From: Candidatus Gastranaerophilales bacterium
GTDB taxonomy: Bacteria; Cyanobacteriota; Vampirovibrionia; Gastranaerophilales; Gastranaerophilaceae
Direction: 5' to 3'
DNA length: 64,000 bases
Assembly: GCA_944322725.1 (NCBI GenBank)
Contig: CALUPU010000008.1
Location: 1-64,000 of the forward strand
Shown: positions 1 through 64,000 of the stretch, in pieces
Position numbering within the stretch: position 1 is the first letter of the stretch
Layout of the letters: every line of letters starts with the position of its first letter
The notes under the pieces: model-generated
Database searches by the model: none
Told to the model about the DNA's origin: nothing
The model's input: the letters and a program-made list of their open reading frames with translations, nothing else
Made by a program: the position numbers and the translations under genes

Positions 1-20
1 ATAAATAGAAAGGAAGGTTT

Positions 21-128
21 ATGCAAAATCATTGGGTATTTATAGACGAAAGCAAAATAGACAGAGCGTTGGAAGAAACCGAGAGGCAGATGAGAGAGAT
101 AACGGTTTATATTATTCACGAGTCATAA
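21..128 (+). pseudogene. Truncated 5' copy of tape-measure gene (unit 1)
   Basis: A 35-codon ORF with a good ribosome-binding site (AGAAAGGAAGG) 5' of ATG 21. Residues 8-26 match the N-terminal segment of the full gene at 1959 (DESKIDRALEE, RQMRE). It then diverges and stops at 126-128, inside the 3' end of the convergent minus-strand gene. The first seven residues differ from the other copies. It could be a dead remnant or a translated small peptide. Confidence 0.6.
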
Positions 129-630
129 TCAACTCGCCCTGTTCGTTGTAGCAATTGTTGCCAATCCAGTGTGCGATTAATTTTTTGTTTTTATTAAAAA
201 CGAATTGTTCTTCTTTTGATACATCAAGAGTTATTGAGTTTAATTCTCCTTTGATATCATAACCAATACGTTTGCTTGGATAATCTTTACCAATATTAAA
301 GTCAATTAATTCAAGTTTGCCATTTGGATTATAATAATAAGAAATTTTAATATTGTTTTTATAAGTGACTGCGTATGAACCATCTGAAAATGATGTTAAG
401 TATCTATTTTTATATTTAGTTTTATTTTTATTAAGGATTTTTTTATTTTTTATATGATTTTTATCACTTAAATAATTCTTGTACTCCTTTATATTTATAT
501 GTATGGCAACATTCGCAAAGGAGATTTGACGGGCGGAATTGACTGTGTAAGAAACACCTCCATTTAATGTGTAACCTGCATTAAAAATTAAAGAAATAAA
601 AAGTATATATATTAAAAGATAATTTTTCAT
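112..630 (-). CDS. Small secreted protein, cassette copy 1 (unknown function)
   Basis: 172 aa. Residues 1-21 form a signal peptide, so the product should be exported. The mature part starts with a conserved block (GGVSYTVNSARQ) and a Lys/Asn-rich middle. The C-terminal half has three short hairpin-like repeats of the form Y-x-NGKL/KGEL/NKKL, recalling MORN-2/YwqK-type repeats, and ends in HWIGNNCYNEQGEL. It is paralogous to the genes at 754 and 1398, with the C-terminus almost identical to copy 2. It lies opposite to the phage late genes with its own promoter, as expected of a lysogenic-conversion (moron) gene. I do not recognise a characterised family. An exclusion, adhesion or anti-defence role is only a guess. 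Confidence 0.75.
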   Translation of the reverse strand: MKNYLLIYILFISLIFNAGYTLNGGVSYTVNSARQISFANVAIHINIKEYKNYLSDKNHIKNKKILNKNKTKYKNRYLTSFSDGSYAVTYKNNIKISYYYNPNGKLELIDFNIGKDYPSKRIGYDIKGELNSITLDVSKEEQFVFNKNKKLIAHWIGNNCYNEQGELIMTRE

Positions 631-636
631 AATCTC

Positions 637-645
637 ATTATAACA
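637..645 (-). promoter_or_regulatory. Extended -10 promoter of cassette gene 1
   Basis: On the minus strand the sequence reads TGTTATAAT (extended -10), with the hexamer TATAAT ending 6 nt before the ATG at 630. This puts the expected transcription start at or next to the start codon, so the mRNA would be leaderless. The same motif and spacing recur in cassettes 2 and 3. Confidence 0.7.
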
Positions 646-661
646 TTAGAAAGGAATTTAT

Positions 662-802
662 ATGGATATAGAAAAAAGAATAAAAAAGATAGACGAAAGC
701 AAAATAGACAGAGCACGAGAAGAAGCCGAGAGGCAAATGAGAGAGACAAAAGTTTATTTTAACTTATTACGAGTCATAATCAACTCACCCTGTTCGTTGT
801 AG
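662..802 (+). pseudogene. Truncated 5' copy of tape-measure gene (unit 2)
   Basis: A 46-codon ORF from ATG 662 with AGAAAGGA upstream. Codons about 10-29 match the tail gene at 1959 (KIDESKIDRA, EEAERQMRETK). The match ends right after GAGAGACAAA, and the frame then runs antisense into the 3' end of the minus-strand gene and stops at 800. The junction lies at nearly the same tape-measure codon as in units 1 and 3. Confidence 0.6.
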
Positions 803-1266
803 CAATTGTTGCCAATCCAGTGAGCAACAAGTTTTTTATTTTTATCAAAGATGAATTGTTCATCATTTTTTAATGTATACATTACTGAACTCAAGTTTCC
901 TTTATTATCATATGCGATGGTTTTTTTAGGGTATTTCTTATTTATACGAAAGGCAATACCTTTTAATTGCCCGTTTTCAAAATATATATATGATAGTTGT
1001 GGATTATTTTTGTAACTTATAGAATATACACCATTTGAAAAGTTTGTTATTTTCGGATTATTAAGATTTTTTTTATGTTTATTAAATTTATTTGAATCTA
1101 TTAAGTAATCAGTATAATCTGACATATTTATTTTATTATTAACATTTTGAAAAGCTTCGTTGCGAGCAGCATCAACAGTATATGATATGCTTCCTTGAAG
1201 CTTATAGGCAAGAACTTCGGAATTGCTAAGAAGAAATAAAACAAATATTAAAATAATTTTTTTCAT
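754..1266 (-). CDS. Small secreted protein, cassette copy 2 (unknown function)
   Basis: 170 aa. Signal peptide at residues 1-20, then LQGSISYTVDAARNEAF, which aligns with copies 1 and 3. The middle is Asn/Lys-rich and variable. The C-terminus repeats the HWIGNNCYNEQGEL block of copy 1 nearly exactly. The conserved Cys in NNCYNE is the only cysteine in the mature region, so an internal disulfide is not expected. Conservation is strongest at the two ends of the protein and weakest in residues about 45-70, which could be a diversifying surface. No catalytic motif is visible. Function unknown. Confidence 0.75.
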   Translation of the reverse strand: MKKIILIFVLFLLSNSEVLAYKLQGSISYTVDAARNEAFQNVNNKINMSDYTDYLIDSNKFNKHKKNLNNPKITNFSNGVYSISYKNNPQLSYIYFENGQLKGIAFRINKKYPKKTIAYDNKGNLSSVMYTLKNDEQFIFDKNKKLVAHWIGNNCYNEQGELIMTRNKLK

Positions 1267-1272
1267 TTTGTA

Positions 1273-1281
1273 ATTATAACA
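1273..1281 (-). promoter_or_regulatory. Extended -10 promoter of cassette gene 2
   Basis: The minus strand reads TGTTATAAT, with TATAAT ending 6 nt before the ATG at 1266, the same geometry as in cassette 1. There is no room for a ribosome-binding site between the predicted start of transcription and the ATG. Confidence 0.7.
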
Positions 1282-1302
1282 TATTAATTAGAAAGGACTG
1301 TT

Positions 1303-1401
1303 ATGACAATTATTGAACTAGAAGGAAATGATAACAACACCAAAATAGACAGAGCGTTGGAAGAAACCGGAAGGCAGATGAGAGAGGCTAGATATATTTA
1401 G
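1303..1401 (+). pseudogene. Truncated 5' copy of tape-measure gene (unit 3)
   Basis: A 32-codon ORF from ATG 1303 with AGAAAGGA upstream. An unrelated leader of about 13 residues is followed by KIDRALEETGRQMRE, matching the intact gene at 1959, then a stop at 1399. The stop overlaps the last codon of the minus-strand gene by a few bases. Confidence 0.6.
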
Positions 1402-1928
1402 TGTGATTTGCGTTTTCCAATCAATTCACCTTTTTCGTTATAACAATTGTCGCCTATCCAGTGAGCGATTAATTTTTTGTTGAGCCCAAAAATATAAGTT
1501 TCATTATTTGATATATCTAAAGAGGTAGAATCCAATTGTCCTGACGCATCATATCTAATACTTCTTCTTGGATATTTACCTAAAGTTGAAAATTCGATAA
1601 GTTTTAATTTCCCATTAGGATAATAATAATAACCGATTTTTTCATTTTTTCTATATGTTATTGAATAACTTCCATCATTAAAGGAAGAAATATAATAACT
1701 TTTAAATTTGAATTTTTTTTTAGTTATATTATTTATGTTCTTTTCATGATATTTATCGTTTAAATAATCACTATATTGGGCTATATCGATATTTTTAGTA
1801 ACACCATCAAATGCTTCTTTTTTTGCACGATTAACTGTATAAGAAACATTTCCTTTAAGAGTAATCGCTAAAGAAGGTGTAAATATTAGATAAAGAAAAA
1901 AGAATAACAGTAAAAATTTTTTAATCAT
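1398..1928 (-). CDS. Small secreted protein, cassette copy 3 (unknown function)
   Basis: 176 aa and the most diverged of the three paralogues. The signal peptide is residues 1-21. It is followed by LKGNVSYTVNRAKKEAF, then FNDGSYSITY, YYYPNGKLKLIEF and YDASGQLDS, and it ends HWIGDNCYNEKGELI. The repeated NGKL/SGQL/NKKL hairpins are clearest in this copy. It faces the intact tape-measure gene head to head: the two start codons are 30 bp apart, separated by this gene's promoter and the phage gene's ribosome-binding site. Function unknown. The paralogy suggests selection for several variants being present together. Confidence 0.75.
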   Translation of the reverse strand: MIKKFLLLFFFLYLIFTPSLAITLKGNVSYTVNRAKKEAFDGVTKNIDIAQYSDYLNDKYHEKNINNITKKKFKFKSYYISSFNDGSYSITYRKNEKIGYYYYPNGKLKLIEFSTLGKYPRRSIRYDASGQLDSTSLDISNNETYIFGLNKKLIAHWIGDNCYNEKGELIGKRKSH

Positions 1929-1933
1929 ATTTA

Positions 1934-1942
1934 ATTATAACA
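1934..1942 (-). promoter_or_regulatory. Extended -10 promoter of cassette gene 3
   Basis: TGTTATAAT on the minus strand, 5 nt before the ATG at 1928. It is the third instance of the same leaderless promoter layout in the array. Confidence 0.7.
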
Positions 1943-1958
1943 TAGAAAGGAATTATTA

Positions 1959-2897
1959 ATGAATGATACAACAAGCAGAAAAATAGACGAAAGCAAATTA
2001 GACAGAGCGTTGGAAGAAGCCGGAAGGCAAATGAGAGAGACAAATCAAAAATTTATCGAAATGTTGCGCGGAATTAGAGAAAACTGGAGAGAGCAGCAGG
2101 CGGAATACAAGTCTTTAGTAAGCTTTTTAAAAGACCAGAATAATGAATTTGATTTTTCTAATTTGCTAAGCGGTGGATATAAAAATCAGAAAAAGCAGAT
2201 ATCGGATAAGTATTCTGCATTAAGAGCGTCTGTTGATTCTGATGATTCTTTATCTCCGGCACAAAAAGAGCATTTTAAAAACAGTTACAATTTTATTGAA
2301 GACAGAGAAACGAAAAAAGCATATGATGACAGCTTTCTGGGTAAAACTACGGAAAAAATGTCAAAAGAGTTTTCTGCAGGTTTGCAGGAGATGATAACTG
2401 GCTACAAAAGCTTTTCTGATGTAATGGAGAGCATGACGACAAGTCTTACTGATTTTATGATAAAGCAATTTTCAGACAAGCTTATGGATGCGATTTTTTC
2501 TGAACAAACTATGAGTGCAGCTTCAGACCTTTTCGGCGGTTTGTTGAACTGGGGTAAAGGCGGGCTGGGTAGTGCTTTCAGCTTTATAGGCGGTTTGTTC
2601 AAACGCCACTCCGGAGGTGTTATACCTTCCGGTGCCAACTATTCGCTGCCGGGTACGCAGGAGCAGCTTGCTCTGTTAAAAGGCGGTGAGAGGGTTCTGA
2701 GTCCTTCTGAAAATGTCAGTTATGAAAATCAGGGAGGAAGTTCTCCTGTTATTGTAAATTCCTTCAATATTAAAGCCTGGGATTCTAAGGATGTAAAACA
2801 GTATTTACTGGAAAACAGGCAGTTATTGAATCAGATAACATATGAAGGAATTAAAAATAACAATGCGCATTTAAGACATATTGTTCAGAATGCATAA
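1959..2897 (+). CDS. Phage tail tape-measure protein, C-terminal-type
   Basis: 312 aa. N-terminal charged helical region (residues 1-60, rich in Arg/Glu), a helical middle with a DUF-like TTSLTDFMIKQFSDKLMDAIF stretch near residue 165, then a Gly-rich segment (about 195-215) and the end typical of lambda-type tape-measure C-termini: RHSGGVIPSG followed by LLKGGERVLSPSE. Tape-measure proteins set tail length and can enter the host envelope. At 312 residues this is far shorter than a whole tape measure, so the gene may be the distal part of a split protein. ATG 1959 has AGAAAGGAA upstream. Its first 25 codons are the segment duplicated three times upstream. Confidence 0.7.
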   Translation: MNDTTSRKIDESKLDRALEEAGRQMRETNQKFIEMLRGIRENWREQQAEYKSLVSFLKDQNNEFDFSNLLSGGYKNQKKQISDKYSALRASVDSDDSLSPAQKEHFKNSYNFIEDRETKKAYDDSFLGKTTEKMSKEFSAGLQEMITGYKSFSDVMESMTTSLTDFMIKQFSDKLMDAIFSEQTMSAASDLFGGLLNWGKGGLGSAFSFIGGLFKRHSGGVIPSGANYSLPGTQEQLALLKGGERVLSPSENVSYENQGGSSPVIVNSFNIKAWDSKDVKQYLLENRQLLNQITYEGIKNNNAHLRHIVQNA

Positions 2898-2916
2898 GTC
2901 ATAAGAAAGGAATGTT

Positions 2917-3288
2917 ATGAAAGAAAAAATGGAACAGCTGCTTGCTGAGATTGGACGTCCTTATGAAATGTTTAATGTTGATGGAACATATCAGGGGTGT
3001 TTTTATCCCGTGCAGTGTTTATACCCCAACAAGCCAAGATATAAGCTTCGTTCAAAAGATGATGACAAAAACTACTGGTATGGTTTATCTAAAGTAAAAA
3101 AACATTGTAAAGAAATCTCCCCTTCTGAATTAGCAGAGGGGGATATTATTATAACGAAATTTCGGGATGAACTGCACGCCGCAGTTTACTTAAAATTTGG
3201 CAAAATTATTCATGTGTTTAGAAACCACACGCTTCAAATAGGTCGATTGAAGATGTTTAAAGAATACAAGTGTTTTAGGGTGGTATAA
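2917..3288 (+). CDS. NlpC/P60-like phage tail-assembly protein
   Basis: 123 aa. A Cys at about residue 27 (QGCFYP) and a later His in DELHAAVYL, followed by GKIIHVF, resemble the Cys-His core of NlpC/P60 peptidases found next to tail-tip proteins (lambda K-like). The usual DCSG around the nucleophile is not preserved, so activity is uncertain. The gene is preceded by AGAAAGGAA and ends one base before the tail-tip gene. The position between tape measure and J-like protein supports a tail-tip role, possibly cutting peptidoglycan during DNA entry. Confidence 0.6.
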   Translation: MKEKMEQLLAEIGRPYEMFNVDGTYQGCFYPVQCLYPNKPRYKLRSKDDDKNYWYGLSKVKKHCKEISPSELAEGDIIITKFRDELHAAVYLKFGKIIHVFRNHTLQIGRLKMFKEYKCFRVV

Positions 3289-5736
3289 ATGGCAATATTT
3301 ACAGCATTAGCGGGTGCAATTACAGCAGGTTTTTTTTCAATTGCCGGTTCTTTAGGTGCAGTTTTAGCAACATCAACTTTTGCAGCGGTTGGAACGATTA
3401 TAGGATACGTAGGTGCAGCTTTAATATATGGCGGCATAGCGCTATCCATAACAATGCTATCTATTAATAAAGGAAATTATGGTAATTTATCACCAACATA
3501 TAAAGGTGTTTTGCAAACACAGACTGACCAGAATCTGCCGGTTCCTCTTTTATACGGTACATGCAAGCTTGCGGGCAACCGTGTATGGCAGGATGAGAAC
3601 GGACAGGTTACTGTTAAAAGAATTGTTGCTTTTGCAGAGGGTGAAATATGCGATTTTTCGGATATTAAGCTTAACGACATACCTCAAAATGAAATTGCAG
3701 GTATTTCCGTAAAAAAATACTACGGAACTCCGGATCAGGAGGTAGATGATATAGTAGGCGGTGCAAATCAAAGTGAACGCGTTGAAAAAGTAGGATCTTT
3801 AAAAAACATTGCATATCTTGCTGTTAGTGTACCGAGAAGCTACAAAATCGATATTAACTACAACCTTACAGCCGTTGTAAAAGGGCGAAAAATTAGGGTT
3901 TATAAAAATAAATACGAATACGAAATAAAATATTCGGAGAATCCTGCCTGGATTATGTTTGATTTCTTAACCTGCTACAACGGTCTTGGTTTGTGTATCA
4001 AAAATGACGGCAATATCAGCGAGGATTTAATCGATGAATTATTTGATTTAGAGAGTTTTATCGAGTCTGCTGCTTATTGCGATGAATTGATTGAATATAA
4101 GCACAAAGACGAAGACGGAAATGATATCACAGAGATGGTTCCCCGTTTTACCTTTAATATGATATTCGATTCACAGACCTCGGCAAGAACTCTTATGGAT
4201 GAAATTTATCGTTCCTGCAGGGGCGGTTTATTTGTTAAAAACGGCAGGCTGCAATTTAAGATTGATAAAGCTGAATTTGTAAGCAAGGTATTTTCTGCAG
4301 ATGATATCATAAAAGGCTCTGAGACTTTTGAGTGTATCCCCAAAGAGGAGCATTATGACATTCTTAAGTGTACATTTGTATCTCCCGATCATGAATGGCA
4401 AAAGGTTGAAGCTACAGCAGAAATACCTGAATACAGAGACGGTGTGCCTATTGAACACAGTGTAAATATTTACAGCTGTACATCATTCAATCAGGCATCA
4501 AGGCTTGCATGGTATTACGTTAATGCCAAGATTTTACAGCCTTATTTCGGCAGTTTTCAGACGGATTACAGGGCGTATGATCTTGAGGTCGGCGATGTAA
4601 TTGCTATAGACAGTCTGCTAATGGGATTGGATAACTACAAAGTTAAAGTTACAAGTATTTCCGATGACGGTACAGGTGTTTATACTGTAAACTGGCGCAC
4701 ATATGATGAGCGTCTTTACTCTGATGAACTCGGAAGTAAAGAACCTAGGGTTCTTGTAAGTTCGCTTGCTGATATAGCGGCTTATCCTGACGATGTGAAA
4801 AACTTTAATGTTGTGCAGTCCAATAACCTGTTTAATTTTGTATGGGAACTCAATCAGGATTCTACAGATACTTATGAAATCAGGATGGGTGATACATGGG
4901 AAAGTGCATTTGTTATCAAGTCCGGCATTCGTGAAAACAAATTCTCTTATGAAATTCCCTCAAGCGGTTTATATAAATTTTGGATAAAGGCTTTTAACAA
5001 ATACAATTATTCACAAAGTGCAACTCTTGATGTTATTTCCGTAGACAGTGTTCCGAGTTTGAATGAAATCGTGAAGCTGGATATTCTTGATGATATATCA
5101 GGGATTCTTGAGGATACTTTAAAGGTTTACAGGAAAACTATCAAGATAAAAGCACAGGATATAAAGTGGCATAATTTAGACGCTCCCTGGCGCAATAATG
5201 AAGGCTATTATCAGACAGCAGGAAGATGGGGATGCTCTGTTCTTAAGGGCGGTACATACATAAGCCAGACTTATGATATTGGGGCGGTTCTTGAGAGTAT
5301 AGTGTCTTTTGATTACAAATACACTTCATCTGATTCACAGAATCTTGTTACTGTGGAGTGGTCATACTCTGATGATAACATTAATTTTTCTGACTGGGCG
5401 CTTGCTAATTCCGGCAAATATACTTTCAGATATTGTAAATTTAGAGTAACTCTTACTTCCTATAACGGGGTTCAGGTTGTTTTAACAGATTTTCTTGTTA
5501 ATGTCGATGTCCCTGATAAAGATCTGGATATGGAACTTGAGATAACTGATACACAGGGGCTGCGTATAGATTACAACTTTGTCAGACCCCCATCTATTGT
5601 TGCAACAGTAAATGATAACAATGATGCTTACATAGTTATCACGGAAAAGACAAATACTTATGCTTATATCAAGGCTTATACCAATGCAGGGGAGTTGACA
5701 ACCTGCAAATTAAGTCTTAGAGCGAAAGGCTATTAA
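3289..5736 (+). CDS. Phage tail-tip / host-specificity protein (gpJ-like)
   Basis: 815 aa. The N-terminus (residues 1-62) is a hydrophobic Gly/Ala-rich stretch, followed by a region (about 65-450) with the pattern of tail-tip attachment proteins (VPLLYGTCKLAGN, a folded core, then LEVGDVIAIDS). A fibronectin-like beta domain lies at about 500-600 and a further beta-rich region at 640-815. It would form the central tail tip that contacts the host surface. The start directly abuts the stop of the preceding gene, implying translational coupling. The length is shorter than lambda gpJ but within the range of related siphophage proteins. Confidence 0.65.
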   Translation: MAIFTALAGAITAGFFSIAGSLGAVLATSTFAAVGTIIGYVGAALIYGGIALSITMLSINKGNYGNLSPTYKGVLQTQTDQNLPVPLLYGTCKLAGNRVWQDENGQVTVKRIVAFAEGEICDFSDIKLNDIPQNEIAGISVKKYYGTPDQEVDDIVGGANQSERVEKVGSLKNIAYLAVSVPRSYKIDINYNLTAVVKGRKIRVYKNKYEYEIKYSENPAWIMFDFLTCYNGLGLCIKNDGNISEDLIDELFDLESFIESAAYCDELIEYKHKDEDGNDITEMVPRFTFNMIFDSQTSARTLMDEIYRSCRGGLFVKNGRLQFKIDKAEFVSKVFSADDIIKGSETFECIPKEEHYDILKCTFVSPDHEWQKVEATAEIPEYRDGVPIEHSVNIYSCTSFNQASRLAWYYVNAKILQPYFGSFQTDYRAYDLEVGDVIAIDSLLMGLDNYKVKVTSISDDGTGVYTVNWRTYDERLYSDELGSKEPRVLVSSLADIAAYPDDVKNFNVVQSNNLFNFVWELNQDSTDTYEIRMGDTWESAFVIKSGIRENKFSYEIPSSGLYKFWIKAFNKYNYSQSATLDVISVDSVPSLNEIVKLDILDDISGILEDTLKVYRKTIKIKAQDIKWHNLDAPWRNNEGYYQTAGRWGCSVLKGGTYISQTYDIGAVLESIVSFDYKYTSSDSQNLVTVEWSYSDDNINFSDWALANSGKYTFRYCKFRVTLTSYNGVQVVLTDFLVNVDVPDKDLDMELEITDTQGLRIDYNFVRPPSIVATVNDNNDAYIVITEKTNTYAYIKAYTNAGELTTCKLSLRAKGY

Positions 5737-5752
5737 ACTAGAAAGGATTTTT

Positions 5753-6913
5753 ATGGACAACACAAAAAACTATGAATGGACGGACAATCCGACCATTCAT
5801 GAATCTTCGTGGTGTGATACGGACATTCTTAATGAGTGTCTCATGCATCTTAAATACAACAACAATAACGGCGGCGGGTTTAACCTGTTTGACACTAAGG
5901 TTACCGACCATATTTTAACAGGTGATGAACTTGTCGGCTGGGCTCTTCAAGGTTCGATGATTACAAAAACATATCCTGATGCAATAGAAAAAATTAAGGA
6001 ATTGTACAATGACGGACTCGAGATAGAATACAGGGGTGTTGCCTGCCGCCGTTCAATAGACGGACGATATATTGCTGATATAGCACAAAAAGAGGCTGTT
6101 GATGAAGTATTTGAAAAGACAGGTATTGCTGATTTTTATATTCTGGATTCCGTAAACGAATATGTTTATCTTCCGAGAAATAAATGGTTTGCGCAGTATA
6201 CTCTCGAAACAGACCTTCTAAACAACTTCAATGCGCCCGGACTACCAAATTTAGATGGCAACTCAACAATCTACATGCTTGGTGATGAACCTCTTTCCGG
6301 TTGTTTTAAACACGGGCACAGTAATAGCGGATGGTCTTTAGGTCAAAGAACAAGCAGTGCGGATACTTATTTGAATTTAGATGCATCTGTGTCAAACTCT
6401 TTATACGGAAAGTCTGACACTGTTCAAATCTCATCCAGTAACAAACTTCTTTATTACAAAGTCGGTAATGTTGTTAACAATGACAGCAGTATTGATGTAA
6501 GTCAGATGATAACAGATTTGCAGACTAAGTTAAATCTTGATTTACAAAACGCAACTGCAGCAGGAAAATCATTTATTGGTTCACAGGCTATGCCGTCGGG
6601 CAAATACATAGACCTTACGCTTGGAGCAAGCAGAGACACTTACACGGCGCCTGATGACGGGTATATTTTATTTAAAAAAAATCCTACCGCCTCTAGTCAG
6701 TTTATAGCTATAGAAAGTCCGGCAAATAATCTTCAAATTTCAGTATATTCAACACAAAACAGCGGAGGTATTGCAGTATATTTACCGGTTAAAAAAAATT
6801 CGGAATTTACTGTGAGATATTCAATGGCAGGAGAAACAGACTATTTCCGTTTCATCTACGCACAGGGAAGTGTTCCGGCTTCAACAGAAAATACGGAGGC
6901 ACAAAATGACTAA
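5753..6913 (+). CDS. Phage tail fibre / receptor-binding protein
   Basis: 386 aa. The N-terminal third (YEWTDNPTIHES) probably attaches to the tail. The middle contains YVYLPRNKWFAQ, a motif I associate with gut-phage fibre proteins, then a Ser/Asn-rich region and a beta-rich C-terminus (from about 270) that looks like a small jelly-roll type binding domain. No enzymatic motif is seen. ATG 5753 has AGAAAGGAT upstream. It overlaps the next gene by 8 bp. It is the likely determinant of host range, by position. Confidence 0.55.
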   Translation: MDNTKNYEWTDNPTIHESSWCDTDILNECLMHLKYNNNNGGGFNLFDTKVTDHILTGDELVGWALQGSMITKTYPDAIEKIKELYNDGLEIEYRGVACRRSIDGRYIADIAQKEAVDEVFEKTGIADFYILDSVNEYVYLPRNKWFAQYTLETDLLNNFNAPGLPNLDGNSTIYMLGDEPLSGCFKHGHSNSGWSLGQRTSSADTYLNLDASVSNSLYGKSDTVQISSSNKLLYYKVGNVVNNDSSIDVSQMITDLQTKLNLDLQNATAAGKSFIGSQAMPSGKYIDLTLGASRDTYTAPDDGYILFKKNPTASSQFIAIESPANNLQISVYSTQNSGGIAVYLPVKKNSEFTVRYSMAGETDYFRFIYAQGSVPASTENTEAQND

Positions 6914-7478
6914 TTATTACATAGAAAAAGAAAACAAAATCGTACTTTTTGATACAAACAAACAAAAACTCATTTCAACGCTGGGCTTTATGCCGCAGTA
7001 TAAAGGCTTTGAGATACAACAGACCGATAAAGAAATAATTGAGCGAGACGGCGGGTTTGTGTTTGTTGAGGATGTGACAGACGAGCTTCTACAGGAGGCG
7101 AAGGAAATGAAGCTTGCCCAAAACAAAGAAGCATATGAAGCAGCACTGAAATCAGGCGTCACATACAAAGGCTCACTTTTTGACTGTGATACGCTTGCTG
7201 CTGTTCGTGTAATGGGGCAAATGGCTGCAATGCAGGCAATGGCTATAGAGGAAGAGCCGGCAATAGACTGGTTTAATTACAATTATCAGCCGGTTACACT
7301 TACAATCCCTGAATTTATGGAACTTGCGGGTTTGATTACGCTTAACACGCGTCGTATTGAGACGCTCAATTGCGGATTCAATACTGCTATTGAGGCGGCT
7401 GCAACATTTGAGGAACTGGATGCTATAACTGTTGATTATACTGAAAACAAAGAGGAAAGCGAGGAAAGTAATGAATAA
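6906..7478 (+). CDS. Phage tail-fibre-associated protein, DUF4376-like
   Basis: 190 aa from ATG 6906, chosen because it has AGGCAC upstream and overlaps the fibre stop in the compact phage style. The C-terminal half (VTYKGSLFDCDTLAA, DWFNYNYQPVTLTI, then a helical LAGLITLNTRRIE) matches the pattern of DUF4376, commonly encoded behind tail fibres and thought to help fibre assembly. The C-terminus is highly acidic. It overlaps the following holin-like gene by 8 bp. Confidence 0.6.
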   Translation: MTNYYIEKENKIVLFDTNKQKLISTLGFMPQYKGFEIQQTDKEIIERDGGFVFVEDVTDELLQEAKEMKLAQNKEAYEAALKSGVTYKGSLFDCDTLAAVRVMGQMAAMQAMAIEEEPAIDWFNYNYQPVTLTIPEFMELAGLITLNTRRIETLNCGFNTAIEAAATFEELDAITVDYTENKEESEESNE

Positions 7479-7671
7479 AATTATTCAAACAATATTAAAA
7501 TATCTGGGACAGTCAAGTACTTACAAAGGTTTATTTTCTGTTCTTGCCGCTTTCGGGTTAGTTATGAAACCCGAACTTGCGGATGCAATTATTGCCTGTG
7601 CTCTTGGAATTATCGGGCTGATAAATGTTCTTGTTGATGAACATTCTGTTAAAGACGGAGTAAAAATCTGA
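7471..7671 (+). CDS. Holin-like small membrane protein
   Basis: 66 aa from ATG 7471 (GAGGAAAG upstream). A short amphipathic N-terminus is followed by two hydrophobic segments (about residues 19-33 and 36-52) and a charged tail (DEHSVKDGVKI). Size, topology and a position just before the endolysin suit a phage holin or holin partner. Its stop overlaps the next start (TGATG). Confidence 0.6.
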   Translation: MNKIIQTILKYLGQSSTYKGLFSVLAAFGLVMKPELADAIIACALGIIGLINVLVDEHSVKDGVKI

Positions 7672-7910
7672 TGTATGCTTCTTTAGTCGCAGCAGTGAGC
7701 AATTTGTTTGCAAAGCTTTTTGAATTTAAAACTGTACAGGTGGAAAATATGTCTACACTTGAGGTTATAGATGATAAAAAGGACTATAAAAAAGCAACAA
7801 ATATTGCTGAAAAGATAATAGACATTGCAGAAAAATATAAACCTGATATGACTTTTGCACACAGACTGAGATTTAGTCATCTTGTACAGAGTTTTAAAAG
7901 ATTTAATTAA
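7671..7910 (+). CDS. Small phage protein of the lysis module, unknown
   Basis: 79 aa. The start overlaps the holin stop. A mildly hydrophobic N-terminus (SLVAAVSNLFAKLFEF) is followed by a charged helical C-terminal half (ATNIAEKIIDIAEKY). I do not recognise the family. Location between holin and spanin-like genes suggests a lysis or tail-completion role, by context only. Confidence 0.5.
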   Translation: MYASLVAAVSNLFAKLFEFKTVQVENMSTLEVIDDKKDYKKATNIAEKIIDIAEKYKPDMTFAHRLRFSHLVQSFKRFN

Positions 7911-7920
7911 GGAGGGTTGT

Positions 7921-8187
7921 ATGGATAAAATTATTGAATATGCACCAATAATCCTTGTTATTATTATATTTTTTGTACAATACAAAATTTTTGTTACTCC
8001 GGCTCAGCTATCTGCTGTGAAATCCGATTTAATTGAGTATATAGCAGAGCATTATGTTTCTGAGAAAACATACAGAGATAACAATATCAGTCTTGAAAAC
8101 AGGATAGACAGAATAGACAAGAACGTGAACGATGTAAAGACACTACTTATAAGCATTGTCCAGTGGCATGGCAATCCTAATAATTAG
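7921..8187 (+). CDS. Membrane-anchored coiled-coil phage protein (spanin/XhlA-like)
   Basis: 88 aa from ATG 7921, directly behind the strong ribosome-binding site GGAGGG. One N-terminal transmembrane helix (residues 8-24) is followed by a soluble region with heptad spacing (ISLENRIDRIDKNVNDVKTLL). This layout matches inner-membrane spanins (Rz-like) or hemolysin-XhlA-type lysis proteins. The family cannot be settled without a profile search. Confidence 0.5.
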   Translation: MDKIIEYAPIILVIIIFFVQYKIFVTPAQLSAVKSDLIEYIAEHYVSEKTYRDNNISLENRIDRIDKNVNDVKTLLISIVQWHGNPNN

Positions 8188-8215
8188 TACTTTGTAGGTT
8201 TTTAGCGGAGGAAAA

Positions 8216-8671
8216 ATGGAGGAATTATTTAAAAAGGCACTTGACTTTGTGCTGAAATGGGAGGGCGGCTATGTCAACAATCCGCACGATAGAGGCGGAG
8301 CAACAAACAAAGGCATCACACAGTATACCTACAATGCGTGGCTTAAAAGCAAAGGACTTGCCAATAGGGATGTTCGATATATCACACAGGATGAGGTTGA
8401 GCAGATTTATTACAAGAACTACTGGCTTAAAGCCGGGTGTGATAAGATGTCCCCGAAATTTGCGCTACTGGCTTTTGACACAGCTGTCAACATGGGTTTA
8501 GTTCGTGTAAATCAGTTTTTGAAGGCTGCTCAGTGGAAATATCCCGAAAAATTTATAGAAGCACGCCGTGCAAAATATCTTGAATTTGCTAAATACGGCA
8601 ATCAAAAGATATTTTTGCAGGGCTGGCTAAACAGATTAAATGCCCTTTCTACACAAATTGCTAAAATCTAA
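8216..8671 (+). CDS. Phage endolysin, GH108-type N-acetylmuramidase
   Basis: 151 aa. The N-terminus carries the family signature KWEGGYVNNPHDRGG-TNKGIT, whose Glu in WEGG is the catalytic acid. The C-terminal half (FDTAVNMGLVRVNQFL, ARRAKYLEFA) is the paired peptidoglycan-binding part. It cleaves the glycan backbone of peptidoglycan during lysis. There is no signal peptide, so release depends on the holin. It is the last gene of the phage late operon, followed by a terminator 17 bp on. ATG 8216 has GGAGG upstream. Confidence 0.85.
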   Translation: MEELFKKALDFVLKWEGGYVNNPHDRGGATNKGITQYTYNAWLKSKGLANRDVRYITQDEVEQIYYKNYWLKAGCDKMSPKFALLAFDTAVNMGLVRVNQFLKAAQWKYPEKFIEARRAKYLEFAKYGNQKIFLQGWLNRLNALSTQIAKI

Positions 8672-8687
8672 ATGATTGATTTCTTCA

Positions 8688-8719
8688 GCCCCGTTTTGCT
8701 TGAGCGGGGCTTTTTTTTT
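8688..8719 (+). terminator. Terminator after phage late operon
   Basis: A GCCCCG / CGGGGC stem is followed by nine T residues, 17 bp behind the endolysin stop. It marks the end of the prophage late transcript. Confidence 0.9.
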
Positions 8720-8803
8720 GCATTGTTTACCTGTTAAACTTAATGCCGTGCAGATTTATTCTAACATGTGTTATCGTCAGATTTGCTCTTATTGTATTTT
8801 GAG

Positions 8804-9058
8804 ATGTTCAAAGATTATAAAGAGTATAAGAGCAAACACACAGGCTGTGTTGATATTATGGCAGAGCGGTGTTTGAGTTATGAACAGTATTCACAGGCAA
8901 TTGAAAAGATAAAAGATACAAAACTTTATGACTATTTATTAAAAAAGCAAAAGACTCCTTATAATACTCTTTGCTTTAATACATATTTTCCAACATTGAT
9001 TTTAAAGTTTTTGTGGGCAGTCCGATTACGTTCTCTAAGTCTCCCTCTACTTGTTTAA
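8804..9058 (+). pseudogene. Small ORF remnant next to prophage end
   Basis: From ATG 8804 about 57 codons have a natural-looking acidic/basic helical composition (YEQYSQAIEKIKDTKLYDYLLKK). The frame then reads antisense through the 3' end of maf, which is unlikely to be genuine. No ribosome-binding site is visible. It is probably the broken front of a small gene at the prophage-chromosome junction. The real end may be near 8975. Confidence 0.3.
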
Positions 9059-9566
9059 TAAACTCGCTGCCCATTTCCTGTATGCCGTATGCGCCTGCTT
9101 TATCAAGCGGTTTATTTTTTGTAACGTAAGTTTCTATTAACGAATCTGAAAGATTCTGGAATGTTACAAAAGTCTTTGTAACGGTTGATGCGGTTTTTCT
9201 TGTATCAGCATCAATAACGCTTATCGCTGTAACAACAAAATGAGTTTTTCCGCTCAGTTCTTTTAGCATTTGTTTTGCATGTTCTTCATTTTTGGGTTTG
9301 CCGTAGATTTTGTTATCAAGAACAACCATTGTATCTGCGCTCACTATAAGGCAGTTTTTGTACATAGTAATGTCCGTATCTTGATTATCAAGTACGGACA
9401 ATGCTTTTTGAAGAGAGAGGGATTTTATTGCGTCGTCTGTATAACAGTCTGAATCAAGCTTTTCATCAAAAGCCGGAACAGCCGTATCAAAGTCGACATT
9501 CAGTTTTTTTATTAGAGAGTGTCGCCTCGGAGATTGCGAGGCAAGGATAATTTTCTTTTGATTCAT
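8976..9566 (-). CDS. maf: Maf-family nucleotide pyrophosphatase
   Basis: 196 aa. The N-terminus has the Maf signature LASQSPRR. Further conserved blocks are VSADTMVVL, GKP, AYGIQ near the C-terminus, and NVIGLP. Maf proteins hydrolyse dTTP/UTP or modified nucleotides to monophosphates, a house-cleaning function in the cytoplasm. The three subfamilies cannot be told apart by eye. It stands alone on the minus strand with its own promoter. The length is normal. Confidence 0.92.
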   Translation of the reverse strand: MNQKKIILASQSPRRHSLIKKLNVDFDTAVPAFDEKLDSDCYTDDAIKSLSLQKALSVLDNQDTDITMYKNCLIVSADTMVVLDNKIYGKPKNEEHAKQMLKELSGKTHFVVTAISVIDADTRKTASTVTKTFVTFQNLSDSLIETYVTKNKPLDKAGAYGIQEMGSEFIKQVEGDLENVIGLPTKTLKSMLENMY

Positions 9567-9567
9567 A

Positions 9568-9582
9568 GTGCTATTTTAGCAC
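9568..9582 (-). promoter_or_regulatory. Palindrome over maf -10 box
   Basis: A perfect inverted repeat, GTGCT-attttA-GCAC reading outward, spans the -10 hexamer of maf. The minus strand reads TAAAAT ending 6 nt before ATG 9566. The palindrome could be an operator. The spacing implies a leaderless transcript. Confidence 0.45.
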
Positions 9583-9790
9583 AGAATCCGCTGTCTTGGA
9601 TTACCGGCGCTTCCGCCTCCTCAACGGAGCCGTCCGCATGGACGCTCTCTTCGATACGCGTCCTCGGAATCCGCGTCTTGGATTTTCTTCTCGCTCGAGC
9701 CTGTCACTCACTTCGTTTTCACTGGTTCGTTTCGGCTCTCTCTCACCGGACTAACTCACTACGTTCGTGTCGTCCGTCCGAAAATCCGCT
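9583..9790. repeat. GC-richer intergenic repeat related to 36.3-36.5 kb element
   Basis: This noncoding stretch is clearly GC-richer than its surroundings and full of short CCG/CGG and TCACTC/GAGTGA motifs. Its 9667-9730 part matches the reverse strand of 36450-36529: shared blocks are AATCCGC-TCTTGGATT, TCTTC-CGCTCGAGCCTG and ACTCACTTCG. Two imperfect copies of AATCCGC-GTCTTGGATT lie within it (near 9586 and 9668). Open frames that cross it are not genes. It borders maf and the 79-aa gene to the right. Confidence 0.65.
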
Positions 9791-10028
9791 ATGCAGTTGC
9801 GAATCTTGTTCCTCTGTAATGTGCTGCTTTTGCATTAAGTGCTGCACAGACACTGTTTAGTTTATTGTTTAAAATCATCATATTCTTGCGCATATCTGAA
9901 AAATCACCCATTGCGCTGAGCATTTTATCCGGTTCAACAAGTTTTGCTATTTCCGGATTATCAACTTTTTCATCTGCATATTTTTTTACTAATAACTGAT
10001 CAATGTAATCTCTTGGTCCAACTGCCAT
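9789..10028 (-). CDS. Small conserved-looking hypothetical protein
   Basis: 79 aa with a strong ribosome-binding site (AGGGAG) 11 bp 5' of the ATG. Acidic/basic mix with a helical middle (MRKNMMILNNKLNSVCAALNAKA); no signal peptide or membrane segment. The last ten or so residues (YRGTRFATA) are encoded where the intergenic repeat begins, so the original stop may have been displaced. I do not recognise the family. Confidence 0.55.
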   Translation of the reverse strand: MAVGPRDYIDQLLVKKYADEKVDNPEIAKLVEPDKMLSAMGDFSDMRKNMMILNNKLNSVCAALNAKAAHYRGTRFATA

Positions 10029-10163
10029 AATTTTATTCTCCCTATAAAATGTAATCCCTTTAATCCCTTACTTATATAAACGCTTTTGGTGAGAGAAAAT
10101 TGCCTTTTTATAAAAGAATTATTAATATTTGTTAACAAAGAGGGAAGGAGTGGTGGCACAAAG

Positions 10164-10199
10164 AAAAAGGAGCCTTTGAATGTTAAAGGACTCCTTTTT
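10164..10199. terminator. Bidirectional-looking terminator after rfaE2
   Basis: AAAAAGGAG / CTCCTTTTT stem with a further CCTTT/AAAGG pairing, giving T-runs on both strands. It ends the minus-strand mfd-parvulin-rfaE1-rfaE2 cluster 20 bp after the rfaE2 stop. Confidence 0.85.
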
Positions 10200-10218
10200 C
10201 TGCTGTATAAAATAATTT

Positions 10219-10698
10219 TTATTTTGCCGCCTGTGCACCGATTTTTTTAATCACGTTAGTGGTTGATTTTCCTTCTACAAAGCTTATAAATTCAACTCTG
10301 CCTCCGTTAGCCAGAATAATTTTTGCTTCGGGAAGTGTTTCCAGAGTATAGTCAGCGCCTTTTGTGTGAACATCGGGTTTGATTTCACCGAGTAACTGCT
10401 CAGGTGATGACTCGTCAAACAGAACAACGTAATCAACACACGCAAGAGCACACAATATTTCTGCACGGTCATTCTCGTTATTGATAGGTCTGTCAGGCCC
10501 TTTTATTTTTTTTACTGAAATGTCGGAGTTGAGGCACACAATCATTTTGTCTGCAAAAGTTTTTGTTTTTTGCAGATAGCGTACATGACCCACATGCAAA
10601 ATATCAAAACATCCGTTAGTTGTAACAATTGTTTTTCCCTGTTCTTTCAGGTTTTTGAGCAGTGCCGGCAAATCTTCTCTTTTTACAAGCTGTCCCAT
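10219..10698 (-). CDS. rfaE2: Heptose-1-phosphate adenylyltransferase (HldE C-domain type)
   Basis: 159 aa. TTNGCFDILHVGHVRYL holds the nucleotidyltransferase HxGH motif (HVGH), and later KGADYTLETLPEA and the FVEGKSTTN end (counterpart of the S-T-T motif) are typical of the RfaE/HldE cytidylyltransferase-like domain. It adenylates D-glycero-beta-D-manno-heptose 1-phosphate, giving ADP-heptose for LPS inner core. In many bacteria it is fused to the kinase. Here it is a separate gene whose ATG overlaps the kinase stop (TAATG), so the two are co-translated. Confidence 0.88.
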   Translation of the reverse strand: MGQLVKREDLPALLKNLKEQGKTIVTTNGCFDILHVGHVRYLQKTKTFADKMIVCLNSDISVKKIKGPDRPINNENDRAEILCALACVDYVVLFDESSPEQLLGEIKPDVHTKGADYTLETLPEAKIILANGGRVEFISFVEGKSTTNVIKKIGAQAAK

Positions 10699-11717
10699 TA
10701 TTTTGCTGCTCCCTGACCTGCCTGATTAGCGTTATTGTATGCAACTTCAATAATTTCTTTAAGCTGAACATGTTTGATTGCAAAGGTTCCTACCTTACGA
10801 ACAGCTGCAGCAGCTGCGTAATTGGCAAGTTCAATTGCTTCGTTGTAGTTAAAGCCCGAGCCGATTAAGCCGAGAGCAAGGAATGCTACAAATGAGCCGC
10901 CTGCGCCTGTCGCGTCAACTACTTCCGTAGAAACAGAAGGAAGATAAATCTCATCTGCTCCGTCATAGTAGTACACACCGTTAGCACTGCGTGTAATTAT
11001 TACCTTATCGGCAATTTTTCTTAATGAAGAAGCGATTTTCTTAACAGGTTCTGTTCTTTTTGATTTTGTTGCAATCAATGCTTCATCCACATTCGGAACA
11101 AGAACATCTACACCCTGATATTTTGAAAAATCTTCACCTTTAGGGTCCATAACAACTATTTTGTCATGGCGGTTTGCAAGTTTAACAATATCTTTGATAA
11201 GTTTTGCAGAGAATACACTGATAATGTAGTCGGACAGAACAATCAAATCAACATCTTTTATGACTTTCTCAATATTAGCGTAGATATTTTTGCTGATATC
11301 ATCACTTATGATATCAAGTGACTCGTTGTCCACACGAGCAAGGTGTTTGTTGTTCTGCGCAATAAGCCTTGTCTTTACGGTTGTAGGACGTGTTTTGTCT
11401 TTAATAACAAACTCTGTATCAATATTGTTTTTAGTTAGCAAATCCAGAACAACACCGCTGTACAGGTCATCACCGATTACACCTGCAAGTATAGCTTTTG
11501 CACCCATTGCTGCAATGTTATTGGCAACATTTGCCGCACCGCCTAAAAGGTAAGTTTTTCTTTTAACTTCCAGTATGGGTACAGGTGCTTCCGGAGACAG
11601 GCGGTTTGCCATGCCCCAGAGATATTCGTCAAGGATGATATCTCCTACAACGAGTATTTTTGCTTCATTGAATTTGCTTATTATTTCAAAAAGTTTGTTT
11701 TTTAAAGTTTTATTCAT
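10698..11717 (-). CDS. rfaE1: Heptose-7-phosphate kinase (HldE N-domain type, PfkB family)
   Basis: 339 aa. PfkB-family sugar kinase: an early Gly-rich substrate region (LLGGAANVANNIAAMG), TRPTTVKTR in the middle, and the anion-hole DATGAGGSFVAFLALG near residue 265. The usual GAGD catalytic Asp is replaced by Gly-Gly (GAGGSF), which is unusual for this family and could affect catalysis. Expected role: phosphorylation of D-glycero-D-manno-heptose 7-phosphate for ADP-heptose. The ATG has AAGGAA upstream. It lies 28 bp downstream of the parvulin gene. Confidence 0.85.
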   Translation of the reverse strand: MNKTLKNKLFEIISKFNEAKILVVGDIILDEYLWGMANRLSPEAPVPILEVKRKTYLLGGAANVANNIAAMGAKAILAGVIGDDLYSGVVLDLLTKNNIDTEFVIKDKTRPTTVKTRLIAQNNKHLARVDNESLDIISDDISKNIYANIEKVIKDVDLIVLSDYIISVFSAKLIKDIVKLANRHDKIVVMDPKGEDFSKYQGVDVLVPNVDEALIATKSKRTEPVKKIASSLRKIADKVIITRSANGVYYYDGADEIYLPSVSTEVVDATGAGGSFVAFLALGLIGSGFNYNEAIELANYAAAAAVRKVGTFAIKHVQLKEIIEVAYNNANQAGQGAAK

Positions 11718-11745
11718 AGGTAAAATTCCTTATTAAACACCTGTA

Positions 11746-12885
11746 CTAGTCACGTGCTGATTTTGGACCTTCCATTAAAGCAGGATTATTTTTTGCCTGT
11801 TCTTTCAATGCTTTTTGAATGTTTTGAGGGTCAAAACTCGGGTCTTTGAATTCAATTTTAGCATTGTTTTTCAAAGTATCTACAAACTGCTGAAGAACTT
11901 TTACTTTTTCCTGATTTGTAAGGAAGTCTTTGATATCGTCTTTTACCTTGTCAAACGGTTCTACACCTGCTTTTTGTCTGTCGGTAACCATAATAATGTG
12001 ATAGCCGTATGGTGTTTCGATAACTTCGCTGATAGTATTCGGTTTCATAGCAAAAGCTGCTTTTGAGAACGGTTCAACCATTTCTTCTTTGCCGAAGAAT
12101 CCTAAGTCTCCGCCCTGTTTGGCACTCTGAGTATCGTCAGAGTTTTCTTTTGCAATTTTAGCAAATTCTTTGGGGTTCTTTTTAACTTCTGCAAGAAGTT
12201 TTTGTGCTTTTGCTTTTTGAGCATTCATTTGTTTTTTTACTTCTGCGTTAAGCTGTTCTTCTGTCATATTTTTGCCTTCGCCCGCAGCAATTTTTGCTTT
12301 CAATTCTTCTGAATTTGCACTGACAAGTATATGTGATGCTCTTACTTTATCAGGGTTTTTGAACTTGTCTGCGTTTTCTTTATAGAATTTCATTGCGTCT
12401 TTGTCGCTTATTGAAACTGTAGAAAGAGTGTCTACGAGTTTTTGGATTTTTACTTCATCAGACAAATCTTTTTTGAATTGTGCAGTAGACACGCCGTTTT
12501 CTTTGAGAAGCTGATTGAATTTTTCTTTTGAACCTACTTTATCTATAATAGATTTCAACTGTTTATCCATATCTTCTTTGGAGACTTTTATGTGTCTTTT
12601 GTTTATTTCCTGATCAATAAGTTTTTTAACGATAAGTTCATTGATAACTCTGTCTTTGAGCATTAAATGAAGAAAGCTGTTAGGATCTTTTTTCAGGTCA
12701 ATGCCCATTTGTGAGAACATAGAATTATTTGCAACCGCATCAAATGCTTTTTCGTATTGTGCTCTTGTGATAGAGTCACCGTTTACTGTTACTACAGCGT
12801 TATTGTTTGTGCATCCGCAAATCATCAATGTTGCGGAAACTGCAAGGATTGATGCAGCCATTTTTAGATTTTTTGCTAATTTCAT
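11746..12885 (-). CDS. Parvulin-type peptidyl-prolyl isomerase lipoprotein (SurA/PrsA-like)
   Basis: 379 aa. Lipoprotein-type signal (ATLMICGC, Cys about 25), an N-terminal SurA-like helical region (residues 30-165), then a parvulin domain (about 180-300) with VRASHILV and GGDLGFFGKEEMVEPF, and a C-terminal helix. It would assist folding of exported or outer-membrane proteins. A helical insertion rich in Lys/Glu (about 195-235) splits the parvulin domain, as in other family members. GAGGAG lies before the ATG. It sits 10 bp downstream of mfd. Confidence 0.85.
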   Translation of the reverse strand: MKLAKNLKMAASILAVSATLMICGCTNNNAVVTVNGDSITRAQYEKAFDAVANNSMFSQMGIDLKKDPNSFLHLMLKDRVINELIVKKLIDQEINKRHIKVSKEDMDKQLKSIIDKVGSKEKFNQLLKENGVSTAQFKKDLSDEVKIQKLVDTLSTVSISDKDAMKFYKENADKFKNPDKVRASHILVSANSEELKAKIAAGEGKNMTEEQLNAEVKKQMNAQKAKAQKLLAEVKKNPKEFAKIAKENSDDTQSAKQGGDLGFFGKEEMVEPFSKAAFAMKPNTISEVIETPYGYHIIMVTDRQKAGVEPFDKVKDDIKDFLTNQEKVKVLQQFVDTLKNNAKIEFKDPSFDPQNIQKALKEQAKNNPALMEGPKSARD

Positions 12886-12895
12886 TTTATACTCC

Positions 12896-15800
12896 TCATT
12901 GCTTATTTATATATTCGTACGTGATTTTATTTATATAATAGAATAAATCAGCCAATATGTTAAACACTTCTTTAAAGCTAAGCAGACTGTTGTTAAAAAG
13001 AAGAATGGAATTACCTTCCTGGCAGGACTTGGGGGCAATTGTATATTTTATATATTTTGTAATATTTCTGTCTAATTGTGAAGCAATAATAGTCCATTCT
13101 GCTTTTGTATAAGGCATATAAATCCTTATGTTATCCGCTGTTTCTCTGATGAGGCTGATTTTTGCCTGTGTGGCAAGCAGTCTCAAATGTATAAGTTTTA
13201 TTAAATTTTCAACAGAATCAGGAATTTTTGAGAACCTGTCTTTCCATTCCTGATGGATTAAGTCGAGTTCTTCGACTGTTTTAACATCTGCAAGACGCTT
13301 GTATTCTATCATTTTTTGTTCTTTGGAGCCTACCCACTCATCAGGAATATAGGCTGTTACGTTAATGTCCACAATAGCCGGCGGCTGAGGTTTTTCACCG
13401 TTTTCCTGAAGTTCGTTTATTGTTTCTTCAAGAAGCTGGCAGTATGTGTCAAAGCCGACACTTGTCATATGACCGTGCTGTTTGGTTCCCAGGATGTTTC
13501 CTACACCGCGTATTTCTATGTCTCTCAGGGCTATTTGATATCCGCCGCCGAGTGTAGAAAATTCTTTGATTGCATTTAGTCTTTGAAGGGCTTCCGGGGT
13601 AAGTTTTTTGTGATTTTTATAGAAGCAATAGCAGTATGCCTGCCTGTCGCTTCTGCCTACACGTCCTCGAAGCTGGTAAAGCTGTGCAAGTCCGAACCTG
13701 TCTGCATCATAGATTATCATTGTATTTGCGTTAGGAATATCAAGACCTGATTCAATGATAGTGGTACAAAGCAGAATATCGTACTTGTGCTCTGCATATT
13801 CGAGCATAATTCCTTCAAGCGTTTTTGCGTCCATCTGCCCGTGTGCAACGGCAATACGTGCATTTGGAACGATTTTTTGAAGTTCTGCAGCAAATTCATA
13901 GATAGTTTCGACGCGGTTGTACAGGAAAAAGACCTGTCCGTCACGGTCAAGTTCGTGGTTTATTGCGTTTTTGACATAAGTTTCGTTGTATTGACCCACG
14001 TGTGTTTTGACGGGAAGCCGGTTCATCGGTGCAGTATTTATTACGCTCATATTCTTTATGCCAGACAAAGACATATAAAGCGTGCGTGGTATAGGTGTGG
14101 CGGACATACTCAAAATATCTATGTTTTTGCGGAGCATTTTGAGTTTTTCTTTGTGTTTTACACCGAAACGGTGCTCTTCATCAATAACAAGAAGTCCCAA
14201 ATCCTTAAACACAATATCATCCTGCAAAAGTCTGTGGGTGCCTATTACAACATCGACCTCGCCTTTGATGAGTTTTTTGATTGTTTCTTTTTGTTCTTTT
14301 GCTGTTCTGAAACGGGATAGAAGTTCAACTTTAACGGGGAAGGGTTTAAAACGTTCCGAAATAGTCTGCCAGTGCTGCATTGCAAGGATTGTTGTCGGAA
14401 CGATTACAGCAGCCTGTTTGCCTGACATAACGGCTTTAAATATTGCACGTATGGCAATTTCTGTTTTGCCGAATCCCACATCAGCACAGATAAGTCTATC
14501 CATTGGCTTTTCAAGTTCCATATCTGCCTTGGTTTCTTGAATAGCACGCATCTGGTCCGGAGTTTCCGTATATTCAAAAGCCTCTTCCATCTCGCACTGC
14601 CACACTGTATCAGGTTCAAAAGCAATGCCCTGAGAGACTTCACGTTTGGCATAAAGGCGAAGAAGATCTTTTGCAATATCTTCGATAGCTTTTTTTGCTC
14701 TGGTTTTGGTAATGTTCCAATCATTTCCGCCCATTCTTGAGAGTTTCGGTGCAACAGTACCCGAGCCGCGGTATCTTACAAGAAGGTTGATTTGTTCTGC
14801 AGGCATATGGAGTTTGTCGCCCTGCGCATACTCGATAGTAAGATAATCCTTAAGCTGTCCGTCTATCTCTTGTTTGGAAAGTCCCTTATACAGTCCGACT
14901 CCGTGTACCTGATGAACAACATACTCGCCTTCTTTGATATCGTTGATGGATTCTATATATTCGGCGCTTTCCTTATGGTAAGTCTGTTTACGAGCAGTGA
15001 TGTCCTTGGATTTTTTGTTGAAGAGTTCTTTATCCGTTAATACTGCAAGTTTGATGTCTTCAACAAGAGAACCGCCAAGAGCAAGGTTGTCCGTAATATA
15101 GATATCGCCTGTATTTGAAAAGTCCTGTGAAACAGAAAGTTCAAAGTCGCAAAAGACATCTTCTATACGGTTTTTATAGTCTGTTGCTATGATGATTTTA
15201 TATCCCTGCTGCATTTTTTCTTCCACAAAAGCAAGGATATCCTCCATTTTTGATGAAAAGTTCGGAATGAGCCCGCTTTCAAACTCTATGGTATAATCCG
15301 AGACTGTATCCAGAAAATTGTCCAGAGAAATTTTTTGAAACCCTGCTATTGCTGTTTTAAATTCTTCAAAGTCAAGGTGTGCTTTGTTTTTAAGCGGCAG
15401 TGCAAGGGCTTTTTGTGTGTTTTCTTCAATTTGTTTGTCATAGTTTTCATCTATTTGTGAAAATTTAGAAAATATTTCCGAAGATTCGTCGATGACAAGT
15501 GCAGGATGTCCTGCCTCAAAAAGCAGCGACGGCAGGCTTTTCATTTTTTTATTTATATAAGATTGAAAATATTCTATGCCCTCAAAATACTTTTCATTAT
15601 CAATTTTTTCGAGTGTTTCGCCAAGCATTTCTCTGATAATATCTGCATTTTCACCGGCTTCTGTGTTAACGGCTGCTTCTGTCAATTCATTTTTAAAAGT
15701 TTCAGCGGTGTCATTATCAACAATAAATTTATAGACAGGCAAAATTGTTGTTTCTTTAATCTTTTTGACACTTCTTTGTGTTTTATTATCGAAGTATCTG

Positions 15801-16396
15801 ATATCTGTTATTGTATCACCCCAGAGTTCTATACGTGAGGCGTATTTGTCCGGTGAAAAAATATCTATTATATCACCGCGTATAGAAAACTCTCCTATAT
15901 CCGAGACCATTGTCACTCTTTTGTATCCAAGGTTGACGAGTTTTTGTGCAATATCGGATGTATTAATTTCTTCGTCTATTTTAAAATGCAGAGAGTGCTT
16001 TTCAAAAAAATCTCTTGACGGAAACTTTTCAAGCATTGCTTTGACAGGCACAATCAGCAGAGGTATATTGTTGATATTTTGAAGGATTTTTATCTGCTGA
16101 GCGTATTTATAAAGATTTTGTGCCACACCGTCGTAGATAGAAACATCCTGATAAGGAAAGATTTCTGCCTCTATATTAAGCAGTTTTTCAAGGTCATGTT
16201 TGTATTTCAGTGCGGTTTGTTCTGTATTGACAATAAAGACGGTATTTTTTTCTTTGTTAATCAGCGCAAGCAAAAGCAGTCTTAAAAAAGAAGTAAGTCC
16301 GCTTATTGTAAACGAGTTGTTTTTTTTCAAAAAAGCGAGAACCTTCTCTATATTTAATGCACGTTTGTTTATCAGGTATTTAAGGATGTCTGTCAT
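12896..16396 (-). CDS. mfd: Transcription-repair coupling factor Mfd
   Basis: 1166 aa, full length for Mfd. A UvrB-like N-terminus comes first, then a CarD-like RNA-polymerase interaction domain (about 495-560, GEYVVHQVHGVGLY). The RecG-like motor has Walker A DVGFGKTEIA, DEEHRFG, SATPIPRTL and QLRGRVGRS, and the TRCF C-terminal domain ends the protein. It removes RNA polymerase stalled at lesions and recruits UvrA. It is the first gene of the minus-strand cluster with parvulin and rfaE1/2. The -10 box TATCAT lies 6 nt before the ATG, so the mRNA would be leaderless. Confidence 0.96.
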   Translation of the reverse strand: MTDILKYLINKRALNIEKVLAFLKKNNSFTISGLTSFLRLLLLALINKEKNTVFIVNTEQTALKYKHDLEKLLNIEAEIFPYQDVSIYDGVAQNLYKYAQQIKILQNINNIPLLIVPVKAMLEKFPSRDFFEKHSLHFKIDEEINTSDIAQKLVNLGYKRVTMVSDIGEFSIRGDIIDIFSPDKYASRIELWGDTITDIRYFDNKTQRSVKKIKETTILPVYKFIVDNDTAETFKNELTEAAVNTEAGENADIIREMLGETLEKIDNEKYFEGIEYFQSYINKKMKSLPSLLFEAGHPALVIDESSEIFSKFSQIDENYDKQIEENTQKALALPLKNKAHLDFEEFKTAIAGFQKISLDNFLDTVSDYTIEFESGLIPNFSSKMEDILAFVEEKMQQGYKIIIATDYKNRIEDVFCDFELSVSQDFSNTGDIYITDNLALGGSLVEDIKLAVLTDKELFNKKSKDITARKQTYHKESAEYIESINDIKEGEYVVHQVHGVGLYKGLSKQEIDGQLKDYLTIEYAQGDKLHMPAEQINLLVRYRGSGTVAPKLSRMGGNDWNITKTRAKKAIEDIAKDLLRLYAKREVSQGIAFEPDTVWQCEMEEAFEYTETPDQMRAIQETKADMELEKPMDRLICADVGFGKTEIAIRAIFKAVMSGKQAAVIVPTTILAMQHWQTISERFKPFPVKVELLSRFRTAKEQKETIKKLIKGEVDVVIGTHRLLQDDIVFKDLGLLVIDEEHRFGVKHKEKLKMLRKNIDILSMSATPIPRTLYMSLSGIKNMSVINTAPMNRLPVKTHVGQYNETYVKNAINHELDRDGQVFFLYNRVETIYEFAAELQKIVPNARIAVAHGQMDAKTLEGIMLEYAEHKYDILLCTTIIESGLDIPNANTMIIYDADRFGLAQLYQLRGRVGRSDRQAYCYCFYKNHKKLTPEALQRLNAIKEFSTLGGGYQIALRDIEIRGVGNILGTKQHGHMTSVGFDTYCQLLEETINELQENGEKPQPPAIVDINVTAYIPDEWVGSKEQKMIEYKRLADVKTVEELDLIHQEWKDRFSKIPDSVENLIKLIHLRLLATQAKISLIRETADNIRIYMPYTKAEWTIIASQLDRNITKYIKYTIAPKSCQEGNSILLFNNSLLSFKEVFNILADLFYYINKITYEYINKQ

Positions 16397-16402
16397 AAAA
16401 TG

Positions 16403-16411
16403 ATGATAACA
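16403..16411 (-). promoter_or_regulatory. mfd extended -10 promoter
   Basis: The minus strand reads TGTTATCAT (TG-T-TATCAT), with the hexamer ending 6 nt before the mfd ATG. The TG sits at the edge of the T-run of the ileS terminator, so terminator and promoter abut. Confidence 0.55.
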
Positions 16412-16442
16412 AAAAAGGAGGGAATTATCTCCCTCCTTTTTT
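16411..16442. terminator. Terminator between ileS and mfd
   Basis: GGAGGGA / TCCCTCC stem with a short loop, flanked by A6 and T6, so it has T-runs on both strands. It lies directly behind the ileS stop on the minus strand. Confidence 0.9.
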
Positions 16443-16454
16443 GTTTATGTTTTG

Positions 16455-19283
16455 TTAGTCTTTTCCGTTTATGGCGTTCATACACTCTTTGCAGATTGAG
16501 CCCTGTTCACCGACATTTATAAGTTCACGGTATTTCCAGCAGCGTTCGCATTTTTCACCGTGTGCTTTTGTTACATATATTGTGTAGTCGTCTTCTGTAT
16601 ACTCGTTCAAAACACCTTCAGGCTTTTTGTCAGTCATTTCAGCCTGTGAGGTAATGAACAGGTTCGGTAGTTCTTTTGCATATTTTTTGACTAATTCTTT
16701 ATCTCCGCCCTGTACGTATACAGCCACTTCGAGTGAACTTCCCACTTCTTTTGCTGCTCTTAATGGTTCGATTGCTTTTGTTACGATTTCTCTGAGTTTC
16801 AGTATTTTTGTAAACTCTTTTTCAATCTTATCGTTTGCCCATTTTGCGTTTGTAATCGGCCAATCGGTAAGAAGTACGCTTTCTATGCCGTTTCTTTGTT
16901 TTTCAGGCATGTTCTGCCAGATATCCTCTGCCTGGTGGGGCATTACAGGTGCGAGCATTCTTGTTAATGCCTGTGAAATTTCATAAAGAACAGTCTGGCA
17001 GGCGCGTCTTGAAAGTGATTTTTTGCCTGCTGTGTACAGTCTGTCTTTTACAATATCAAGGTAGAATGAACTCAAATCTGCTGCCGCAAAGTTTTGCAAA
17101 TGCTGGAAGTACTTGTAAAACTCATAGTTTTCAAAAGCTTCTGTTACATTGGCTATAAGTGTATTGAGTTTATGCAGTGCAAACTTGTCTATTGCTTTCA
17201 AATCTTTATAGAATACATAATCTGCAATCGGGTCAAAGTCATAAAGGTTGCCGAGAAGGAACCTTGATGTGTTTCTCATTTTTTTGAAGATTTCAACCAT
17301 TTGTTTTATGGCTGTATCACCGATTCTTACGTCATTTCTGTAGTCAACAGAAGCTGCCCACAGCCTCAGTACGTCAGCGCCGTAAATTTTTATGATATCC
17401 TGCGGAGCAACTGTGTTGCCCAGCGATTTACTCATTTTTTTACCTTCGCCGTCAAGCACAAAACCGTGTGTTAAGACGGTCATATACGGTGCTCTGCCTG
17501 ATGTTGCAACAGATGTAAGCAATGAAGACTGGAACCATCCTCTGTGCTGGTCTGAACCTTCAAGATACATTTCAACAGGAAGATGCCCGAGTTCTTTAAA
17601 GCGTTTTTCTACAACCGCACGGTGAGTGATACCGGAGTCAAACCATACATCCATAATGTCTTTTTCTTTGAGGAAGTGTTTTCCTCCGCAGTGAGGACAT
17701 TTGAAAGCTGTCGGAAGAAGGTATTTAGCCTCTTCTTTTACCCAGATATCAGAGGATTCTTTTTCAAATATTTTTGCAAGATTTTCGATAGTTGCCGGTG
17801 TAACAATGGGTTCGTTGCAGTCTTTGCAATAGAATACGGGTATTGGTACGCCCCATACTCTCTGTCTTGAAATACACCAGTCTGTACGTGAGGCAACCAT
17901 GTTAGAGATTCTCTGTTCACCGGATGCCGGAATCCACTGTACATTGCTGATTTCTCTTAAAGCTTCGTCTCTGAATTTGTCTACTTTAACGAACCATTGC
18001 GGTGTTGCTCTGTAAATAACGGGATGTTTACATCTCCAGCAGTGAGGGTAGCTGTGAGAGATTTCTTTGTGCCCGAGAAGCGCACCGCAGGAATCGAGAC
18101 GTTCAACAACTATTTTGTTGCCGTCTTCATAATAGATGCCTTTCATATCTTCGACTTCATCAGTCCAGTATCCTTTTGCATCTAACGGAGAAAGTACATC
18201 GATATTGTATCTCTGGCAAACTTCCCAGTCTTCAAGACCATGACCCGGTGCTGTGTGTACGCATCCTGTACCGGCATCTAAGGTTACGTGATCGCCCAGA
18301 AGTATCGGGCTGAATCTGTCATAAAGCGGGTGTTTTGTTTTGAGATTTTCAAGGTCTTCCCCTTTTATTGTTCCGAGGATTGTAATATCTTTTTCATCAA
18401 TGGCATTATCCGTTACAAAAGCATTGACAAGGTCTGTTGCGATAACATAGACTTCATCAAAGTATTGAACAAGCGAGTATTCAAAACGCGGATTTACACT
18501 GATGGCAAGGTTTGACGGGATTGTCCACGGGGTAGTTGTCCATATAACCGAATATATTTTTTTGTCCGTGCTTACGCCTGCGCTCTCTTTAATTTTTAGC
18601 GCATCGACTTCTCTGAATTCAAATTTTACATAAATTGCAGTCGATGTGTGGTCGGCATATTCGACTTCTGCTTCTGCAAGAGCGGTTTCGCATTTTGGGC
18701 ACCAGTATACGGGTTTTAAGCCTTTTTCGATGTAGCCTTTTTTGTACATTTCACCGAATATTCTTACCTGTTCTGCTTCAACTTCGGGAGAAATTGTTAC
18801 ATAAGGCTCTTCCCAGTTACCAAGTACACCGAGTCTTTCAAAATCTCTTTGCTGTCCTTTTAAGTTACGGAGTGCAAATTCTCTGCATTTAAGCCTTAAA
18901 AGATATTTTGATACAGCATTTCTGCCGCCTTCAATAGTTTTTACAACGGCATTTTCAATAGGAAGTCCGTGTCCGTCATAACCGGGTACATACGGAGAGT
19001 AGTAACCGCTCATAGTTTTATATTTGATAACAATGTCTTTTAAAATTTTATTCAAAGCTGTACCGATATGGATTTTATCGGAACTGAGATACGGAGGACC
19101 GTCGTGGAGTACAAATTTTTTGTCTATGTCTCTTTGTTCAAGTCCTTTTTTATATATCTTTCTTTCTTCCCAGAAGTCCTGAATTTCCAACTCTCTTACC
19201 GCTGCATTTGCTCGCATTGCAAGTGTTGTTTGGGGCAGGTTAAGGGTGTCTTTGAATTCGAATTCTTTTTTATTGTCAGACAT
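16455..19283 (-). CDS. ileS: Isoleucyl-tRNA synthetase
   Basis: 942 aa, normal for bacterial-type IleRS. Class I HIGH motif as KIHIGTALN (residues about 70-76), the editing (CP1) domain with TPWTIPSNLA and GTGCVHTAPGHG, and KMSKSLGN for the KMSKS loop. The C-terminal zinc finger has CERCW and CKEC. It charges tRNA-Ile and edits valine. GAGGAAAG precedes the ATG, and TATTAT further upstream could be the -10. It is transcribed alone. Confidence 0.97.
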   Translation of the reverse strand: MSDNKKEFEFKDTLNLPQTTLAMRANAAVRELEIQDFWEERKIYKKGLEQRDIDKKFVLHDGPPYLSSDKIHIGTALNKILKDIVIKYKTMSGYYSPYVPGYDGHGLPIENAVVKTIEGGRNAVSKYLLRLKCREFALRNLKGQQRDFERLGVLGNWEEPYVTISPEVEAEQVRIFGEMYKKGYIEKGLKPVYWCPKCETALAEAEVEYADHTSTAIYVKFEFREVDALKIKESAGVSTDKKIYSVIWTTTPWTIPSNLAISVNPRFEYSLVQYFDEVYVIATDLVNAFVTDNAIDEKDITILGTIKGEDLENLKTKHPLYDRFSPILLGDHVTLDAGTGCVHTAPGHGLEDWEVCQRYNIDVLSPLDAKGYWTDEVEDMKGIYYEDGNKIVVERLDSCGALLGHKEISHSYPHCWRCKHPVIYRATPQWFVKVDKFRDEALREISNVQWIPASGEQRISNMVASRTDWCISRQRVWGVPIPVFYCKDCNEPIVTPATIENLAKIFEKESSDIWVKEEAKYLLPTAFKCPHCGGKHFLKEKDIMDVWFDSGITHRAVVEKRFKELGHLPVEMYLEGSDQHRGWFQSSLLTSVATSGRAPYMTVLTHGFVLDGEGKKMSKSLGNTVAPQDIIKIYGADVLRLWAASVDYRNDVRIGDTAIKQMVEIFKKMRNTSRFLLGNLYDFDPIADYVFYKDLKAIDKFALHKLNTLIANVTEAFENYEFYKYFQHLQNFAAADLSSFYLDIVKDRLYTAGKKSLSRRACQTVLYEISQALTRMLAPVMPHQAEDIWQNMPEKQRNGIESVLLTDWPITNAKWANDKIEKEFTKILKLREIVTKAIEPLRAAKEVGSSLEVAVYVQGGDKELVKKYAKELPNLFITSQAEMTDKKPEGVLNEYTEDDYTIYVTKAHGEKCERCWKYRELINVGEQGSICKECMNAINGKD

Positions 19284-19391
19284 TGCTTTCCTCTATTCAT
19301 TTATTATTCCATAATAATAATTTTATATTAAAAAGATTCAGAAGCAAAATTTATTTGTAATTTATGTCAGACATGAAAAGCTTTGTCGTAA

Positions 19392-20705
19392 TTATTTATT
19401 AAACTCTTTTACAAGACTTTCTATCCAGCTGAAAATACCCAGAAGTTCGTAAGGCTTTGGCAGGTAAAGGTCTGCTCCTGCATTCAGTGCCAGTTTTTTA
19501 TCATGAACAATAGTTGAAAGAATAATTTTTATATTGTTTAAGCTGTCATCTTTTTTGAGTTTACGGCAGAGTTCAAGCCCCTTCATTGTATCTGCATCTC
19601 CTGCATCAAGAACTATTAACGCAGGCTCGAATGTCTTTATTAAATTTATTGCTGTATCGTATTCTTGAGCATAGGCAACTTCATAGCCCTGCATTTCACC
19701 TGTTGTTTTCAAAAGATAGTTCAACGCTTCATCAGGCTCAATAATTACAATTTTGTTGTTATATTCTTTGTTTACAATTGCATCGTCCGCACTTATTTTT
19801 GCTCTTTCAACAACGTAAGAGGATTTTGAATTTATTCCGGCAAGTTTGCAAGCAGCAAAAAGACCGCTCAATACAGCATTTATCGATGTGTAATTTTGAA
19901 ACTCACTTGATACAACACCTATGCTTGTGCAAACAAGGTTTACTCTTTTGCCGGCATCGTCATCTCCGTGAAGAATTATGTAGCCTGATTTTGCATCCTC
20001 TTCACTGTAAAATTTGTCCACAATTGCATCAAATGCGTATACAAGAAATGATGCGATGTGCTCTGCTTTAAGCGGTTTTGTAAGAATTAAAAACTCACCG
20101 TCTGTCAACTCACCCAGAAAGTCGCTTTCATCAAGTGAAGAATTTATTATGGCAGTATACGTCTGGAGCATTTTGTCTGCGGCAAGGTCTCCGTATATTT
20201 CTTTATAAGACTCAAATTCATTTATTTTTATAAGCATCCCTGCCCAGTTTTTGCCTTCATTTATTGTTCTTTTAAGGATTTTAAGCGAAAATTTTGTGTC
20301 CGGCAGCTGTGTTATTTCTGAAATCATATTTTCAAAGTGGCGTCTAAGATGTGCATTTATTCGTGCTTTGAACTCATCGGAATCTATAGGTTCGCTCAAA
20401 AAATCATCTGCGCCTGCATCCAGAACATCGAGTTTGTCCTGAAGTTCGGAGGATTTTGACAATGCTGCAATGCAGGGTCTTGACGGATAAGAAAGCATTC
20501 TGAGTTTTTTTACAATTTCTGCAAGAGGTATGTCCATACTGTCTGAAACCAGTATCATATCAGGCTCGTATTCTGTCAGAACTTCAAGCCCGGTTTCAAA
20601 GTTCGATGTGCTCAAAACATTAACGCCGCAGCTTTCGATTAACTTTTTATATTTTGCCGGTAGTTCTTTTCTTTTATCCAGAATCAAAACAAGTTTTGAT
20701 AACAT
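19392..20705 (-). CDS. Double-receiver regulator with degenerate GGDEF domain
   Basis: 437 aa. The first receiver-like domain (1-120) has a shifted acidic site (ILVSDSMDI). A GGDEF-fold domain (about 140-290) has TDGEF instead of GGDEF. The second receiver (about 310-435) has a normal-looking phospho-acceptor in IVLDAGD and the conserved Lys in LPKPYE. The middle domain is probably not an active cyclase and may instead bind nucleotide or partners. Its start overlaps the stop of the adjacent histidine kinase gene, so the kinase is its likely partner. Confidence 0.8.
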   Translation of the reverse strand: MLSKLVLILDKRKELPAKYKKLIESCGVNVLSTSNFETGLEVLTEYEPDMILVSDSMDIPLAEIVKKLRMLSYPSRPCIAALSKSSELQDKLDVLDAGADDFLSEPIDSDEFKARINAHLRRHFENMISEITQLPDTKFSLKILKRTINEGKNWAGMLIKINEFESYKEIYGDLAADKMLQTYTAIINSSLDESDFLGELTDGEFLILTKPLKAEHIASFLVYAFDAIVDKFYSEEDAKSGYIILHGDDDAGKRVNLVCTSIGVVSSEFQNYTSINAVLSGLFAACKLAGINSKSSYVVERAKISADDAIVNKEYNNKIVIIEPDEALNYLLKTTGEMQGYEVAYAQEYDTAINLIKTFEPALIVLDAGDADTMKGLELCRKLKKDDSLNNIKIILSTIVHDKKLALNAGADLYLPKPYELLGIFSWIESLVKEFNK

Positions 20706-21706
20706 TATTTATCCTCCAGTGCTTTTTTGCATTGCCCTGTGTAGGTGGCAGCAGGCAGCAAAATTTCAAATGTTGAGCCGCTGTTTGGCAGGACTGTACA
20801 GCTTTCTACAAAAATCTGACCGTTCATCTTTTCGATTAAATTTTTTACTATATAAAGTCCGAGTCCGCTTCCCTGGGTTTTTCTTGTAAGGTGGTTTTCG
20901 ATACGTGTGAATTTTTCAAAAATTCTTCCCAGATTATTCGGTTCAATGCCGACTCCATGGTCTTCTATCTTTATGCTTACAAAATTTTCTCTGCTTGCAT
21001 TTGCTACTCTGACTATTACAGAGCCCTTGTCGTATGAGTATTTTGCAGCGTTGTCGAGAAGGTTTATCATTATCTGCTGAAATTTGTTTTCGTCAGCAAG
21101 GATATTGGGAACATTGTCCGCACAATACATTTCAAATATGCGTGAAGGATATTGGTTTTTTATAATATCCATAACCTGTTCAATTTGTGAAACGGCATTT
21201 ACGGATTTAACCACGAGATTATTCTGCTGAACCTGTATTCTTGAAATGGAAAGAAGGTTTTCAACAAGTTTTATGAGCCTGTTGGATTGTTCTTTGATAA
21301 TGCCGAGGAACTTTTGCAGCTGTGCTTTGTCCAGTTTGTCAAAAGACATAATCATTGTATCTGCAAATCCCCTTATACTGGTCAAAGGGGTTCTCAATTC
21401 ATGGCTGACCGTAGATATAAAGTCGGAATAAACTTTTTCCATCTGGCTGTCGACAAGTGTCAGATAGTAGTATGAGCAGATTTCATCATCATATTTTGAG
21501 ATTTTATATGTGTAATCTTTTATTATGACCGTATCGGAGTTTTGGCTCAAAAAATCATAAATATTTTTTCCCGCTAGCATTTCACAGTTTGTATTAAACA
21601 GTGAACAAAAGTACCTGTTAGCATAGATGATTTTATTGTCATAGTCTGCTGCGATAACGGCAGAATCAAGATTTTCTACTATTTTTTGAAAGTTTATTTT
21701 TTCCAT
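20705..21706 (-). CDS. PAS-domain sensor histidine kinase
   Basis: 333 aa. N-terminal PAS-like domain (1-95), HisKA with the H-box TVSHELRTPLTSI (phospho-His near residue 102), and HATPase_c with N-box LLDNAAKYS, DHGVGI, GSGLGLYIVK. No transmembrane segment is visible, so it is a cytoplasmic sensor. It is co-translated with the downstream double-receiver regulator. A TATAAT lies 6 nt before the ATG, so the transcript appears leaderless. The sensed signal is unknown. Confidence 0.9.
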   Translation of the reverse strand: MEKINFQKIVENLDSAVIAADYDNKIIYANRYFCSLFNTNCEMLAGKNIYDFLSQNSDTVIIKDYTYKISKYDDEICSYYYLTLVDSQMEKVYSDFISTVSHELRTPLTSIRGFADTMIMSFDKLDKAQLQKFLGIIKEQSNRLIKLVENLLSISRIQVQQNNLVVKSVNAVSQIEQVMDIIKNQYPSRIFEMYCADNVPNILADENKFQQIMINLLDNAAKYSYDKGSVIVRVANASRENFVSIKIEDHGVGIEPNNLGRIFEKFTRIENHLTRKTQGSGLGLYIVKNLIEKMNGQIFVESCTVLPNSGSTFEILLPAATYTGQCKKALEDK

Positions 21707-21865
21707 ATTTTTATTATAAGCATTCTCTGTGTGTTATTGAAAAAAGTTAAGGTTTTCTTAATTATCCATTATTAGGGTGATTTATTAAAATTCAAATTTT
21801 GTAAAAATATGAATATCCCCATTTATTTAATATCACCGGCTATAAAAAGAGAGAGTTTAAGAACG

Positions 21866-21973
21866 ATGAACCTTAATGAAGAATGTTTGTTAAAGTATCT
21901 GCAGAATCCTGACGAGTTGATTGATTTGACTTCGCTTTTATTGGAGTTTAACAAAAATTATGAACAAAATTAA
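21866..21973 (+). CDS. 35-aa leader ORF overlapping CHASE2-GGDEF gene
   Basis: ATG 21866, preceded by AAAGAGAGAG, encodes a 35-residue acidic peptide (NLNEECLLKYLQNPDELIDL...). Its stop lies 11 bp inside the downstream CHASE2-GGDEF gene, whose ATG is at 21960 in another frame. That gene has no clear ribosome-binding site of its own, so translation of this ORF may be needed to start it. No family is recognised. Confidence 0.5.
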   Translation: MNLNEECLLKYLQNPDELIDLTSLLLEFNKNYEQN

Positions 21974-23801
21974 AGAGTATTTGAAAGATAGGGCTTTTTT
22001 ACGTTATCTTCTTTACAGTTTTTATATAATAATCACTGTCAGTATCCTTTTTATTCTTTTGTCAAGCACATCTGTAAGAAGTTTTCTCGGGACTATGGAA
22101 AACAAAACTTTTGATGCCAGACAGAGCGTGCTTGCACCTTACAAGACCGTTTCCAAAGATATTGCGATTGTTGCGGTAGATGATGAAAGCTACGAATATT
22201 TCCTGGATAAATACGGTGAATGGCCTATTTCAAGAAATATTTATGCTGATATGGTCAAGTTTCTTGAAAAACAAAAATCTTCTGCAATTGCCTTTGATTT
22301 GATGTTTGTAAAATCTTTAAAAAGCAGTACCGGTGCAGATAACAAGCTTGCAAATACAATTGCTGCTTATGACAATGTTTTTACTTCAATAAACTTTGAT
22401 AACCTGTCATTTGACCTGAGAAAACCTCCTGTTTTACCTGACTATCTAAGTGCAAATATTGATAACGAATCAAAGATTATGCTGAAAAATCAGTTTACCG
22501 AATATACAAACTGCCGCAGTATTATAAGCCAGATAATGAATACAACTTCAAATATCGGGCAGATTAATCTTGTAAGAGACGAAGACGGAATTGCAAGAGA
22601 CCTGCATCCTTTTGTTGTTTATAAAGACAGGTATTACCCCCATCTGGCTCTTAAAGTTGTTTTAAAATACCTTGAGCAAAAAGAAGGACTTAAAATTAAA
22701 GATTTTAAAATAGATAAAAACGGCTTTCTTATGCTCGGTAAACGAACTGTCCCGCTTAACGAAAAAGCCTCTGTAATACTAAACTGGTACGGTCCGAGCG
22801 GCATAAACAGCACCTCCACATTTGAATACATTCCTATGTGGAAGGTTGAAAAAACTATGTATGAAGGGGTAAAGCTTATTCCTGATGATTATTTCAAAGG
22901 CAAGATAGTTTATATAGGAACAAGTGCAACTTCTCTGTTTGATTTGAAAAACGTACCTACAGACAAGATTTTCCCCGGTGTGGAGATACATACTACTTTT
23001 ATAAACAATGTTCTTGATAATAACTTTATCAAAAGAGTTTCGCCTCTGGCGGATATTCTTATAAGTCTGCTTTTGAGTTTGTTTGTAGGATTGTTTGTTA
23101 TAAGAAACGAATCTACCGTTATATCATCGATATTTGCTGTGCTGACAGCAGTTGTGTATATACTTGCTGCTACGGCAGTGATGCTGTTCTTTAATATCTG
23201 GGTAGGAATAATATTACAGCTTGCTTCAATATTGCTGGTGTTTATTGCGTGCTATCTTGCAAAATATATTATAAAGTCGCGCGACCTTGAATACACCTAT
23301 GCTCTTGCTACAACAGACGGGCTTACTGAATTGTACAATCACAGATATTTTCAGGAGCAGATGCTTCAAAATATAGAAACAGGCAAAAGATATGATAAAC
23401 CTTTTTCTTTAATAATGATTGATATTGATTTCTTTAAAAAGTTTAATGACACCTACGGGCACCAGTCCGGTGACGCTGTATTAAGACAGGTTGCACAGAT
23501 TCTTAAGAAAAACGTAAGGAGTTCTGACATTGTGTGCAGATACGGCGGTGAAGAAATGGCAATTATTCTCACAAATACAAATAATGAAGACGCAATTGTA
23601 ACAGCAGAAAAAATATGCCGTGCGGTGAGCGAACATCCGCTAAAACTTGTAAACGGCAACGATGTACAGGTTACAATAAGCCTCGGTGTCTCTACTTATC
23701 CCGAACATGGCACTACTGCTCAGGAAATGATTAAATACGCTGATGACTGCCTTTATATAGCAAAAGAAAACGGTAGAAATCAAGTCGGAAGAAAGCAATA
23801 A
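21960..23801 (+). CDS. CHASE2-domain diguanylate cyclase
   Basis: 613 aa. One N-terminal membrane helix (14-36), an extracytoplasmic CHASE2 domain (about 45-350, with IAIVAVDDESYEY and RDEDGIARDL), three membrane helices (about 355-440), and a GGDEF domain with TDGLTELYNHRYFQ, IDIDFFKKFNDTYGH and the active-site RYGGEEM. It should make cyclic di-GMP in response to an external signal. The gene lies divergent from the histidine kinase gene. Confidence 0.9.
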   Translation: MNKIKEYLKDRAFLRYLLYSFYIIITVSILFILLSSTSVRSFLGTMENKTFDARQSVLAPYKTVSKDIAIVAVDDESYEYFLDKYGEWPISRNIYADMVKFLEKQKSSAIAFDLMFVKSLKSSTGADNKLANTIAAYDNVFTSINFDNLSFDLRKPPVLPDYLSANIDNESKIMLKNQFTEYTNCRSIISQIMNTTSNIGQINLVRDEDGIARDLHPFVVYKDRYYPHLALKVVLKYLEQKEGLKIKDFKIDKNGFLMLGKRTVPLNEKASVILNWYGPSGINSTSTFEYIPMWKVEKTMYEGVKLIPDDYFKGKIVYIGTSATSLFDLKNVPTDKIFPGVEIHTTFINNVLDNNFIKRVSPLADILISLLLSLFVGLFVIRNESTVISSIFAVLTAVVYILAATAVMLFFNIWVGIILQLASILLVFIACYLAKYIIKSRDLEYTYALATTDGLTELYNHRYFQEQMLQNIETGKRYDKPFSLIMIDIDFFKKFNDTYGHQSGDAVLRQVAQILKKNVRSSDIVCRYGGEEMAIILTNTNNEDAIVTAEKICRAVSEHPLKLVNGNDVQVTISLGVSTYPEHGTTAQEMIKYADDCLYIAKENGRNQVGRKQ

Positions 23802-24263
23802 TCAAAAATTTACAAACCTGAAAAGTTTTTTGATTAACCCTCTCAGCCCTGATTCATAAGAAATAGGGTCATCCTGATAATAGGGTTTGTATGACTCAAT
23901 TATATTTTGCGGCAGCGGTAAGCCGTCTTTGAACGCAAAAGCAATCATTTCAAGCAATTCTACCTGCTGATTGTTGTATTCAATGTCTTTTTGTCTTATG
24001 TCTTCGTCAGCTTCGTAATGGCATAATGCATGCCATGCTGCACGTATTGACGGGTCTTCACATCCTTTAGGGAATAAAAGCAGCCCCTTTCTTACGCTTA
24101 TCCTCTCTGTAAGAACTGATATGACAATATTACCTACATATTGGCGCTGTGCTGTGTAATCCTCGTTTTGCGCGTTCTGTGCAGGTATTTTATATGATGC
24201 GGTTTTACTTTTAAAAAAATTTTTTATTTTTGAAATTATTATACTAATTCCGCTGTTTTGCAT
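23802..24263 (-). CDS. Hypothetical protein cotranscribed with BlaI-type regulator
   Basis: 153 aa. Its start overlaps the regulator gene's end by 25 bp. A short hydrophobic N-terminus (ISIIISKIKNFF) precedes a soluble region with WHALCHYEADEDIRQK and GLPLPQNIIE. BlaI-type repressors are usually paired with a BlaR1 membrane protease, but there is no HExxH motif or multi-helix membrane region here, so this is not BlaR1. It ends next to the convergent CHASE2-GGDEF gene. Function unknown. Confidence 0.6.
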   Translation of the reverse strand: MQNSGISIIISKIKNFFKSKTASYKIPAQNAQNEDYTAQRQYVGNIVISVLTERISVRKGLLLFPKGCEDPSIRAAWHALCHYEADEDIRQKDIEYNNQQVELLEMIAFAFKDGLPLPQNIIESYKPYYQDDPISYESGLRGLIKKLFRFVNF

Positions 24264-24607
24264 TCTTTTTGAATTGCGCCTATATTTCTTACTGCATCTG
24301 CAAGTGAATTCATATCATTATTAAAATACTGGTTTGCAAGCTTTTTAATAGCCTGTTCAGCCATTTCGTCACGTGAAGATACTGTTTTGTAGAAAAACTT
24401 TTTGCCCTGTTTGTATCTGACAAGCATGTTTTTTTCTACAAGTCTGTCCATGACTGTTTTTACGGTAGTATATGCTCTTGTTGATGATGAATTTCTATTG
24501 ATAACTTCTTGAACTTCATTTACAGATACATCGTTTTCATCAATTTCTTCAAGCATCCATATTGTTTTTAATATTTCGTTTTCAAGACTGCCGTGTGTAT
24601 AGTTCAT
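24239..24607 (-). CDS. BlaI/MecI-type winged-helix repressor
   Basis: 122 aa from the ATG at 24607, chosen because AAGGAT lies just upstream (an in-frame ATG 27 bp earlier lacks this). The N-terminal winged helix has ENEILKTIWML and YTTVKTVMDRLVEKN, and the wing is QGKKFFY, as in BlaI/MecI/CopY regulators. The C-terminal helices should dimerise. Family members bind TACA-n-TGTA operators. Such a palindrome is found upstream of ade (25149), and half-sites occur upstream of this gene. Confidence 0.82.
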   Translation of the reverse strand: MNYTHGSLENEILKTIWMLEEIDENDVSVNEVQEVINRNSSSTRAYTTVKTVMDRLVEKNMLVRYKQGKKFFYKTVSSRDEMAEQAIKKLANQYFNNDMNSLADAVRNIGAIQKECKTAELV

Positions 24608-24757
24608 TGTTAATCCTTTATTAAAATCTTTCATTACAATTGAGAATTACATTTATAGTAATACAAAAGAAAATAAATTAAAACATTTTCCAACGCGCAT
24701 TTTTAAATAAACTGCATAAATGTACTTTTTGTATATTAAACATTTTAAATTATATTC

Positions 24758-25027
24758 TTATTGAATAAAAATCGGTCCCACATCGATTTTTTCGTAACCG
24801 TCGCCGAGGTGAATCACCGCACCCGTACTTTTGGCTGTAGGAGCGCTTTTTTGTTCTATTCGGACAGTAGACGCAACTTTTTGAGTTGGTTGACCGCCTG
24901 TAAAATCACTGCTGTGTATAACAATACCGCTGCTTGTGTTTATAACCTGTGCATGTTGTTTCTGGCAGCCTGTGACCGTAATCATCAGCCCGCAGATTAA
25001 GCAAACCAAACTGTAACGAATCAATTT
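24758..25027 (-). CDS. Small lipoprotein, unknown
   Basis: 89 aa from the ATG at 25027, chosen because the protein then begins with a lipoprotein signal (MKLIRYSLVCLICG... MITVTGC, Cys about 21). The mature part is polar and Val/Ser/Thr-rich, ending VGPIFIQ, with no known domain. It stands alone between the regulator cluster and ade. Confidence 0.55.
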   Translation of the reverse strand, partial: KLIRYSLVCLICGLMITVTGCQKQHAQVINTSSGIVIHSSDFTGGQPTQKVASTVRIEQKSAPTAKSTGAVIHLGDGYEKIDVGPIFIQ

Positions 25028-25148
25028 CATTTCAGCACCTGACCAGTTGTAAAACACACTTTTTGTAAATTGCTATATGATATTCATGATTTCTACTACT
25101 ATTATAGCACATTGTTTTTAAAGTGCACTATTTTTTTATAAAAAATCA

Positions 25149-25161
25149 TACATGTGATGTA
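25149..25161. promoter_or_regulatory. TACAT-gtg-ATGTA palindrome upstream of ade
   Basis: A perfect 5-bp inverted repeat with a 3-bp centre lies 53 bp before the ade start and resembles the TACA/TGTA operators of BlaI-family repressors. A second palindrome, GTATAA-taatt-TTATAC, overlaps the likely -10 region around 25178-25194. Confidence 0.4.
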
Positions 25162-25213
25162 CATTTCTTAATATAATGTATAATAATTTTATACAACAAT
25201 TGCGGAGTAGAAT

Positions 25214-26950
25214 TTGGATATTTTTAATACTGAAAATCTTAACAAAACACAGGACTTGATAAAAGCGGCAAAAGGTGAAATTAAAGCGGATCTTGTAATA
25301 AAAAATGCAAGGGTTATAAATGTATTATCAGAAGAAATTTATGAAGCAGATATTGCTGTCGTAGACGGCATAATTGCAGGTGTTGCAAAAGGGTATAACG
25401 GAAAAGAAGAAATCGATGTAGAGGGCGCTTATGTCTCTCCCTCCTTTATTGACGGGCATGTTCATCTTGAGAGTTCTATGCTCATGCCCTCAGAGTTTGC
25501 AAAAATGGTTGTTCCTTCAGGTACAACAACTGTCATTGCAGACCCGCATGAAATATCCAATGTCATGGGGCTTCAGGGTATAAGCTTTATGAGAGAGGCA
25601 ACCAAGAATCTGCCTCTTGATGTATACATGATGCTTCCATCTTGTGTGCCGGCAACTTCTCTTGAAACCTCCGGTGTGGATTTGAACAGTTACGACCTTG
25701 CATTATTGATTGATGCACCGTGGGTGCTAGGTATCGCGGAAATGATGAATTTCCCCGGGGTTATCAATTGTGACAAGAATGTGCTGAGCAAGATAAAACT
25801 AGGACTTGACCGTAACAAGCGTGTTGACGGGCATGCACCTCACCTGAGCGGAAAAGATCTCAATGCCTATGTTGCTGCAGGTATTCGCTCAGACCATGAA
25901 TGCACAACAGTGGACGAGGCTGTGGAAAAACTCCGTGCAGGCATGTACCTTATGGTTAGAGAAGCTACGGGTGCAAGGGATTTGGAACCATTGCTGCCTG
26001 TTTTGAAGAATTTAAATACGAGAAAATGTATATTTGTAACAGATGACAGGCATCCAAAGCATCTCGGGCAGCATATTTCTCATATGCTTAAAAAAGCTGT
26101 TCAAAACGGTGTAAATCCTATAAATGCAATACAAATGGCAAGTCTTAATACGGCAGAGTATTTTAACCTGCAAAATCTCGGTGCTATTGCACCCGGATAC
26201 AAAGCGGATATTGCAGTGCTTAAGGATTTGGAAAAATTTGAGCCTTACATGGTATTTAAAAACGGAAAACTTGCTGCAAAAGAAGGAAAGATGCTTGTTG
26301 ATACGGACAGCTTAAAGGCTCCTGTTTTAAGAGGCTCCGTGAATATAAAATATTTGTACAGAGAGGATTTGCAGATAAAAGCCGAAAGTAATAAAGCTAA
26401 AATTATTAATGTTATACCAAAACAGCTTATTACAAAAAGTACTGTTGAAAAAATTAAAGAAGAAAGCGGTTTTGCCGTATCTGATACAGAAAATGATATT
26501 TTAAAAATTGCCGTAATAGAAAGACACAAAGCAACAGGAAATATCGGACTCGGGTTTGTAAGAGGTTTCGGGTTGAAATCAGGTGCAATTGCGTCTACTG
26601 TTGCTCACGATTCTCACAATATGATTGTTATTGGTACAAACGATGAGGATATGTACTATGCTGCCGTGGAACTTGTAAAAGCACAGGGCGGGAAAATTGT
26701 GGTTGAAAACGGGAAAACTCTTGCTCATCTGAAACTGCCTATAGCAGGTCTTATGTCTGACAAACCCTGTGAAGAAGTGCAGGAACGTATCAAAGAACTT
26801 GATGAAGCAGCAAAGAAAATAGGCTGTGCTATAGATGAACCGTTCATGAGTATGGCATTTTTATCATTGTCTGTTATTCCCGAGTTAAAAATTACGGACA
26901 AAGGCCTTATAGACGTTAATAAATTCAATGTTACGGATTTATTCATATAA
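25214..26950 (+). CDS. ade: Adenine deaminase
   Basis: 578 aa. Amidohydrolase-fold adenine deaminase: DGHVHLESSMLMPSEF holds the first metal-binding HxH, ADPHEISNVMG follows, then GHAPHLSG, RSDHECT and DDRHP for later ligands. The C-terminal domain (about 405-578) is the ade-specific part. It converts adenine to hypoxanthine and ammonia. The start is TTG 25214 with GGAG 8 nt upstream. No in-frame ATG fits the conserved N-terminus. It is single, with a palindrome upstream. Confidence 0.95.
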   Translation: MDIFNTENLNKTQDLIKAAKGEIKADLVIKNARVINVLSEEIYEADIAVVDGIIAGVAKGYNGKEEIDVEGAYVSPSFIDGHVHLESSMLMPSEFAKMVVPSGTTTVIADPHEISNVMGLQGISFMREATKNLPLDVYMMLPSCVPATSLETSGVDLNSYDLALLIDAPWVLGIAEMMNFPGVINCDKNVLSKIKLGLDRNKRVDGHAPHLSGKDLNAYVAAGIRSDHECTTVDEAVEKLRAGMYLMVREATGARDLEPLLPVLKNLNTRKCIFVTDDRHPKHLGQHISHMLKKAVQNGVNPINAIQMASLNTAEYFNLQNLGAIAPGYKADIAVLKDLEKFEPYMVFKNGKLAAKEGKMLVDTDSLKAPVLRGSVNIKYLYREDLQIKAESNKAKIINVIPKQLITKSTVEKIKEESGFAVSDTENDILKIAVIERHKATGNIGLGFVRGFGLKSGAIASTVAHDSHNMIVIGTNDEDMYYAAVELVKAQGGKIVVENGKTLAHLKLPIAGLMSDKPCEEVQERIKELDEAAKKIGCAIDEPFMSMAFLSLSVIPELKITDKGLIDVNKFNVTDLFI

Positions 26951-26967
26951 ATCATGAAAAAATATTA

Positions 26968-26996
26968 TTGACCGGAACACAAAAAAGAATTATTAT
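26968..26996 (+). promoter_or_regulatory. Promoter of nrdDG
   Basis: TTGACC (26968-26973) and TATTAT (26991-26996) with a 17-bp spacer predict a transcript starting near 27003, exactly where the riboswitch begins. Confidence 0.6.
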
Positions 26997-27000
26997 AATA

Positions 27001-27116
27001 GTTACCGCTTAAGGAAAGCAGGGTGGGGCGTATTTGAAAGAACATTTTTACGCCGATTCCCTCACTGGTCCGCAGCCGTTACAGTCGGAATGCTTATTCG
27101 GTATGTATTACTTCGA
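27001..27116 (+). ncRNA. Cobalamin (B12) riboswitch candidate upstream of nrdD
   Basis: The leader carries the ordered core of the cobalamin aptamer: AAGGAA (27011-27016), GGGTG (27021-27025), a GGCGTA/TACGCC hairpin insertion, GATTCCC (27055-27061) pairing back to AGGG, then CTGGTCCGCAGCCGTTA (27066-27082), and a B12-box-like AGTCGGAATGC (27083-27093). An outer stem (TACCG with CGGTA) closes the fold. TTCGAGACAAGGAG follows and contains the nrdD ribosome-binding site, so control is likely at translation initiation. No terminator hairpin is visible. The 3' box is diverged, so the call rests on the ordered pattern and should be tested with a covariance model. Confidence 0.72.
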
Positions 27117-27131
27117 GACAAGGAGATTTTT

Positions 27132-29087
27132 ATGGAATTAAAAAAATTAGACACTGACCGTGTACAAAACGGGCTGCTTAAAATTGCCCAAAATCCTGAT
27201 ACTTCTAAAGTATCAAACCCTTATACTACTAAAACTGCTGAAATTAAGGATTTCATCACTGATAAAAATGTAAAGCTTGTTGATGATTACCTGAAAAAAC
27301 TTGACTGGCAGGTTAAAGAAAATTCAAACATGAGTTATTCCATTCAAGGGCTGAACAACTACATCTCATCAGCAATAAGCAAAAACTACTGGCTCAATAA
27401 AATCTATACTCCGGAGATTAAGCAGGCACATGAAAACGGTGATATACATATCCATGACCTTAATATAATTTCAACTTACTGCGTAGGCTGGGATTTAAAA
27501 GATGTGCTTATGGAAGGATTTACGGGTGTGAATGGCAAAGTTAAGTGCGCACCTCCGAAACATTTCAGAACAGCACTCGGACAAATGGTAAATTTTCTTT
27601 ATACAATGCAGGGCGAAGCCGCAGGTGCTCAGGCGTTTTCAAACTTTGATACACTGCTTGCACCTTTTGTAAGATACGACAATCTCAACTATGAACAGGT
27701 AAAGCAGGCAATGCAGGAGTTTGTTTTTAACCTCAATGTGCCTACACGTACGGGCTTTCAAACTCCGTTTACCAATATTACTATGGATATGACAGTGCCG
27801 TCGTATTATGCTGACGCGCCCGTTATCATAGGCGGTGAGTTGATGGAAGAAACATATAAAGACTTCCAGCATGAAATGAACCTTATCAACAAAGCCTACT
27901 TTGAAGTAATGATGCAGGGGGATTATACGGGTAAAGTATTTACCTTCCCGATTCCGACATACAACATAACAAAAGACTTTGACTGGGAAAATCCCGAACT
28001 TGAAGGATTGTGGGAAATGACGGCAAAATACGGAATCCCTTATTTTTCAAACTTTATCAATTCGGATATGAATCCTGAGGATGCACGTTCTATGTGCTGC
28101 CGTTTAAGAATAGACAACAGAGAACTTGAATACAGAGGCGGAGGACTTTTCGGTTCTAACCCGCTGACGGGTTCTGTCGGCGTTGTTACTATCAATTTGC
28201 CCAGAATTGCTTATCTTGCAAAATCCTCAAATAACGGCGAAGCTGCATTTTTTCAAATGTTATGCCGTAATATGGAAATAGCAAGAGAAAGCCTTGAAAT
28301 AAAAAGAGAGGTAATCGAAGAATATACTGATAAAAACCTCTATCCGTATACAAAATTCTACCTTAGAGACATCAAGGCAAGATACGGTGTTTACTGGAAA
28401 AATCACTTCTCTACAATAGGTCTTGTCGGTATGAACGAAGCCTGTGAAAATCTTCTGGGCAAAGGTATCGCAACTGAAGAAGGCAAAACATTTGCTCTCA
28501 AGGTAATGGACTATATGCGCAATATGATTTCCAACTTCCAGAAAGAAACAGGTCATAACTACAACCTTGAAGCTACGCCGGCAGAAGGCACTTCCTACCG
28601 TCTTGCAAGGCTGGATAAGCAAAAATTCGATGCAATCAAATGTGCAAATGAAAAAGAATACAGGAATGGTGCAAAACCTTTTTATACAAACTCAACACAG
28701 CTTCCTGTAAACTATACTGACGATATTTTTGAACTTCTGGATAATCAGGACGAACTCCAGACAAAATACACAGGCGGTACTGTTGTACACATTTTTGCAG
28801 GAGAAAGGGTTTATGACACTAATGTAGTAAAAAATCTTGTTAAAAAAGTCTGTGAAAATTATAAACTCCCGTACTTTACCTTCTCCCCGACTTTCAGCAT
28901 CTGTCCGACACACGGATATGTTGCGGGCGAACACTTTACGTGCCCTGACTGCGGGGAAAGCTGTGAAGTTTTCTCAAGAGTAGTCGGCTACATCAGCCCT
29001 GTTAACCAGTGGAATGAAGGTAAAACAGAAGAGTTTAAACTCAGAAAAACCTTTGATGTCAATGAATGTGTTAAACAGGCAAAATAA
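27132..29087 (+). CDS. nrdD: Anaerobic (class III) ribonucleotide reductase, large subunit
   Basis: 651 aa from ATG 27132, chosen for AGGAG 7 nt upstream. An earlier in-frame ATG lies inside the riboswitch. The catalytic core is glycyl-radical NrdD: IHIHDLN near residue 105, the MCCRLRID cysteine loop, a C-terminal zinc site (CPTHG, CPDCGESC) and the glycyl-radical loop RVVGYISP. It reduces nucleoside triphosphates to deoxy forms without oxygen, using formate or thioredoxin-type electrons. I see no clear ATP-cone at the N-terminus. Its stop overlaps the nrdG start (TAATG). Confidence 0.95.
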   Translation: MELKKLDTDRVQNGLLKIAQNPDTSKVSNPYTTKTAEIKDFITDKNVKLVDDYLKKLDWQVKENSNMSYSIQGLNNYISSAISKNYWLNKIYTPEIKQAHENGDIHIHDLNIISTYCVGWDLKDVLMEGFTGVNGKVKCAPPKHFRTALGQMVNFLYTMQGEAAGAQAFSNFDTLLAPFVRYDNLNYEQVKQAMQEFVFNLNVPTRTGFQTPFTNITMDMTVPSYYADAPVIIGGELMEETYKDFQHEMNLINKAYFEVMMQGDYTGKVFTFPIPTYNITKDFDWENPELEGLWEMTAKYGIPYFSNFINSDMNPEDARSMCCRLRIDNRELEYRGGGLFGSNPLTGSVGVVTINLPRIAYLAKSSNNGEAAFFQMLCRNMEIARESLEIKREVIEEYTDKNLYPYTKFYLRDIKARYGVYWKNHFSTIGLVGMNEACENLLGKGIATEEGKTFALKVMDYMRNMISNFQKETGHNYNLEATPAEGTSYRLARLDKQKFDAIKCANEKEYRNGAKPFYTNSTQLPVNYTDDIFELLDNQDELQTKYTGGTVVHIFAGERVYDTNVVKNLVKKVCENYKLPYFTFSPTFSICPTHGYVAGEHFTCPDCGESCEVFSRVVGYISPVNQWNEGKTEEFKLRKTFDVNECVKQAK

Positions 29088-29899
29088 TGCAGATAGCAGG
29101 ATTACAAAAATCTTCTTTGCTGGACTACCCGTCTAAAATTGCTGCCGTAGTTTTTACATTTGGCTGTAATTTCAGATGTTCGTATTGTCACAACCCGAAC
29201 TTGATTGGTCCGAAAAAATTTCGTGATACACAACAAAGTTGTGTGAACGAAATTTTTGAGCGGCTTATTGAAAAAGTAAGCAGGTGCCGGCTGCGTTCAG
29301 CCGGCGACACCTGTGACACTGGATTAATTACTGCGATTTCATCAGATGTTTTGTTCGATGAAACTGCGGTTTTTGATTTTTTAAAAACACGCACGGGCAA
29401 ACTGGATGCTGTAGTTGTGTCAGGCGGTGAACCGACTCTGCAAAAAGACCTTGTTTCATTTTTTGAAAAACTCAAAGCAATGGGCTTTCTTACTAAACTC
29501 GATACGAACGGAACAAATACCGATACTGTCAAAGTTCTTGTAGAGCAGGGGCTTGTTGATTATATTGCGATGGATATTAAATCACCGCTTGAAAAATATT
29601 CACAGATAACCTGCAGGAAGATTGATACTCAAAAAATTCATCAAAGCATAAAATATATAATGTCGTGCGGAGTTGATTACGAATTTCGCACTACAGTTGT
29701 ACGTTCACAGCTGGATGAAGAAGATTTTGAAAGCATAGGAAAACTTCTCAAAGGTGCAAAAAAGTATTATCTTCAAAAATTTGTAAATACTCACACTCTA
29801 AACCCTGATTTTATAAATGAAACAACATATACAGATGAGGAGTTTATGAAAATAAAAGAGATTTTGAACAAATATATTGATACTGTTTTTGTACGATAA
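29087..29899 (+). CDS. nrdG: Anaerobic ribonucleotide reductase activase (radical SAM)
   Basis: 270 aa. Radical-SAM cluster CNFRCSYC (residues 27-34), SAM-binding SGGEPTL and the downstream LDTNGT block. It makes the glycyl radical on NrdD. Related activases run to about 225-235 aa. Here residues 41-81, between the Fe-S loop and SGGEPTL, are an extra block encoded by a palindromic repeat that also occurs after holB (35929). The block keeps frame and adds three cysteines (52, 67, 76). The core motifs before and after it are intact, so the protein may still work if the insert loops out. Confidence 0.9.
   Translation: MQIAGLQKSSLLDYPSKIAAVVFTFGCNFRCSYCHNPNLIGPKKFRDTQQSCVNEIFERLIEKVSRCRLRSAGDTCDTGLITAISSDVLFDETAVFDFLKTRTGKLDAVVVSGGEPTLQKDLVSFFEKLKAMGFLTKLDTNGTNTDTVKVLVEQGLVDYIAMDIKSPLEKYSQITCRKIDTQKIHQSIKYIMSCGVDYEFRTTVVRSQLDEEDFESIGKLLKGAKKYYLQKFVNTHTLNPDFINETTYTDEEFMKIKEILNKYIDTVFVR
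29208..29329. repeat. Palindromic element inserted in frame in nrdG
   Basis: About 122 bp with two hairpins. Stem 1 is AAAAATTTCGT (29214-29224) with ACGAAATTTTT (29247-29257), enclosing a smaller ACACAAC/GTTGTGT hairpin. Stem 2 is CAGGTG-CCGGCTG (29281-29293) with CAGCCGG (29298-29304) and CACCTG (29308-29313). A second copy at 35929-36042 has the same order of hairpins and ends, but with compensatory changes. It resembles in design the protein-inserting palindromic elements (RPE) of Rickettsia, though the sequence is not claimed to be related. Confidence 0.85.
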
Positions 29900-29947
29900 A
29901 TGTGCTGTTGTTTTGAAAAAATCGTGAATTTATGCTATTTGTTTGTT

Positions 29948-30604
29948 ATGAAAAGATTGAAATTTTTAATTATTCTTGTATTTATAATCTTTTTAAACCT
30001 GCCTGTGTCGGCGGATGTAATGCCTCATTATACAGGTTCTATAAGCAGGCAGGCAATAGGTTTTTTGCAGGTGCCAAAGAATTTTCATCTGTATCTTTAC
30101 CCGCGTTATGATTCTCAAATAGTAGAGTCAATAAGCTGGACAAACACGGAAGTAAAATACAAAAACCATTCTGCTGAACCTTACAGGCTTTTTACTGCAC
30201 AGGTTCAAAACAGAGATTTTGCATTCTGTACTGTAATTGATGAGCAGGATGACTGGTACAAGATTATTTATGACAGAGAAGGTAATAAATCAGCGTGGAT
30301 TAAACCCGACTCTCAGGACAGTTTCTGGGGATTAAAAGATTTTTATTCTTATTACGGCAGGCGTTACGGTCTGTATTATATGAAAAATATAGATTACAGA
30401 AAAAGAGGTCTCTATAGCGGTGCGGACAGTGAGTCTCAAAAGATTGACGGATTTACTCTTATTAAATCCATACGTCTTAACAAACTCAGCGGAAACTGGG
30501 CTCTTGTCACAGTAATAGACTTTGACAGCAAGCCTAAAATCGGTTACATACAGTGGCGTGAGTCTGACGGTACAATTATAATTTTCCCGAGAATCGGACA
30601 ATAA
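29948..30604 (+). CDS. Secreted SH3-like protein
   Basis: 218 aa from ATG 29948, where a clear signal peptide begins (residues 1-22, cleavage after VSA). The mature part has beta-rich segments with the SH3b-like pattern (LYPRYDSQIVESISW, DEQDDWYKIIYD, GNKSAWIKP; then a second unit ending GNWALVTVIDFDS). It is probably periplasmic and may bind peptidoglycan or peptides. There is no catalytic domain. The upstream in-frame start gives an implausible Cys-rich leader. Confidence 0.6.
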   Translation: MKRLKFLIILVFIIFLNLPVSADVMPHYTGSISRQAIGFLQVPKNFHLYLYPRYDSQIVESISWTNTEVKYKNHSAEPYRLFTAQVQNRDFAFCTVIDEQDDWYKIIYDREGNKSAWIKPDSQDSFWGLKDFYSYYGRRYGLYYMKNIDYRKRGLYSGADSESQKIDGFTLIKSIRLNKLSGNWALVTVIDFDSKPKIGYIQWRESDGTIIIFPRIGQ

Positions 30605-30666
30605 TTTTTAAATTCTTTATTCCATTTCATTGTTTGATGTAGAATTGTAATTACTAGGAATAAGAA

Positions 30667-32130
30667 ATGGAGAAAGTTATGACTACTTTGAATGAAGTTA
30701 GAGTAAGAATCGCTCCCTCACCGAGCGGAAATTTGCATATCGGTACTGCAAGAACAGCGTTGTTTAACTACCTTTTTGCGAAGAAAAACAACGGCAAATA
30801 CGTTTTAAGGATTGAAGATACAGACCTTGACCGTTCAAGTCAGGCATATATTGATAATATTTATGACAGTTTAAAAGCTCTCGGACTCAACTGGGACGAA
30901 GGTCCTGATGTTGGCGGCCCTTACGGACCTTATCAGCAATCGGAAAGATTTGATATTTATCCTAAATACGCTCAAAAGCTTATAGAAGCAGGCTATGCAT
31001 ATGAATGCTTCTGTACACAGGAAGAATTGGACGCTGAAAAAGAGGAATCAATCAAAAACAAAAGACCTCACAAATATTCAGGCAAGTGCAGACATTTGTC
31101 AGAAGAAGAAAAAGAAAAATTAAGAGCCGAAGGCAGAAAACCTTCAATCAGATTCCATGTTCCCGAAGGTGAAACAAACTTTGACGATCTTGTAAAAGGC
31201 CATCTGCACTTTGACAACGCATTAATCGGCGATTTTGTAATCATGAAATCAAACGGCACACCCACATACAACTTTGCGGTTGTAATAGATGATATGGAAA
31301 TGAAAATTTCTCACATCATCCGCGGCGAAGACCACATCTCAAACACTGCAAAACAAATCATGATTTACGAAGCACTGGGTGCAGAAATCCCTAAATTCGG
31401 CCACCTTGGCATGATTCTGGCACCGGATAGAAGTAAACTCTCAAAAAGACACGGTGCTACTGCGGTTTCTGAATTCGTAGAAAAAGGCTACTTAACAGAA
31501 GCACTTGTAAACTTTGTAGCTTTGTTAGGCTGGTCTCCTTCTGACGGACATGAAATCAAAACCCTTGATGAAATCGCAGCAGATTTTAGAATCGGCGAAG
31601 TGTCATCATCCAACTCTATTTTTGAATACGACAAACTCAACTGGATGAACGGTCAGTACATCAAAAAAATGGATCTTGCAAAATTAACACAGCTCGTTAA
31701 ACCATACCTTGCATGCTACGATTTGAGCGAGTATACGGAAGAACAACTCCAAAAAATCGTTGAAATTACAAGAGAGCCAATTACAATTCTGTCGGAATTG
31801 ACAAATGACACAAAATACTTCTTTGGAAAAGATGTGGAAGTAGAACCTGAAGTACAGGAAAAAATTCTTAACGGTGAAGTTGCCAAAAAAGTGCTTCCAT
31901 ACGTTATTGAAAACGAACTGGACAAATGGGACTTTGATGACGAAGAAAAACTCCACGAACAGCTCGCTGATTTGAGAACATACTTTAAAGAGCAGGGCAT
32001 AAAACCCAAAGAAACAATGTGGGCAATCAGAGCTGCAGTTACAGGCAGAACCCACGGCGCAGACATGGTTGCAACACTGCTTCTGCTCGGTAAAGACAGA
32101 GTTGTGAAAAGAATCAAAGCGGCTGTGTAA
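30667..32130 (+). CDS. gltX: Glutamyl-tRNA synthetase
   Basis: 487 aa. Class I synthetase: PSPSGNLHIGTARTAL (HIGH as HIGT), YNFAVVIDDMEM and KLSKRHGA (KMSKS), with the alpha-helical anticodon-binding domain from about 330. It charges tRNA-Glu, and possibly tRNA-Gln if no glutaminyl synthetase exists. ATG 30667 has AGGA 7 nt upstream. An alternative ATG at 30679 also has GGAG. Codon usage leans toward A-ending codons like a highly expressed gene. Confidence 0.96.
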   Translation: MEKVMTTLNEVRVRIAPSPSGNLHIGTARTALFNYLFAKKNNGKYVLRIEDTDLDRSSQAYIDNIYDSLKALGLNWDEGPDVGGPYGPYQQSERFDIYPKYAQKLIEAGYAYECFCTQEELDAEKEESIKNKRPHKYSGKCRHLSEEEKEKLRAEGRKPSIRFHVPEGETNFDDLVKGHLHFDNALIGDFVIMKSNGTPTYNFAVVIDDMEMKISHIIRGEDHISNTAKQIMIYEALGAEIPKFGHLGMILAPDRSKLSKRHGATAVSEFVEKGYLTEALVNFVALLGWSPSDGHEIKTLDEIAADFRIGEVSSSNSIFEYDKLNWMNGQYIKKMDLAKLTQLVKPYLACYDLSEYTEEQLQKIVEITREPITILSELTNDTKYFFGKDVEVEPEVQEKILNGEVAKKVLPYVIENELDKWDFDDEEKLHEQLADLRTYFKEQGIKPKETMWAIRAAVTGRTHGADMVATLLLLGKDRVVKRIKAAV

Positions 32131-32139
32131 AGTATTTTT

Positions 32140-32360
32140 GCAAGGCAAGGTTTCCTTGCACGTCGTAAGGAGTAAGACGGCTTTGCCGTTGTAGTTATTG
32201 TTAGAAACAGTTATGTTTTAAGGTAATTTTTACAGCAGCTGGTCGCTGAAAAATTACTGAAAAAACATTTTACTGTTTCTTTTGATAGCGTCAGTTTTCT
32301 TTTCTTTGGTTCGTTTCTTTTCTTTTGCCACGCAACTCAAAAGAAAAGAAATGAACGTAA
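32140..32360. repeat. Cluster of large intergenic hairpins after gltX
   Basis: The 350-bp gap between gltX and bioG is not coding. It holds (1) GCAAGG/CCTTGC at 32140-32159, a possible weak terminator without T-run; (2) a nested hairpin at 32203-32280 with arms AGAAACAGT/ACTGTTTCT, ATGTTTT/AAAACAT and GTAATTTTT/AAAAATTAC; (3) a hairpin with 19-nt arms (32309-32327 and 32338-32356, one mismatch that is a G-T wobble). Three strong structures in a row suggest a repeat or MITE remnant rather than a single terminator. Confidence 0.6.
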
Positions 32361-32480
32361 AAAAAGATTAACTATGCAAGTTAGTTAGATTTTCAATATG
32401 GCTATATCATTGTAAAATTCAATGTTTAATGCTTCAGAATGACTTATTAATTAAAACTTCAATACTATATAAATATACTT

Positions 32481-33134
32481 ATGAAACTACATTTAGAAAA
32501 AAACAACAGCGAAAATTTAATTTTATTCTTTTGCGGATGGGGAATGGATGAAAATCCGTTTTCCATTCTCAATAATACGTCCGATGTTTTGTACGTTTAT
32601 GACTACACAACACCGGAATTTCCCGATTTTGATTTTTCTGGGTACAAAAAAGTTGACCTGCTGGCGTTTTCATACGGAGTTTATGCATCCGGTATTGCCA
32701 ACCTCAGCAATGTAAAATTGAACTCGCGAACAGCAATAAACGGAACGCTTATACCGGTAGATGACAAGCTGGGAGTGCCTTTAAGACAGTTTGAGTTAAC
32801 GGAGAAAATGGATTCAGAAACAGTGGTGAAATTTCGTCAGAGACTGTTTGGCGGAGAAAAAGCTTCTGAACATTTTGAAATCTTTGAAGAAAATCTTCCT
32901 CAAAGAAGTGCAAAAAGCTGTACAGAGGAACTCATCGGGATGAAAAAGTATGTGCCTGTATTTCCTATGCCGCAGTGTAAGTTTGATAAAGTCTATATTG
33001 CAAAACATGACAGATGTGTACCGACCCGCAATCAGTTAAACTTCTGGCAAAAACAGAATTTCTCAAATATAATAGAACTCGAGACCGGTCATTTCCCGTT
33101 CTATAATTATCAATCGTTAGAAGAATTGTTATAA
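32481..33134 (+). CDS. bioG: Pimeloyl-ACP methyl ester esterase BioG (DUF452)
   Basis: 217 aa. FCGWGMD near the N-terminus and the nucleophile elbow AFSYGV (Ser about 74) with the acid in KHDRCVP and His in ETGHFPF make a complete alpha/beta-hydrolase triad of the BioG type. It frees pimeloyl-ACP from its methyl ester in biotin precursor synthesis. There is no Shine-Dalgarno motif; TATAAA lies 7 nt before the ATG, so translation may be leaderless. It is followed 3 bp later by bioC. Confidence 0.85.
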   Translation: MKLHLEKNNSENLILFFCGWGMDENPFSILNNTSDVLYVYDYTTPEFPDFDFSGYKKVDLLAFSYGVYASGIANLSNVKLNSRTAINGTLIPVDDKLGVPLRQFELTEKMDSETVVKFRQRLFGGEKASEHFEIFEENLPQRSAKSCTEELIGMKKYVPVFPMPQCKFDKVYIAKHDRCVPTRNQLNFWQKQNFSNIIELETGHFPFYNYQSLEELL

Positions 33135-33137
33135 ATA

Positions 33138-33884
33138 ATGATAAACAAAGATTTAGTAAAATTCAGATTTCAAAAAAGCATAAACACATATGACAACTCT
33201 GCTGTGATACAGAAAGAGATGGCTTTTTCATTGATTGAAAAAATTCTGAATACATGCGGTGATTCGTTTGACAAAGTGTTTGAATTTGGTGCGGGAACCG
33301 GGTTTCTGTCCAAAAATATTCTGAATCGTATAAAATTTAAAGAGTATTATGCAAATGATATTATTGAAGAATCCGAGTTTTGTATAAAAAATATTATCAA
33401 TGATGTTAAGTTTCTTGCAGGTGATATTGAAAAAATAGAATTGGATGAAAAATTTAATCTTGTCCTTTCCAATGCTGTTATGCAGTGGATTACGGATACT
33501 GATGAACTGCTTTTAAAAATAAGAAAAAATCTTGCGCAGGAAGGGTGGTTTGCATTTACGACTTTTGGAGAACAGAATTATAAAGAGATAAAAGAGACTA
33601 CGGGAGTTGCTCTTGATTATTTGAAAGCAGAGACATTAAAAGAGAAATGCTCTCGTGATTTTGAAATTGTATATTTTGAAGAAAATCTGCAGACATTATA
33701 TTTTGATACCCCGCTGGATGTTTTGAAGCACATAAAATATTCGGGTACAAACGGAATAAAAACATTGAACTGGACAGTTTCCAAACTCAAAAAATTTGAA
33801 GAGTATTATAAGGAATGTTTTGGTGCAGGCAGCAAGGTGTCTTTGACTTACAATCCGATTTATGTGATTTTAAAAGCCCTGTAG
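33138..33884 (+). CDS. bioC: Malonyl-ACP O-methyltransferase BioC
   Basis: 248 aa. SAM-dependent methyltransferase: FEFGAGTGFLS (motif I), ANDI, LVLSNAVMQWI (motif IV region), with the RFQKSINTYDNSAVIQ N-terminus typical of BioC. It methylates malonyl-ACP to start pimelate assembly; BioG removes the methyl group at the end. The adjacent bioG makes this assignment strong. The remaining biotin genes are not in the window. Confidence 0.88.
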   Translation: MINKDLVKFRFQKSINTYDNSAVIQKEMAFSLIEKILNTCGDSFDKVFEFGAGTGFLSKNILNRIKFKEYYANDIIEESEFCIKNIINDVKFLAGDIEKIELDEKFNLVLSNAVMQWITDTDELLLKIRKNLAQEGWFAFTTFGEQNYKEIKETTGVALDYLKAETLKEKCSRDFEIVYFEENLQTLYFDTPLDVLKHIKYSGTNGIKTLNWTVSKLKKFEEYYKECFGAGSKVSLTYNPIYVILKAL

Positions 33885-33994
33885 GACGCTTATTCAGACA
33901 CATATATTGAAAAATTAAACCTTTGTGAAAAGACGTACAGAAAATTACTTAAACAAGTGTCAGATAACTCGGGCTTTTTAAGTTTATAGCATGA

Positions 33995-34000
33995 TACAAT
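33995..34000 (+). promoter_or_regulatory. -10 box of holA
   Basis: TACAAT with extended TG (TG-A-TACAAT) ends 6 nt before ATG 34007, with no Shine-Dalgarno motif between. It is one of several leaderless-type starts in the window. Confidence 0.5.
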
Positions 34001-34006
34001 ATAACC

Positions 34007-34978
34007 ATGCTCTATTTTTATCACGGACAGGAAGATTACAATATCGAACTTGAACTTCAAAAACTCAGGTCAAAAGTTGTGGATAAATCTTTTGAATCAA
34101 CCAATTACCGCGTGTATGACAATCCTAAATTTCCTGAACTTATGGATGTTCTTCGCACGCCATCGTTGATGTTTGGCAATGTACTTGCCGTGATTAACTG
34201 TGAAAAATATTTTTTTGATACAAAGGGCAAAGTAAATTTTGACGACAAAGAATTAAAGCAGATAGAAGAAACACTTCAAACAATGCCGGAGTCGCTTCAT
34301 ATTGCTTTTGTATGCAGGATTGAGCGAGAAAGCACAAAAAAAATAGATACAAGAAGAAAAATTTTTAAAATCTTTTCAAAATATGCTTCCGTAACCGAGT
34401 TTCCGGAATTTAAGCCATATCAAAAAGAACTTGCCGCATGGATACAAAAACAGGTTAAGAAAAAAGACCTTATTATGTCATATGATACAGTTCAGTTTTT
34501 TATTGAACGTCTTGGCACAAACCTGCGTGTTATTGATAACGAACTCGAGAAATTAAAACTGGCTGTTTATCCTGAGAAAATGGTTAAAAAAGAGCATATA
34601 CAGAATATCTGTACTTCTACGGAAGATATTTTTGTCCTGACGGATTATATTCTAAAAGGGCAAAAGGATATGGCGCTTCTCGAGTTTAATAAACTCTGCA
34701 CAAACAAGCATTATCTTGAGATTCTGGCTGTTTTGCAGACTAATTTTTCCAGACTTGCAGCAATAAAAGTCGATTCTGTGGATAAGAATTCTTTTGAAAT
34801 TGCTTCCAAACATCGTATGAACGAGTTTATTGTAAAAAAACAGCTGGAAAAACTGCGTAATGTGCCAATGGACAGGATTATAAAAATAAGAAAAAATCTT
34901 CTGGAGGCTGAATACAGAGTAAAAACAGGCGAGATGGCTTTTTATGAACTGCCTGTAGAACTGGGGATTCTGGGGTAG
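34007..34978 (+). CDS. holA: DNA polymerase III delta subunit
   Basis: 323 aa, normal for HolA. It starts with LYFYHGQEDYNIE, the degenerate nucleotide-binding fold start of delta. LMFGNVLAVINCEKYF follows, then RLGTNLRVIDNELEKL, and the helical collar region (LAVLQTNFSRLAAIK). Delta opens the beta clamp within the clamp loader. The next gene, 2 bp away, encodes the delta-prime partner, an unusual but sensible pairing. Confidence 0.85.
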   Translation: MLYFYHGQEDYNIELELQKLRSKVVDKSFESTNYRVYDNPKFPELMDVLRTPSLMFGNVLAVINCEKYFFDTKGKVNFDDKELKQIEETLQTMPESLHIAFVCRIERESTKKIDTRRKIFKIFSKYASVTEFPEFKPYQKELAAWIQKQVKKKDLIMSYDTVQFFIERLGTNLRVIDNELEKLKLAVYPEKMVKKEHIQNICTSTEDIFVLTDYILKGQKDMALLEFNKLCTNKHYLEILAVLQTNFSRLAAIKVDSVDKNSFEIASKHRMNEFIVKKQLEKLRNVPMDRIIKIRKNLLEAEYRVKTGEMAFYELPVELGILG

Positions 34979-34980
34979 AT

Positions 34981-35925
34981 ATGTTTCATCCGGTATTAAA
35001 AAGAAAATTTGAATATTTTACAAACTATTTTGAAACTGCTTTCAAAAATGATAAACGCAGTTTTGCCCAGTCACTTGTGCTCTACGGACAGGATATAACC
35101 GCTCAGTATTATCTGGCAATGGAGATAGCAAGACAGCTTAACTGTATGAAAACAGGTGCACCTGACTGTGATTGTATCAACTGCAGCTGGATTCGCAGCA
35201 GCCAGCACCCTGCTGTTTTGACTATATCAAAAAACGATAACAAACCCTCTGATGACACATCAAGCAAGGTTATTTCTATTAAACAGACTCTTATGATAAA
35301 TAACAGTCTGATTAATTCCTCAGATTATTACAGGGTGTTTATTTTCACGGATTCTGACATCGGTGAAATGACGGAAATAGAAAAAAAGCATGCAGATGAG
35401 TTTTCTGATTTAAATTTTAAATTCCCGCAGGAAAACTGGATACCAAGACCGCTAAACAGAGATGTTCTTATTGAAGCTTCTGCAAATTCTTTGCTGAAAT
35501 CAATTGAAGAACCGCCGGAGCGCACTCTGTTTTTGTTTTTGACAGAGGATAAAGAAGATATTATTGAGACTATAATTTCTCGCTCTCAGAGTTTTTATAT
35601 ACCTGCATTTAACGCACAGCGCTATGATACGGAGTTTTTGACGGGAGTGATGGCAGATTATCCTGCAATCAAAAAAGTCAATGTGCTCAATACTGCAAAT
35701 GCTCTTATATCTGCAATGCAGGAAAAGAATTATAAACCCGAATATGTGCTTGACTGTATGGAGTTTTATCTGGCTGAGATGATAAAGCGAAATCTTGAGA
35801 ATAAAATACTCGTACAAAAAATTAGAAAAGACATTCTTTCTATTCAGCATTCAAAAAAACAGATAGAGGCATATATCAAGCCTCAGCTGGTATTTGAGGA
35901 TTTGTTGTTTAGCTTTGCAGGTTAA
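34981..35925 (+). CDS. holB: DNA polymerase III delta-prime subunit
   Basis: 314 aa. N-terminal AAA+ fold with a degenerate P-loop (LYGQDITAQ), zinc-ligand cysteines in CDCINCSW followed by QHPAV, and NSLLKSIEEPPERTLFLF plus ISRSQSF (sensor region), as in clamp-loader delta-prime. It is not an ATPase itself but is the rigid partner of tau/gamma and delta. The stop is 3 bp before the palindromic repeat element. Confidence 0.85.
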   Translation: MFHPVLKRKFEYFTNYFETAFKNDKRSFAQSLVLYGQDITAQYYLAMEIARQLNCMKTGAPDCDCINCSWIRSSQHPAVLTISKNDNKPSDDTSSKVISIKQTLMINNSLINSSDYYRVFIFTDSDIGEMTEIEKKHADEFSDLNFKFPQENWIPRPLNRDVLIEASANSLLKSIEEPPERTLFLFLTEDKEDIIETIISRSQSFYIPAFNAQRYDTEFLTGVMADYPAIKKVNVLNTANALISAMQEKNYKPEYVLDCMEFYLAEMIKRNLENKILVQKIRKDILSIQHSKKQIEAYIKPQLVFEDLLFSFAG

Positions 35926-35928
35926 TTT

Positions 35929-36042
35929 GTCCGAGAAAATTTCGTGATAACGAACGTGAACGAAATTTTCGAGTGGCTTATTGAAAAGGTGAACAATTGC
36001 TGGCTGCGGTGAGCCGGCAGCAATTGTGGCACTGGATTAATT
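35929..36042. repeat. Second copy of the nrdG palindromic element
   Basis: About 114 bp starting 3 bp behind the holB stop. It shares the flanks GTCCGA and GGATTAATT and both hairpins with 29208-29329. Stem 2 here is CAATTG (35994-35999) with CAATTG (36021-36026), replacing CAGGTG/CACCTG: two base pairs changed on both sides. CTGGCT/AGCCGG inside pairs with one wobble. Stem 1 is AAAATTTCGT/ACGAAATTTT. The small ACACAAC hairpin of the nrdG copy is missing. Confidence 0.85.
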
Positions 36043-36110
36043 GTTAAGAAGTGTTAAAAAATAGCAGTGCTTTATGCTTAAAAAGGCAATTATTTTCTTT
36101 GTAAATACTT

Positions 36111-36319
36111 TATATATATACGAGAGATAAAAAGAGAACAGACACTCGGTTAAACAACCGCCACATAACATATTAGAGATATTAGAGACTGATACAGATT
36201 TAAAACACATACTACTTACTTCATTTACTTCACACTTCACACACTTCACATTAGACGGGGAATGTAAAGCAATTTTCATTCCAACGGCTTAGTCAATTCC
36301 GATTAAGCCGTTTTTTTTT
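36111..36319 (+). ncRNA. Candidate small RNA A with terminator
   Basis: No ORF fits here. TATATATATA (36111-36120) can serve as a -10 box. The predicted ~195-nt RNA contains AGAGACT, an unpaired CU/CA-rich tract (36210-36250, repeated ACTTC and CACAC units), and a strong terminator: AACGGCTTAGTC (36283-36294) pairs with GATTAAGCCGTT (36301-36312), then T9. The same order of features (TACTTTATATATAT, AGAGACT, CU-rich tract, terminator, repeat) is found on the minus strand at 54150-54012. The CU-rich loop could bind Shine-Dalgarno sequences. Cyanobacterial Yfr1 also carries a CU/CA-rich unpaired motif, but no homology is claimed. Confidence 0.5.
36283..36319 (+). terminator. Strong terminator of candidate RNA A
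   Basis: Near-perfect 12-bp stem (AACGGCTTAGTC with GATTAAGCCGTT, one wobble) and nine T residues. There is no upstream CDS on this strand closer than holB, 360 bp away. Confidence 0.85.
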
Positions 36320-36529
36320 GCGGATTTGCCTTCTTTTCTTAGCGAGCTGAGGCGAGCTAAAGAAAATGGCGTCACGGAAAAACAAAAAAATAAGTTTTTC
36401 ACAATGATTAGTAAATAGTGACACAGTCGGATGAATCGAATCCGGTGAGTGAAAACCGAAGTGAGTAATTGCAGACGCGAAACGAACGGCAGGCTCGAGC
36501 GTGAAGAGAATCCAAGAAGCGGATTTGCC
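36320..36529. repeat. Noncoding repeat unit A bounded by GCGGATTTGCC
   Basis: Direct repeats GCGGATTTGCC at 36320-36330 and 36519-36529 enclose 188 bp. Inside are AAAATGGCGTCACG (36363-36376) and AAATAGTGAC (36413-36422), both also found in the same order on the minus strand of 53831-54011. The 36450-36529 part matches the repeat at 9667-9730. The open frames crossing it have no start signals. The remaining 36530-36655 stretch shows only the ribosome-binding site of the next gene. Confidence 0.7.
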
Positions 36530-36655
36530 AAAGGCTGACCGAGTATAACGAGGAAGTAATGTAAAGTTTTGTGAATCTCATGTCTGAAATATCTAAAGTT
36601 CTATCTCAAAACAACCGTATACATGTATACAGGGAAAACGTATCGGAGAATAATT

Positions 36656-38008
36656 ATGACAGGCTCAGTAAATTTTAATCCGTTTTTAAAGAATGTCCAG
36701 CAGGTTGAAACACCTGAACAACATAAACAACCTGCTGCCAAACCGCAGGTTGAGCAGGGTGGAATTATTTCAGGTGACTGGCAGGACGAAGAAAATTATG
36801 AAATCGCTATAGGCGAAGATAACGAGATTGTTGAAAAGTATGAAAATTTATACAATCAGGTAATTTATGCCAAAAATAAAGAATCCCTAAACGGTGAATC
36901 AATTTCTGATAAAGAAGCAAAGGATATAGAAACCGCACTTCGAAAATATCTTGAATTACAGTTTGAAAATGGTAATGAAGAGTTGTTAAGTCAATTGGTG
37001 CCTGGTTATAAGGGTATATATGCCAATATGACCTGTAGTTATTCTAGGGCTAAAGAGGATTCTGAGGCACGTAATACTTATATGGCGGCTGTAATGGACA
37101 GGATTGATCTCAATAAAGTCATTTACTTTGTATCCCGTGGGTTTGATGCACCTGACGGAGCAGATCTGTCATTGGGAAATGCAGATAATGAGCAGGATCC
37201 GTCAGTACCTTCCGTACCTTCTGTTCAAGACAACAACAACTCTCAAGGTAATATATTTGCAAACGGAGTCAACAATATAGGCGGAACTGTTAATATTTTT
37301 CAAAATCCTTCCCTAACACTCAATATTAATTCCGATAATAATACACAACCTCCTGCTGTGTCGGAACAACCTGTTACCATACCGGGGCTGGGTAAATATC
37401 AATCTGACCTTTCTGCAGCAGCAGAGGTTACATATGTTAATACACCTGAAGATTTGAAAAAAGTCTTAAAAAGAGAAATCAAAGATAAACAGGAACTTGA
37501 TATGCTTTGTTATGTAATTGATAAAGCAGTTTCAAATATCGATATAAAGGATTACACAAACATATTTGGAATAAGTAATGCGTACATGTCAGATGTAGTA
37601 CTTGAAGCAAAAACTTTGTTATACGAAATGTCCGATAAAATCCCTGATATAATAGTTGAGTCCGACAAAAATGCGGGAACGAATCAAAACCAAACATCAA
37701 ATGTACAAAATCAAAACAACAATAATGTATTAAACCCGCAGCAATCGCAGGAAGATAAAACATCCGATACCTCGTATTCGTTAATCAAATCTTTGGTCGA
37801 TGCATATGCAGCAAATCCGTCTGATGTAAGTATTTTAAATATTTTAAAAAACAGGATGGTAACAGAAAGCAGTGTTGAAAATCTTGCTGCAATAAATGCA
37901 ATAATACAGGAAATTCAAAATCTTGTTCAAAATCCGCCTGAATCTTATACACAGATGGAATTGCAAATGAATGAGTTAATTGAACAACTAAAAAATGCTC
38001 TGGGTTAA
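36656..38008 (+). CDS. Asn/Gln-rich hypothetical protein
   Basis: 450 aa from ATG 36656 (GGAG 8 nt upstream). Low-complexity N- and Q-rich linkers (residues about 180-235 and 330-375) separate three helical segments; no signal peptide, membrane helix or known motif. The Gln/Pro-rich N-terminus (PEQHKQPAAKPQVE) and linker design recall export-apparatus or hook-length proteins, but there is no specific evidence. Followed by a terminator, it forms a single-gene unit. Function unknown. Confidence 0.6.
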   Translation: MTGSVNFNPFLKNVQQVETPEQHKQPAAKPQVEQGGIISGDWQDEENYEIAIGEDNEIVEKYENLYNQVIYAKNKESLNGESISDKEAKDIETALRKYLELQFENGNEELLSQLVPGYKGIYANMTCSYSRAKEDSEARNTYMAAVMDRIDLNKVIYFVSRGFDAPDGADLSLGNADNEQDPSVPSVPSVQDNNNSQGNIFANGVNNIGGTVNIFQNPSLTLNINSDNNTQPPAVSEQPVTIPGLGKYQSDLSAAAEVTYVNTPEDLKKVLKREIKDKQELDMLCYVIDKAVSNIDIKDYTNIFGISNAYMSDVVLEAKTLLYEMSDKIPDIIVESDKNAGTNQNQTSNVQNQNNNNVLNPQQSQEDKTSDTSYSLIKSLVDAYAANPSDVSILNILKNRMVTESSVENLAAINAIIQEIQNLVQNPPESYTQMELQMNELIEQLKNALG

Positions 38009-38049
38009 ATCAAATACAAAAATGTACACTTAATATTGTAACAAACTGT

Positions 38050-38078
38050 ACACCATGACTGCATTGTCATGGTGTTTT
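38050..38078 (+). terminator. Terminator after the Asn/Gln-rich gene
   Basis: ACACCATGAC / GTCATGGTGT, a perfect 10-bp stem with a 6-nt loop and T-run. The nrdJ promoter region follows (TTATACAATATT). Confidence 0.85.
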
Positions 38079-38129
38079 GTTATACAATATTTTTAATAGA
38101 TAGTTATTAGATTTGGGGAGAAATAAAAA

Positions 38130-40130
38130 GTGGACTGCACGGAAGAAAAACTTAATTTATCACAAAATGCCATCAAAGTTTTGGAGAAAAGATACTTAAA
38201 AAGGGATGCTCAGGGCAAACCTACAGAAAGACCCGAAGATTTGTTTATGAGGGTTGCATCTACTCTTGCTGCTGCCGATAAAAAATTCGGTTCTACACAG
38301 GAAGAAGTGGACAAAACTACAAAAGAATTTTACAGCTTTATAACAAACCGTTATTTTATGCCGAACTCACCTACATTGATGAACGCAGGAAGAGAACTCG
38401 GACAATTGGCAGCATGTTTTGTACTGCCTGTAGAAGACTCGCTTGAAGGTATTTTTGAAACTGTAAAAAATACAGCTCTTATTCACAAATCTGGCGGCGG
38501 TACAGGTTTTTCTTTCTCTAGATTGAGACCGAAAAATGATGTTGTCCGCTCTACAATGGGTGTTTCATCAGGCCCCGTAAGCTTTATGGAAGTGTTTAAT
38601 GCTGCAACCGAAGCTGTTAAGCAGGGCGGCACAAGACGCGGTGCTAACATGGGGATTTTGAGAATCGACCACCCCGATATTTTAGACTTTATCAACTGCA
38701 AATCAGATAACTTTAAACTTAACAACTTTAACATCTCTGTTGCTGTTACAGACAAGTTTATGGAAGCCCTAAAAGCAGGTACTGACTATGAATTGATTCA
38801 CCCCAGAACAAAACAGCCTGTCGGCAAATTAAGCGCAAAAGCTGTATTTGACCTTATTGTTGATGGTGCATGGAAAAACGGTGAACCCGGTATTGTATTC
38901 ATTGACAAAATGAACTATGACAACCCGACACCGCTTATCGGTGATATTGAATCAACAAACCCATGCGGTGAAGTTCCTCTTCTTCCATACGAAGCATGCA
39001 ACCTCGGTTCTATCAACCTCGGACTTATGCTTAAAGGTTCAAAAGGGAACTACAGTGTTGACTGGGATAAACTGGCAGAAACTACAAAAACTGCTATTCA
39101 CTTCTTAGACAACGTAATTGCAATCAACAATTATCCGCTGCCTCAGATTTCAGATATGGTTCAAAATAACCGTAAAATCGGTCTCGGTGTAATGGGCTGG
39201 GCTGATATGCTTATGAAAATGGGTATTGCATACAACTCTGAAGAAGGGACAAAACTTGCTTCTCAGGTTATGGAATTCATTGATTACCAGTCTAAAGTTA
39301 AATCAATAGAGCTTTCTAAAGAAAGAGGCAGATTCGGAAACTTTAAAGGCAGTGTTTATGATGGTGCTTTTAAAGACGGTAAACCTTTCTTAACATACAA
39401 ATATGCAGGCAAATCAGCAGGCATAATTACAGATGAAATGTGGGCTGACCTTGACGCACAGATTGCAAAATACGGTATCAGAAACGCAACAACAACTTGT
39501 ATTGCGCCGACCGGTACAATCTCTATGATTGCAAGTGCGTCAGGCGGTGTTGAGCCTCTGTTCGGTCTTGTATTTATCCGTGACGTAATGGATGGTACAA
39601 TAATGATGGAAATCAATCCCATCTTTGAAGAATATGCAAAAGACCACGGTTTTTATTCAGATGAGTTGATGAAGAAAATTTCAATAGATGGTACAGCAGC
39701 ACATTGCAGCGAAGTACCTGAAGAAGCCAAGAAAATTTTTGTGGCAGCACATGATGTTTCTCCTTACTGGCACGTTAAAATGCAGGCTGCATTCCAGCTT
39801 CATACAGACAATGCTGTTTCTAAGACAGTTAACTTTGAAGAAAATGCTACAAGACAGGATGTTGCGGATTCTTATTTGTTAGCTTATGAAAACAATCTTA
39901 AGGGTATTACAGTTTATCGTAACAACTCAAGACAATTCCAGCCAATGAACCTTGAGAAAAAAGATGACAAGAAAATGCCTGAAATCAAAGCAGTAGATGA
40001 ACCTAAAGCTGAACTGCCCGAAGCACAGCACACAGGCGAAGAACATAAATGTCCCGAATGCGGTGCGGTTCTCGGTTACGGTGAAGGCTGCTTCATCTGC
40101 TTGAACTGCGGATATTCCGGTTGTTCATAA
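38130..40130 (+). CDS. nrdJ: Adenosylcobalamin-dependent (class II) ribonucleotide reductase
   Basis: 666 aa from GTG 38130 (GGGGAG upstream). Core blocks: PNSPTLMNAGRELGQLAACFVLPV, GGGTGFSFSRLRP, NPCGEVPLLPYEACNLGSINL (active-site cysteines and Glu), CIAPTGTISMIASASGGVEP. The C-terminus has a redox or zinc-type CPECG ... CLNCG pair (residues about 640-660). It reduces ribonucleotides using B12, with or without oxygen. It has no B12 riboswitch, unlike nrdDG. Confidence 0.95.
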   Translation: MDCTEEKLNLSQNAIKVLEKRYLKRDAQGKPTERPEDLFMRVASTLAAADKKFGSTQEEVDKTTKEFYSFITNRYFMPNSPTLMNAGRELGQLAACFVLPVEDSLEGIFETVKNTALIHKSGGGTGFSFSRLRPKNDVVRSTMGVSSGPVSFMEVFNAATEAVKQGGTRRGANMGILRIDHPDILDFINCKSDNFKLNNFNISVAVTDKFMEALKAGTDYELIHPRTKQPVGKLSAKAVFDLIVDGAWKNGEPGIVFIDKMNYDNPTPLIGDIESTNPCGEVPLLPYEACNLGSINLGLMLKGSKGNYSVDWDKLAETTKTAIHFLDNVIAINNYPLPQISDMVQNNRKIGLGVMGWADMLMKMGIAYNSEEGTKLASQVMEFIDYQSKVKSIELSKERGRFGNFKGSVYDGAFKDGKPFLTYKYAGKSAGIITDEMWADLDAQIAKYGIRNATTTCIAPTGTISMIASASGGVEPLFGLVFIRDVMDGTIMMEINPIFEEYAKDHGFYSDELMKKISIDGTAAHCSEVPEEAKKIFVAAHDVSPYWHVKMQAAFQLHTDNAVSKTVNFEENATRQDVADSYLLAYENNLKGITVYRNNSRQFQPMNLEKKDDKKMPEIKAVDEPKAELPEAQHTGEEHKCPECGAVLGYGEGCFICLNCGYSGCS

Positions 40131-40171
40131 AAAACGTAAGCCGAAGTATATCGTGTAAAATTTCATTAAAG

Positions 40172-40202
40172 CCCTCTTGTAATTTTTGCAGGAGGGTTTT
40201 TT
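40172..40202 (+). terminator. Terminator after nrdJ
   Basis: CCCTCTTG / CAGGAGGG stem (one wobble) followed by T6, 40 bp behind the nrdJ stop. The GGAGGG of the right arm also sits 16 nt before the next ATG and could not serve as a ribosome-binding site while folded. Confidence 0.75.
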
Positions 40203-40212
40203 AATTATTAAT

Positions 40213-41088
40213 ATGCCACATATTAGTAAAATTATTACAAAAATTGCATCATCGAAACTCACAAAAGCAGCAAAAAAATCTGCCTTGCGAATGGAACAAT
40301 ATAAAGACGAAAATCTTTTTCAGTCTTCTATGCTTCGTGAACTTATGACTGACAGGTTTGAATATAAAGGCAGCAGACTTGATACAATTCTTGTAAAGAA
40401 TCGAGAAACTGGTCATCCCGTAAAACTTCAGGTAAAAGTTAAACAGGAACCATACCTTTCTCCGGAGAGACATATGCTCAGAGAGCTTTATGAACTTGTG
40501 GATACAGACGCTAAATGTGTTGTCGGAGAAAAAGACTTTTATCTTAAAAGGTTTAAAGATGGGACATATAAAATGTTCCAAGGTCATATGAATAATTATA
40601 ATCCTGATTACGCAGGAGTAGGTATCAGGTTAGACCAGATGCAGATAGAAAGAGCACTGTCTCTGGGCATTGATTATATACCAAGAACCTCTTTTCCGGG
40701 TGCAATTATATATCACACAAAAATGGGCTTTTTGCCTGTTGAAAAATCGCTTGACGAGGTAAAAAAATTTAAACAGGTGAAAGATTTTTTAGAAGAGGAT
40801 TTGAAAACTTTAAGTATTCTTGATGATATTTCTTTTTCTTATTTCAAACCTTTTATTACAAATAAAGAAGACAAATTTTATATAGATTTGAATAAAACAA
40901 AAGCACTAGCAAGCTATGCAAAAAGCAGGGATATTCTTGCAAAGTCCGGACATCACCGTATATTGAATATGAATAAAGACTGTGTGTATATGGCATTGCA
41001 AGGCAAAGAACTTGAACAGTGGAGAGAAATTTTAAAATCTCATCCTATACTTTCAAAATTGAGTTGTGTTTTTAATAATATTTTTTAA
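40213..41088 (+). CDS. Hypothetical protein with GNAT-like C-terminal motif
   Basis: 291 aa from ATG 40213. The start upstream (40186, TTG) would lie within the terminator hairpin. The middle contains [27 protein letters not shown], where A-x-x-YH-x-KMGF recalls the end of GNAT acetyltransferase folds. N-terminal helices are Lys-rich. There is no signal peptide. It ends 4 bp into the convergent ruvB stop region. I do not recognise the family and the acetyltransferase idea is tentative. Confidence 0.55.
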
Positions 41089-42164
41089 AAAAGAGATTGC
41101 TGACCTGAATCCGGCGGAAGTTTGTACCCTAGCACCCTGTAGCCTTCGGGTGAAATCTTTCTGCCTCGGGGGGTTCTTTGTATAATCCCTTCCTGTAAAA
41201 GATAAGGCTCATAGACATCTTCTATTGTGCGGGCATCTTCCCCGAGTGCTGCGGCAAGAGTTTCTAAGCCTACAGGACCTCCATCGTATTTTTCGATTAT
41301 GAGTTTTAAAAGCGCTTTGTCTGTGTTATCAAGACCATTATCATCTATGTGCAGTGTATTTAATGCGTCTATTGCAACTTCACGTGTAATTTTTCCGTCA
41401 GCTTTTACAAGTGCATAGTCTGCAACTCGTTTTACAAGGCGGTTTGCTATACGCGGTGTACCTCTGGAACGGCCTGCGATAATCTGTGCTCCTTCTTTAT
41501 CAATCCCGATTTCCAGTATTTTTGAAGTCCTTGATACAACAGAGGAAAGTTCTTCCGGTGTATAGAACTGCAGACGATGGATTATTCCGAAACGGTCTCT
41601 TAACGGGCCTGACAACTCTCCTGCTTTTGTGGTTGCACCAATCAGGGTGAACTTTGGCAAAGGTACGCGAAGGGTCTTTACTGTCTGGGCTTTTCCTGTT
41701 GTCATGTCAAGAAAAAAGTCCTCCATTGCAGGGTACAGGATTTCTTCCGTTACTTTGTTTAGACGGTGTATTTCGTCAATAAAGAGGATATCGCCGTTTT
41801 TGAGCGACATCAGTATGCCGATGATATCTCTCGGGCGTTCCAGTGCAGGTGCAGAGGTTATTTTTATGTTTGCCTCAAGTTCGTTTGCAATAACAGACGC
41901 TAATGTTGTTTTACCCAGCCCAGGCGGACCGTAAAAAAGCAGGTGGTCAAGCTGTTTGTTTCTTTTTTTGGCCGCTTCGATTGAAATTTTGAGCGTGTTT
42001 TTAAGGGCGCTCTGACCTATGTATTCGTCCAGCTTTTTAGGGCGTATGTTGTTTTCAAAAGATTTATCAAAAGCGATTTCTTTTGTTTCAAGGTTATCGC
42101 TTTTTGCTTTTTTGTTTATATCGAGGGGCTTTTGCCTGTTGTCGTCATCCGAGATAATTGCCAC
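41085..42164 (-). CDS. ruvB: Holliday junction branch-migration ATPase RuvB
   Basis: 359 aa. Walker [14 protein letters not shown], Walker B FIDEIHRL, sensor [18 protein letters not shown] (arginine finger region), and a C-terminal winged helix ([30 protein letters not shown]). It forms the hexameric motor with RuvA. Start GTG 42164 has AAGGAC upstream. An N-terminal extension of about 30 Lys/Asp-rich residues precedes the usual [11 protein letters not shown] start. It is divergent from kdsB. Confidence 0.96.
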
Positions 42165-42246
42165 GGTTTGTCCTTATTATATTTGTCGACAGAAATTTGT
42201 AATATAATTATAGCAGAACTTAATATAAATAACGAAGGTGATAATT

Positions 42247-42975
42247 ATGTCAAAAACAGCAATCATTATTCCGTCACGCTATGCGTCTACAAGACTCCAT
42301 GCAAAACCGCTCATAGAGGTTGAAGGCAAACCCATAATCCAATGGGTGTATGAAAAAGCTTCTGCTGTAAAACAGGCGGATGAGGTGATTGTTGCAACTG
42401 ACCACGAAGAAATCTATAACTGCGTAAAGAGTTTTGGCGGTACGGTTGAAATGACCCGTGCTGACCATAAATGCGGGTCGGACAGGATTGCCGAGGTTGC
42501 CTCACGCCACCCTGAAATGGAGTACATTGTGAACCTTCAGGGCGATGAACCGATGATTACGCCTGAAAGTATCGACAGCGTAATAACAGCGCTAAAAACA
42601 GGGGAAAATGCTGATATTGCAACGCTTTTAAGAGTGATTGAGGACAAGGACGAAGTCGAAAACCCTAACCTTGTAAAATGCGTTATCGACAATAATAATT
42701 TTGCGCTTTATTTTTCACGTTCCAAAATACCTTACGAAAGAAACTTTGGCGAAGCTGTATTCTACGGTCATATTGGTCTTTACGGCTACAAAAGAGAAGC
42801 TCTGTTTAAAATGACAGCTTTGAATCAGACAATGCTTGAAAAAGCAGAGAGCCTCGAGCAGTTAAGAGCGCTCCAGTCAGGCATGAAAATTATCACTTCA
42901 GTGGTAAACTTTAAACCCATCGGTATTGATACAAAAGAAGATGTGGAAGAGTTTAAAAAAGCTTTAACAAAATAA
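42247..42975 (+). CDS. kdsB: 3-deoxy-manno-octulosonate cytidylyltransferase
   Basis: 242 aa from ATG 42247 (GAAGG upstream). IIPSRYASTRLHAKPL is the CTP-binding signature, followed by VATDHEEI, CGSDRIAEV and NLQGDEPMI. It activates Kdo as CMP-Kdo for LPS core. Together with rfaE1/E2 it supports a Kdo-heptose LPS. It is single, with ruvB divergent. Confidence 0.95.
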   Translation: MSKTAIIIPSRYASTRLHAKPLIEVEGKPIIQWVYEKASAVKQADEVIVATDHEEIYNCVKSFGGTVEMTRADHKCGSDRIAEVASRHPEMEYIVNLQGDEPMITPESIDSVITALKTGENADIATLLRVIEDKDEVENPNLVKCVIDNNNFALYFSRSKIPYERNFGEAVFYGHIGLYGYKREALFKMTALNQTMLEKAESLEQLRALQSGMKIITSVVNFKPIGIDTKEDVEEFKKALTK

Positions 42976-43085
42976 ATCCACCGAACAAATGATGTGACGA
43001 AACCTCCTAAACACTAAGATTACTATAGGGGAAGTTGTAGGGATATTATAACTTTATGCACCCCGTCTGATTAGGGGAAATCACA

Positions 43086-44312
43086 TTGCAGACAAGGGAA
43101 GAGAACGAAAATATTACATCTGAATTTTCCAATAATTTAAACCTGACTTATGACTGGTTTAACAATCATTTCACACAAACAGTGTGTGAAACTTTTCGTG
43201 ATTTCTGGGGCGAAGAAGCTGATGTAAAACTTATAAGCATAAGCGAAAATACAAACATTCTTGCACAAAGAGAAGAGTTTTTTGTTACACAGATTCGTTT
43301 GAACAAGGAGTTGTCTGTTTTTATCAGGCTGTCTAAACAGTTTGTTAAAAATCTGCTTGAAAGAACACTCGGTCCTAACGGCAAAAACTTTAATATTGAA
43401 AAACTCACTGACCTTGAAGCTAAAATCCTTACGGGATTTGATGATTTCCTGTATAAAAATTTCAGCCAGAACATTAAACAAAACGAACAGCTTCCGAAAA
43501 ATAACAACAACTACAACGAATGCAATCTTACTTTCTTCCTGAGAGAAAAAGAAATGACTTTAGGCAAAATCGTTATTAAACTTCCCGTTGCTGCGATTGT
43601 GCCGGAGAAGGTTACTTTGGGAGAAGATACTTTTACCATAGCGGATTTTCTTTCACAACAAGCGTGTGTAAACCTTAACGTAGGACATACAAGGCTGAGG
43701 CTCAATGATTTAAAATCACTGGAGCCGGGTGATATAGTTCTTCTGGAACACAGCAAATCCTCCGTAATGACAATAAAATACAAAGATTACTGCGCGCAAA
43801 TCAAGGTTGTGCCAAACCCTGCAATTATGATTGAAAATGATTTTGATGATAACGGGACAAACCCGAAAGGAGATAACATGCCAGGTTCTGATATGTACAA
43901 TATGTGGGATACCATTCAAGTCGATATAGGTGCGGAATTTGAAAAAGTCAAACTTACTCTCGGAGAACTCAAACAAATCTCGGAAGGGCTTGTTGTGGAC
44001 ATCGGCTCTGTTTATGACAACAAGATTGATTTAAAGGTGGAAGACAAAATTGTTGCCTCAGGAGAATTGGTCATTATAAATGATAGGTACGGAGTCAAAA
44101 TCAATCAAATCTTTACTGAAGAAAAAAATGAAGCTTCGCAAAACGCACAGCTTGCTCAGGAAGAAGTTGATGCTGACGAAGAAAACATCGAACAAATGTT
44201 CAATGAAGAACAGCAGGCAATGCAGGCTCAGCAGCAGATGCCCCAGGACGATGAAATAAAAGAAGAAGACTTTGATTATTCTGACTTTGACGTAGATGAA
44301 GAAGATCTTTAG
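43086..44312 (+). CDS. FliM/FliN-type switch (SpoA) protein, first gene of export cluster
   Basis: 408 aa from TTG 43086 (AGGGGA upstream). Two SpoA-type beta domains are visible: residues about 185-255 (VNLNVGHTRLRLNDLKSLEPGDIVLL) and about 275-345 (VDIGAEFEKVKLTLGELKQISEGLVVDI ... VASGELVIINDRYGVKI). The latter has the FliN-type end. The N-terminal region resembles a CheC/FliM middle domain weakly, and the C-terminal 60 residues are acidic. It would form the C-ring docking export cargo. Equivalents are FliM, FliN, FliY or SctQ; I cannot decide which. Confidence 0.8.
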   Translation: MQTREENENITSEFSNNLNLTYDWFNNHFTQTVCETFRDFWGEEADVKLISISENTNILAQREEFFVTQIRLNKELSVFIRLSKQFVKNLLERTLGPNGKNFNIEKLTDLEAKILTGFDDFLYKNFSQNIKQNEQLPKNNNNYNECNLTFFLREKEMTLGKIVIKLPVAAIVPEKVTLGEDTFTIADFLSQQACVNLNVGHTRLRLNDLKSLEPGDIVLLEHSKSSVMTIKYKDYCAQIKVVPNPAIMIENDFDDNGTNPKGDNMPGSDMYNMWDTIQVDIGAEFEKVKLTLGELKQISEGLVVDIGSVYDNKIDLKVEDKIVASGELVIINDRYGVKINQIFTEEKNEASQNAQLAQEEVDADEENIEQMFNEEQQAMQAQQQMPQDDEIKEEDFDYSDFDVDEEDL

Positions 44313-44321
44313 GAATAGAAA

Positions 44322-44765
44322 ATGGGAATTTATCTGATAAATTTTTTAGTATATTCAATGGCAATGGTCGGATTGCTGTTTCTGGGTGTGACCGTTTATA
44401 AAAAAACAATGGTTACAGGCCGGTGTAAAAACGATACTAATGAACTTGCCGTTGAAAATGCACTTAATCTGTCACCTCGAAAGACACTCTATGTTGTTAA
44501 AGCAGGCAATGAGAAATTTCTTATTGCTGCGGATGCAGAGAGAACGTCTTTTCTTGCAAAACTGGATGAAAAAGAGCCGATGAGTATTGTTCCTCTACAG
44601 CCTTTGCAGGCAGAAAGAAAACAGGAACAGCCTTCTGCCGATTACAGCGAGGTGATGAGTGCCATAAAAACGGCAAGACGTAAACAACCTGTAATGAGAG
44701 AAATCTTGCGAAAGCTTGATGAAAGAGCAGAAATGGCAGACAGGGCTGCTTCCGGTAACGATTAA
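44322..44765 (+). CDS. fliO: FliO-like export-assembly protein
   Basis: 147 aa. One N-terminal membrane helix (residues 4-24) is followed by a small beta domain (LSPRKTLYVVKAGNEKFLIAADAERTSFLAKL) typical of FliO, then a charged tail. FliO helps assemble the FliP ring. It is 10 bp behind the SpoA gene and 16 bp before fliP. Confidence 0.75.
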   Translation: MGIYLINFLVYSMAMVGLLFLGVTVYKKTMVTGRCKNDTNELAVENALNLSPRKTLYVVKAGNEKFLIAADAERTSFLAKLDEKEPMSIVPLQPLQAERKQEQPSADYSEVMSAIKTARRKQPVMREILRKLDERAEMADRAASGND

Positions 44766-44780
44766 GAAGGACAGAAGATA

Positions 44781-45422
44781 ATGGAAAGCGTATTAAAAGA
44801 CTTAAATCCGGTTTTACAGATGCTGCTTGTGATGACAGTATTTTCTATGCTGCCGTTCTTTTTTACCTGTATGACCAGTTTTTTAAGATATACTATAGTT
44901 TTTGCAATGCTAAAGCAGGCTCTCGGCACCCAGCAGGTGCCTCCTGCCATTGTTTTAATAGGTCTGTCAATGATTTTGACAATTTATACAATGAGTCCTG
45001 TTTTTGGCAAAATGTGGGAAATGGGCTCTGTCCCGTACCAGAAAAACGGAGATATTGTTGCGGCGCTTAATGAAGGCTCAAAACCCCTCAAAGAGTTTAT
45101 GATGAAGCAGACAAGACAGTCGGATATGACGTTTTTTATACAGCTTTCCGGTGCTCCAAAGCCTAAAACCCCCGATGATATAACTATCTGGCAGGTTGCT
45201 CCTGCTTATATCATAAGCGAACTAAAAACAGCTTTTGAAATAGGGTTTGTAATATACGTTCCGTTTATTGTTCTGGACCTGGTTGTTGCAAACGTACTGC
45301 TTGCATTAGGTATGTTTATGCTGTCTCCGACAATTATTTCACTGCCGTTTAAGCTTTTGATATTTATTGCGGTAGACGGCTGGAGTATGATTGTGCACGG
45401 TCTTGTGACAAGCTTCAATTAA
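44781..45422 (+). CDS. fliP: Flagellar/type III export protein FliP
   Basis: 213 aa. Four membrane helices. The family stretch LRYTIVFAMLKQALGTQQVPPAIVLIGL is a very good match, and YIISELKTAFEIGFVIYVPFIVLDLVVANVLLALGM marks the C-terminal half. It builds the export gate with FliQ and FliR. Most flagellar FliP have a cleaved N-terminal signal peptide; this one begins directly before the first membrane helix, as in injectisome SctR. AAGGAC precedes the ATG. Confidence 0.93.
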   Translation: MESVLKDLNPVLQMLLVMTVFSMLPFFFTCMTSFLRYTIVFAMLKQALGTQQVPPAIVLIGLSMILTIYTMSPVFGKMWEMGSVPYQKNGDIVAALNEGSKPLKEFMMKQTRQSDMTFFIQLSGAPKPKTPDDITIWQVAPAYIISELKTAFEIGFVIYVPFIVLDLVVANVLLALGMFMLSPTIISLPFKLLIFIAVDGWSMIVHGLVTSFN

Positions 45423-45458
45423 AAAGATTTTATTTAAGAAAAAATAAGGACGAATTAT

Positions 45459-45953
45459 ATGGAAATGTTAATGGAATATATGGGTAAAGGTCTTATCACA
45501 ATGCTGATGATATCAATGCCGTGTGTTCTTGTTGCGGCAGGTGTTGGGCTTGTTGTGGGTATCTTACAGGCTGTCACTCAGGTTCAGGAACAAACTATTG
45601 CGGCTGCACCTAAGATTCTTGCAGTATTTCTCGTTCTTATGATTATGGGAATGGGTTATGTAAAACTCCTTACAAACCTTTTGACAGAAGGGTTTCAAAT
45701 GGCATTTAACCAGATTCCCGCAGCGGACAGCTTTGTGCTTTCATCTAATTATCACAAGTATACACGCCCGTTTGACTCGGAATTTAAACAGGGTGAAAGC
45801 AGATTTAACAAGCAGGAAATCGGAGATATAATGCGCAATCCGGGTAAAATTCCTTTTATCGATTACAACTCAAAAACAAAACACTATCCCTCAGACAGAA
45901 TGCCCAATCCGTCTCCTAACCTGATTGAAAGAAATGCAATAATGAACAGATAA
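45459..45953 (+). CDS. fliQ: FliQ with a long C-terminal extension
   Basis: 164 aa. The first 89 residues are FliQ: two membrane helices with PCVLVAAGVGLVVGILQAVTQVQEQTIAAAPKI. Typical FliQ ends near residue 89. Here a hydrophilic tail of about 75 residues (Asn/Arg/Pro-rich, DSEFKQGESRFNKQEIGD, PSDRMPNPSPN) is added in frame. The tail faces the cytoplasm or periplasm depending on the topology and has no known match. Confidence 0.88.
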   Translation: MEMLMEYMGKGLITMLMISMPCVLVAAGVGLVVGILQAVTQVQEQTIAAAPKILAVFLVLMIMGMGYVKLLTNLLTEGFQMAFNQIPAADSFVLSSNYHKYTRPFDSEFKQGESRFNKQEIGDIMRNPGKIPFIDYNSKTKHYPSDRMPNPSPNLIERNAIMNR

Positions 45954-45969
45954 ATTATGAGGTGAAATT

Positions 45970-46320
45970 ATGAAAAAATTAATTTTAGTATTAATTATGA
46001 CAGTAATGCCTCAGTTGTTTTTTTCTGCATTTGCGCAGCAGACCCGCGTTATAAATCTGCATTCTGACGGGGCGTATATTTTGAATATGGATAACCGTCC
46101 TATGGAACTCGATATTTCTAACAAAAATGTTGTTAATGCGGAAGTGTTAACGGAACTTTATACGCCGGAGTCACAGCTGGTTGTTCGTACATTTCAGGAA
46201 GGTATTTCATATATTACGTTTAAATTGAAAAATAAACCCAATACAATCAAAGTACTGGTTGATAACAGGTCTCCCGTTGATAAAGAGGTAATAGAAATTG
46301 ACAGAGTGAAGGAGCCGTAG
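45970..46320 (+). CDS. Secreted protein resembling pilus/secretin N-terminal domain
   Basis: 116 aa. Signal peptide (residues 1-22, cleavage near FAQ). The mature part resembles the small beta domain at the start of CpaC/secretin-type proteins (T2SS-T3SS_pil_N): NLHSDGAYILNMDNRPMELDISNKNVVNAEVLTE, VVRTFQEGISYITFKL, then NTIKVLV. It lies between fliQ and fliR, in the same operon, with GAGGTG before the ATG. This gene order is not part of standard flagellar clusters. Confidence 0.65.
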   Translation: MKKLILVLIMTVMPQLFFSAFAQQTRVINLHSDGAYILNMDNRPMELDISNKNVVNAEVLTELYTPESQLVVRTFQEGISYITFKLKNKPNTIKVLVDNRSPVDKEVIEIDRVKEP

Positions 46321-46324
46321 AAGA

Positions 46325-47107
46325 ATGATAGATACGGTTTTAGAAGCTTTTCCTAAATACTTTCCTGAGATAAACGCGGCTCTTGGCGGCGGCGTGCTTA
46401 TATTTGCGAGGGTGCTGGGATTTATAAGATTTGCTCCTGTTTTGAACAGAAAAGAAATCCCCGGAATGGTAAAACTCTGCTTTGCTTTGATTTTGACGAT
46501 TATTCTTATGATGACTGTCAAACCGGGACCGGTGCCTCACGGTGCATCGCTTGCACTGGGGCTTATACTCAATGTTGCAGGCGGTATGATGATAGGCTTT
46601 ATTGCAAACTGTATTGTTCAGGCAATATCTGCGGCAGGTGATATGATTAATATGCAGATGGGGCTGTCATCTGCTATGGTGCTTGACCCTACGGCAGGTG
46701 CTCAGGTCTCTATTCTCGGGAATTTCTTCGGAATTCTTGCCGTATTACTTTTTATCCATGTCGGAGGGGTATACTGGCTGATAAATGCACTGCACAGGAG
46801 TTTTGAGATTTTTCCTATGTATGCGCACGCCATTCCTATGGACAGGCTCATAAATCAAAAATATTTGATAACTCTGACTTCGAATGTTTTGTATGTGGGG
46901 TTGCAAATAGCCTCACCCGTTCTTCTGGCAACACTCGGGCAGGATTTGATTTTGGGGATTATTTCAAAAACTGCGCCTCAGGTAAATGTTTTCCAGTTAA
47001 GCTTCCTTTTTAAACCTGTTTTAGGTGCAGCTATATTGCTTTGGATTATGCCGATTATTGTAAACGTAATTAATGACTACTTTATATCTTTTGCAAAAAT
47101 ATTTTAG
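46325..47107 (+). CDS. fliR: Flagellar/type III export protein FliR
   Basis: 260 aa. About six membrane helices. Conserved FliR features: FARVLGFIRFAPVLNRKEIPGMVKLCFALILTI near the N-terminus, and AAGDMINMQMGLSSAMVLDPTAGAQVSILGNFF mid-protein, then PQVNVFQLSFLFKP. It completes the export gate. GGAGCC precedes the ATG. FlhA, FlhB and FliI are not seen in this window, so whether the organism builds a flagellum or another export device is not decided. Confidence 0.93.
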   Translation: MIDTVLEAFPKYFPEINAALGGGVLIFARVLGFIRFAPVLNRKEIPGMVKLCFALILTIILMMTVKPGPVPHGASLALGLILNVAGGMMIGFIANCIVQAISAAGDMINMQMGLSSAMVLDPTAGAQVSILGNFFGILAVLLFIHVGGVYWLINALHRSFEIFPMYAHAIPMDRLINQKYLITLTSNVLYVGLQIASPVLLATLGQDLILGIISKTAPQVNVFQLSFLFKPVLGAAILLWIMPIIVNVINDYFISFAKIF

Positions 47108-47108
47108 T

Positions 47109-47795
47109 TTACCACTGAATAATGACCGCACCTGAATGACCGCTTTTTGCGCGTGCGCTAATGTCCTTTGTATATTGGTCAAATTGACCTGCAGCTCCGT
47201 ATTTTGCTGATTTAGGGATATCATATAAATAATGATATTTGTCCGGTATGTGATAATCGACAGGTTCCGGTTGTGTGCCTCTCGGGGTCATTCTTGTGGA
47301 CTTTGACCCGCCTGATGCAAAAATTTTTAAATCCTCTATTACAGTCGGATAGCCGTCCTGTGCGTCTATGAATTCGTCATTTTTGCCCAAAAAAGTTCCG
47401 TGCCCGCCCTTTCCTGCTTTTATAACTATTACGGGCTTGTTTATGGTTTTGTATTTTGAGATTATTTTACCCGGATTACCGCTTTCATAAGGGGTTGCTC
47501 CGCCGCCTCCGCCTATGGCAAATACGAAGAACCCTGCGTTAACCTTCGGGCGTGAGAATATACAGCTGTTGCTTACCGAGGTTTTTATAAGTTTTTTTTC
47601 GTTGTTAGAAATCTTATAAAGTCTTGCTACGTGGTTGCCTTTGTTATCAAGTGTACAGGTGTATTGTCCCCTTGAGTGTTTTTTTGCAAAGGCGATGATT
47701 TTTGCAGTTATAAAAGGCTTTAGCACAACAAGAAAAAGCGAGATTGCAAGAATCAAAATAAAGATTATACCCGTTATTTTATGCAGCCTTGTCAT
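47109..47795 (-). CDS. Membrane-anchored Gly-rich surface protein
   Basis: 228 aa. N-terminal membrane helix (residues 9-29), a pseudopilin-like start without a clear GFTxxE motif, then a Gly-rich beta region with GGGGGATPYESG, IVIKAGKGGHGTFLG and a C-terminus GHSGAVIIQW. The last pattern (repeated G-rich turns ending GAVIIxW) resembles tail-fibre or adhesin Gly-rich tips. AAGGGA precedes the ATG. It is convergent to fliR and unrelated by strand. Function unknown, probably cell surface. Confidence 0.6.
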   Translation of the reverse strand: MTRLHKITGIIFILILAISLFLVVLKPFITAKIIAFAKKHSRGQYTCTLDNKGNHVARLYKISNNEKKLIKTSVSNSCIFSRPKVNAGFFVFAIGGGGGATPYESGNPGKIISKYKTINKPVIVIKAGKGGHGTFLGKNDEFIDAQDGYPTVIEDLKIFASGGSKSTRMTPRGTQPEPVDYHIPDKYHYLYDIPKSAKYGAAGQFDQYTKDISARAKSGHSGAVIIQW

Positions 47796-47904
47796 AGTTT
47801 CCCTTAAAAAATATAACCCATTCTAATCTTTTTTCCGGCGGATTGCAAGACGGGTTGAAAAGCTGGTATAATCAATTGCGTAGATTAATAAAAGGAATAA
47901 TATT

Positions 47905-48186
47905 ATGACAACAGAAGTTAGAGCAAGTCATCTTCTTGTTCAAACAGAAGAAGAAGCTAAACAATTGAGAGAAGAAATCTTAAACGGCAAAAAGTTTGAA
48001 GATGTTGCTGCAGAAGTTTCTATGTGCCCGTCAGGTGCAAACGGCGGAGACCTCGGGTTTTTCGGCAAAGGCGTTATGGTAAAAGAATTTGAAGATGCAG
48101 CTTTTTCAATGAATGTAGGCGATTTATCAGAGCCTATTCAGACACAGTTCGGCTGGCATTTGCTCTATTTGACAGATAAAAAGTAG
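47905..48186 (+). CDS. ppiC: Small parvulin-type peptidyl-prolyl isomerase
   Basis: 93 aa. Single parvulin domain without signal peptide: VRASHLLVQTEEEA, GGDLGFFGKGVMVKEFEDAAF and QTQFGWHLLYL. The active-site His and Cys/Met positions are in the expected places. It is cytoplasmic, like E. coli PpiC. AGGAAT lies before the ATG. It is single, followed by a structured noncoding region. Confidence 0.93.
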   Translation: MTTEVRASHLLVQTEEEAKQLREEILNGKKFEDVAAEVSMCPSGANGGDLGFFGKGVMVKEFEDAAFSMNVGDLSEPIQTQFGWHLLYLTDKK

Positions 48187-48208
48187 GAAATGATTTATTT
48201 TAAATATT

Positions 48209-48427
48209 TACACAAGAGTTAAAAATTCAAACTTGATGCTTCATTTCTACAAAATCTAGTTTTCACTTAAGTTCCATAACTCGGCATTTTAATTGCCGCG
48301 TGAAATTTAAAAGACATTCAAAGCAGAAAGAAAAAACTTCCAATGCCTCGGACAGATGGAACTAATTGTTGTTCAAACAGTTTTTGTACGTCATTTCGCA
48401 AAAGTTTTCATTTATAACTCTTGTGTA
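48209..48427 (+). ncRNA. Long-hairpin structured RNA candidate (6S-like shape)
   Basis: The 255-bp gap between ppiC and the Xaa-Pro peptidase has no ORF. It is bounded by a perfect 13-bp inverted repeat, TACACAAGAGTTA (48209-48221) and TAACTCTTGTGTA (48415-48427). Inside, TACAAAA pairs with TTTTGTA, AGTTCCAT with ATGGAACT, and GGCATT with AATGCC, stacked in the right order, with an unpaired bubble between the second and third helices. A local hairpin CGGCA-TTTTAAT-TGCCG competes with the innermost helix. Size (~219 nt), long rod, central bubble and switchable tip are as in 6S RNA. A TTGACA (48169-48174) lies upstream. A MITE is the alternative. Confidence 0.45.
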
Positions 48428-48441
48428 TAGAAGAAAAGATA

Positions 48442-50076
48442 ATGCTTAAAAAATTAAGAGAATTTTTAAAAGAAAATAACCTCGACTGCCTGCTGGTAAA
48501 TACAACAGACGAGTTTCTGGTTGAATACAACGAACTTTGCAACTGTGCACGATACTTTGTAACAGGGTTTTCGGGCTCAACCGGCGATGTGCTTTTGACA
48601 AAAGATAAAGTATATCAGTTTGTGGACGGCAGATACCATGAACAGGCTGACGCCGAAGTTGACCACGCTGTAACAGAGGTTGTTAAATTGCAGTTAGGTC
48701 AGACTTTTTTGTCGGAACTAGTAGCAAGAATCGAGCCGGAAAGCGTAGTCGGCGTTGTTTGCGATAAAATTTCTCTTAATTTTTATAAGCTTTTAAAAGC
48801 AAGACTTGCTAAAAAACGCTGTAAAATAGAGGCGTTGGACTTTGACCCTGTAGGGCTTTTTACGGAACTCAAACAGAGCGATAACGGTCAAGCTGTCAAG
48901 CAAATAGATATCTCTATTGCAGGTGTAAGTGCTGATGACAAGTTCAAAAAACTCAAAAGAAAATTGAAAAAGGATGAAGCTTACCTTGATACAAATCTTG
49001 AAAATATTGCTTATTTTACCAATTGCAGACAGTATAAGACTCCTTTTTCCTCGACTTTTAAAGCAAAGATGATTGTCACAAGACAAAAGGCTCAAATTTT
49101 TACGGATGAAAAATTTGATACAACAATAGGAAATTACTTTGAAATTCTGCCTCTTGCGGATTTTAAAAAATCTTTTAAAATTTTTAAATCAATACTATTT
49201 AATCCTTTGACAATAAATTATCATGATTTCAAACTAATAAAATCAAAAGCGCTGGAAGCACGCAAAGACTATATTAAAGAAGCTAAAGCCATAAAGAATA
49301 ATGCAGAAATAGAACATTTTAAAAAGAATTTTGAAAGAACGGATAATGTTGTAAAAAAAGCATTTGAACTTGTACAGACAAAAAAAGGACTTACAGAAAA
49401 ACAGCTGTCTGACAGTGTAGAAAAAGAGTTTCTCGCTCAGGGTGCGAAACAGCTTAGTTTTAAAACAATTCTTGCTGCAGGTGCAAATTCTTCCGTAATC
49501 CATTATTCTCACCCTTCTGACAGTGTAAAAGTTCAAGACGGTGATTTTGTACTGCTTGATTGCGGGGGGCATTTTGAAGGCGGATATTCTACTGATATTA
49601 CAAGGACTTTTGTCAAAGGCGAGGCTAATGAACTTCAAAAGAAAGTTTATACAACTGTTTTGAAAATGTTTTTGAATGCTTATCATTACAGGGTTACAAA
49701 CAGAACAACGGGCTTTACTCTGGATAAAGTTGCAAGAAAAATCCATAAAAAATCCGGTTTAAAAGACTTTAATTTTAATCACGGACTCGGGCATGGCGTT
49801 GGCATCAATGTCCACGAAAATCCTCCTTCAATCTCCTGCGGGACTTTAGGCAAAAGAGTTTTGAAAGAAAATATGGTGTTTACAATTGAACCCGGATTAT
49901 ATAAGACCGGCTTTGGCGGGGTACGTCTGGAAAATACGGTTTATCTTACAAGAGTCAACGGAGAGTTGAAAATACAGTCATTTTCTCATGTACCTTTTCA
50001 AGAGGAGGCAGTTGATTACGGTCTTTTAAACGAGCAGGAAAAACAGTGGCTGAAAGATTGGCAGGAAGGTAAATGA
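48442..50076 (+). CDS. pepP: Xaa-Pro aminopeptidase, M24B family
   Basis: 544 aa from ATG 48442 (AGAAGAAAAG upstream; an in-frame TTG at 48421 lies in the hairpin arm). The N-terminal half (to about 275) is the creatinase-like domain pair. The C-terminal catalytic domain has the metal ligands in LLDCGGHFEGGYSTDITRTF, HGLGHGVGINVHENP and TIEPGLY. It releases N-terminal residues preceding proline, in the cytoplasm. Its stop overlaps the next start (ATGA). Confidence 0.9.
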   Translation: MLKKLREFLKENNLDCLLVNTTDEFLVEYNELCNCARYFVTGFSGSTGDVLLTKDKVYQFVDGRYHEQADAEVDHAVTEVVKLQLGQTFLSELVARIEPESVVGVVCDKISLNFYKLLKARLAKKRCKIEALDFDPVGLFTELKQSDNGQAVKQIDISIAGVSADDKFKKLKRKLKKDEAYLDTNLENIAYFTNCRQYKTPFSSTFKAKMIVTRQKAQIFTDEKFDTTIGNYFEILPLADFKKSFKIFKSILFNPLTINYHDFKLIKSKALEARKDYIKEAKAIKNNAEIEHFKKNFERTDNVVKKAFELVQTKKGLTEKQLSDSVEKEFLAQGAKQLSFKTILAAGANSSVIHYSHPSDSVKVQDGDFVLLDCGGHFEGGYSTDITRTFVKGEANELQKKVYTTVLKMFLNAYHYRVTNRTTGFTLDKVARKIHKKSGLKDFNFNHGLGHGVGINVHENPPSISCGTLGKRVLKENMVFTIEPGLYKTGFGGVRLENTVYLTRVNGELKIQSFSHVPFQEEAVDYGLLNEQEKQWLKDWQEGK

Positions 50077-50840
50077 TAGAAATAACAAGCGTTCAGAATG
50101 AAAGAGTAAAAGAAACCGTAAAGCTTCAACAAAAAAAATACAGAAATGAGACAGGACTTTTTTTGATTGAAGGCTACAAGCCTGTGTACGAGGCATTTGT
50201 TGAAAAAGTTGATATTTGCACGGTTTTTACAACTGCAAAATATCTTGAAAAGTTTGAATTTGTTAAAGACAAAATTATTCTTGTGACTGACGCTGTTATG
50301 GAAAAAATCTCTACCACAGACAGCGCGCCCGAGGCTGTGGCAGTCGCAAAACAACAGAATATTCAACTTGAAGATATCAAGTCAAAAACAAGAATTGCCA
50401 TGATTGAAAACACAAAAGATGCCGGCAATCTTGGTACTTTGCTTCGTTCTGCTGCTGCTTTCGGCATTGAGGCTGTAATACTCTGCGGGGATACTATTGA
50501 CAGATACAATCCAAAGGTTGTTCGCTCAACTGTGGGTGGTCTTTTTAAAGTGCCGGTTGTAAAAGCAGATTTTGCAGCTGTAAAAGATACTTTTAAAAAC
50601 CATAACTTTATTGCAGCAGTTGTAAACTATAAAGACATTGTTGAGCCTCAAACAATTGATTATTCAAAGCCTTTTGTTATTATGCTCGGGTCTGAGGCAG
50701 ACGGTTTAACACAAGAGGCTGTGTCTTTGTCAGATACAAAAACAACAATCTCGATGGCAAAAAATACAGAATCCCTGAATTTGAGCGTAGCAGGCTCGAT
50801 TTTGTTTTATCTGTCCTCCTGTTCTGTTAACAAAGTGTAA
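50073..50840 (+). CDS. SpoU/TrmH-type RNA 2'-O-methyltransferase
   Basis: 255 aa. An N-terminal substrate-binding domain (1-95) and a SPOUT knot: NTKDAGNLGTLLRSAAAFG (motif 1), MLGSEADGLTQEAV (motif 2), MAKNTESLNLSVAGSILFYL (motif 3). The N-glycines and Asn-Ser-Val pattern match rRNA methyltransferases of the RlmB/TsnR group. Target nucleotide unknown. It is translationally coupled to pepP. Confidence 0.9.
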   Translation: MIEITSVQNERVKETVKLQQKKYRNETGLFLIEGYKPVYEAFVEKVDICTVFTTAKYLEKFEFVKDKIILVTDAVMEKISTTDSAPEAVAVAKQQNIQLEDIKSKTRIAMIENTKDAGNLGTLLRSAAAFGIEAVILCGDTIDRYNPKVVRSTVGGLFKVPVVKADFAAVKDTFKNHNFIAAVVNYKDIVEPQTIDYSKPFVIMLGSEADGLTQEAVSLSDTKTTISMAKNTESLNLSVAGSILFYLSSCSVNKV

Positions 50841-50948
50841 TATCCAACAGGGCTATTTATTGATTTTTCTACATTTATAATCGTTTTTTTGCTACAATCA
50901 TGCTGTAAATTTGAAATAATATTTTAAGGGGTATAGAGAGGCAAAAAA

Positions 50949-52256
50949 ATGAAAAACAAGAAATTAATGTTTTGGATGATTATTGCACTCGTAATTGCAG
51001 CAGTATTTGTAATCATCAAAAAGCCTACAAAACTTGGTTTAGACCTTGTAGGCGGCTCACGAATCGTGCTTGAGGCACAGACAACAGACACAATTGCAAA
51101 GATAACGCCTGATATGATGAGCAGTTTGCAGTTTGCTATCGAAAACAGGGTAAACGCTCTCGGCGTAGCTGAAACAGTTGTTCAGCAGACAGGTGAAAAA
51201 CGTCTGTTGATTGAAATTCCAAATATTTCTGACCCTGCTAAAGCCAAAGAATTCTTAGGCGAGACAGCAGAATTGGAATTTAAAAAACCTTTGGACGGAA
51301 AATACGGTACAACAGGCTGGGCTCCGACAGGTCTGACAGGTAAAGACGTAAGAAAAGCATTAATTTCTACAAACCCTGGCGGACAATGGGTTGTATCTCT
51401 TGAATTTAATGACAAAGGTGCAAAAAAATTCGGTGAATTGACTACAAAAATGGTTGGGCAATCCATGGCAATCTTCTTTAACGGAGAAATGCAGTCTGCT
51501 CCTACTATTCAAGAACCTATTTTAGGCGGTCACGCTCAGATTTCTGGCGGTGATTCAGGTTTTGCTTATGAAGAAGCAAAGAAAATGGTAGACCTTCTTA
51601 ACGCAGGTGCACTGCCTGTTCCTGCTAAAATTATTGAGGAAAGCTTGGTAGGTCCGACTCTCGGTGCTGACAGTATTGCCAAGAGCAAAACAGCAGGTAT
51701 TATCGGTATCGGTCTTGTAATGATATTCATGCTTTTATATTACCGCTTGCCGGGTGCTATTGCAGACATTGCTTTGATTATTTATTCTTTGCTTGTATTT
51801 GCAATATTCAAGATTGTTCCCGTTACATTGACTCTTGCAGGTATTGCCGGTTTTATCCTCAGTATCGGTATGGCGGTTGATGCGAATATTCTTATCTTTG
51901 AAAGAACAAAAGAAGAACTTAAAGCGGGAAGAACGCTGTTCACTGCTATCAATGCGGGTTTTGACAGAGCATTTACGTCAATTTTTGACTCTAACATGAC
52001 AACTATCATTACCTGTGTAATCTTGTATTTCTTGGGAACAAGTATAATCAAAGGCTTTGCACTTACATTGATTATAGGTGTTTTAATCAGTATGTTCACT
52101 GCAATCACAGTAACAAAAAACTTTATGCACTTATTGTTCGGTGCAGGTCAGTTAAAACACCCCGGCTGGTTTGGTATCAAACAGTCTGAAATCGGCAAAG
52201 CTTATCAGGCTACGGAAACCAAGAAAGAAAAAGCCAAGTTCGGTATTCTGGACTAG
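50949..52256 (+). CDS. secD: Protein translocase subunit SecD
   Basis: 435 aa. N-terminal membrane helix, LGLDLVGGSRIVLEA (D-x-x-GG), a periplasmic region with an ENRVNALGVAETVVQ P1-head pattern, then five membrane helices from about 245 with GMAVDANILIFERTKEEL and the RAFTSIFDSNMTTI loop. It helps pull exported proteins through SecYEG. It is shorter than E. coli SecD, as common outside gamma-proteobacteria. GAGAGG precedes the ATG. Confidence 0.95.
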   Translation: MKNKKLMFWMIIALVIAAVFVIIKKPTKLGLDLVGGSRIVLEAQTTDTIAKITPDMMSSLQFAIENRVNALGVAETVVQQTGEKRLLIEIPNISDPAKAKEFLGETAELEFKKPLDGKYGTTGWAPTGLTGKDVRKALISTNPGGQWVVSLEFNDKGAKKFGELTTKMVGQSMAIFFNGEMQSAPTIQEPILGGHAQISGGDSGFAYEEAKKMVDLLNAGALPVPAKIIEESLVGPTLGADSIAKSKTAGIIGIGLVMIFMLLYYRLPGAIADIALIIYSLLVFAIFKIVPVTLTLAGIAGFILSIGMAVDANILIFERTKEELKAGRTLFTAINAGFDRAFTSIFDSNMTTIITCVILYFLGTSIIKGFALTLIIGVLISMFTAITVTKNFMHLLFGAGQLKHPGWFGIKQSEIGKAYQATETKKEKAKFGILD

Positions 52257-52257
52257 C

Positions 52258-52322
52258 GGATTTTTCGGTCACAAAGCTGCCCATGTGGAGCCGGACGTTA
52301 CTCCGGCGGAACGGAAATAATC
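52258..52322. repeat. Hairpin in the secD-secF spacer
   Basis: GGATT (start) pairs with AATCC (end), and an inner GCCGGA/TCCGGC stem lies at 52290-52307. There is no T-run, so it is not a simple terminator. The left arm GCGGATTTTTCGGTCAC resembles the GCGGATTT-type blocks of the noncoding repeat at 53.8 kb. It could alter secF expression relative to secD. Confidence 0.45.
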
Positions 52323-52361
52323 CAAAAAGATACTAAAACAAATTTTAAGGAGACAATATAA

Positions 52362-53351
52362 ATGAGTGAAACAGTTTTACATCAACATAAATGGATTGAT
52401 GTCGTAAAATACAGATGGGTCTGGTTTGGTCTGTCGCTGATATTAATCATTCCGGGACTTGTTGCAATGGGATATTTGATGTTTACCTCCCCTCAGCATT
52501 TCCCTGTTAAAGTTGGTATTGATTTTACCGGAGGTACAATAACACAGTATTCAGTGACAAAAGATGTATCTAATGATGAAGTTTCAAAAATAAGAGACAA
52601 TCTTATTAAAGCCGGCATAGAAAACCCTGTAATTCAGGTTTTAAAGTCTAACAATACCATATCCAAGGCAGAAAATATTAAACCTTCTACTGTAATTTCT
52701 GTTAAAACAGCGTTCAAAAGTAATGATAAAGCATCAGAGCAAAAAATCGGAGATGTGGTTAAGGCAGATTATCCTGCAGCACAGCTTGTTCAGGTAAGTT
52801 CAATCGGACCTTCTTTAGGTAAAGAACTTTTTGTGAATTCACTTTATGCCCTGGGGCTGGCATTCTTAGGTATTGTTATTTATCTGTCATTCAGATTTCA
52901 GCTTGATTATGCGGTTATTGCATTGATTTCTCTTGCGCATGATGCTTTGTTTGTTCTCGGGTTCTTTGCAATTCTCGGTATATTCTTTGATGTACACATT
53001 GATGCCTTATTCATTACGGCGGTTCTTACTGTTATCGGGTTTTCAAACCACGATACAATCGTTGTTTTTGACAGAATCAGAGAAAATTGCAGATTCCTTG
53101 CTAAGAAAGCTACTTTCCCGCAAATAGTTAACGCGAGTGTAAACCAGACATTAACAAGAAGTATCAATACATCTTTGACTGTATTGATTACGCTGGGCGC
53201 GTTATACATTTTTGGCGGTGAGACAACAAAAGAATTTGTACTGGCGATGATTGTAGGTATTGCAATCGGTACTTATTCAAGTATTTTCTTTGCATCAACA
53301 CTTCTTGACTGGTGGAGAGAAAGACAGGAAACTAAAGGAGCAAAAGCTTAA
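52362..53351 (+). CDS. secF: Protein translocase subunit SecF
   Basis: 329 aa. N-terminal membrane helix, VGIDFTGGTITQYSV, a short periplasmic region, and membrane helices from about 155 with DALFITAVLTVIGFSNHDTIVVFDRIRENC and SINTSLTVLITLG. It is the partner of SecD. An AAGGAG Shine-Dalgarno motif lies at the ATG. Its stop overlaps the start of the next gene (TAATG). Compared with others, N-H-D replaces the common N-D in the FxxNDT motif. Confidence 0.95.
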   Translation: MSETVLHQHKWIDVVKYRWVWFGLSLILIIPGLVAMGYLMFTSPQHFPVKVGIDFTGGTITQYSVTKDVSNDEVSKIRDNLIKAGIENPVIQVLKSNNTISKAENIKPSTVISVKTAFKSNDKASEQKIGDVVKADYPAAQLVQVSSIGPSLGKELFVNSLYALGLAFLGIVIYLSFRFQLDYAVIALISLAHDALFVLGFFAILGIFFDVHIDALFITAVLTVIGFSNHDTIVVFDRIRENCRFLAKKATFPQIVNASVNQTLTRSINTSLTVLITLGALYIFGGETTKEFVLAMIVGIAIGTYSSIFFASTLLDWWRERQETKGAKA

Positions 53352-53788
53352 TGCCTGAAGAAAATTCAAAGGAAAAAGCAAAATCTCTTGCAGTTTTTGT
53401 TTCGGAATTAAGAGAAAAACTCGGTTTATCACAGACAGGGCTGGCTAAAAAGTCAGCCTTGCCCTTAAAAACTATAGAAGATATTGAGTCGGGGCAGGAG
53501 TTGTTTCTTGCTTCTACAATACGCCAGAAGCTGGCTAACGGCTTAAAGCTTAAACCTGCTGATATAAAAAAGTATGAAAAGCATCCTGATTTGTCTTTAC
53601 TGCCTGATACAGAGGTTACATTGTTTATTAAAAATCAGATTCTTGCCAATGATGTTTCTGACCTTGAGTGTCCTGTCTGCGGGTCAAAGCTTATAACTAG
53701 AATAGCAAAAATGTATGACCTTGAGGATAATCTTGTGCTTGTGCCAAAGGCAAGGTGTGTAAAGTGTCCTTTTCAGATTAAGGGTTAA
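53351..53788 (+). CDS. XRE-type HTH plus zinc-ribbon protein
   Basis: 145 aa. Residues 12-70 form an XRE helix-turn-helix (ELREKLGLSQTGLAKKSALPLKTIEDIESG). The C-terminus has a rubredoxin-like zinc ribbon CPVCG ... CVKCP. The combination suggests a DNA-binding regulator. Co-translation with secF is inferred from the TAATG overlap, so it may sense export stress, but this is only inference. Confidence 0.75.
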   Translation: MPEENSKEKAKSLAVFVSELREKLGLSQTGLAKKSALPLKTIEDIESGQELFLASTIRQKLANGLKLKPADIKKYEKHPDLSLLPDTEVTLFIKNQILANDVSDLECPVCGSKLITRIAKMYDLEDNLVLVPKARCVKCPFQIKG

Positions 53789-53830
53789 CAGCATAAGTTT
53801 ATTGTGATGGCTGTTGTGTTACTTTGTTAA

Positions 53831-54011
53831 ACTCGACTCCACACTGGCAAAAATTCGGTCACTATTTAATTATCTTGGTTGTCTTTTCAATTTATTGTTT
53901 TTTCGTGACGCCATTTTGTATTCGAATTATTTGCAGTTCGGCAAAAGCGTGGTTTTGCCTCACAGGACGTGTTCGCTCCCTGCGGTCGACTCCACACTGG
54001 CAAAAATTCGC
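53831..54011. repeat. Noncoding repeat unit B with 25-bp direct repeats
   Basis: Two identical 25-bp direct repeats at 53833-53857 and 53986-54010 (beginning TCGACTCCACACTGG, ending AAATTCG) enclose a 128-bp core. The minus strand contains, in order, AAAATGGCGTCACG (53904-53917) and AAATAGTGAC (53858-53867), matching unit A at 36320-36529. The frames across it code only for the repeated peptide STPHWQKF, so they are not genes. It sits between the HTH gene and the candidate small RNA B. Confidence 0.7.
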
Positions 54012-54155
54012 AAAAAAAAGCTCTAATTTTCATTAGAGCAATACTTTTAATAGGAAGGGAAGGTTAGGAAGTTAGGTAGGTTAGTGTGAAAGTCTCTTAT
54101 ATTTTTGTGTTTATTTAATGTTTGTTTGATTTTGTCTTACATATATATAAAGTAT
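54012..54155 (-). ncRNA. Candidate small RNA B with terminator
   Basis: Minus-strand counterpart of RNA A. It has TACTTTATATATATG as a -10-like box, then AGAGACT, a CU-rich tract (CTAACCTACCTAACTTCC, then AACCTTCCCTTCC on the minus strand) and the terminator GCTCTAAT (54020-54027) with ATTAGAGC (54032-54039), then T8. The predicted RNA is about 120 nt. The CU-rich tract is complementary to AGGAAGG-type Shine-Dalgarno sequences. No ORF competes. Expression is not shown. Confidence 0.5.
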
Positions 54156-54284
54156 ATACAAACCTTGAAATTTCACTTTTAAGTATATACTGTTACATTT
54201 CTTTACATATTGAATTAGACAAGCAATTTTTTTGCTTTTTGTGTTTAATATTATTTGCACGGTTTTTAGCCGGTAACAACAACT

Positions 54285-55106
54285 ATGAATATAAAAAAGA
54301 TATCTACAGTCTTTACCAAACCAAGTGTGCTGGCACCTACGGTATTTCTCGCCGTGGGAACCGGTAAGACTGTGCTGGATTATAATAACTCCTCCCCGCA
54401 AAAGAAAAAAAGAACGCTTGCAAAAGATACAGCTATATTGCTGGGTTCTGCAGCAGGCTTTATGCTTGTGAGACCGCTTTCGCAGGCTATATGCAGGCAT
54501 GGTTCGCTCAATGGAACCATCTTGAAAAATACCGAATATGTGATAAGCCAGAGCGTTGCTGCGACAATAAATACCCTTGCAGGTATTGCAGGTGCAGTTG
54601 CAGGAAACAGGCTTGCTTACAGATATATTTTAAACAAGCCTTATTTTTCTGTTAAATCAGAAGATAAATCAAAAGAATCTTATACCGCTTTCCGTCTGAA
54701 TAATAAGGTTTTCAGCAAATTTGATTATGTAAACAAGCCTGCTGTTGAGACAGCAAATGCCATATTGTCTCTTCCAAATATGAACTACTTTTATGCTCCT
54801 ATGGTTGCGCTTACGGGCATGTCTGTAGCCAAAACTCAGGGCAATAATAATCAAATTAAAAGAACTGCCAAAGAAGTTATTGCAAATACTCTGATACCGA
54901 CATTTTTAGTTTCGGCTGTATCATTGTTTGTACACAACAAAAAAAATTATGTAAAATATCCTGCGCTTCTTGCTGCGCTTGCTGCAGGTTCATACGGCGG
55001 TAACAAAATAGCAGAAAAATATGAAGATAAACTTGATGAAACTATTTCGTCTGTAAACTTTAAAGGTTTGAACTTTAAAAAATCGGATAAAACCGTAAAA
55101 GCCTGA
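54285..55106 (+). CDS. Gly/Ala-rich membrane-associated hypothetical protein
   Basis: 273 aa. Four Gly/Ala-rich hydrophobic stretches (about residues 15-30, 50-65, 92-112 and 235-255) alternate with Lys-rich linkers. The end repeats KGLNFKKSDKTVKA. There is no clear ribosome-binding site, signal peptide or catalytic motif. It resembles in style the gene at 59765. It is convergent to ffh. The 54156-54284 stretch before it shows no other feature. Function unknown. Confidence 0.6.
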   Translation: MNIKKISTVFTKPSVLAPTVFLAVGTGKTVLDYNNSSPQKKKRTLAKDTAILLGSAAGFMLVRPLSQAICRHGSLNGTILKNTEYVISQSVAATINTLAGIAGAVAGNRLAYRYILNKPYFSVKSEDKSKESYTAFRLNNKVFSKFDYVNKPAVETANAILSLPNMNYFYAPMVALTGMSVAKTQGNNNQIKRTAKEVIANTLIPTFLVSAVSLFVHNKKNYVKYPALLAALAAGSYGGNKIAEKYEDKLDETISSVNFKGLNFKKSDKTVKA

Positions 55107-55107
55107 G

Positions 55108-56484
55108 TTAGAAAGGCAGTTTTCCATGACCGCCAAAACCTTTTGGCAGTTTAGGCATTTTCATTTTTCCGGATTTCATTTTGTCCGAAATTTTTGTAAA
55201 ACCTTTCATCATTTTTCTCATCTGTTCAAATTGAGAAATAAATTGATTTATCTGCGCAAGTTCCATTCCGCAGCCTTTTGCAATACGTTTTTTACGGCTT
55301 GTGTTGATAATGGAAGGATTTTCTCTTTCTTCCGGTGTCATACTCCGGATAAAGGCTTCTATTTTTTTCATTTGTTTTTCGCCTTCGTTTGCAATAAGCT
55401 GTCTGTCATCTTTTTTTAATCCGGGAATCGGAAGCATTCCCAGCAGCTGATCCATTGAACCAAGGTTTTTCATTGTTTTTTGCATGTTCAAAAAATCGTT
55501 AAATGAGAACTCCGCTTTTCTCATTTTCTTTTCAAGTTCTTCTGCCTGTTTTGCGTCAAAATTTTCCTGTGCTTTTTCAACAAGAGATACAATATCGCCC
55601 ATACCAAGGATTCTTGTTGCCATACGGTCAGGGTGGAAGTCTTGAAGAGCATCTAGTTTTTCACCGATACCTGTTAGTTTTATCGGCTTTTGTGTGCAAT
55701 AAACAACACTTAATGCCGCACCGCCTCTGGAATCACCGTCAAGTTTTGTTAAAACAAGGCCTGTTATTTCAAGCTGTGCATTAAAGTTTTCTGCAACATT
55801 AACTGCTTCCTGACCGGTCATTGCGTCTATTACAAGCAGTTTTTCCTGTGGATGGATTGTTCTGTCCAGAATCATAAGTTCTGCCATCATTTGTGTATCA
55901 ATCTGCAAACGTCCTGCCGTATCAAGAATTACAACGTTAAATCCGTTGTCTTTTGCATATTGCAATGCTTCTTGTGCTATTTTTTGTACATCCGAGCAGT
56001 TCTCGATTGTAAAAACTTCTGTCTTTGTCTGTTCTCCGAGTGTTTTTAATTGAGCAATAGCAGCGGGTCTGTATACGTCACATGCAACAAGCAGCGGATT
56101 TTTGCCTTCTTTTTTTAGTTTTACTGCAAGTTTTGCACTTGATGTGGTTTTACCGGAGCCCTGCAAGCCGAGCATCATGATAACAGACGGATGACCCGTG
56201 AGGTTTAGAGGTTCATTTTTCGAACCAAGGAGTTTAACAAGTTCATCGTTTACAATTTTTATAAGCTGCTGTGCAGGGTCAACTCCCTGTACAACCTTTT
56301 CTCCCTCTGCTCTTTCACGGATTGAAGACACAAAAGCCTTTACAACTCTAAGGTTAACATCTGCCTCAAGCAGAGCACGGCGGATTTCTCTTAATGCATC
56401 AGACATATTGTCTTCAGTTAATTTATCCGTACCCGATGTTTTTCTTATAATTTCCTGTAATTTATCCGATAAGCTGTCAAACAT
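55108..56484 (-). CDS. ffh: Signal recognition particle protein Ffh
   Basis: 458 aa. N domain, GTPase G domain (GLQGSGKTTSSAKLA, DVYRPAAIAQL, DTAGRL, TKLDGDSRGGAAL) and the Met-rich M domain from about 300 (FLNMQKTMKNLGSMDQLLGMLPIPGL). It targets ribosome-nascent chains to the membrane. GGAGGA precedes the ATG, and an extended -10 lies 51 nt upstream. The SRP RNA gene was not found here. Confidence 0.97.
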   Translation of the reverse strand: MFDSLSDKLQEIIRKTSGTDKLTEDNMSDALREIRRALLEADVNLRVVKAFVSSIRERAEGEKVVQGVDPAQQLIKIVNDELVKLLGSKNEPLNLTGHPSVIMMLGLQGSGKTTSSAKLAVKLKKEGKNPLLVACDVYRPAAIAQLKTLGEQTKTEVFTIENCSDVQKIAQEALQYAKDNGFNVVILDTAGRLQIDTQMMAELMILDRTIHPQEKLLVIDAMTGQEAVNVAENFNAQLEITGLVLTKLDGDSRGGAALSVVYCTQKPIKLTGIGEKLDALQDFHPDRMATRILGMGDIVSLVEKAQENFDAKQAEELEKKMRKAEFSFNDFLNMQKTMKNLGSMDQLLGMLPIPGLKKDDRQLIANEGEKQMKKIEAFIRSMTPEERENPSIINTSRKKRIAKGCGMELAQINQFISQFEQMRKMMKGFTKISDKMKSGKMKMPKLPKGFGGHGKLPF

Positions 56485-56534
56485 TGTCTAAATTTCTTCC
56501 TCCGTCAGTCTTGACGCATAATGCTACAGGGTCA

Positions 56535-56543
56535 ATTATAACA
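56535..56543 (-). promoter_or_regulatory. ffh extended -10 promoter
   Basis: The minus strand reads TGTTATAAT, the same extended -10 as in the prophage cassettes, but here followed by a 50-nt leader with a normal Shine-Dalgarno motif. It lies between dprA and ffh. Confidence 0.6.
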
Positions 56544-56549
56544 TGAATA

Positions 56550-57671
56550 TCAGCCCACATTTACAGTCGACATGTATTTTTCACCATCTGATTGTTTAAT
56601 GTAGCCTTTAATCTCAAGATTTGTCAGCATAACCATCAAATCGCCAAAATCTGCTTTGGAATGTGCAAGTATTGTATCAAAGGTTTTTGGCTCGGTGGCA
56701 ATAAGTTCGAAGATTTCTTTCTCCTGCTCTGTTAAGTCCAGATTTTCTATGGTATCTTGAGGTTTTTCTTTCGCTGTTTCTACCTGCCAGTTGAGCGTAT
56801 CCATAATATCCTGTGCTCTTGTAACAACAGCAGCACCATTTTTTATTAGTTTGTATATACCTTCTGTATTAGGATTTGTGAGCAGTCCGGGCATGCACAT
56901 GAGTTCTCTGTTCTGTTCAAGACAAAGGTTGGCGCTTATCAGTGCACCGCTTTTCATTGCAGCTTCGGCAACAAGCGTGCCTTTGGATAGACCGGTTACA
57001 ATTCTGTTTCTGTGAGGAAATCGCCATTGTAACGGCTGAAAAGTCGGCCAGTATTCGCTAAAAATTATCCCGGCTTCATTTTCTATTTTTTTGTATAAGT
57101 CTCTGTTTTGTGTTGGGTAGATAAAGTCAAAACCGCTTGCAATAACGCCTATTGTGCTGATTCCGTTATTGACGGCAGCCTTGTGTGCACAGGAATCTAT
57201 ACCGAGAGCCAGACCGGAAACAATACAAATATCAGTACCTTTGAACTCGGAAAGAATTTTTGTAAGAACTGTTTTGGCTGCTTCGCTGGCTTTTCTTGAG
57301 CCGACAACAGCAAGCGTTCTTTCAAAATTGCAGCGTGACAAATCACCTTTGTAAAAAAGTGTCATCGGCGGGTTGTAGATTTGACGGAGCAGCTTGGGAT
57401 ATGCATTGTCTGTGTAATTAATAAATTTTATATTCTTTTTTTCAATATATTCAATGCATTCATCAGGGTTTGTACGGTTTCTTATTTCAAGAAAATCGTT
57501 AATCTGTTTTTTTGTCAGCCCCTCTACTTTGTACAATTCATCCGTACCAGCACACCAGGCAGATTTTATTGAGCCGAAATGCCTAAAAAGAGTTTGAATG
57601 AATACGCTTCCTATCTTTTCAATGGAAGCAAATGCAAGCCAGTATTTAGCATTTTCGTCACTGTTAGTCAT
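56550..57671 (-). CDS. dprA: DNA processing protein DprA
   Basis: 373 aa from the ATG at 57671, which directly follows the upstream stop codon (TGA-T-ATG), implying coupling. The Rossmann core has GSRKASEAAK, SGLALGIDSCAHKAAV, GVIASGFDFIYP and FPHRNRIVTGLS. A C-terminal winged helix spans about 305-373. It loads RecA onto incoming single-stranded DNA in transformation. Confidence 0.93.
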   Translation of the reverse strand: MTNSDENAKYWLAFASIEKIGSVFIQTLFRHFGSIKSAWCAGTDELYKVEGLTKKQINDFLEIRNRTNPDECIEYIEKKNIKFINYTDNAYPKLLRQIYNPPMTLFYKGDLSRCNFERTLAVVGSRKASEAAKTVLTKILSEFKGTDICIVSGLALGIDSCAHKAAVNNGISTIGVIASGFDFIYPTQNRDLYKKIENEAGIIFSEYWPTFQPLQWRFPHRNRIVTGLSKGTLVAEAAMKSGALISANLCLEQNRELMCMPGLLTNPNTEGIYKLIKNGAAVVTRAQDIMDTLNWQVETAKEKPQDTIENLDLTEQEKEIFELIATEPKTFDTILAHSKADFGDLMVMLTNLEIKGYIKQSDGEKYMSTVNVG

Positions 57672-57672
57672 A

Positions 57673-59247
57673 TCAGTTTTCTCTAAATGAGTTAAGGTCA
57701 ATAATTTTGTTAACTTCCTGCGGTACAAAATATCCGCAGCTGTTCCACAGTACTGTATCTAAAGGAACTTCAGATTCTTTTTGAAGAACAAGTCTGTTGC
57801 AATATCCTTTGACCATATTTGTTGAACCGTCAAGTTTCAGGTTAAAATATCCGCAGGACTGGCATATTTTGATTCTGAATCCGTGCTCGTTAAGTTTATC
57901 AGATACCTCTTTAATTGCGTCTACCATACGGATTTGAGAGGATGAAGAGTATTTTTTCTTTTTAAATCTGAATACGGCACGTACAAGTCCGCTTTCTGAT
58001 ATCAAATCCAGCTTACATTGCAAATTGTTTTTACCGTCTGTTACGCATACGTCTACCGTAGACATTTCTTTTTCTTCCGCAATTGTTTTGCTTGTAATTT
58101 TGTTAAACAAAACACCTGCTACAGGAACATGCAAAAGAATTTTCATAAGAGAGTATGCAGGGTATAAAACCAAATAAAACAGATTTTTTTTGCCGAGTTT
58201 TGATGTATATAACGATGCCAAAAATGACAAAATAAGCACACTGAAAAAGAAAAATACTACATTAAAATTGATTATTGAGAAGTTTGTAAGTTCATATGTG
58301 TTTGTAAAACTTAGCAATCCCAAATAAACAAGAGTTAAAAACCAGAAGTTTGGAGCAAGTGTGTTAGCCAGAAATTCACCAAACTTAGGCGGAGACTTTA
58401 ATAAAAGTCTGATACAATTCCATACAAGAGACAGCTTAAAAGAGACTGACGGTTTTCTGTCTTTAAAGTTGTCAATTGATGTATAAGTTTTGATAAGCGG
58501 ACAGAATTTAGGTATAAAACCGTTTCTCACAAGCAGTGTTGTATATTTCAATTCACTGTTATTGTCTTTGAAATCCACACATTTAATTTTATCAAGGACT
58601 TCTTTTCTGATAACAAATATATCTGTATCAACAACATTTGCAAGTCCCATCAGGGAGCGTCCGCAATTGATTATTCTGTTTACATAAGTATGATATGTTG
58701 TTTTTATTGCATTAAGAAGAGTTTTTGTTCTTACAAGATAATCAGTTGAACCCACCAGAATTTTTTCGCCTGTAAGGTTTGCGTTAACTGAAGCAAGGAA
58801 GTTTTCGTCTATATATCTGTCTGCATTCAGAAAGATAAATGCATCAATATTCTGATAAGACAATAGTCCCTCAAGTATCCATGAAATTGCTTCATCTTTG
58901 CCCACGGGAGCGTTTTCTCCTACCCGCCATATTTTTGCACCGCCTATAAATTCAAGAATATTGGACGAGTTATCCGTACAATGGTCAAGGATTATATGAG
59001 TTTGATAATTTTCTCTGGGATAATGCTGTTTATTCAATGCCTCAAGAAGCGGTACTATCGTAGATTCATTGTTGCGAGCATATATTATCGTAATGATATT
59101 GTTCGGCTGTGCAGCTGCGTTATACTTTTGTTTTTGCAAAAATCTCTTAGCTTTTGCGCTATGAACAACACAAGCCGCATAGTATACGGTGAATGCAATT
59201 ACATATATCAATAGTACTGCAAGTAAGAAAATTAAAAGATTTACCAT
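57673..59247 (-). CDS. Family 2 glycosyltransferase, membrane-anchored
   Basis: 524 aa from the ATG at 59247 (GAGGAAAAA upstream); an earlier in-frame start adds a basic leader. Membrane helix at residues 3-25, GT-A domain (about 50-280) with IIYARNNESTIVPLLEAL, the DHCTDNSS nucleotide-binding block and a FLNADRY acidic site. Further membrane helices follow at 295-400, and a soluble C-terminal domain with a CQSCGYFNLKL stretch. It probably adds sugars to a lipid-linked or surface glycan. The substrate is unknown. It is linked to dprA only by operon position. Confidence 0.85.
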   Translation of the reverse strand: MVNLLIFLLAVLLIYVIAFTVYYAACVVHSAKAKRFLQKQKYNAAAQPNNIITIIYARNNESTIVPLLEALNKQHYPRENYQTHIILDHCTDNSSNILEFIGGAKIWRVGENAPVGKDEAISWILEGLLSYQNIDAFIFLNADRYIDENFLASVNANLTGEKILVGSTDYLVRTKTLLNAIKTTYHTYVNRIINCGRSLMGLANVVDTDIFVIRKEVLDKIKCVDFKDNNSELKYTTLLVRNGFIPKFCPLIKTYTSIDNFKDRKPSVSFKLSLVWNCIRLLLKSPPKFGEFLANTLAPNFWFLTLVYLGLLSFTNTYELTNFSIINFNVVFFFFSVLILSFLASLYTSKLGKKNLFYLVLYPAYSLMKILLHVPVAGVLFNKITSKTIAEEKEMSTVDVCVTDGKNNLQCKLDLISESGLVRAVFRFKKKKYSSSSQIRMVDAIKEVSDKLNEHGFRIKICQSCGYFNLKLDGSTNMVKGYCNRLVLQKESEVPLDTVLWNSCGYFVPQEVNKIIDLNSFREN

Positions 59248-59392
59248 TTTTTCCTCATGCGAGTCCGTTATGTTACTTTTGGGGGTGAATTTTATACGAA
59301 GAAAGGGACTCTTTTTAGTTGATTTTATATAAAAAATACTGAAAAATCCAGTATAATGCAAAATGTCGTCTATTAGTATGAATTTTTATTAT

Positions 59393-59602
59393 CTAAGGAA
59401 CAGGGTCGTACCCGCCGGGATTAAGAGGATGGCACCGGCAAATTCTTTTTATTCCCAGCCAGCCGCCCTTTAGCACTCCGTACTTTATTATTGCCTGTTT
59501 CATATATTCGGAGCAAGTCGGATAAAATCTGCATACGGGCGGTTTCAGACTCGATATTTTTTGGTAAAGGATGATGAGTTTTAATAATAATTTTTTTAAC
59601 AA
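59393..59602 (-). CDS. yidD: Membrane protein insertion efficiency factor YidD
   Basis: 69 aa from TTG 59602 (GAAAGG upstream). [19 protein letters not shown], the conserved [15 protein letters not shown], and NPGGYDPVP at the end are the full YidD signature. It helps YidC insert membrane proteins. The N-terminus is amphipathic. The short intergenic 59248-59392 shows no other feature. Confidence 0.93.
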
Positions 59603-59764
59603 AATTTTTAACCTTTCTTTAAAAACAATTATATTATAAACCCTTGAATTACTTTATGTTATGTCTATTGTAACGATTCGTAAATAGAATTTAAAAGCGG
59701 TCAATTTTGCTGTGTAATTTGTTTTTATATAAGTAAGGAAGTGTATAGTGAAAGGTATGTTTTA

Positions 59765-60433
59765 ATGTACGATGCATTGGTAAGATCAACATTATTCGGC
59801 GTTAGAAACGCAGATAAAGTTATTAATACTAATGATAAAGGCAGAGTTTTTGCTGATATCGGTCAGTTTGCCAATGCCGCAAAAGCTGCTTCCAGACTTG
59901 ATAATGCTGTCGGAAGAGGTGCTCAGGCAGCAATAAAAGCAATGGGTAATGTATCTAAGGAAAGCAAAGTACTTTCAACAGCAGTAAAAGGTACAAAATG
60001 GGCAGCAAAAAACGTAAATCCGCTTCTTATCGGTGCAGCAGGTTACAGAGTTGTTACTGCAAAAGACAAAGAAACTGCGCTCAAAAAAGAAATATTCGGG
60101 ATGACAGCTATGTTTTCTGCAGAATCTTTGATGAAAAGAGCGTTTAATTCCTCAAAGGCTCTTAATTATAAAAGCAATATAAATAATAAATATCTCAAAA
60201 CAGGTCTTCTGATTCTTGAAGGACTGGTATTTGTTGCAGGTTCTATTTCAGCCAGTGCTTTCGGGTATAAAGTTGGAAAATGCTTTTTTGAAAAAGAACC
60301 TGGAAGAGAAACTGTCACAACGCTTAAGGAATTATATATACCTCAAGCTGAAAAAGCAGAAAAGTCTGAAAAGATTGATAATTATGAAAAAGAATTCTTT
60401 CTTCCCGGAAAAGAGAAAGAATTGACAGCATAA
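59765..60433 (+). CDS. Ala-rich hypothetical protein with two hydrophobic segments
   Basis: 222 aa from ATG 59765 (GAAAGG 9 nt upstream). A GTG at 59741 in frame is an alternative. The N-terminal half is rich in Ala/Lys (AAKAASRLDNAVGRGAQAAIKAMG). LLIGAAGYRVV and LLILEGLVFVAGSISASAFGYKV are hydrophobic stretches; the last 40 residues are very charged. It resembles the gene at 54285 in style. Function unknown. Confidence 0.6.
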   Translation: MYDALVRSTLFGVRNADKVINTNDKGRVFADIGQFANAAKAASRLDNAVGRGAQAAIKAMGNVSKESKVLSTAVKGTKWAAKNVNPLLIGAAGYRVVTAKDKETALKKEIFGMTAMFSAESLMKRAFNSSKALNYKSNINNKYLKTGLLILEGLVFVAGSISASAFGYKVGKCFFEKEPGRETVTTLKELYIPQAEKAEKSEKIDNYEKEFFLPGKEKELTA

Positions 60434-60463
60434 AAAAACACCTTCAGTTGAAGGTGTTTTTTT
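60433..60463. terminator. Bidirectional terminator
   Basis: CACCTTCA / TGAAGGTG stem with A7 and T7 flanks, between the convergent genes at 59765 and 60674. It can serve both. Confidence 0.92.
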
Positions 60464-60476
60464 ATGTGTTTATTAT

Positions 60477-60674
60477 TTATGAATTAAAGAATAGGTTGCT
60501 TACTTTTTCTGCTACATCATCCATAAGGATATTCTTTCCGTCAATTTCAAAAAGTATATCACTTTCACCTGTCATTTGAATCTTGGGCAGACCTTTTTTA
60601 ATCTTTGGTAAATTTTTCAGATTTAGATTCGGTAAATCAGGATCTCTGTTGGAAAAGAAATTTGCTATTGCCAT
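60477..60674 (-). CDS. Small hypothetical protein
   Basis: 65 aa with AAGGG 9 nt before the ATG. An Asn/Leu/Pro/Lys-rich N-terminal half (LPNLNLKNLPKIKKGLPKI) is followed by FEIDGKNILMDDVAEKVSNLF, which looks like a small folded unit. No membrane helix. Not recognised. Confidence 0.55.
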   Translation of the reverse strand: MAIANFFSNRDPDLPNLNLKNLPKIKKGLPKIQMTGESDILFEIDGKNILMDDVAEKVSNLFFNS

Positions 60675-60774
60675 GATATTTTTCCCTTATAGACATTTCA
60701 CATAAATATAATCGGAACATTCTGAATAAAACTTTAATGTTTTTTATTATTTTATCAATATTTGTATACAATAC

Positions 60775-61872
60775 TTAACAATCTATAAATTCGGAAAGTA
60801 TTACATTAGAAATTAAAAAACCGTCATTGCTTAATCTATATCCGTTTTCTGTTTTTATAAGATGTCCGCTTGCAAGATATTTATCGAGAATGTTTTTGTA
60901 TAAATTTTCAAAATCTATTTTAAAACGGGTGTTAATTACTTTAACATTTATGCCTTCACCTTTTCTGAAACCTAGAAATATACTCTCTTCAAGGCGCTGA
61001 TGTTTGTTTAAAGATTCAATATACTCTTTAGATTTATAGTTTTTTTCATATTCTTTTAAATCAGTATAATTGGAATACCTTACTCCGCCGATGTAACCGT
61101 GTGCAGCCGCACCAAAGCCGTAGTACTCGCAGTCATTCCAGTAGTTTAAGTTGTGGCGCGATTCAAAACCATTTTTTGCAAAGTTGCTTATTTCATAATG
61201 CCAGTATCCGGATTTTTCAAGAGTTTCAATGGCTGCAAGGTACATATCTGCCTGAAGGTCGTCATCTGCAAGGTTTTCAGGCATGTTTTGGTAAAATTTA
61301 CATCCTTCTTCTATCTTTAACCCGTACAATGATATGTGTTCAACCCCGAGTTCTACTGCTGTATTGAGGTCTTTTATAAAATCAGGAAGAGTCTGCAGGG
61401 GCAGTCCGTATATAAAATCCGTACTTATATTTTGAAACCCTGCTTTTTTGCATTCCATTATTGTTTGCAGTGCCTTTTGGGAGTCATGTATGCGTCCTAT
61501 GGCTTTTAATATGCTGTTGTTAAAACTCTGCACACCTATGGATATTCTGTTGAATCCTGTATTTTTTAATTCTGTTAAATAGACAAGGTTAACTGTTTCA
61601 GGGTTTATTTCAACAGTTATCTCAGCAGCCGGTTCATAATTAAAACAGTATAAAAATTTTTTTAAATCATCAACCGGAAGTAATGAAGGAGTACCTCCGC
61701 CTATATAGAGCGTTTTTAGAGGTTCACCTTTGTAATAATGTTCAATTTCCGCAAGCAAAACATCTGTATATTTTTTACGCGTTGTTTCACTGCATCCTGT
61801 ATAAGAAACAAATGAACAGTAATTGCATTTGCTTTTGCAAAAAGGTATATGTATATATGCGCTTTGAGTCAT
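60775..61872 (-). CDS. hemW: HemW-like radical-SAM protein (haem chaperone family)
   Basis: 365 aa. Radical-SAM cluster FCKSKCNYCSF near residue 12, GGGTPSLL, the NPETV block and GVQSFNNSILKAIGR, with the WxxxEYYGFGAAAHGY end of the core. HemW lacks the extra cysteine of HemN and is a haem-trafficking protein rather than the coproporphyrinogen oxidase. Its ATG overlaps the proA stop. It is co-directional with proBA by position only. Confidence 0.88.
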   Translation of the reverse strand: MTQSAYIHIPFCKSKCNYCSFVSYTGCSETTRKKYTDVLLAEIEHYYKGEPLKTLYIGGGTPSLLPVDDLKKFLYCFNYEPAAEITVEINPETVNLVYLTELKNTGFNRISIGVQSFNNSILKAIGRIHDSQKALQTIMECKKAGFQNISTDFIYGLPLQTLPDFIKDLNTAVELGVEHISLYGLKIEEGCKFYQNMPENLADDDLQADMYLAAIETLEKSGYWHYEISNFAKNGFESRHNLNYWNDCEYYGFGAAAHGYIGGVRYSNYTDLKEYEKNYKSKEYIESLNKHQRLEESIFLGFRKGEGINVKVINTRFKIDFENLYKNILDKYLASGHLIKTENGYRLSNDGFLISNVILSEFIDC

Positions 61873-63173
61873 TATATTATTCTCTGGTGAATAAAAGTCT
61901 TTTTGCCTTCAGCATAAGGAGCAACTGTCTGTCCAGAGCCGTACATTTTGTATTTGTAAATAACAAGTCCTTCTAAGCCGACAGGACCTCTTGCGTGAGT
62001 TTTTGATGTAGAAATCCCGACTTCTGCGCCCAGTCCGTATCTGAATCCGTCTGCAAAGCGTGTAGACACATTTGAAAACACTCCTGCAGAGTCAACAAGA
62101 TTCATAAACACGTCGATAGCCTGCTTGTCTTCTGAAATAATGCAGTCAGTATGTCCCGAGCCGTAAACATTTATATGTGCTATTGCGTCAAACAGGTCTT
62201 TTACTGCTTTTATGGAAACTGTTTTGTCTCCGTATTCCGTTGCCCAGTCTTCTTTTGCTGCAAGTTCAAGATGAGGGGCAAATTCTTTGCACTTTTCACA
62301 TCCTTTGACTTTCACCTGTGCTTTTTCAAGTTCCATTACAAGCTGAGGGAGGTAGTTTTCAAGTAAACTTTCGTGTACGAGAATTGTTTCTACCGCATTG
62401 CAGGCGCTTGGATATTGAACTTTTGCATCTATACAAATATCTGTAGCTTTTTTTACATCAGCATTTTCGTCAATATAAATATGGCAGATGCCGTCAGCAT
62501 GACCCATGACAGGAATCTTTGTGTTATCTTTTACATACTGTACCAGCGCATTGCCTCCTCGCGGGATAATCAAATCAATATATTTATCCATGGCAAGCAT
62601 CTGTGCCACTTCATCGCGGCTGAAAAGAAGATTTATTGTGTCCTGCGGAAATGCTCCTGTTTCATTAAGTGCATCTTTTATTATTTTTGCAAGAATTACA
62701 TTTGTGTTATATGCTTCTTTTCCGCCTTTTAAAAGCACTGCATTGGCACTTTTAACTGCAAGAGCACAAATCTGAGGGATTACATCCGGTCTTGCTTCAA
62801 AGATTACGCCGATTACACCGATAGGACAGCTTACGCGGTACAAATCAAGACCCGTATCCAGTCCCATTGCCCATTGCTTTTTGTTAACGGGGTCTTCCAG
62901 TCTTTTTACGTCTCTTATGCCCTGAACCATATCACGCATTTTGTTGTCGTCAAGTTTCAGACGATTAAAGGTGCTCTGATTAATCTCTCCTGATTCCAGA
63001 AGGGATTTTGCCGCTTCAAGGTCTTTTGCGTTTTCCTGCAGTATAAGAAGTTTGTTTTCTTCAATTTTATCGGCAATAGCATCAAGTGCTTTGTTTTTAG
63101 TCATTGTGTCAAGAGAAGCCAGAGTGTATGATGCAAGTTTGGCATTTTGTGCCATTGTTTCTAAAGTGGTCAT
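61872..63173 (-). CDS. proA: Gamma-glutamyl phosphate reductase
   Basis: 433 aa. NAD(P)-dependent aldehyde-dehydrogenase fold. Catalytic Cys in PSACNAVETIL, and GVIGVIFEARPDVIPQICALAVKSANAVLLKGGKEAY, with the C-terminal GRGPVGLEGLVIYKY counterpart (ARGPVGLE). It reduces gamma-glutamyl phosphate to the semialdehyde for proline. AAGGAG precedes the ATG. It lies 12 bp downstream of proB. Confidence 0.96.
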   Translation of the reverse strand: MTTLETMAQNAKLASYTLASLDTMTKNKALDAIADKIEENKLLILQENAKDLEAAKSLLESGEINQSTFNRLKLDDNKMRDMVQGIRDVKRLEDPVNKKQWAMGLDTGLDLYRVSCPIGVIGVIFEARPDVIPQICALAVKSANAVLLKGGKEAYNTNVILAKIIKDALNETGAFPQDTINLLFSRDEVAQMLAMDKYIDLIIPRGGNALVQYVKDNTKIPVMGHADGICHIYIDENADVKKATDICIDAKVQYPSACNAVETILVHESLLENYLPQLVMELEKAQVKVKGCEKCKEFAPHLELAAKEDWATEYGDKTVSIKAVKDLFDAIAHINVYGSGHTDCIISEDKQAIDVFMNLVDSAGVFSNVSTRFADGFRYGLGAEVGISTSKTHARGPVGLEGLVIYKYKMYGSGQTVAPYAEGKKTFIHQRII

Positions 63174-63185
63174 TATAAATACTCC

Positions 63186-64000
63186 TTACAGTAATGCGAT
63201 ATTATCGCGCGTAATGATGGCGTCATAGTTTTTGTATCCCAGAATATCGAGTATGTCATCCGAGTGATGTCCGAGGATTTTTTTGCAGTCGGAACAGTTG
63301 TAATTAATCATACCGCGGGCAAACTCATTGCCATGTTCATCAAGTATGCTGACAATCTCACCTTTCTGGCAATCTCCTTCGATATTTAAAACGCCGATGG
63401 GTAACAGGCTTGTGTATTTTTCCGTTAAAGCTTTTTTGGCACCGTCGTTAACAATCAGACGTGCCTGTATATTGGTTGCATATGCAATCCATCGTTTTTT
63501 GTTTGCGAGGTTTTCCGTTGGCAGAAAAATTGTGCCCAGTTCTTCCTGCCCGAATATGCGTTTGATTATATGAGGTTCTTTACCGTTCGCAATAAGACCC
63601 GTACCGCCTGAACGTGTGATTACTTTCATTGCTTCGAGTTTTGTCTTCATACCGCCTCTTCCGCCTGCTGCGGCTCCTGAGGCAAACTCTTCAAATTCTT
63701 CCGTAATCTCTTGTACAACATCAATCTTTTTTGCGTTCGGGTTTGTTTTGGGATTGTCATCAAACAACCCGTCAATATCTGACAGAACAATTAAAACATC
63801 CGCATCGAGTTCGCTTGCAACAAGTGCGGAGAGTTTATCATTATCGGAAAAACTTATCTGAAATGCGTCTTTATAAAAAGCCAGTTCTTCTGTTGAAACA
63901 GTGTCATTCTGGTTTATTACGGGAATTGCACCGAGTGAAATAATAGTATTGAGCGTGTCATGAAGGCTCAGATACTTAACTCTCTGTGTAAAATCTTCTT
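63186..64000 (-). CDS. proB: Glutamate 5-kinase, C-terminal part (start outside window)
   Basis: The open frame continues to the window edge at 64000. The 271 codons present hold the kinase C-terminal part (NTIISLGAIPVINQNDTVSTEE, DADVLIVLSDIDGLFDDNPKTNP, GRGGMKTKLEA) and the PUA domain (from about the last 95 residues, including DEHGNEFARGMINYNCSD). It phosphorylates glutamate as the first step of proline synthesis. The first ATG in the visible part (63767) is not the start, since upstream codons are conserved. Confidence 0.95.
   Translation of the reverse strand, partial: EDFTQRVKYLSLHDTLNTIISLGAIPVINQNDTVSTEELAFYKDAFQISFSDNDKLSALVASELDADVLIVLSDIDGLFDDNPKTNPNAKKIDVVQEITEEFEEFASGAAAGGRGGMKTKLEAMKVITRSGGTGLIANGKEPHIIKRIFGQEELGTIFLPTENLANKKRWIAYATNIQARLIVNDGAKKALTEKYTSLLPIGVLNIEGDCQKGEIVSILDEHGNEFARGMINYNCSDCKKILGHHSDDILDILGYKNYDAIITRDNIALL

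Follow-up and report, generated by a model that had tools for sequence, protein, structure and literature searches.

Tandem secreted-protein genes separated by tape-measure 5' ends in a phage-like element of Gastranaerophilales: a candidate bank of displaced immunity genes

The DNA analyzed here is a stretch of 64,000 nucleotides from Candidatus Gastranaerophilales, referred to as the window, whose first letter lies at a contig edge (G000:C8:1). Within its first 2 kb are three direct-repeat units, and the series is closed by an intact tape-measure gene (TMP). Each unit opens with a ribosome site, an ATG, and about 25 TMP codons; the gene for a secreted protein (SP) of about 170 amino acids comes next, on the minus strand. 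The TMP 5' segment is present in four copies (24-103, 671-750, 1312-1391, and 1965-2044) spaced 641 to 653 bp apart, and every copy retains AGAAAGGA, an ATG, and an open frame; these frames begin MQNHWVFIDESK, MDIEKRIKKIDESK, and MTIIELEGNDNNTK, and the TMP itself begins MNDTTSRKIDESK. The first TMP 5' fragment (21..128, plus strand) has its Shine-Dalgarno sequence at 7-14, then an ATG and a 35-codon frame (MQNHWVFIDESKIDRALEETERQMREITVYIIHES, then a stop), and is 90% identical to nt 25-85 of the TMP. It is followed by SP1 (172 aa; 112..630, minus strand), which has a Sec-type signal peptide by inspection and belongs to no Pfam or PHROG family. The extended -10 box of SP1 (TATAAT, 637..642, minus strand; TGTTATAAT) is spaced such that the predicted mRNA would start at the ATG, leaving it leaderless. 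Fragment 2 (662..802, plus strand; AGAAAGGA just upstream, ATG, and a frame beginning MDIEKRIKKIDESKIDRAREEAERQMRE) precedes SP2 (170 aa; 754..1266, minus strand; -10 box TATAAT at 1273..1278, minus strand), and fragment 3 (1303..1401, plus strand; MTIIELEGNDNNTKIDRALEETGRQMREARYI, then a stop) precedes SP3 (176 aa; 1398..1928, minus strand; -10 box TATAAT at 1934..1939, minus strand). The last unit is the full-length TMP-like gene (1959..2897, plus strand), which encodes a short tail protein of 312 aa at the usual position after the tail chaperone and matches phrog_2335, tail length tape measure (E value, 7e-7), over the C-terminal part of the profile (1252-1419 of 1536). The remaining tail and lysis module, with NlpC/P60, J-like hub, tail fibre, holin-like, and GH108 endolysin genes, occupies 2917..8671 (plus strand).

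The original prediction, made from the window alone, of three units that each join a TMP start to a minus-strand SP gene, with the intact tail gene as the fourth repeat, describes a real structure of four direct repeats. The shared TMP segment is also more than a chance alignment: the repeat copies match the local TMP with E values of 3e-20, 1e-25, and 3e-20 (about 1e-20 or better), far beyond chance. The description of the SPs as conserved at their ends and variable in the middle was half right, as the last ~25 codons of the window SPs are 80% identical but the remainder is 57 to 63% identical. Likewise, the proposed breakpoint just after RQMRE is seen in the window, but in other genomes the TMP copy ends at positions from nt 63 to nt 300.

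Most array SPs, in both orientations, carry an extended -10 motif (TGnTATAAT or near variants) 11 to 13 nt before the ATG, and those that do so lack a Shine-Dalgarno sequence. The closeness of the -10 box to the ATG and the missing Shine-Dalgarno sequence predict leaderless, independent transcription of SP. The proteins have a Sec-type signal sequence by inspection and lack a lipobox: no lipobox cysteine is present at the cleavage region of the window's SPs (e.g., ...FTPSLAITLKG), and no anchor motif was seen. An AlphaFold2 model of SP3 (pLDDT, 92) shows N-terminal helices followed by a beta meander. Searches of Pfam, PHROGs, NCBIfam, and PADLOC placed SP in no known family, giving no more than scattered weak matches, and no described exclusion family was found to resemble it. 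Sequence profiles weakly resemble Rhs/YD-type repeats (4.6e-5), and a fold search returned weak OspA/MORN-like matches (best E value, about 0.004 to 0.01). A single-copy chromosomal SP paralogue, without the promoter motif of the array genes, lies between rplT and a biotin-ligase-like gene (both neighbors named from their own sequences) and is conserved at 66 to 92% in the genus; since this paralogue is a conserved single-copy host gene, the SP family also has another role. As for the TMP, no toxin domain was found in it with Pfam, its structure prediction is of low confidence (mean pLDDT, 47), and its C-terminal region is conserved here.

The array had been suspected to extend left of the window, and it probably does. 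The window begins at a contig edge, and the end of another contig of the same genome, C6, carries the tube, TerS, TerL, and chaperone genes, then a TMP fragment that lacks its start, an SP pseudogene with one stop, and a further TMP start. Given this gene content and the contig edge, C6 and the window contig (C8) probably flank a single array across an assembly gap. Close to the end of C6, 232 bases match window positions 1155-1386 at 97% identity, which points to recent duplication or else to an artifact of assembly. The genomes used are mostly or all metagenome-assembled, and arrays frequently stop at contig edges.

When relatives were searched with SP3, 44 of 59 genomes had matches, with tandem clusters of up to 8 genes; most of the named assemblies are Candidatus Gastranaerophilales. 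In this Gastranaerophilales genus, 14 of 23 genomes have arrays of two to eight SP genes, located between the tail chaperone gene and the TMP wherever both are on the contig. Nearly every gap between SP genes contains a 40- to 290-bp copy of the local TMP 5' end, whichever way the SP genes point (they oppose the TMP in the window and elsewhere are co-directional with it, depending on the locus); the exceptions without a TMP piece are the tandem SP genes of L039 and one gap in L038. Arrays with TMP copies are also found in related genera (L065 and L066), and some genomes have two chaperone-SP-TMP modules. Four loci have a single SP gene and no TMP copy (L062, L070, L073, and L091); these look like the starting, or ground, state. 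SP is next to the TMP on a phage-like contig as well (L117), and in a related element type it adjoins another tail gene, not the TMP (L107, L110, and L116). Neither SP nor TMP was matched among 50,697 records of isolated phages. A search of IMG/VR yielded four TMP contigs, and the SP pattern scan there gave no match, though L114, L116, and L117 carry SP genes. Repeated duplication of the SP gene together with the TMP 5' end at one site, as originally proposed, recurs across many genomes, with up to 8 units.

Comparison of arrays resolved the repeat unit into two blocks. The conserved block extends from a point within the TMP, at about codon 8 to 20, into the nearer part of SP, which is the SP 3' end in opposed arrays and the first ~75 SP codons in co-directional arrays. 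The variable block, or cassette, comprises the rest of SP, the TMP ATG, and the first 8 to 20 TMP codons. Within an array the TMP repeats are ~93 to 98% identical, in contrast to strongly divergent SP genes. Comparison of opposed arrays of related type gave 70% identity for the TMP repeats; the between-array values of groups A2 and B1 came from unaligned coordinates and were left out. Co-directional arrays are mosaics, with 90 to 100% identity over most of the first ~75 SP codons and 44 to 79% thereafter, and the drop near codon 75 almost coincides with residue 78, where the model places its first beta strand. Homologous recombination would explain this mosaic pattern, from which the recombination steps proposed below are deduced. 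Site-specific insertion was rejected: no long inverted repeats were found flanking the units, and a reading of the ORF lists showed no obvious recombinase gene next to the array.

Cassettes also move between species. Variable SP halves are common to different species at 92 to 100% amino acid identity, while siblings in the same array are often only 35 to 60% identical. For the pair G019b and G016b, the SP C-terminal half that they share has a nucleotide identity of 99% (98% at third positions), compared with 85% (62%) for the host gene hldE. Simple vertical inheritance of the whole element was rejected for some species pairs, which are closer in TerL and SP than in the host gene. The original prediction of a bank of diverged exported variants stands as to the bank, but not as to its growth mainly by local duplication. 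Inheritance of the SP variant is linked to that of the TMP start: for pairs whose SP identity was 0.65 or higher, mean start similarity was 0.63, against 0.31 after shuffling within arrays (P < 0.0002; 0 of 5,000 shuffles as high). This linkage may reflect mere contiguity and is no proof that SP recognizes TMP, because the co-travelling TMP part is only 8 to 20 residues long and lies in a region of low-confidence prediction. Several cassettes that occupy an internal position in one species are joined to the complete TMP in another (G019a:5985 versus G016b:6946; G010:4803 versus G001:6759), and cassettes therefore switch between stored and active positions.

The element that carries the array encodes portal, scaffold, major head protein, connectors, tail tube, TerS, TerL, chaperone, and TMP, as well as NlpC/P60, J, fibre, and holin-like proteins and a GH108 lysin. 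TerL is present in 22 of the 23 genus genomes, in one copy in 21 of those 22, and at 83 to 90% amino acid identity for nearly all. TerL varies less than host HldE does (median distance, 0.118 versus 0.205), with a dN/dS of about 0.04 at a dS near saturation. Its agreement with the host is weak (Mantel r = 0.29; P = 0.0005), with exchange in some species pairs, and several left ends of the element adjoin the same 182-aa gene (MADMVKRF...). The label "prophage" is thus too simple for an intact element that nearly all genomes of the genus carry, almost always as a single copy. These properties, together with the lack of a relative in the isolate phage set, would suit a domesticated element that is a candidate gene transfer agent (GTA), in which gene exchange between species also occurs. 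A literature search on Gastranaerophilales prophages or GTAs returned nothing relevant.

Among the accessory genes of the element are Lipase_3, GH108, and DUF6973 N-terminal domains joined to one shared C-terminal tag of ~85 aa. A second minus-strand array, of three to four hydrophobic paralogues of ~145 aa, lies directly beside the lipase-like gene. The tagged proteins and the hydrophobic array look like putative toxic effectors accompanied by protective genes. Mainly because these effector-like genes sit with a putative protective array, immunity or exclusion is preferred as the role of the SP array.

We therefore read the array as a bank of displaced immunity or exclusion genes in a phage-like, near-core element, a tentative reading to which we give slightly less than an even chance. 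Serial displacement is the best-supported model of how such a bank would form, given the cassette linkage, the sharing between species, the change of position, and the logic published for Vibrio cholerae (PMC5361080). The active unit would be the last one, whose SP gene adjoins the start of the working TMP. A new cassette, made up of the variable SP part, the TMP start codon, and the first 8 to 20 codons, would enter by homologous recombination, with the conserved TMP 5' segment as one recombination arm, and would replace the start of the working TMP. The old SP gene would remain upstream, intact and with its own promoter, and a stub of the TMP that it once adjoined would remain with it. SP would be made independently of the late phage genes and exported, presumably to the periplasm, where it may shield the cell from same-family particles or from the periplasm-acting cargo of such particles. 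Older variants would protect against relatives still carrying the older type. Candidate targets are the TMP, the tail tip, or a tagged effector. A more elaborate version, in which a core particle delivers tagged envelope-acting effectors and the TMP 5' end serves both as recombination arm and, through its variable first codons, as part of the recognition code of a self-updating bank of kin-protection proteins, seems to us unlikely. Several observations weaken the immunity bank: SP lacks a known immunity or exclusion family and TMP a toxin domain; SP adjoins a tail gene other than the TMP in L107, L110, and L116; L039 has no TMP pieces; and the chromosomal SP paralogue is a conserved host gene.

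Of the roles offered by the original prediction, exclusion or immunity agrees best with the data, and surface variation stays a rival; anti-defence is a poor fit for a protein with predicted export. Superinfection exclusion directed at the TMP would have SP bind the incoming TMP in the periplasm and stop DNA entry, with SP and the TMP N terminus co-evolving. The adjacency of SP and TMP in nearly all genus loci and on the phage-like contig L117, as well as the co-inheritance of SP variant and TMP start, agrees with this; however, the co-inherited TMP part is 8 to 20 residues contiguous with SP, so the linkage needs no interaction. Its precedent, the lipoprotein Ltp, reportedly acts on the C-terminal region of TMP (PMC3952083), which is conserved here, whereas SP has neither a lipobox nor a match to an Ltp-type family. 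On balance, we regard this form of exclusion as improbable.

Alternatively, the element may be only the carrier of a bank that benefits the host, which would express the SPs as adhesins, decoys, or antigens, the TMP 5' end being a recombination arm only. The promoter motifs that most array SPs have of their own, the conserved chromosomal paralogue between rplT and the biotin-ligase-like gene, and the weak resemblance of the beta meander to OspA/MORN/Rhs repeats point in this direction. Yet SP is tied to tail genes of the element across genera, no anchor motif was seen in it, and the element also carries effector-like genes and a hydrophobic-protein array, so we hold this account to be doubtful. 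The array could even be a neutral by-product of illegitimate duplications at a recombination-prone TMP 5' end, homogenized by gene conversion and with SP number unselected. The TMP stubs are indeed fragments with varying breakpoints, but the SP frames are intact almost everywhere and their promoter motifs are kept, amplification has occurred with different breakpoints and in both SP orientations, and variants are common to several species, which makes a neutral origin very unlikely.

If the immunity-bank reading is correct, kin-protection arrays like those known from type VI secretion (T6SS) can form at the tail genes of phages too. A gut lineage that is mostly uncultured would maintain a core phage-like weapon or gene-transfer particle, with specificity cassettes that different species trade. 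The arrays would then be a sequence-readable record of past particle types and would offer a direct test of whether tape-measure proteins are exclusion targets.

Parts of this arrangement resemble several known systems. The MuF polymorphic toxins of temperate phages (PMC5576092) likewise join varied toxin-like domains to one constant domain; the constant part of the present element is a C-terminal tag of ~85 aa on separate proteins, whereas the MuF domain is N-terminal (PMC12226406). GTAs (PMC11150451), like the element, are phage-like clusters that are nearly always single-copy and near-universal in a genus; their terminase is under strong purifying selection, which may also hold for the TerL of the element. 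The element has kept head, portal, terminase, and tail genes in single copy and near-universally (22 of 23 genomes); unlike GTAs, its genes recombine between species and it has extra effector-like genes. GTAs also package host DNA and do not transmit themselves, traits that are putative for the element. Ltp of Streptococcus thermophilus phages, whose reported target in the case of phage TP-J34 is the TMP of the incoming phage (PMC3952083), is like SP a small exported protein of phage or phage-like origin; in contrast to Ltp, SP lacks a lipobox, sits at the TMP gene, and occurs in an array. A parallel in layout is provided by the T6SS orphan immunity arrays of Vibrio cholerae, which arise by sequential displacement (PMC5361080). 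The partner there is a toxin, and its stubs are 3' ends; the partner here is the TMP, only the first 8 to 20 codons of which are exchanged, the stubs are 5' ends, and immunity by SP is putative. Both have a row of intact variable genes with partner stubs and one full partner at the end, here two to eight tandem SP genes and a full TMP with remnants in nearly every gap, and in both, variants are common to other strains through horizontal transfer, with array variants of SP found beside an active partner elsewhere.

The association of genes for the ~170-aa secreted protein (SP) with the tape-measure-like tail gene (TMP) extends beyond the genus: on the IMG/VR contig L117 (8363-11091), the 3' end of a 727-aa TMP is overlapped by an opposite-strand SP gene. 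The array at locus L083 (genome:contig G004:C76, 744-2061) is of mixed orientation, one SP gene pointing with TMP and one against it, and between them lies a 134-bp TMP copy with 100% identity to the local TMP. Three single contigs carry two separate TMP genes (L057/L048 on G001:C15, L038/L062 on G013:C13, and L042/L043 on G019:C11), each with its own SP gene(s) upstream where the contig covers that region. A single-copy, conserved chromosomal SP paralogue (66-92% identity across the genus) lies between rplT and a biotin-ligase-like gene (L054:6603-7139).

A second array, on the minus strand, comprises three to four tandem hydrophobic paralogues of ~145 aa, MKLDLYAPKKxYGTH... (L061:16448-18864, L038:12740-15190, and L071:6149-7819); in L061 and L038 this array sits immediately upstream of a class-3-lipase-like gene of the same element.

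An ~85-aa C-terminal tag (...YTRSDGTKVxSYYRSRP) is common to proteins with mutually unrelated N-terminal domains, including DUF6973, Lipase_3, and GH108 (L053:2065-3081, L061:17752-18864, L081:6503-7606, L060:7429-8322, L057:4551-5669, and L062:2651-3679). These tagged proteins are candidate polymorphic effectors of the phage-like element.
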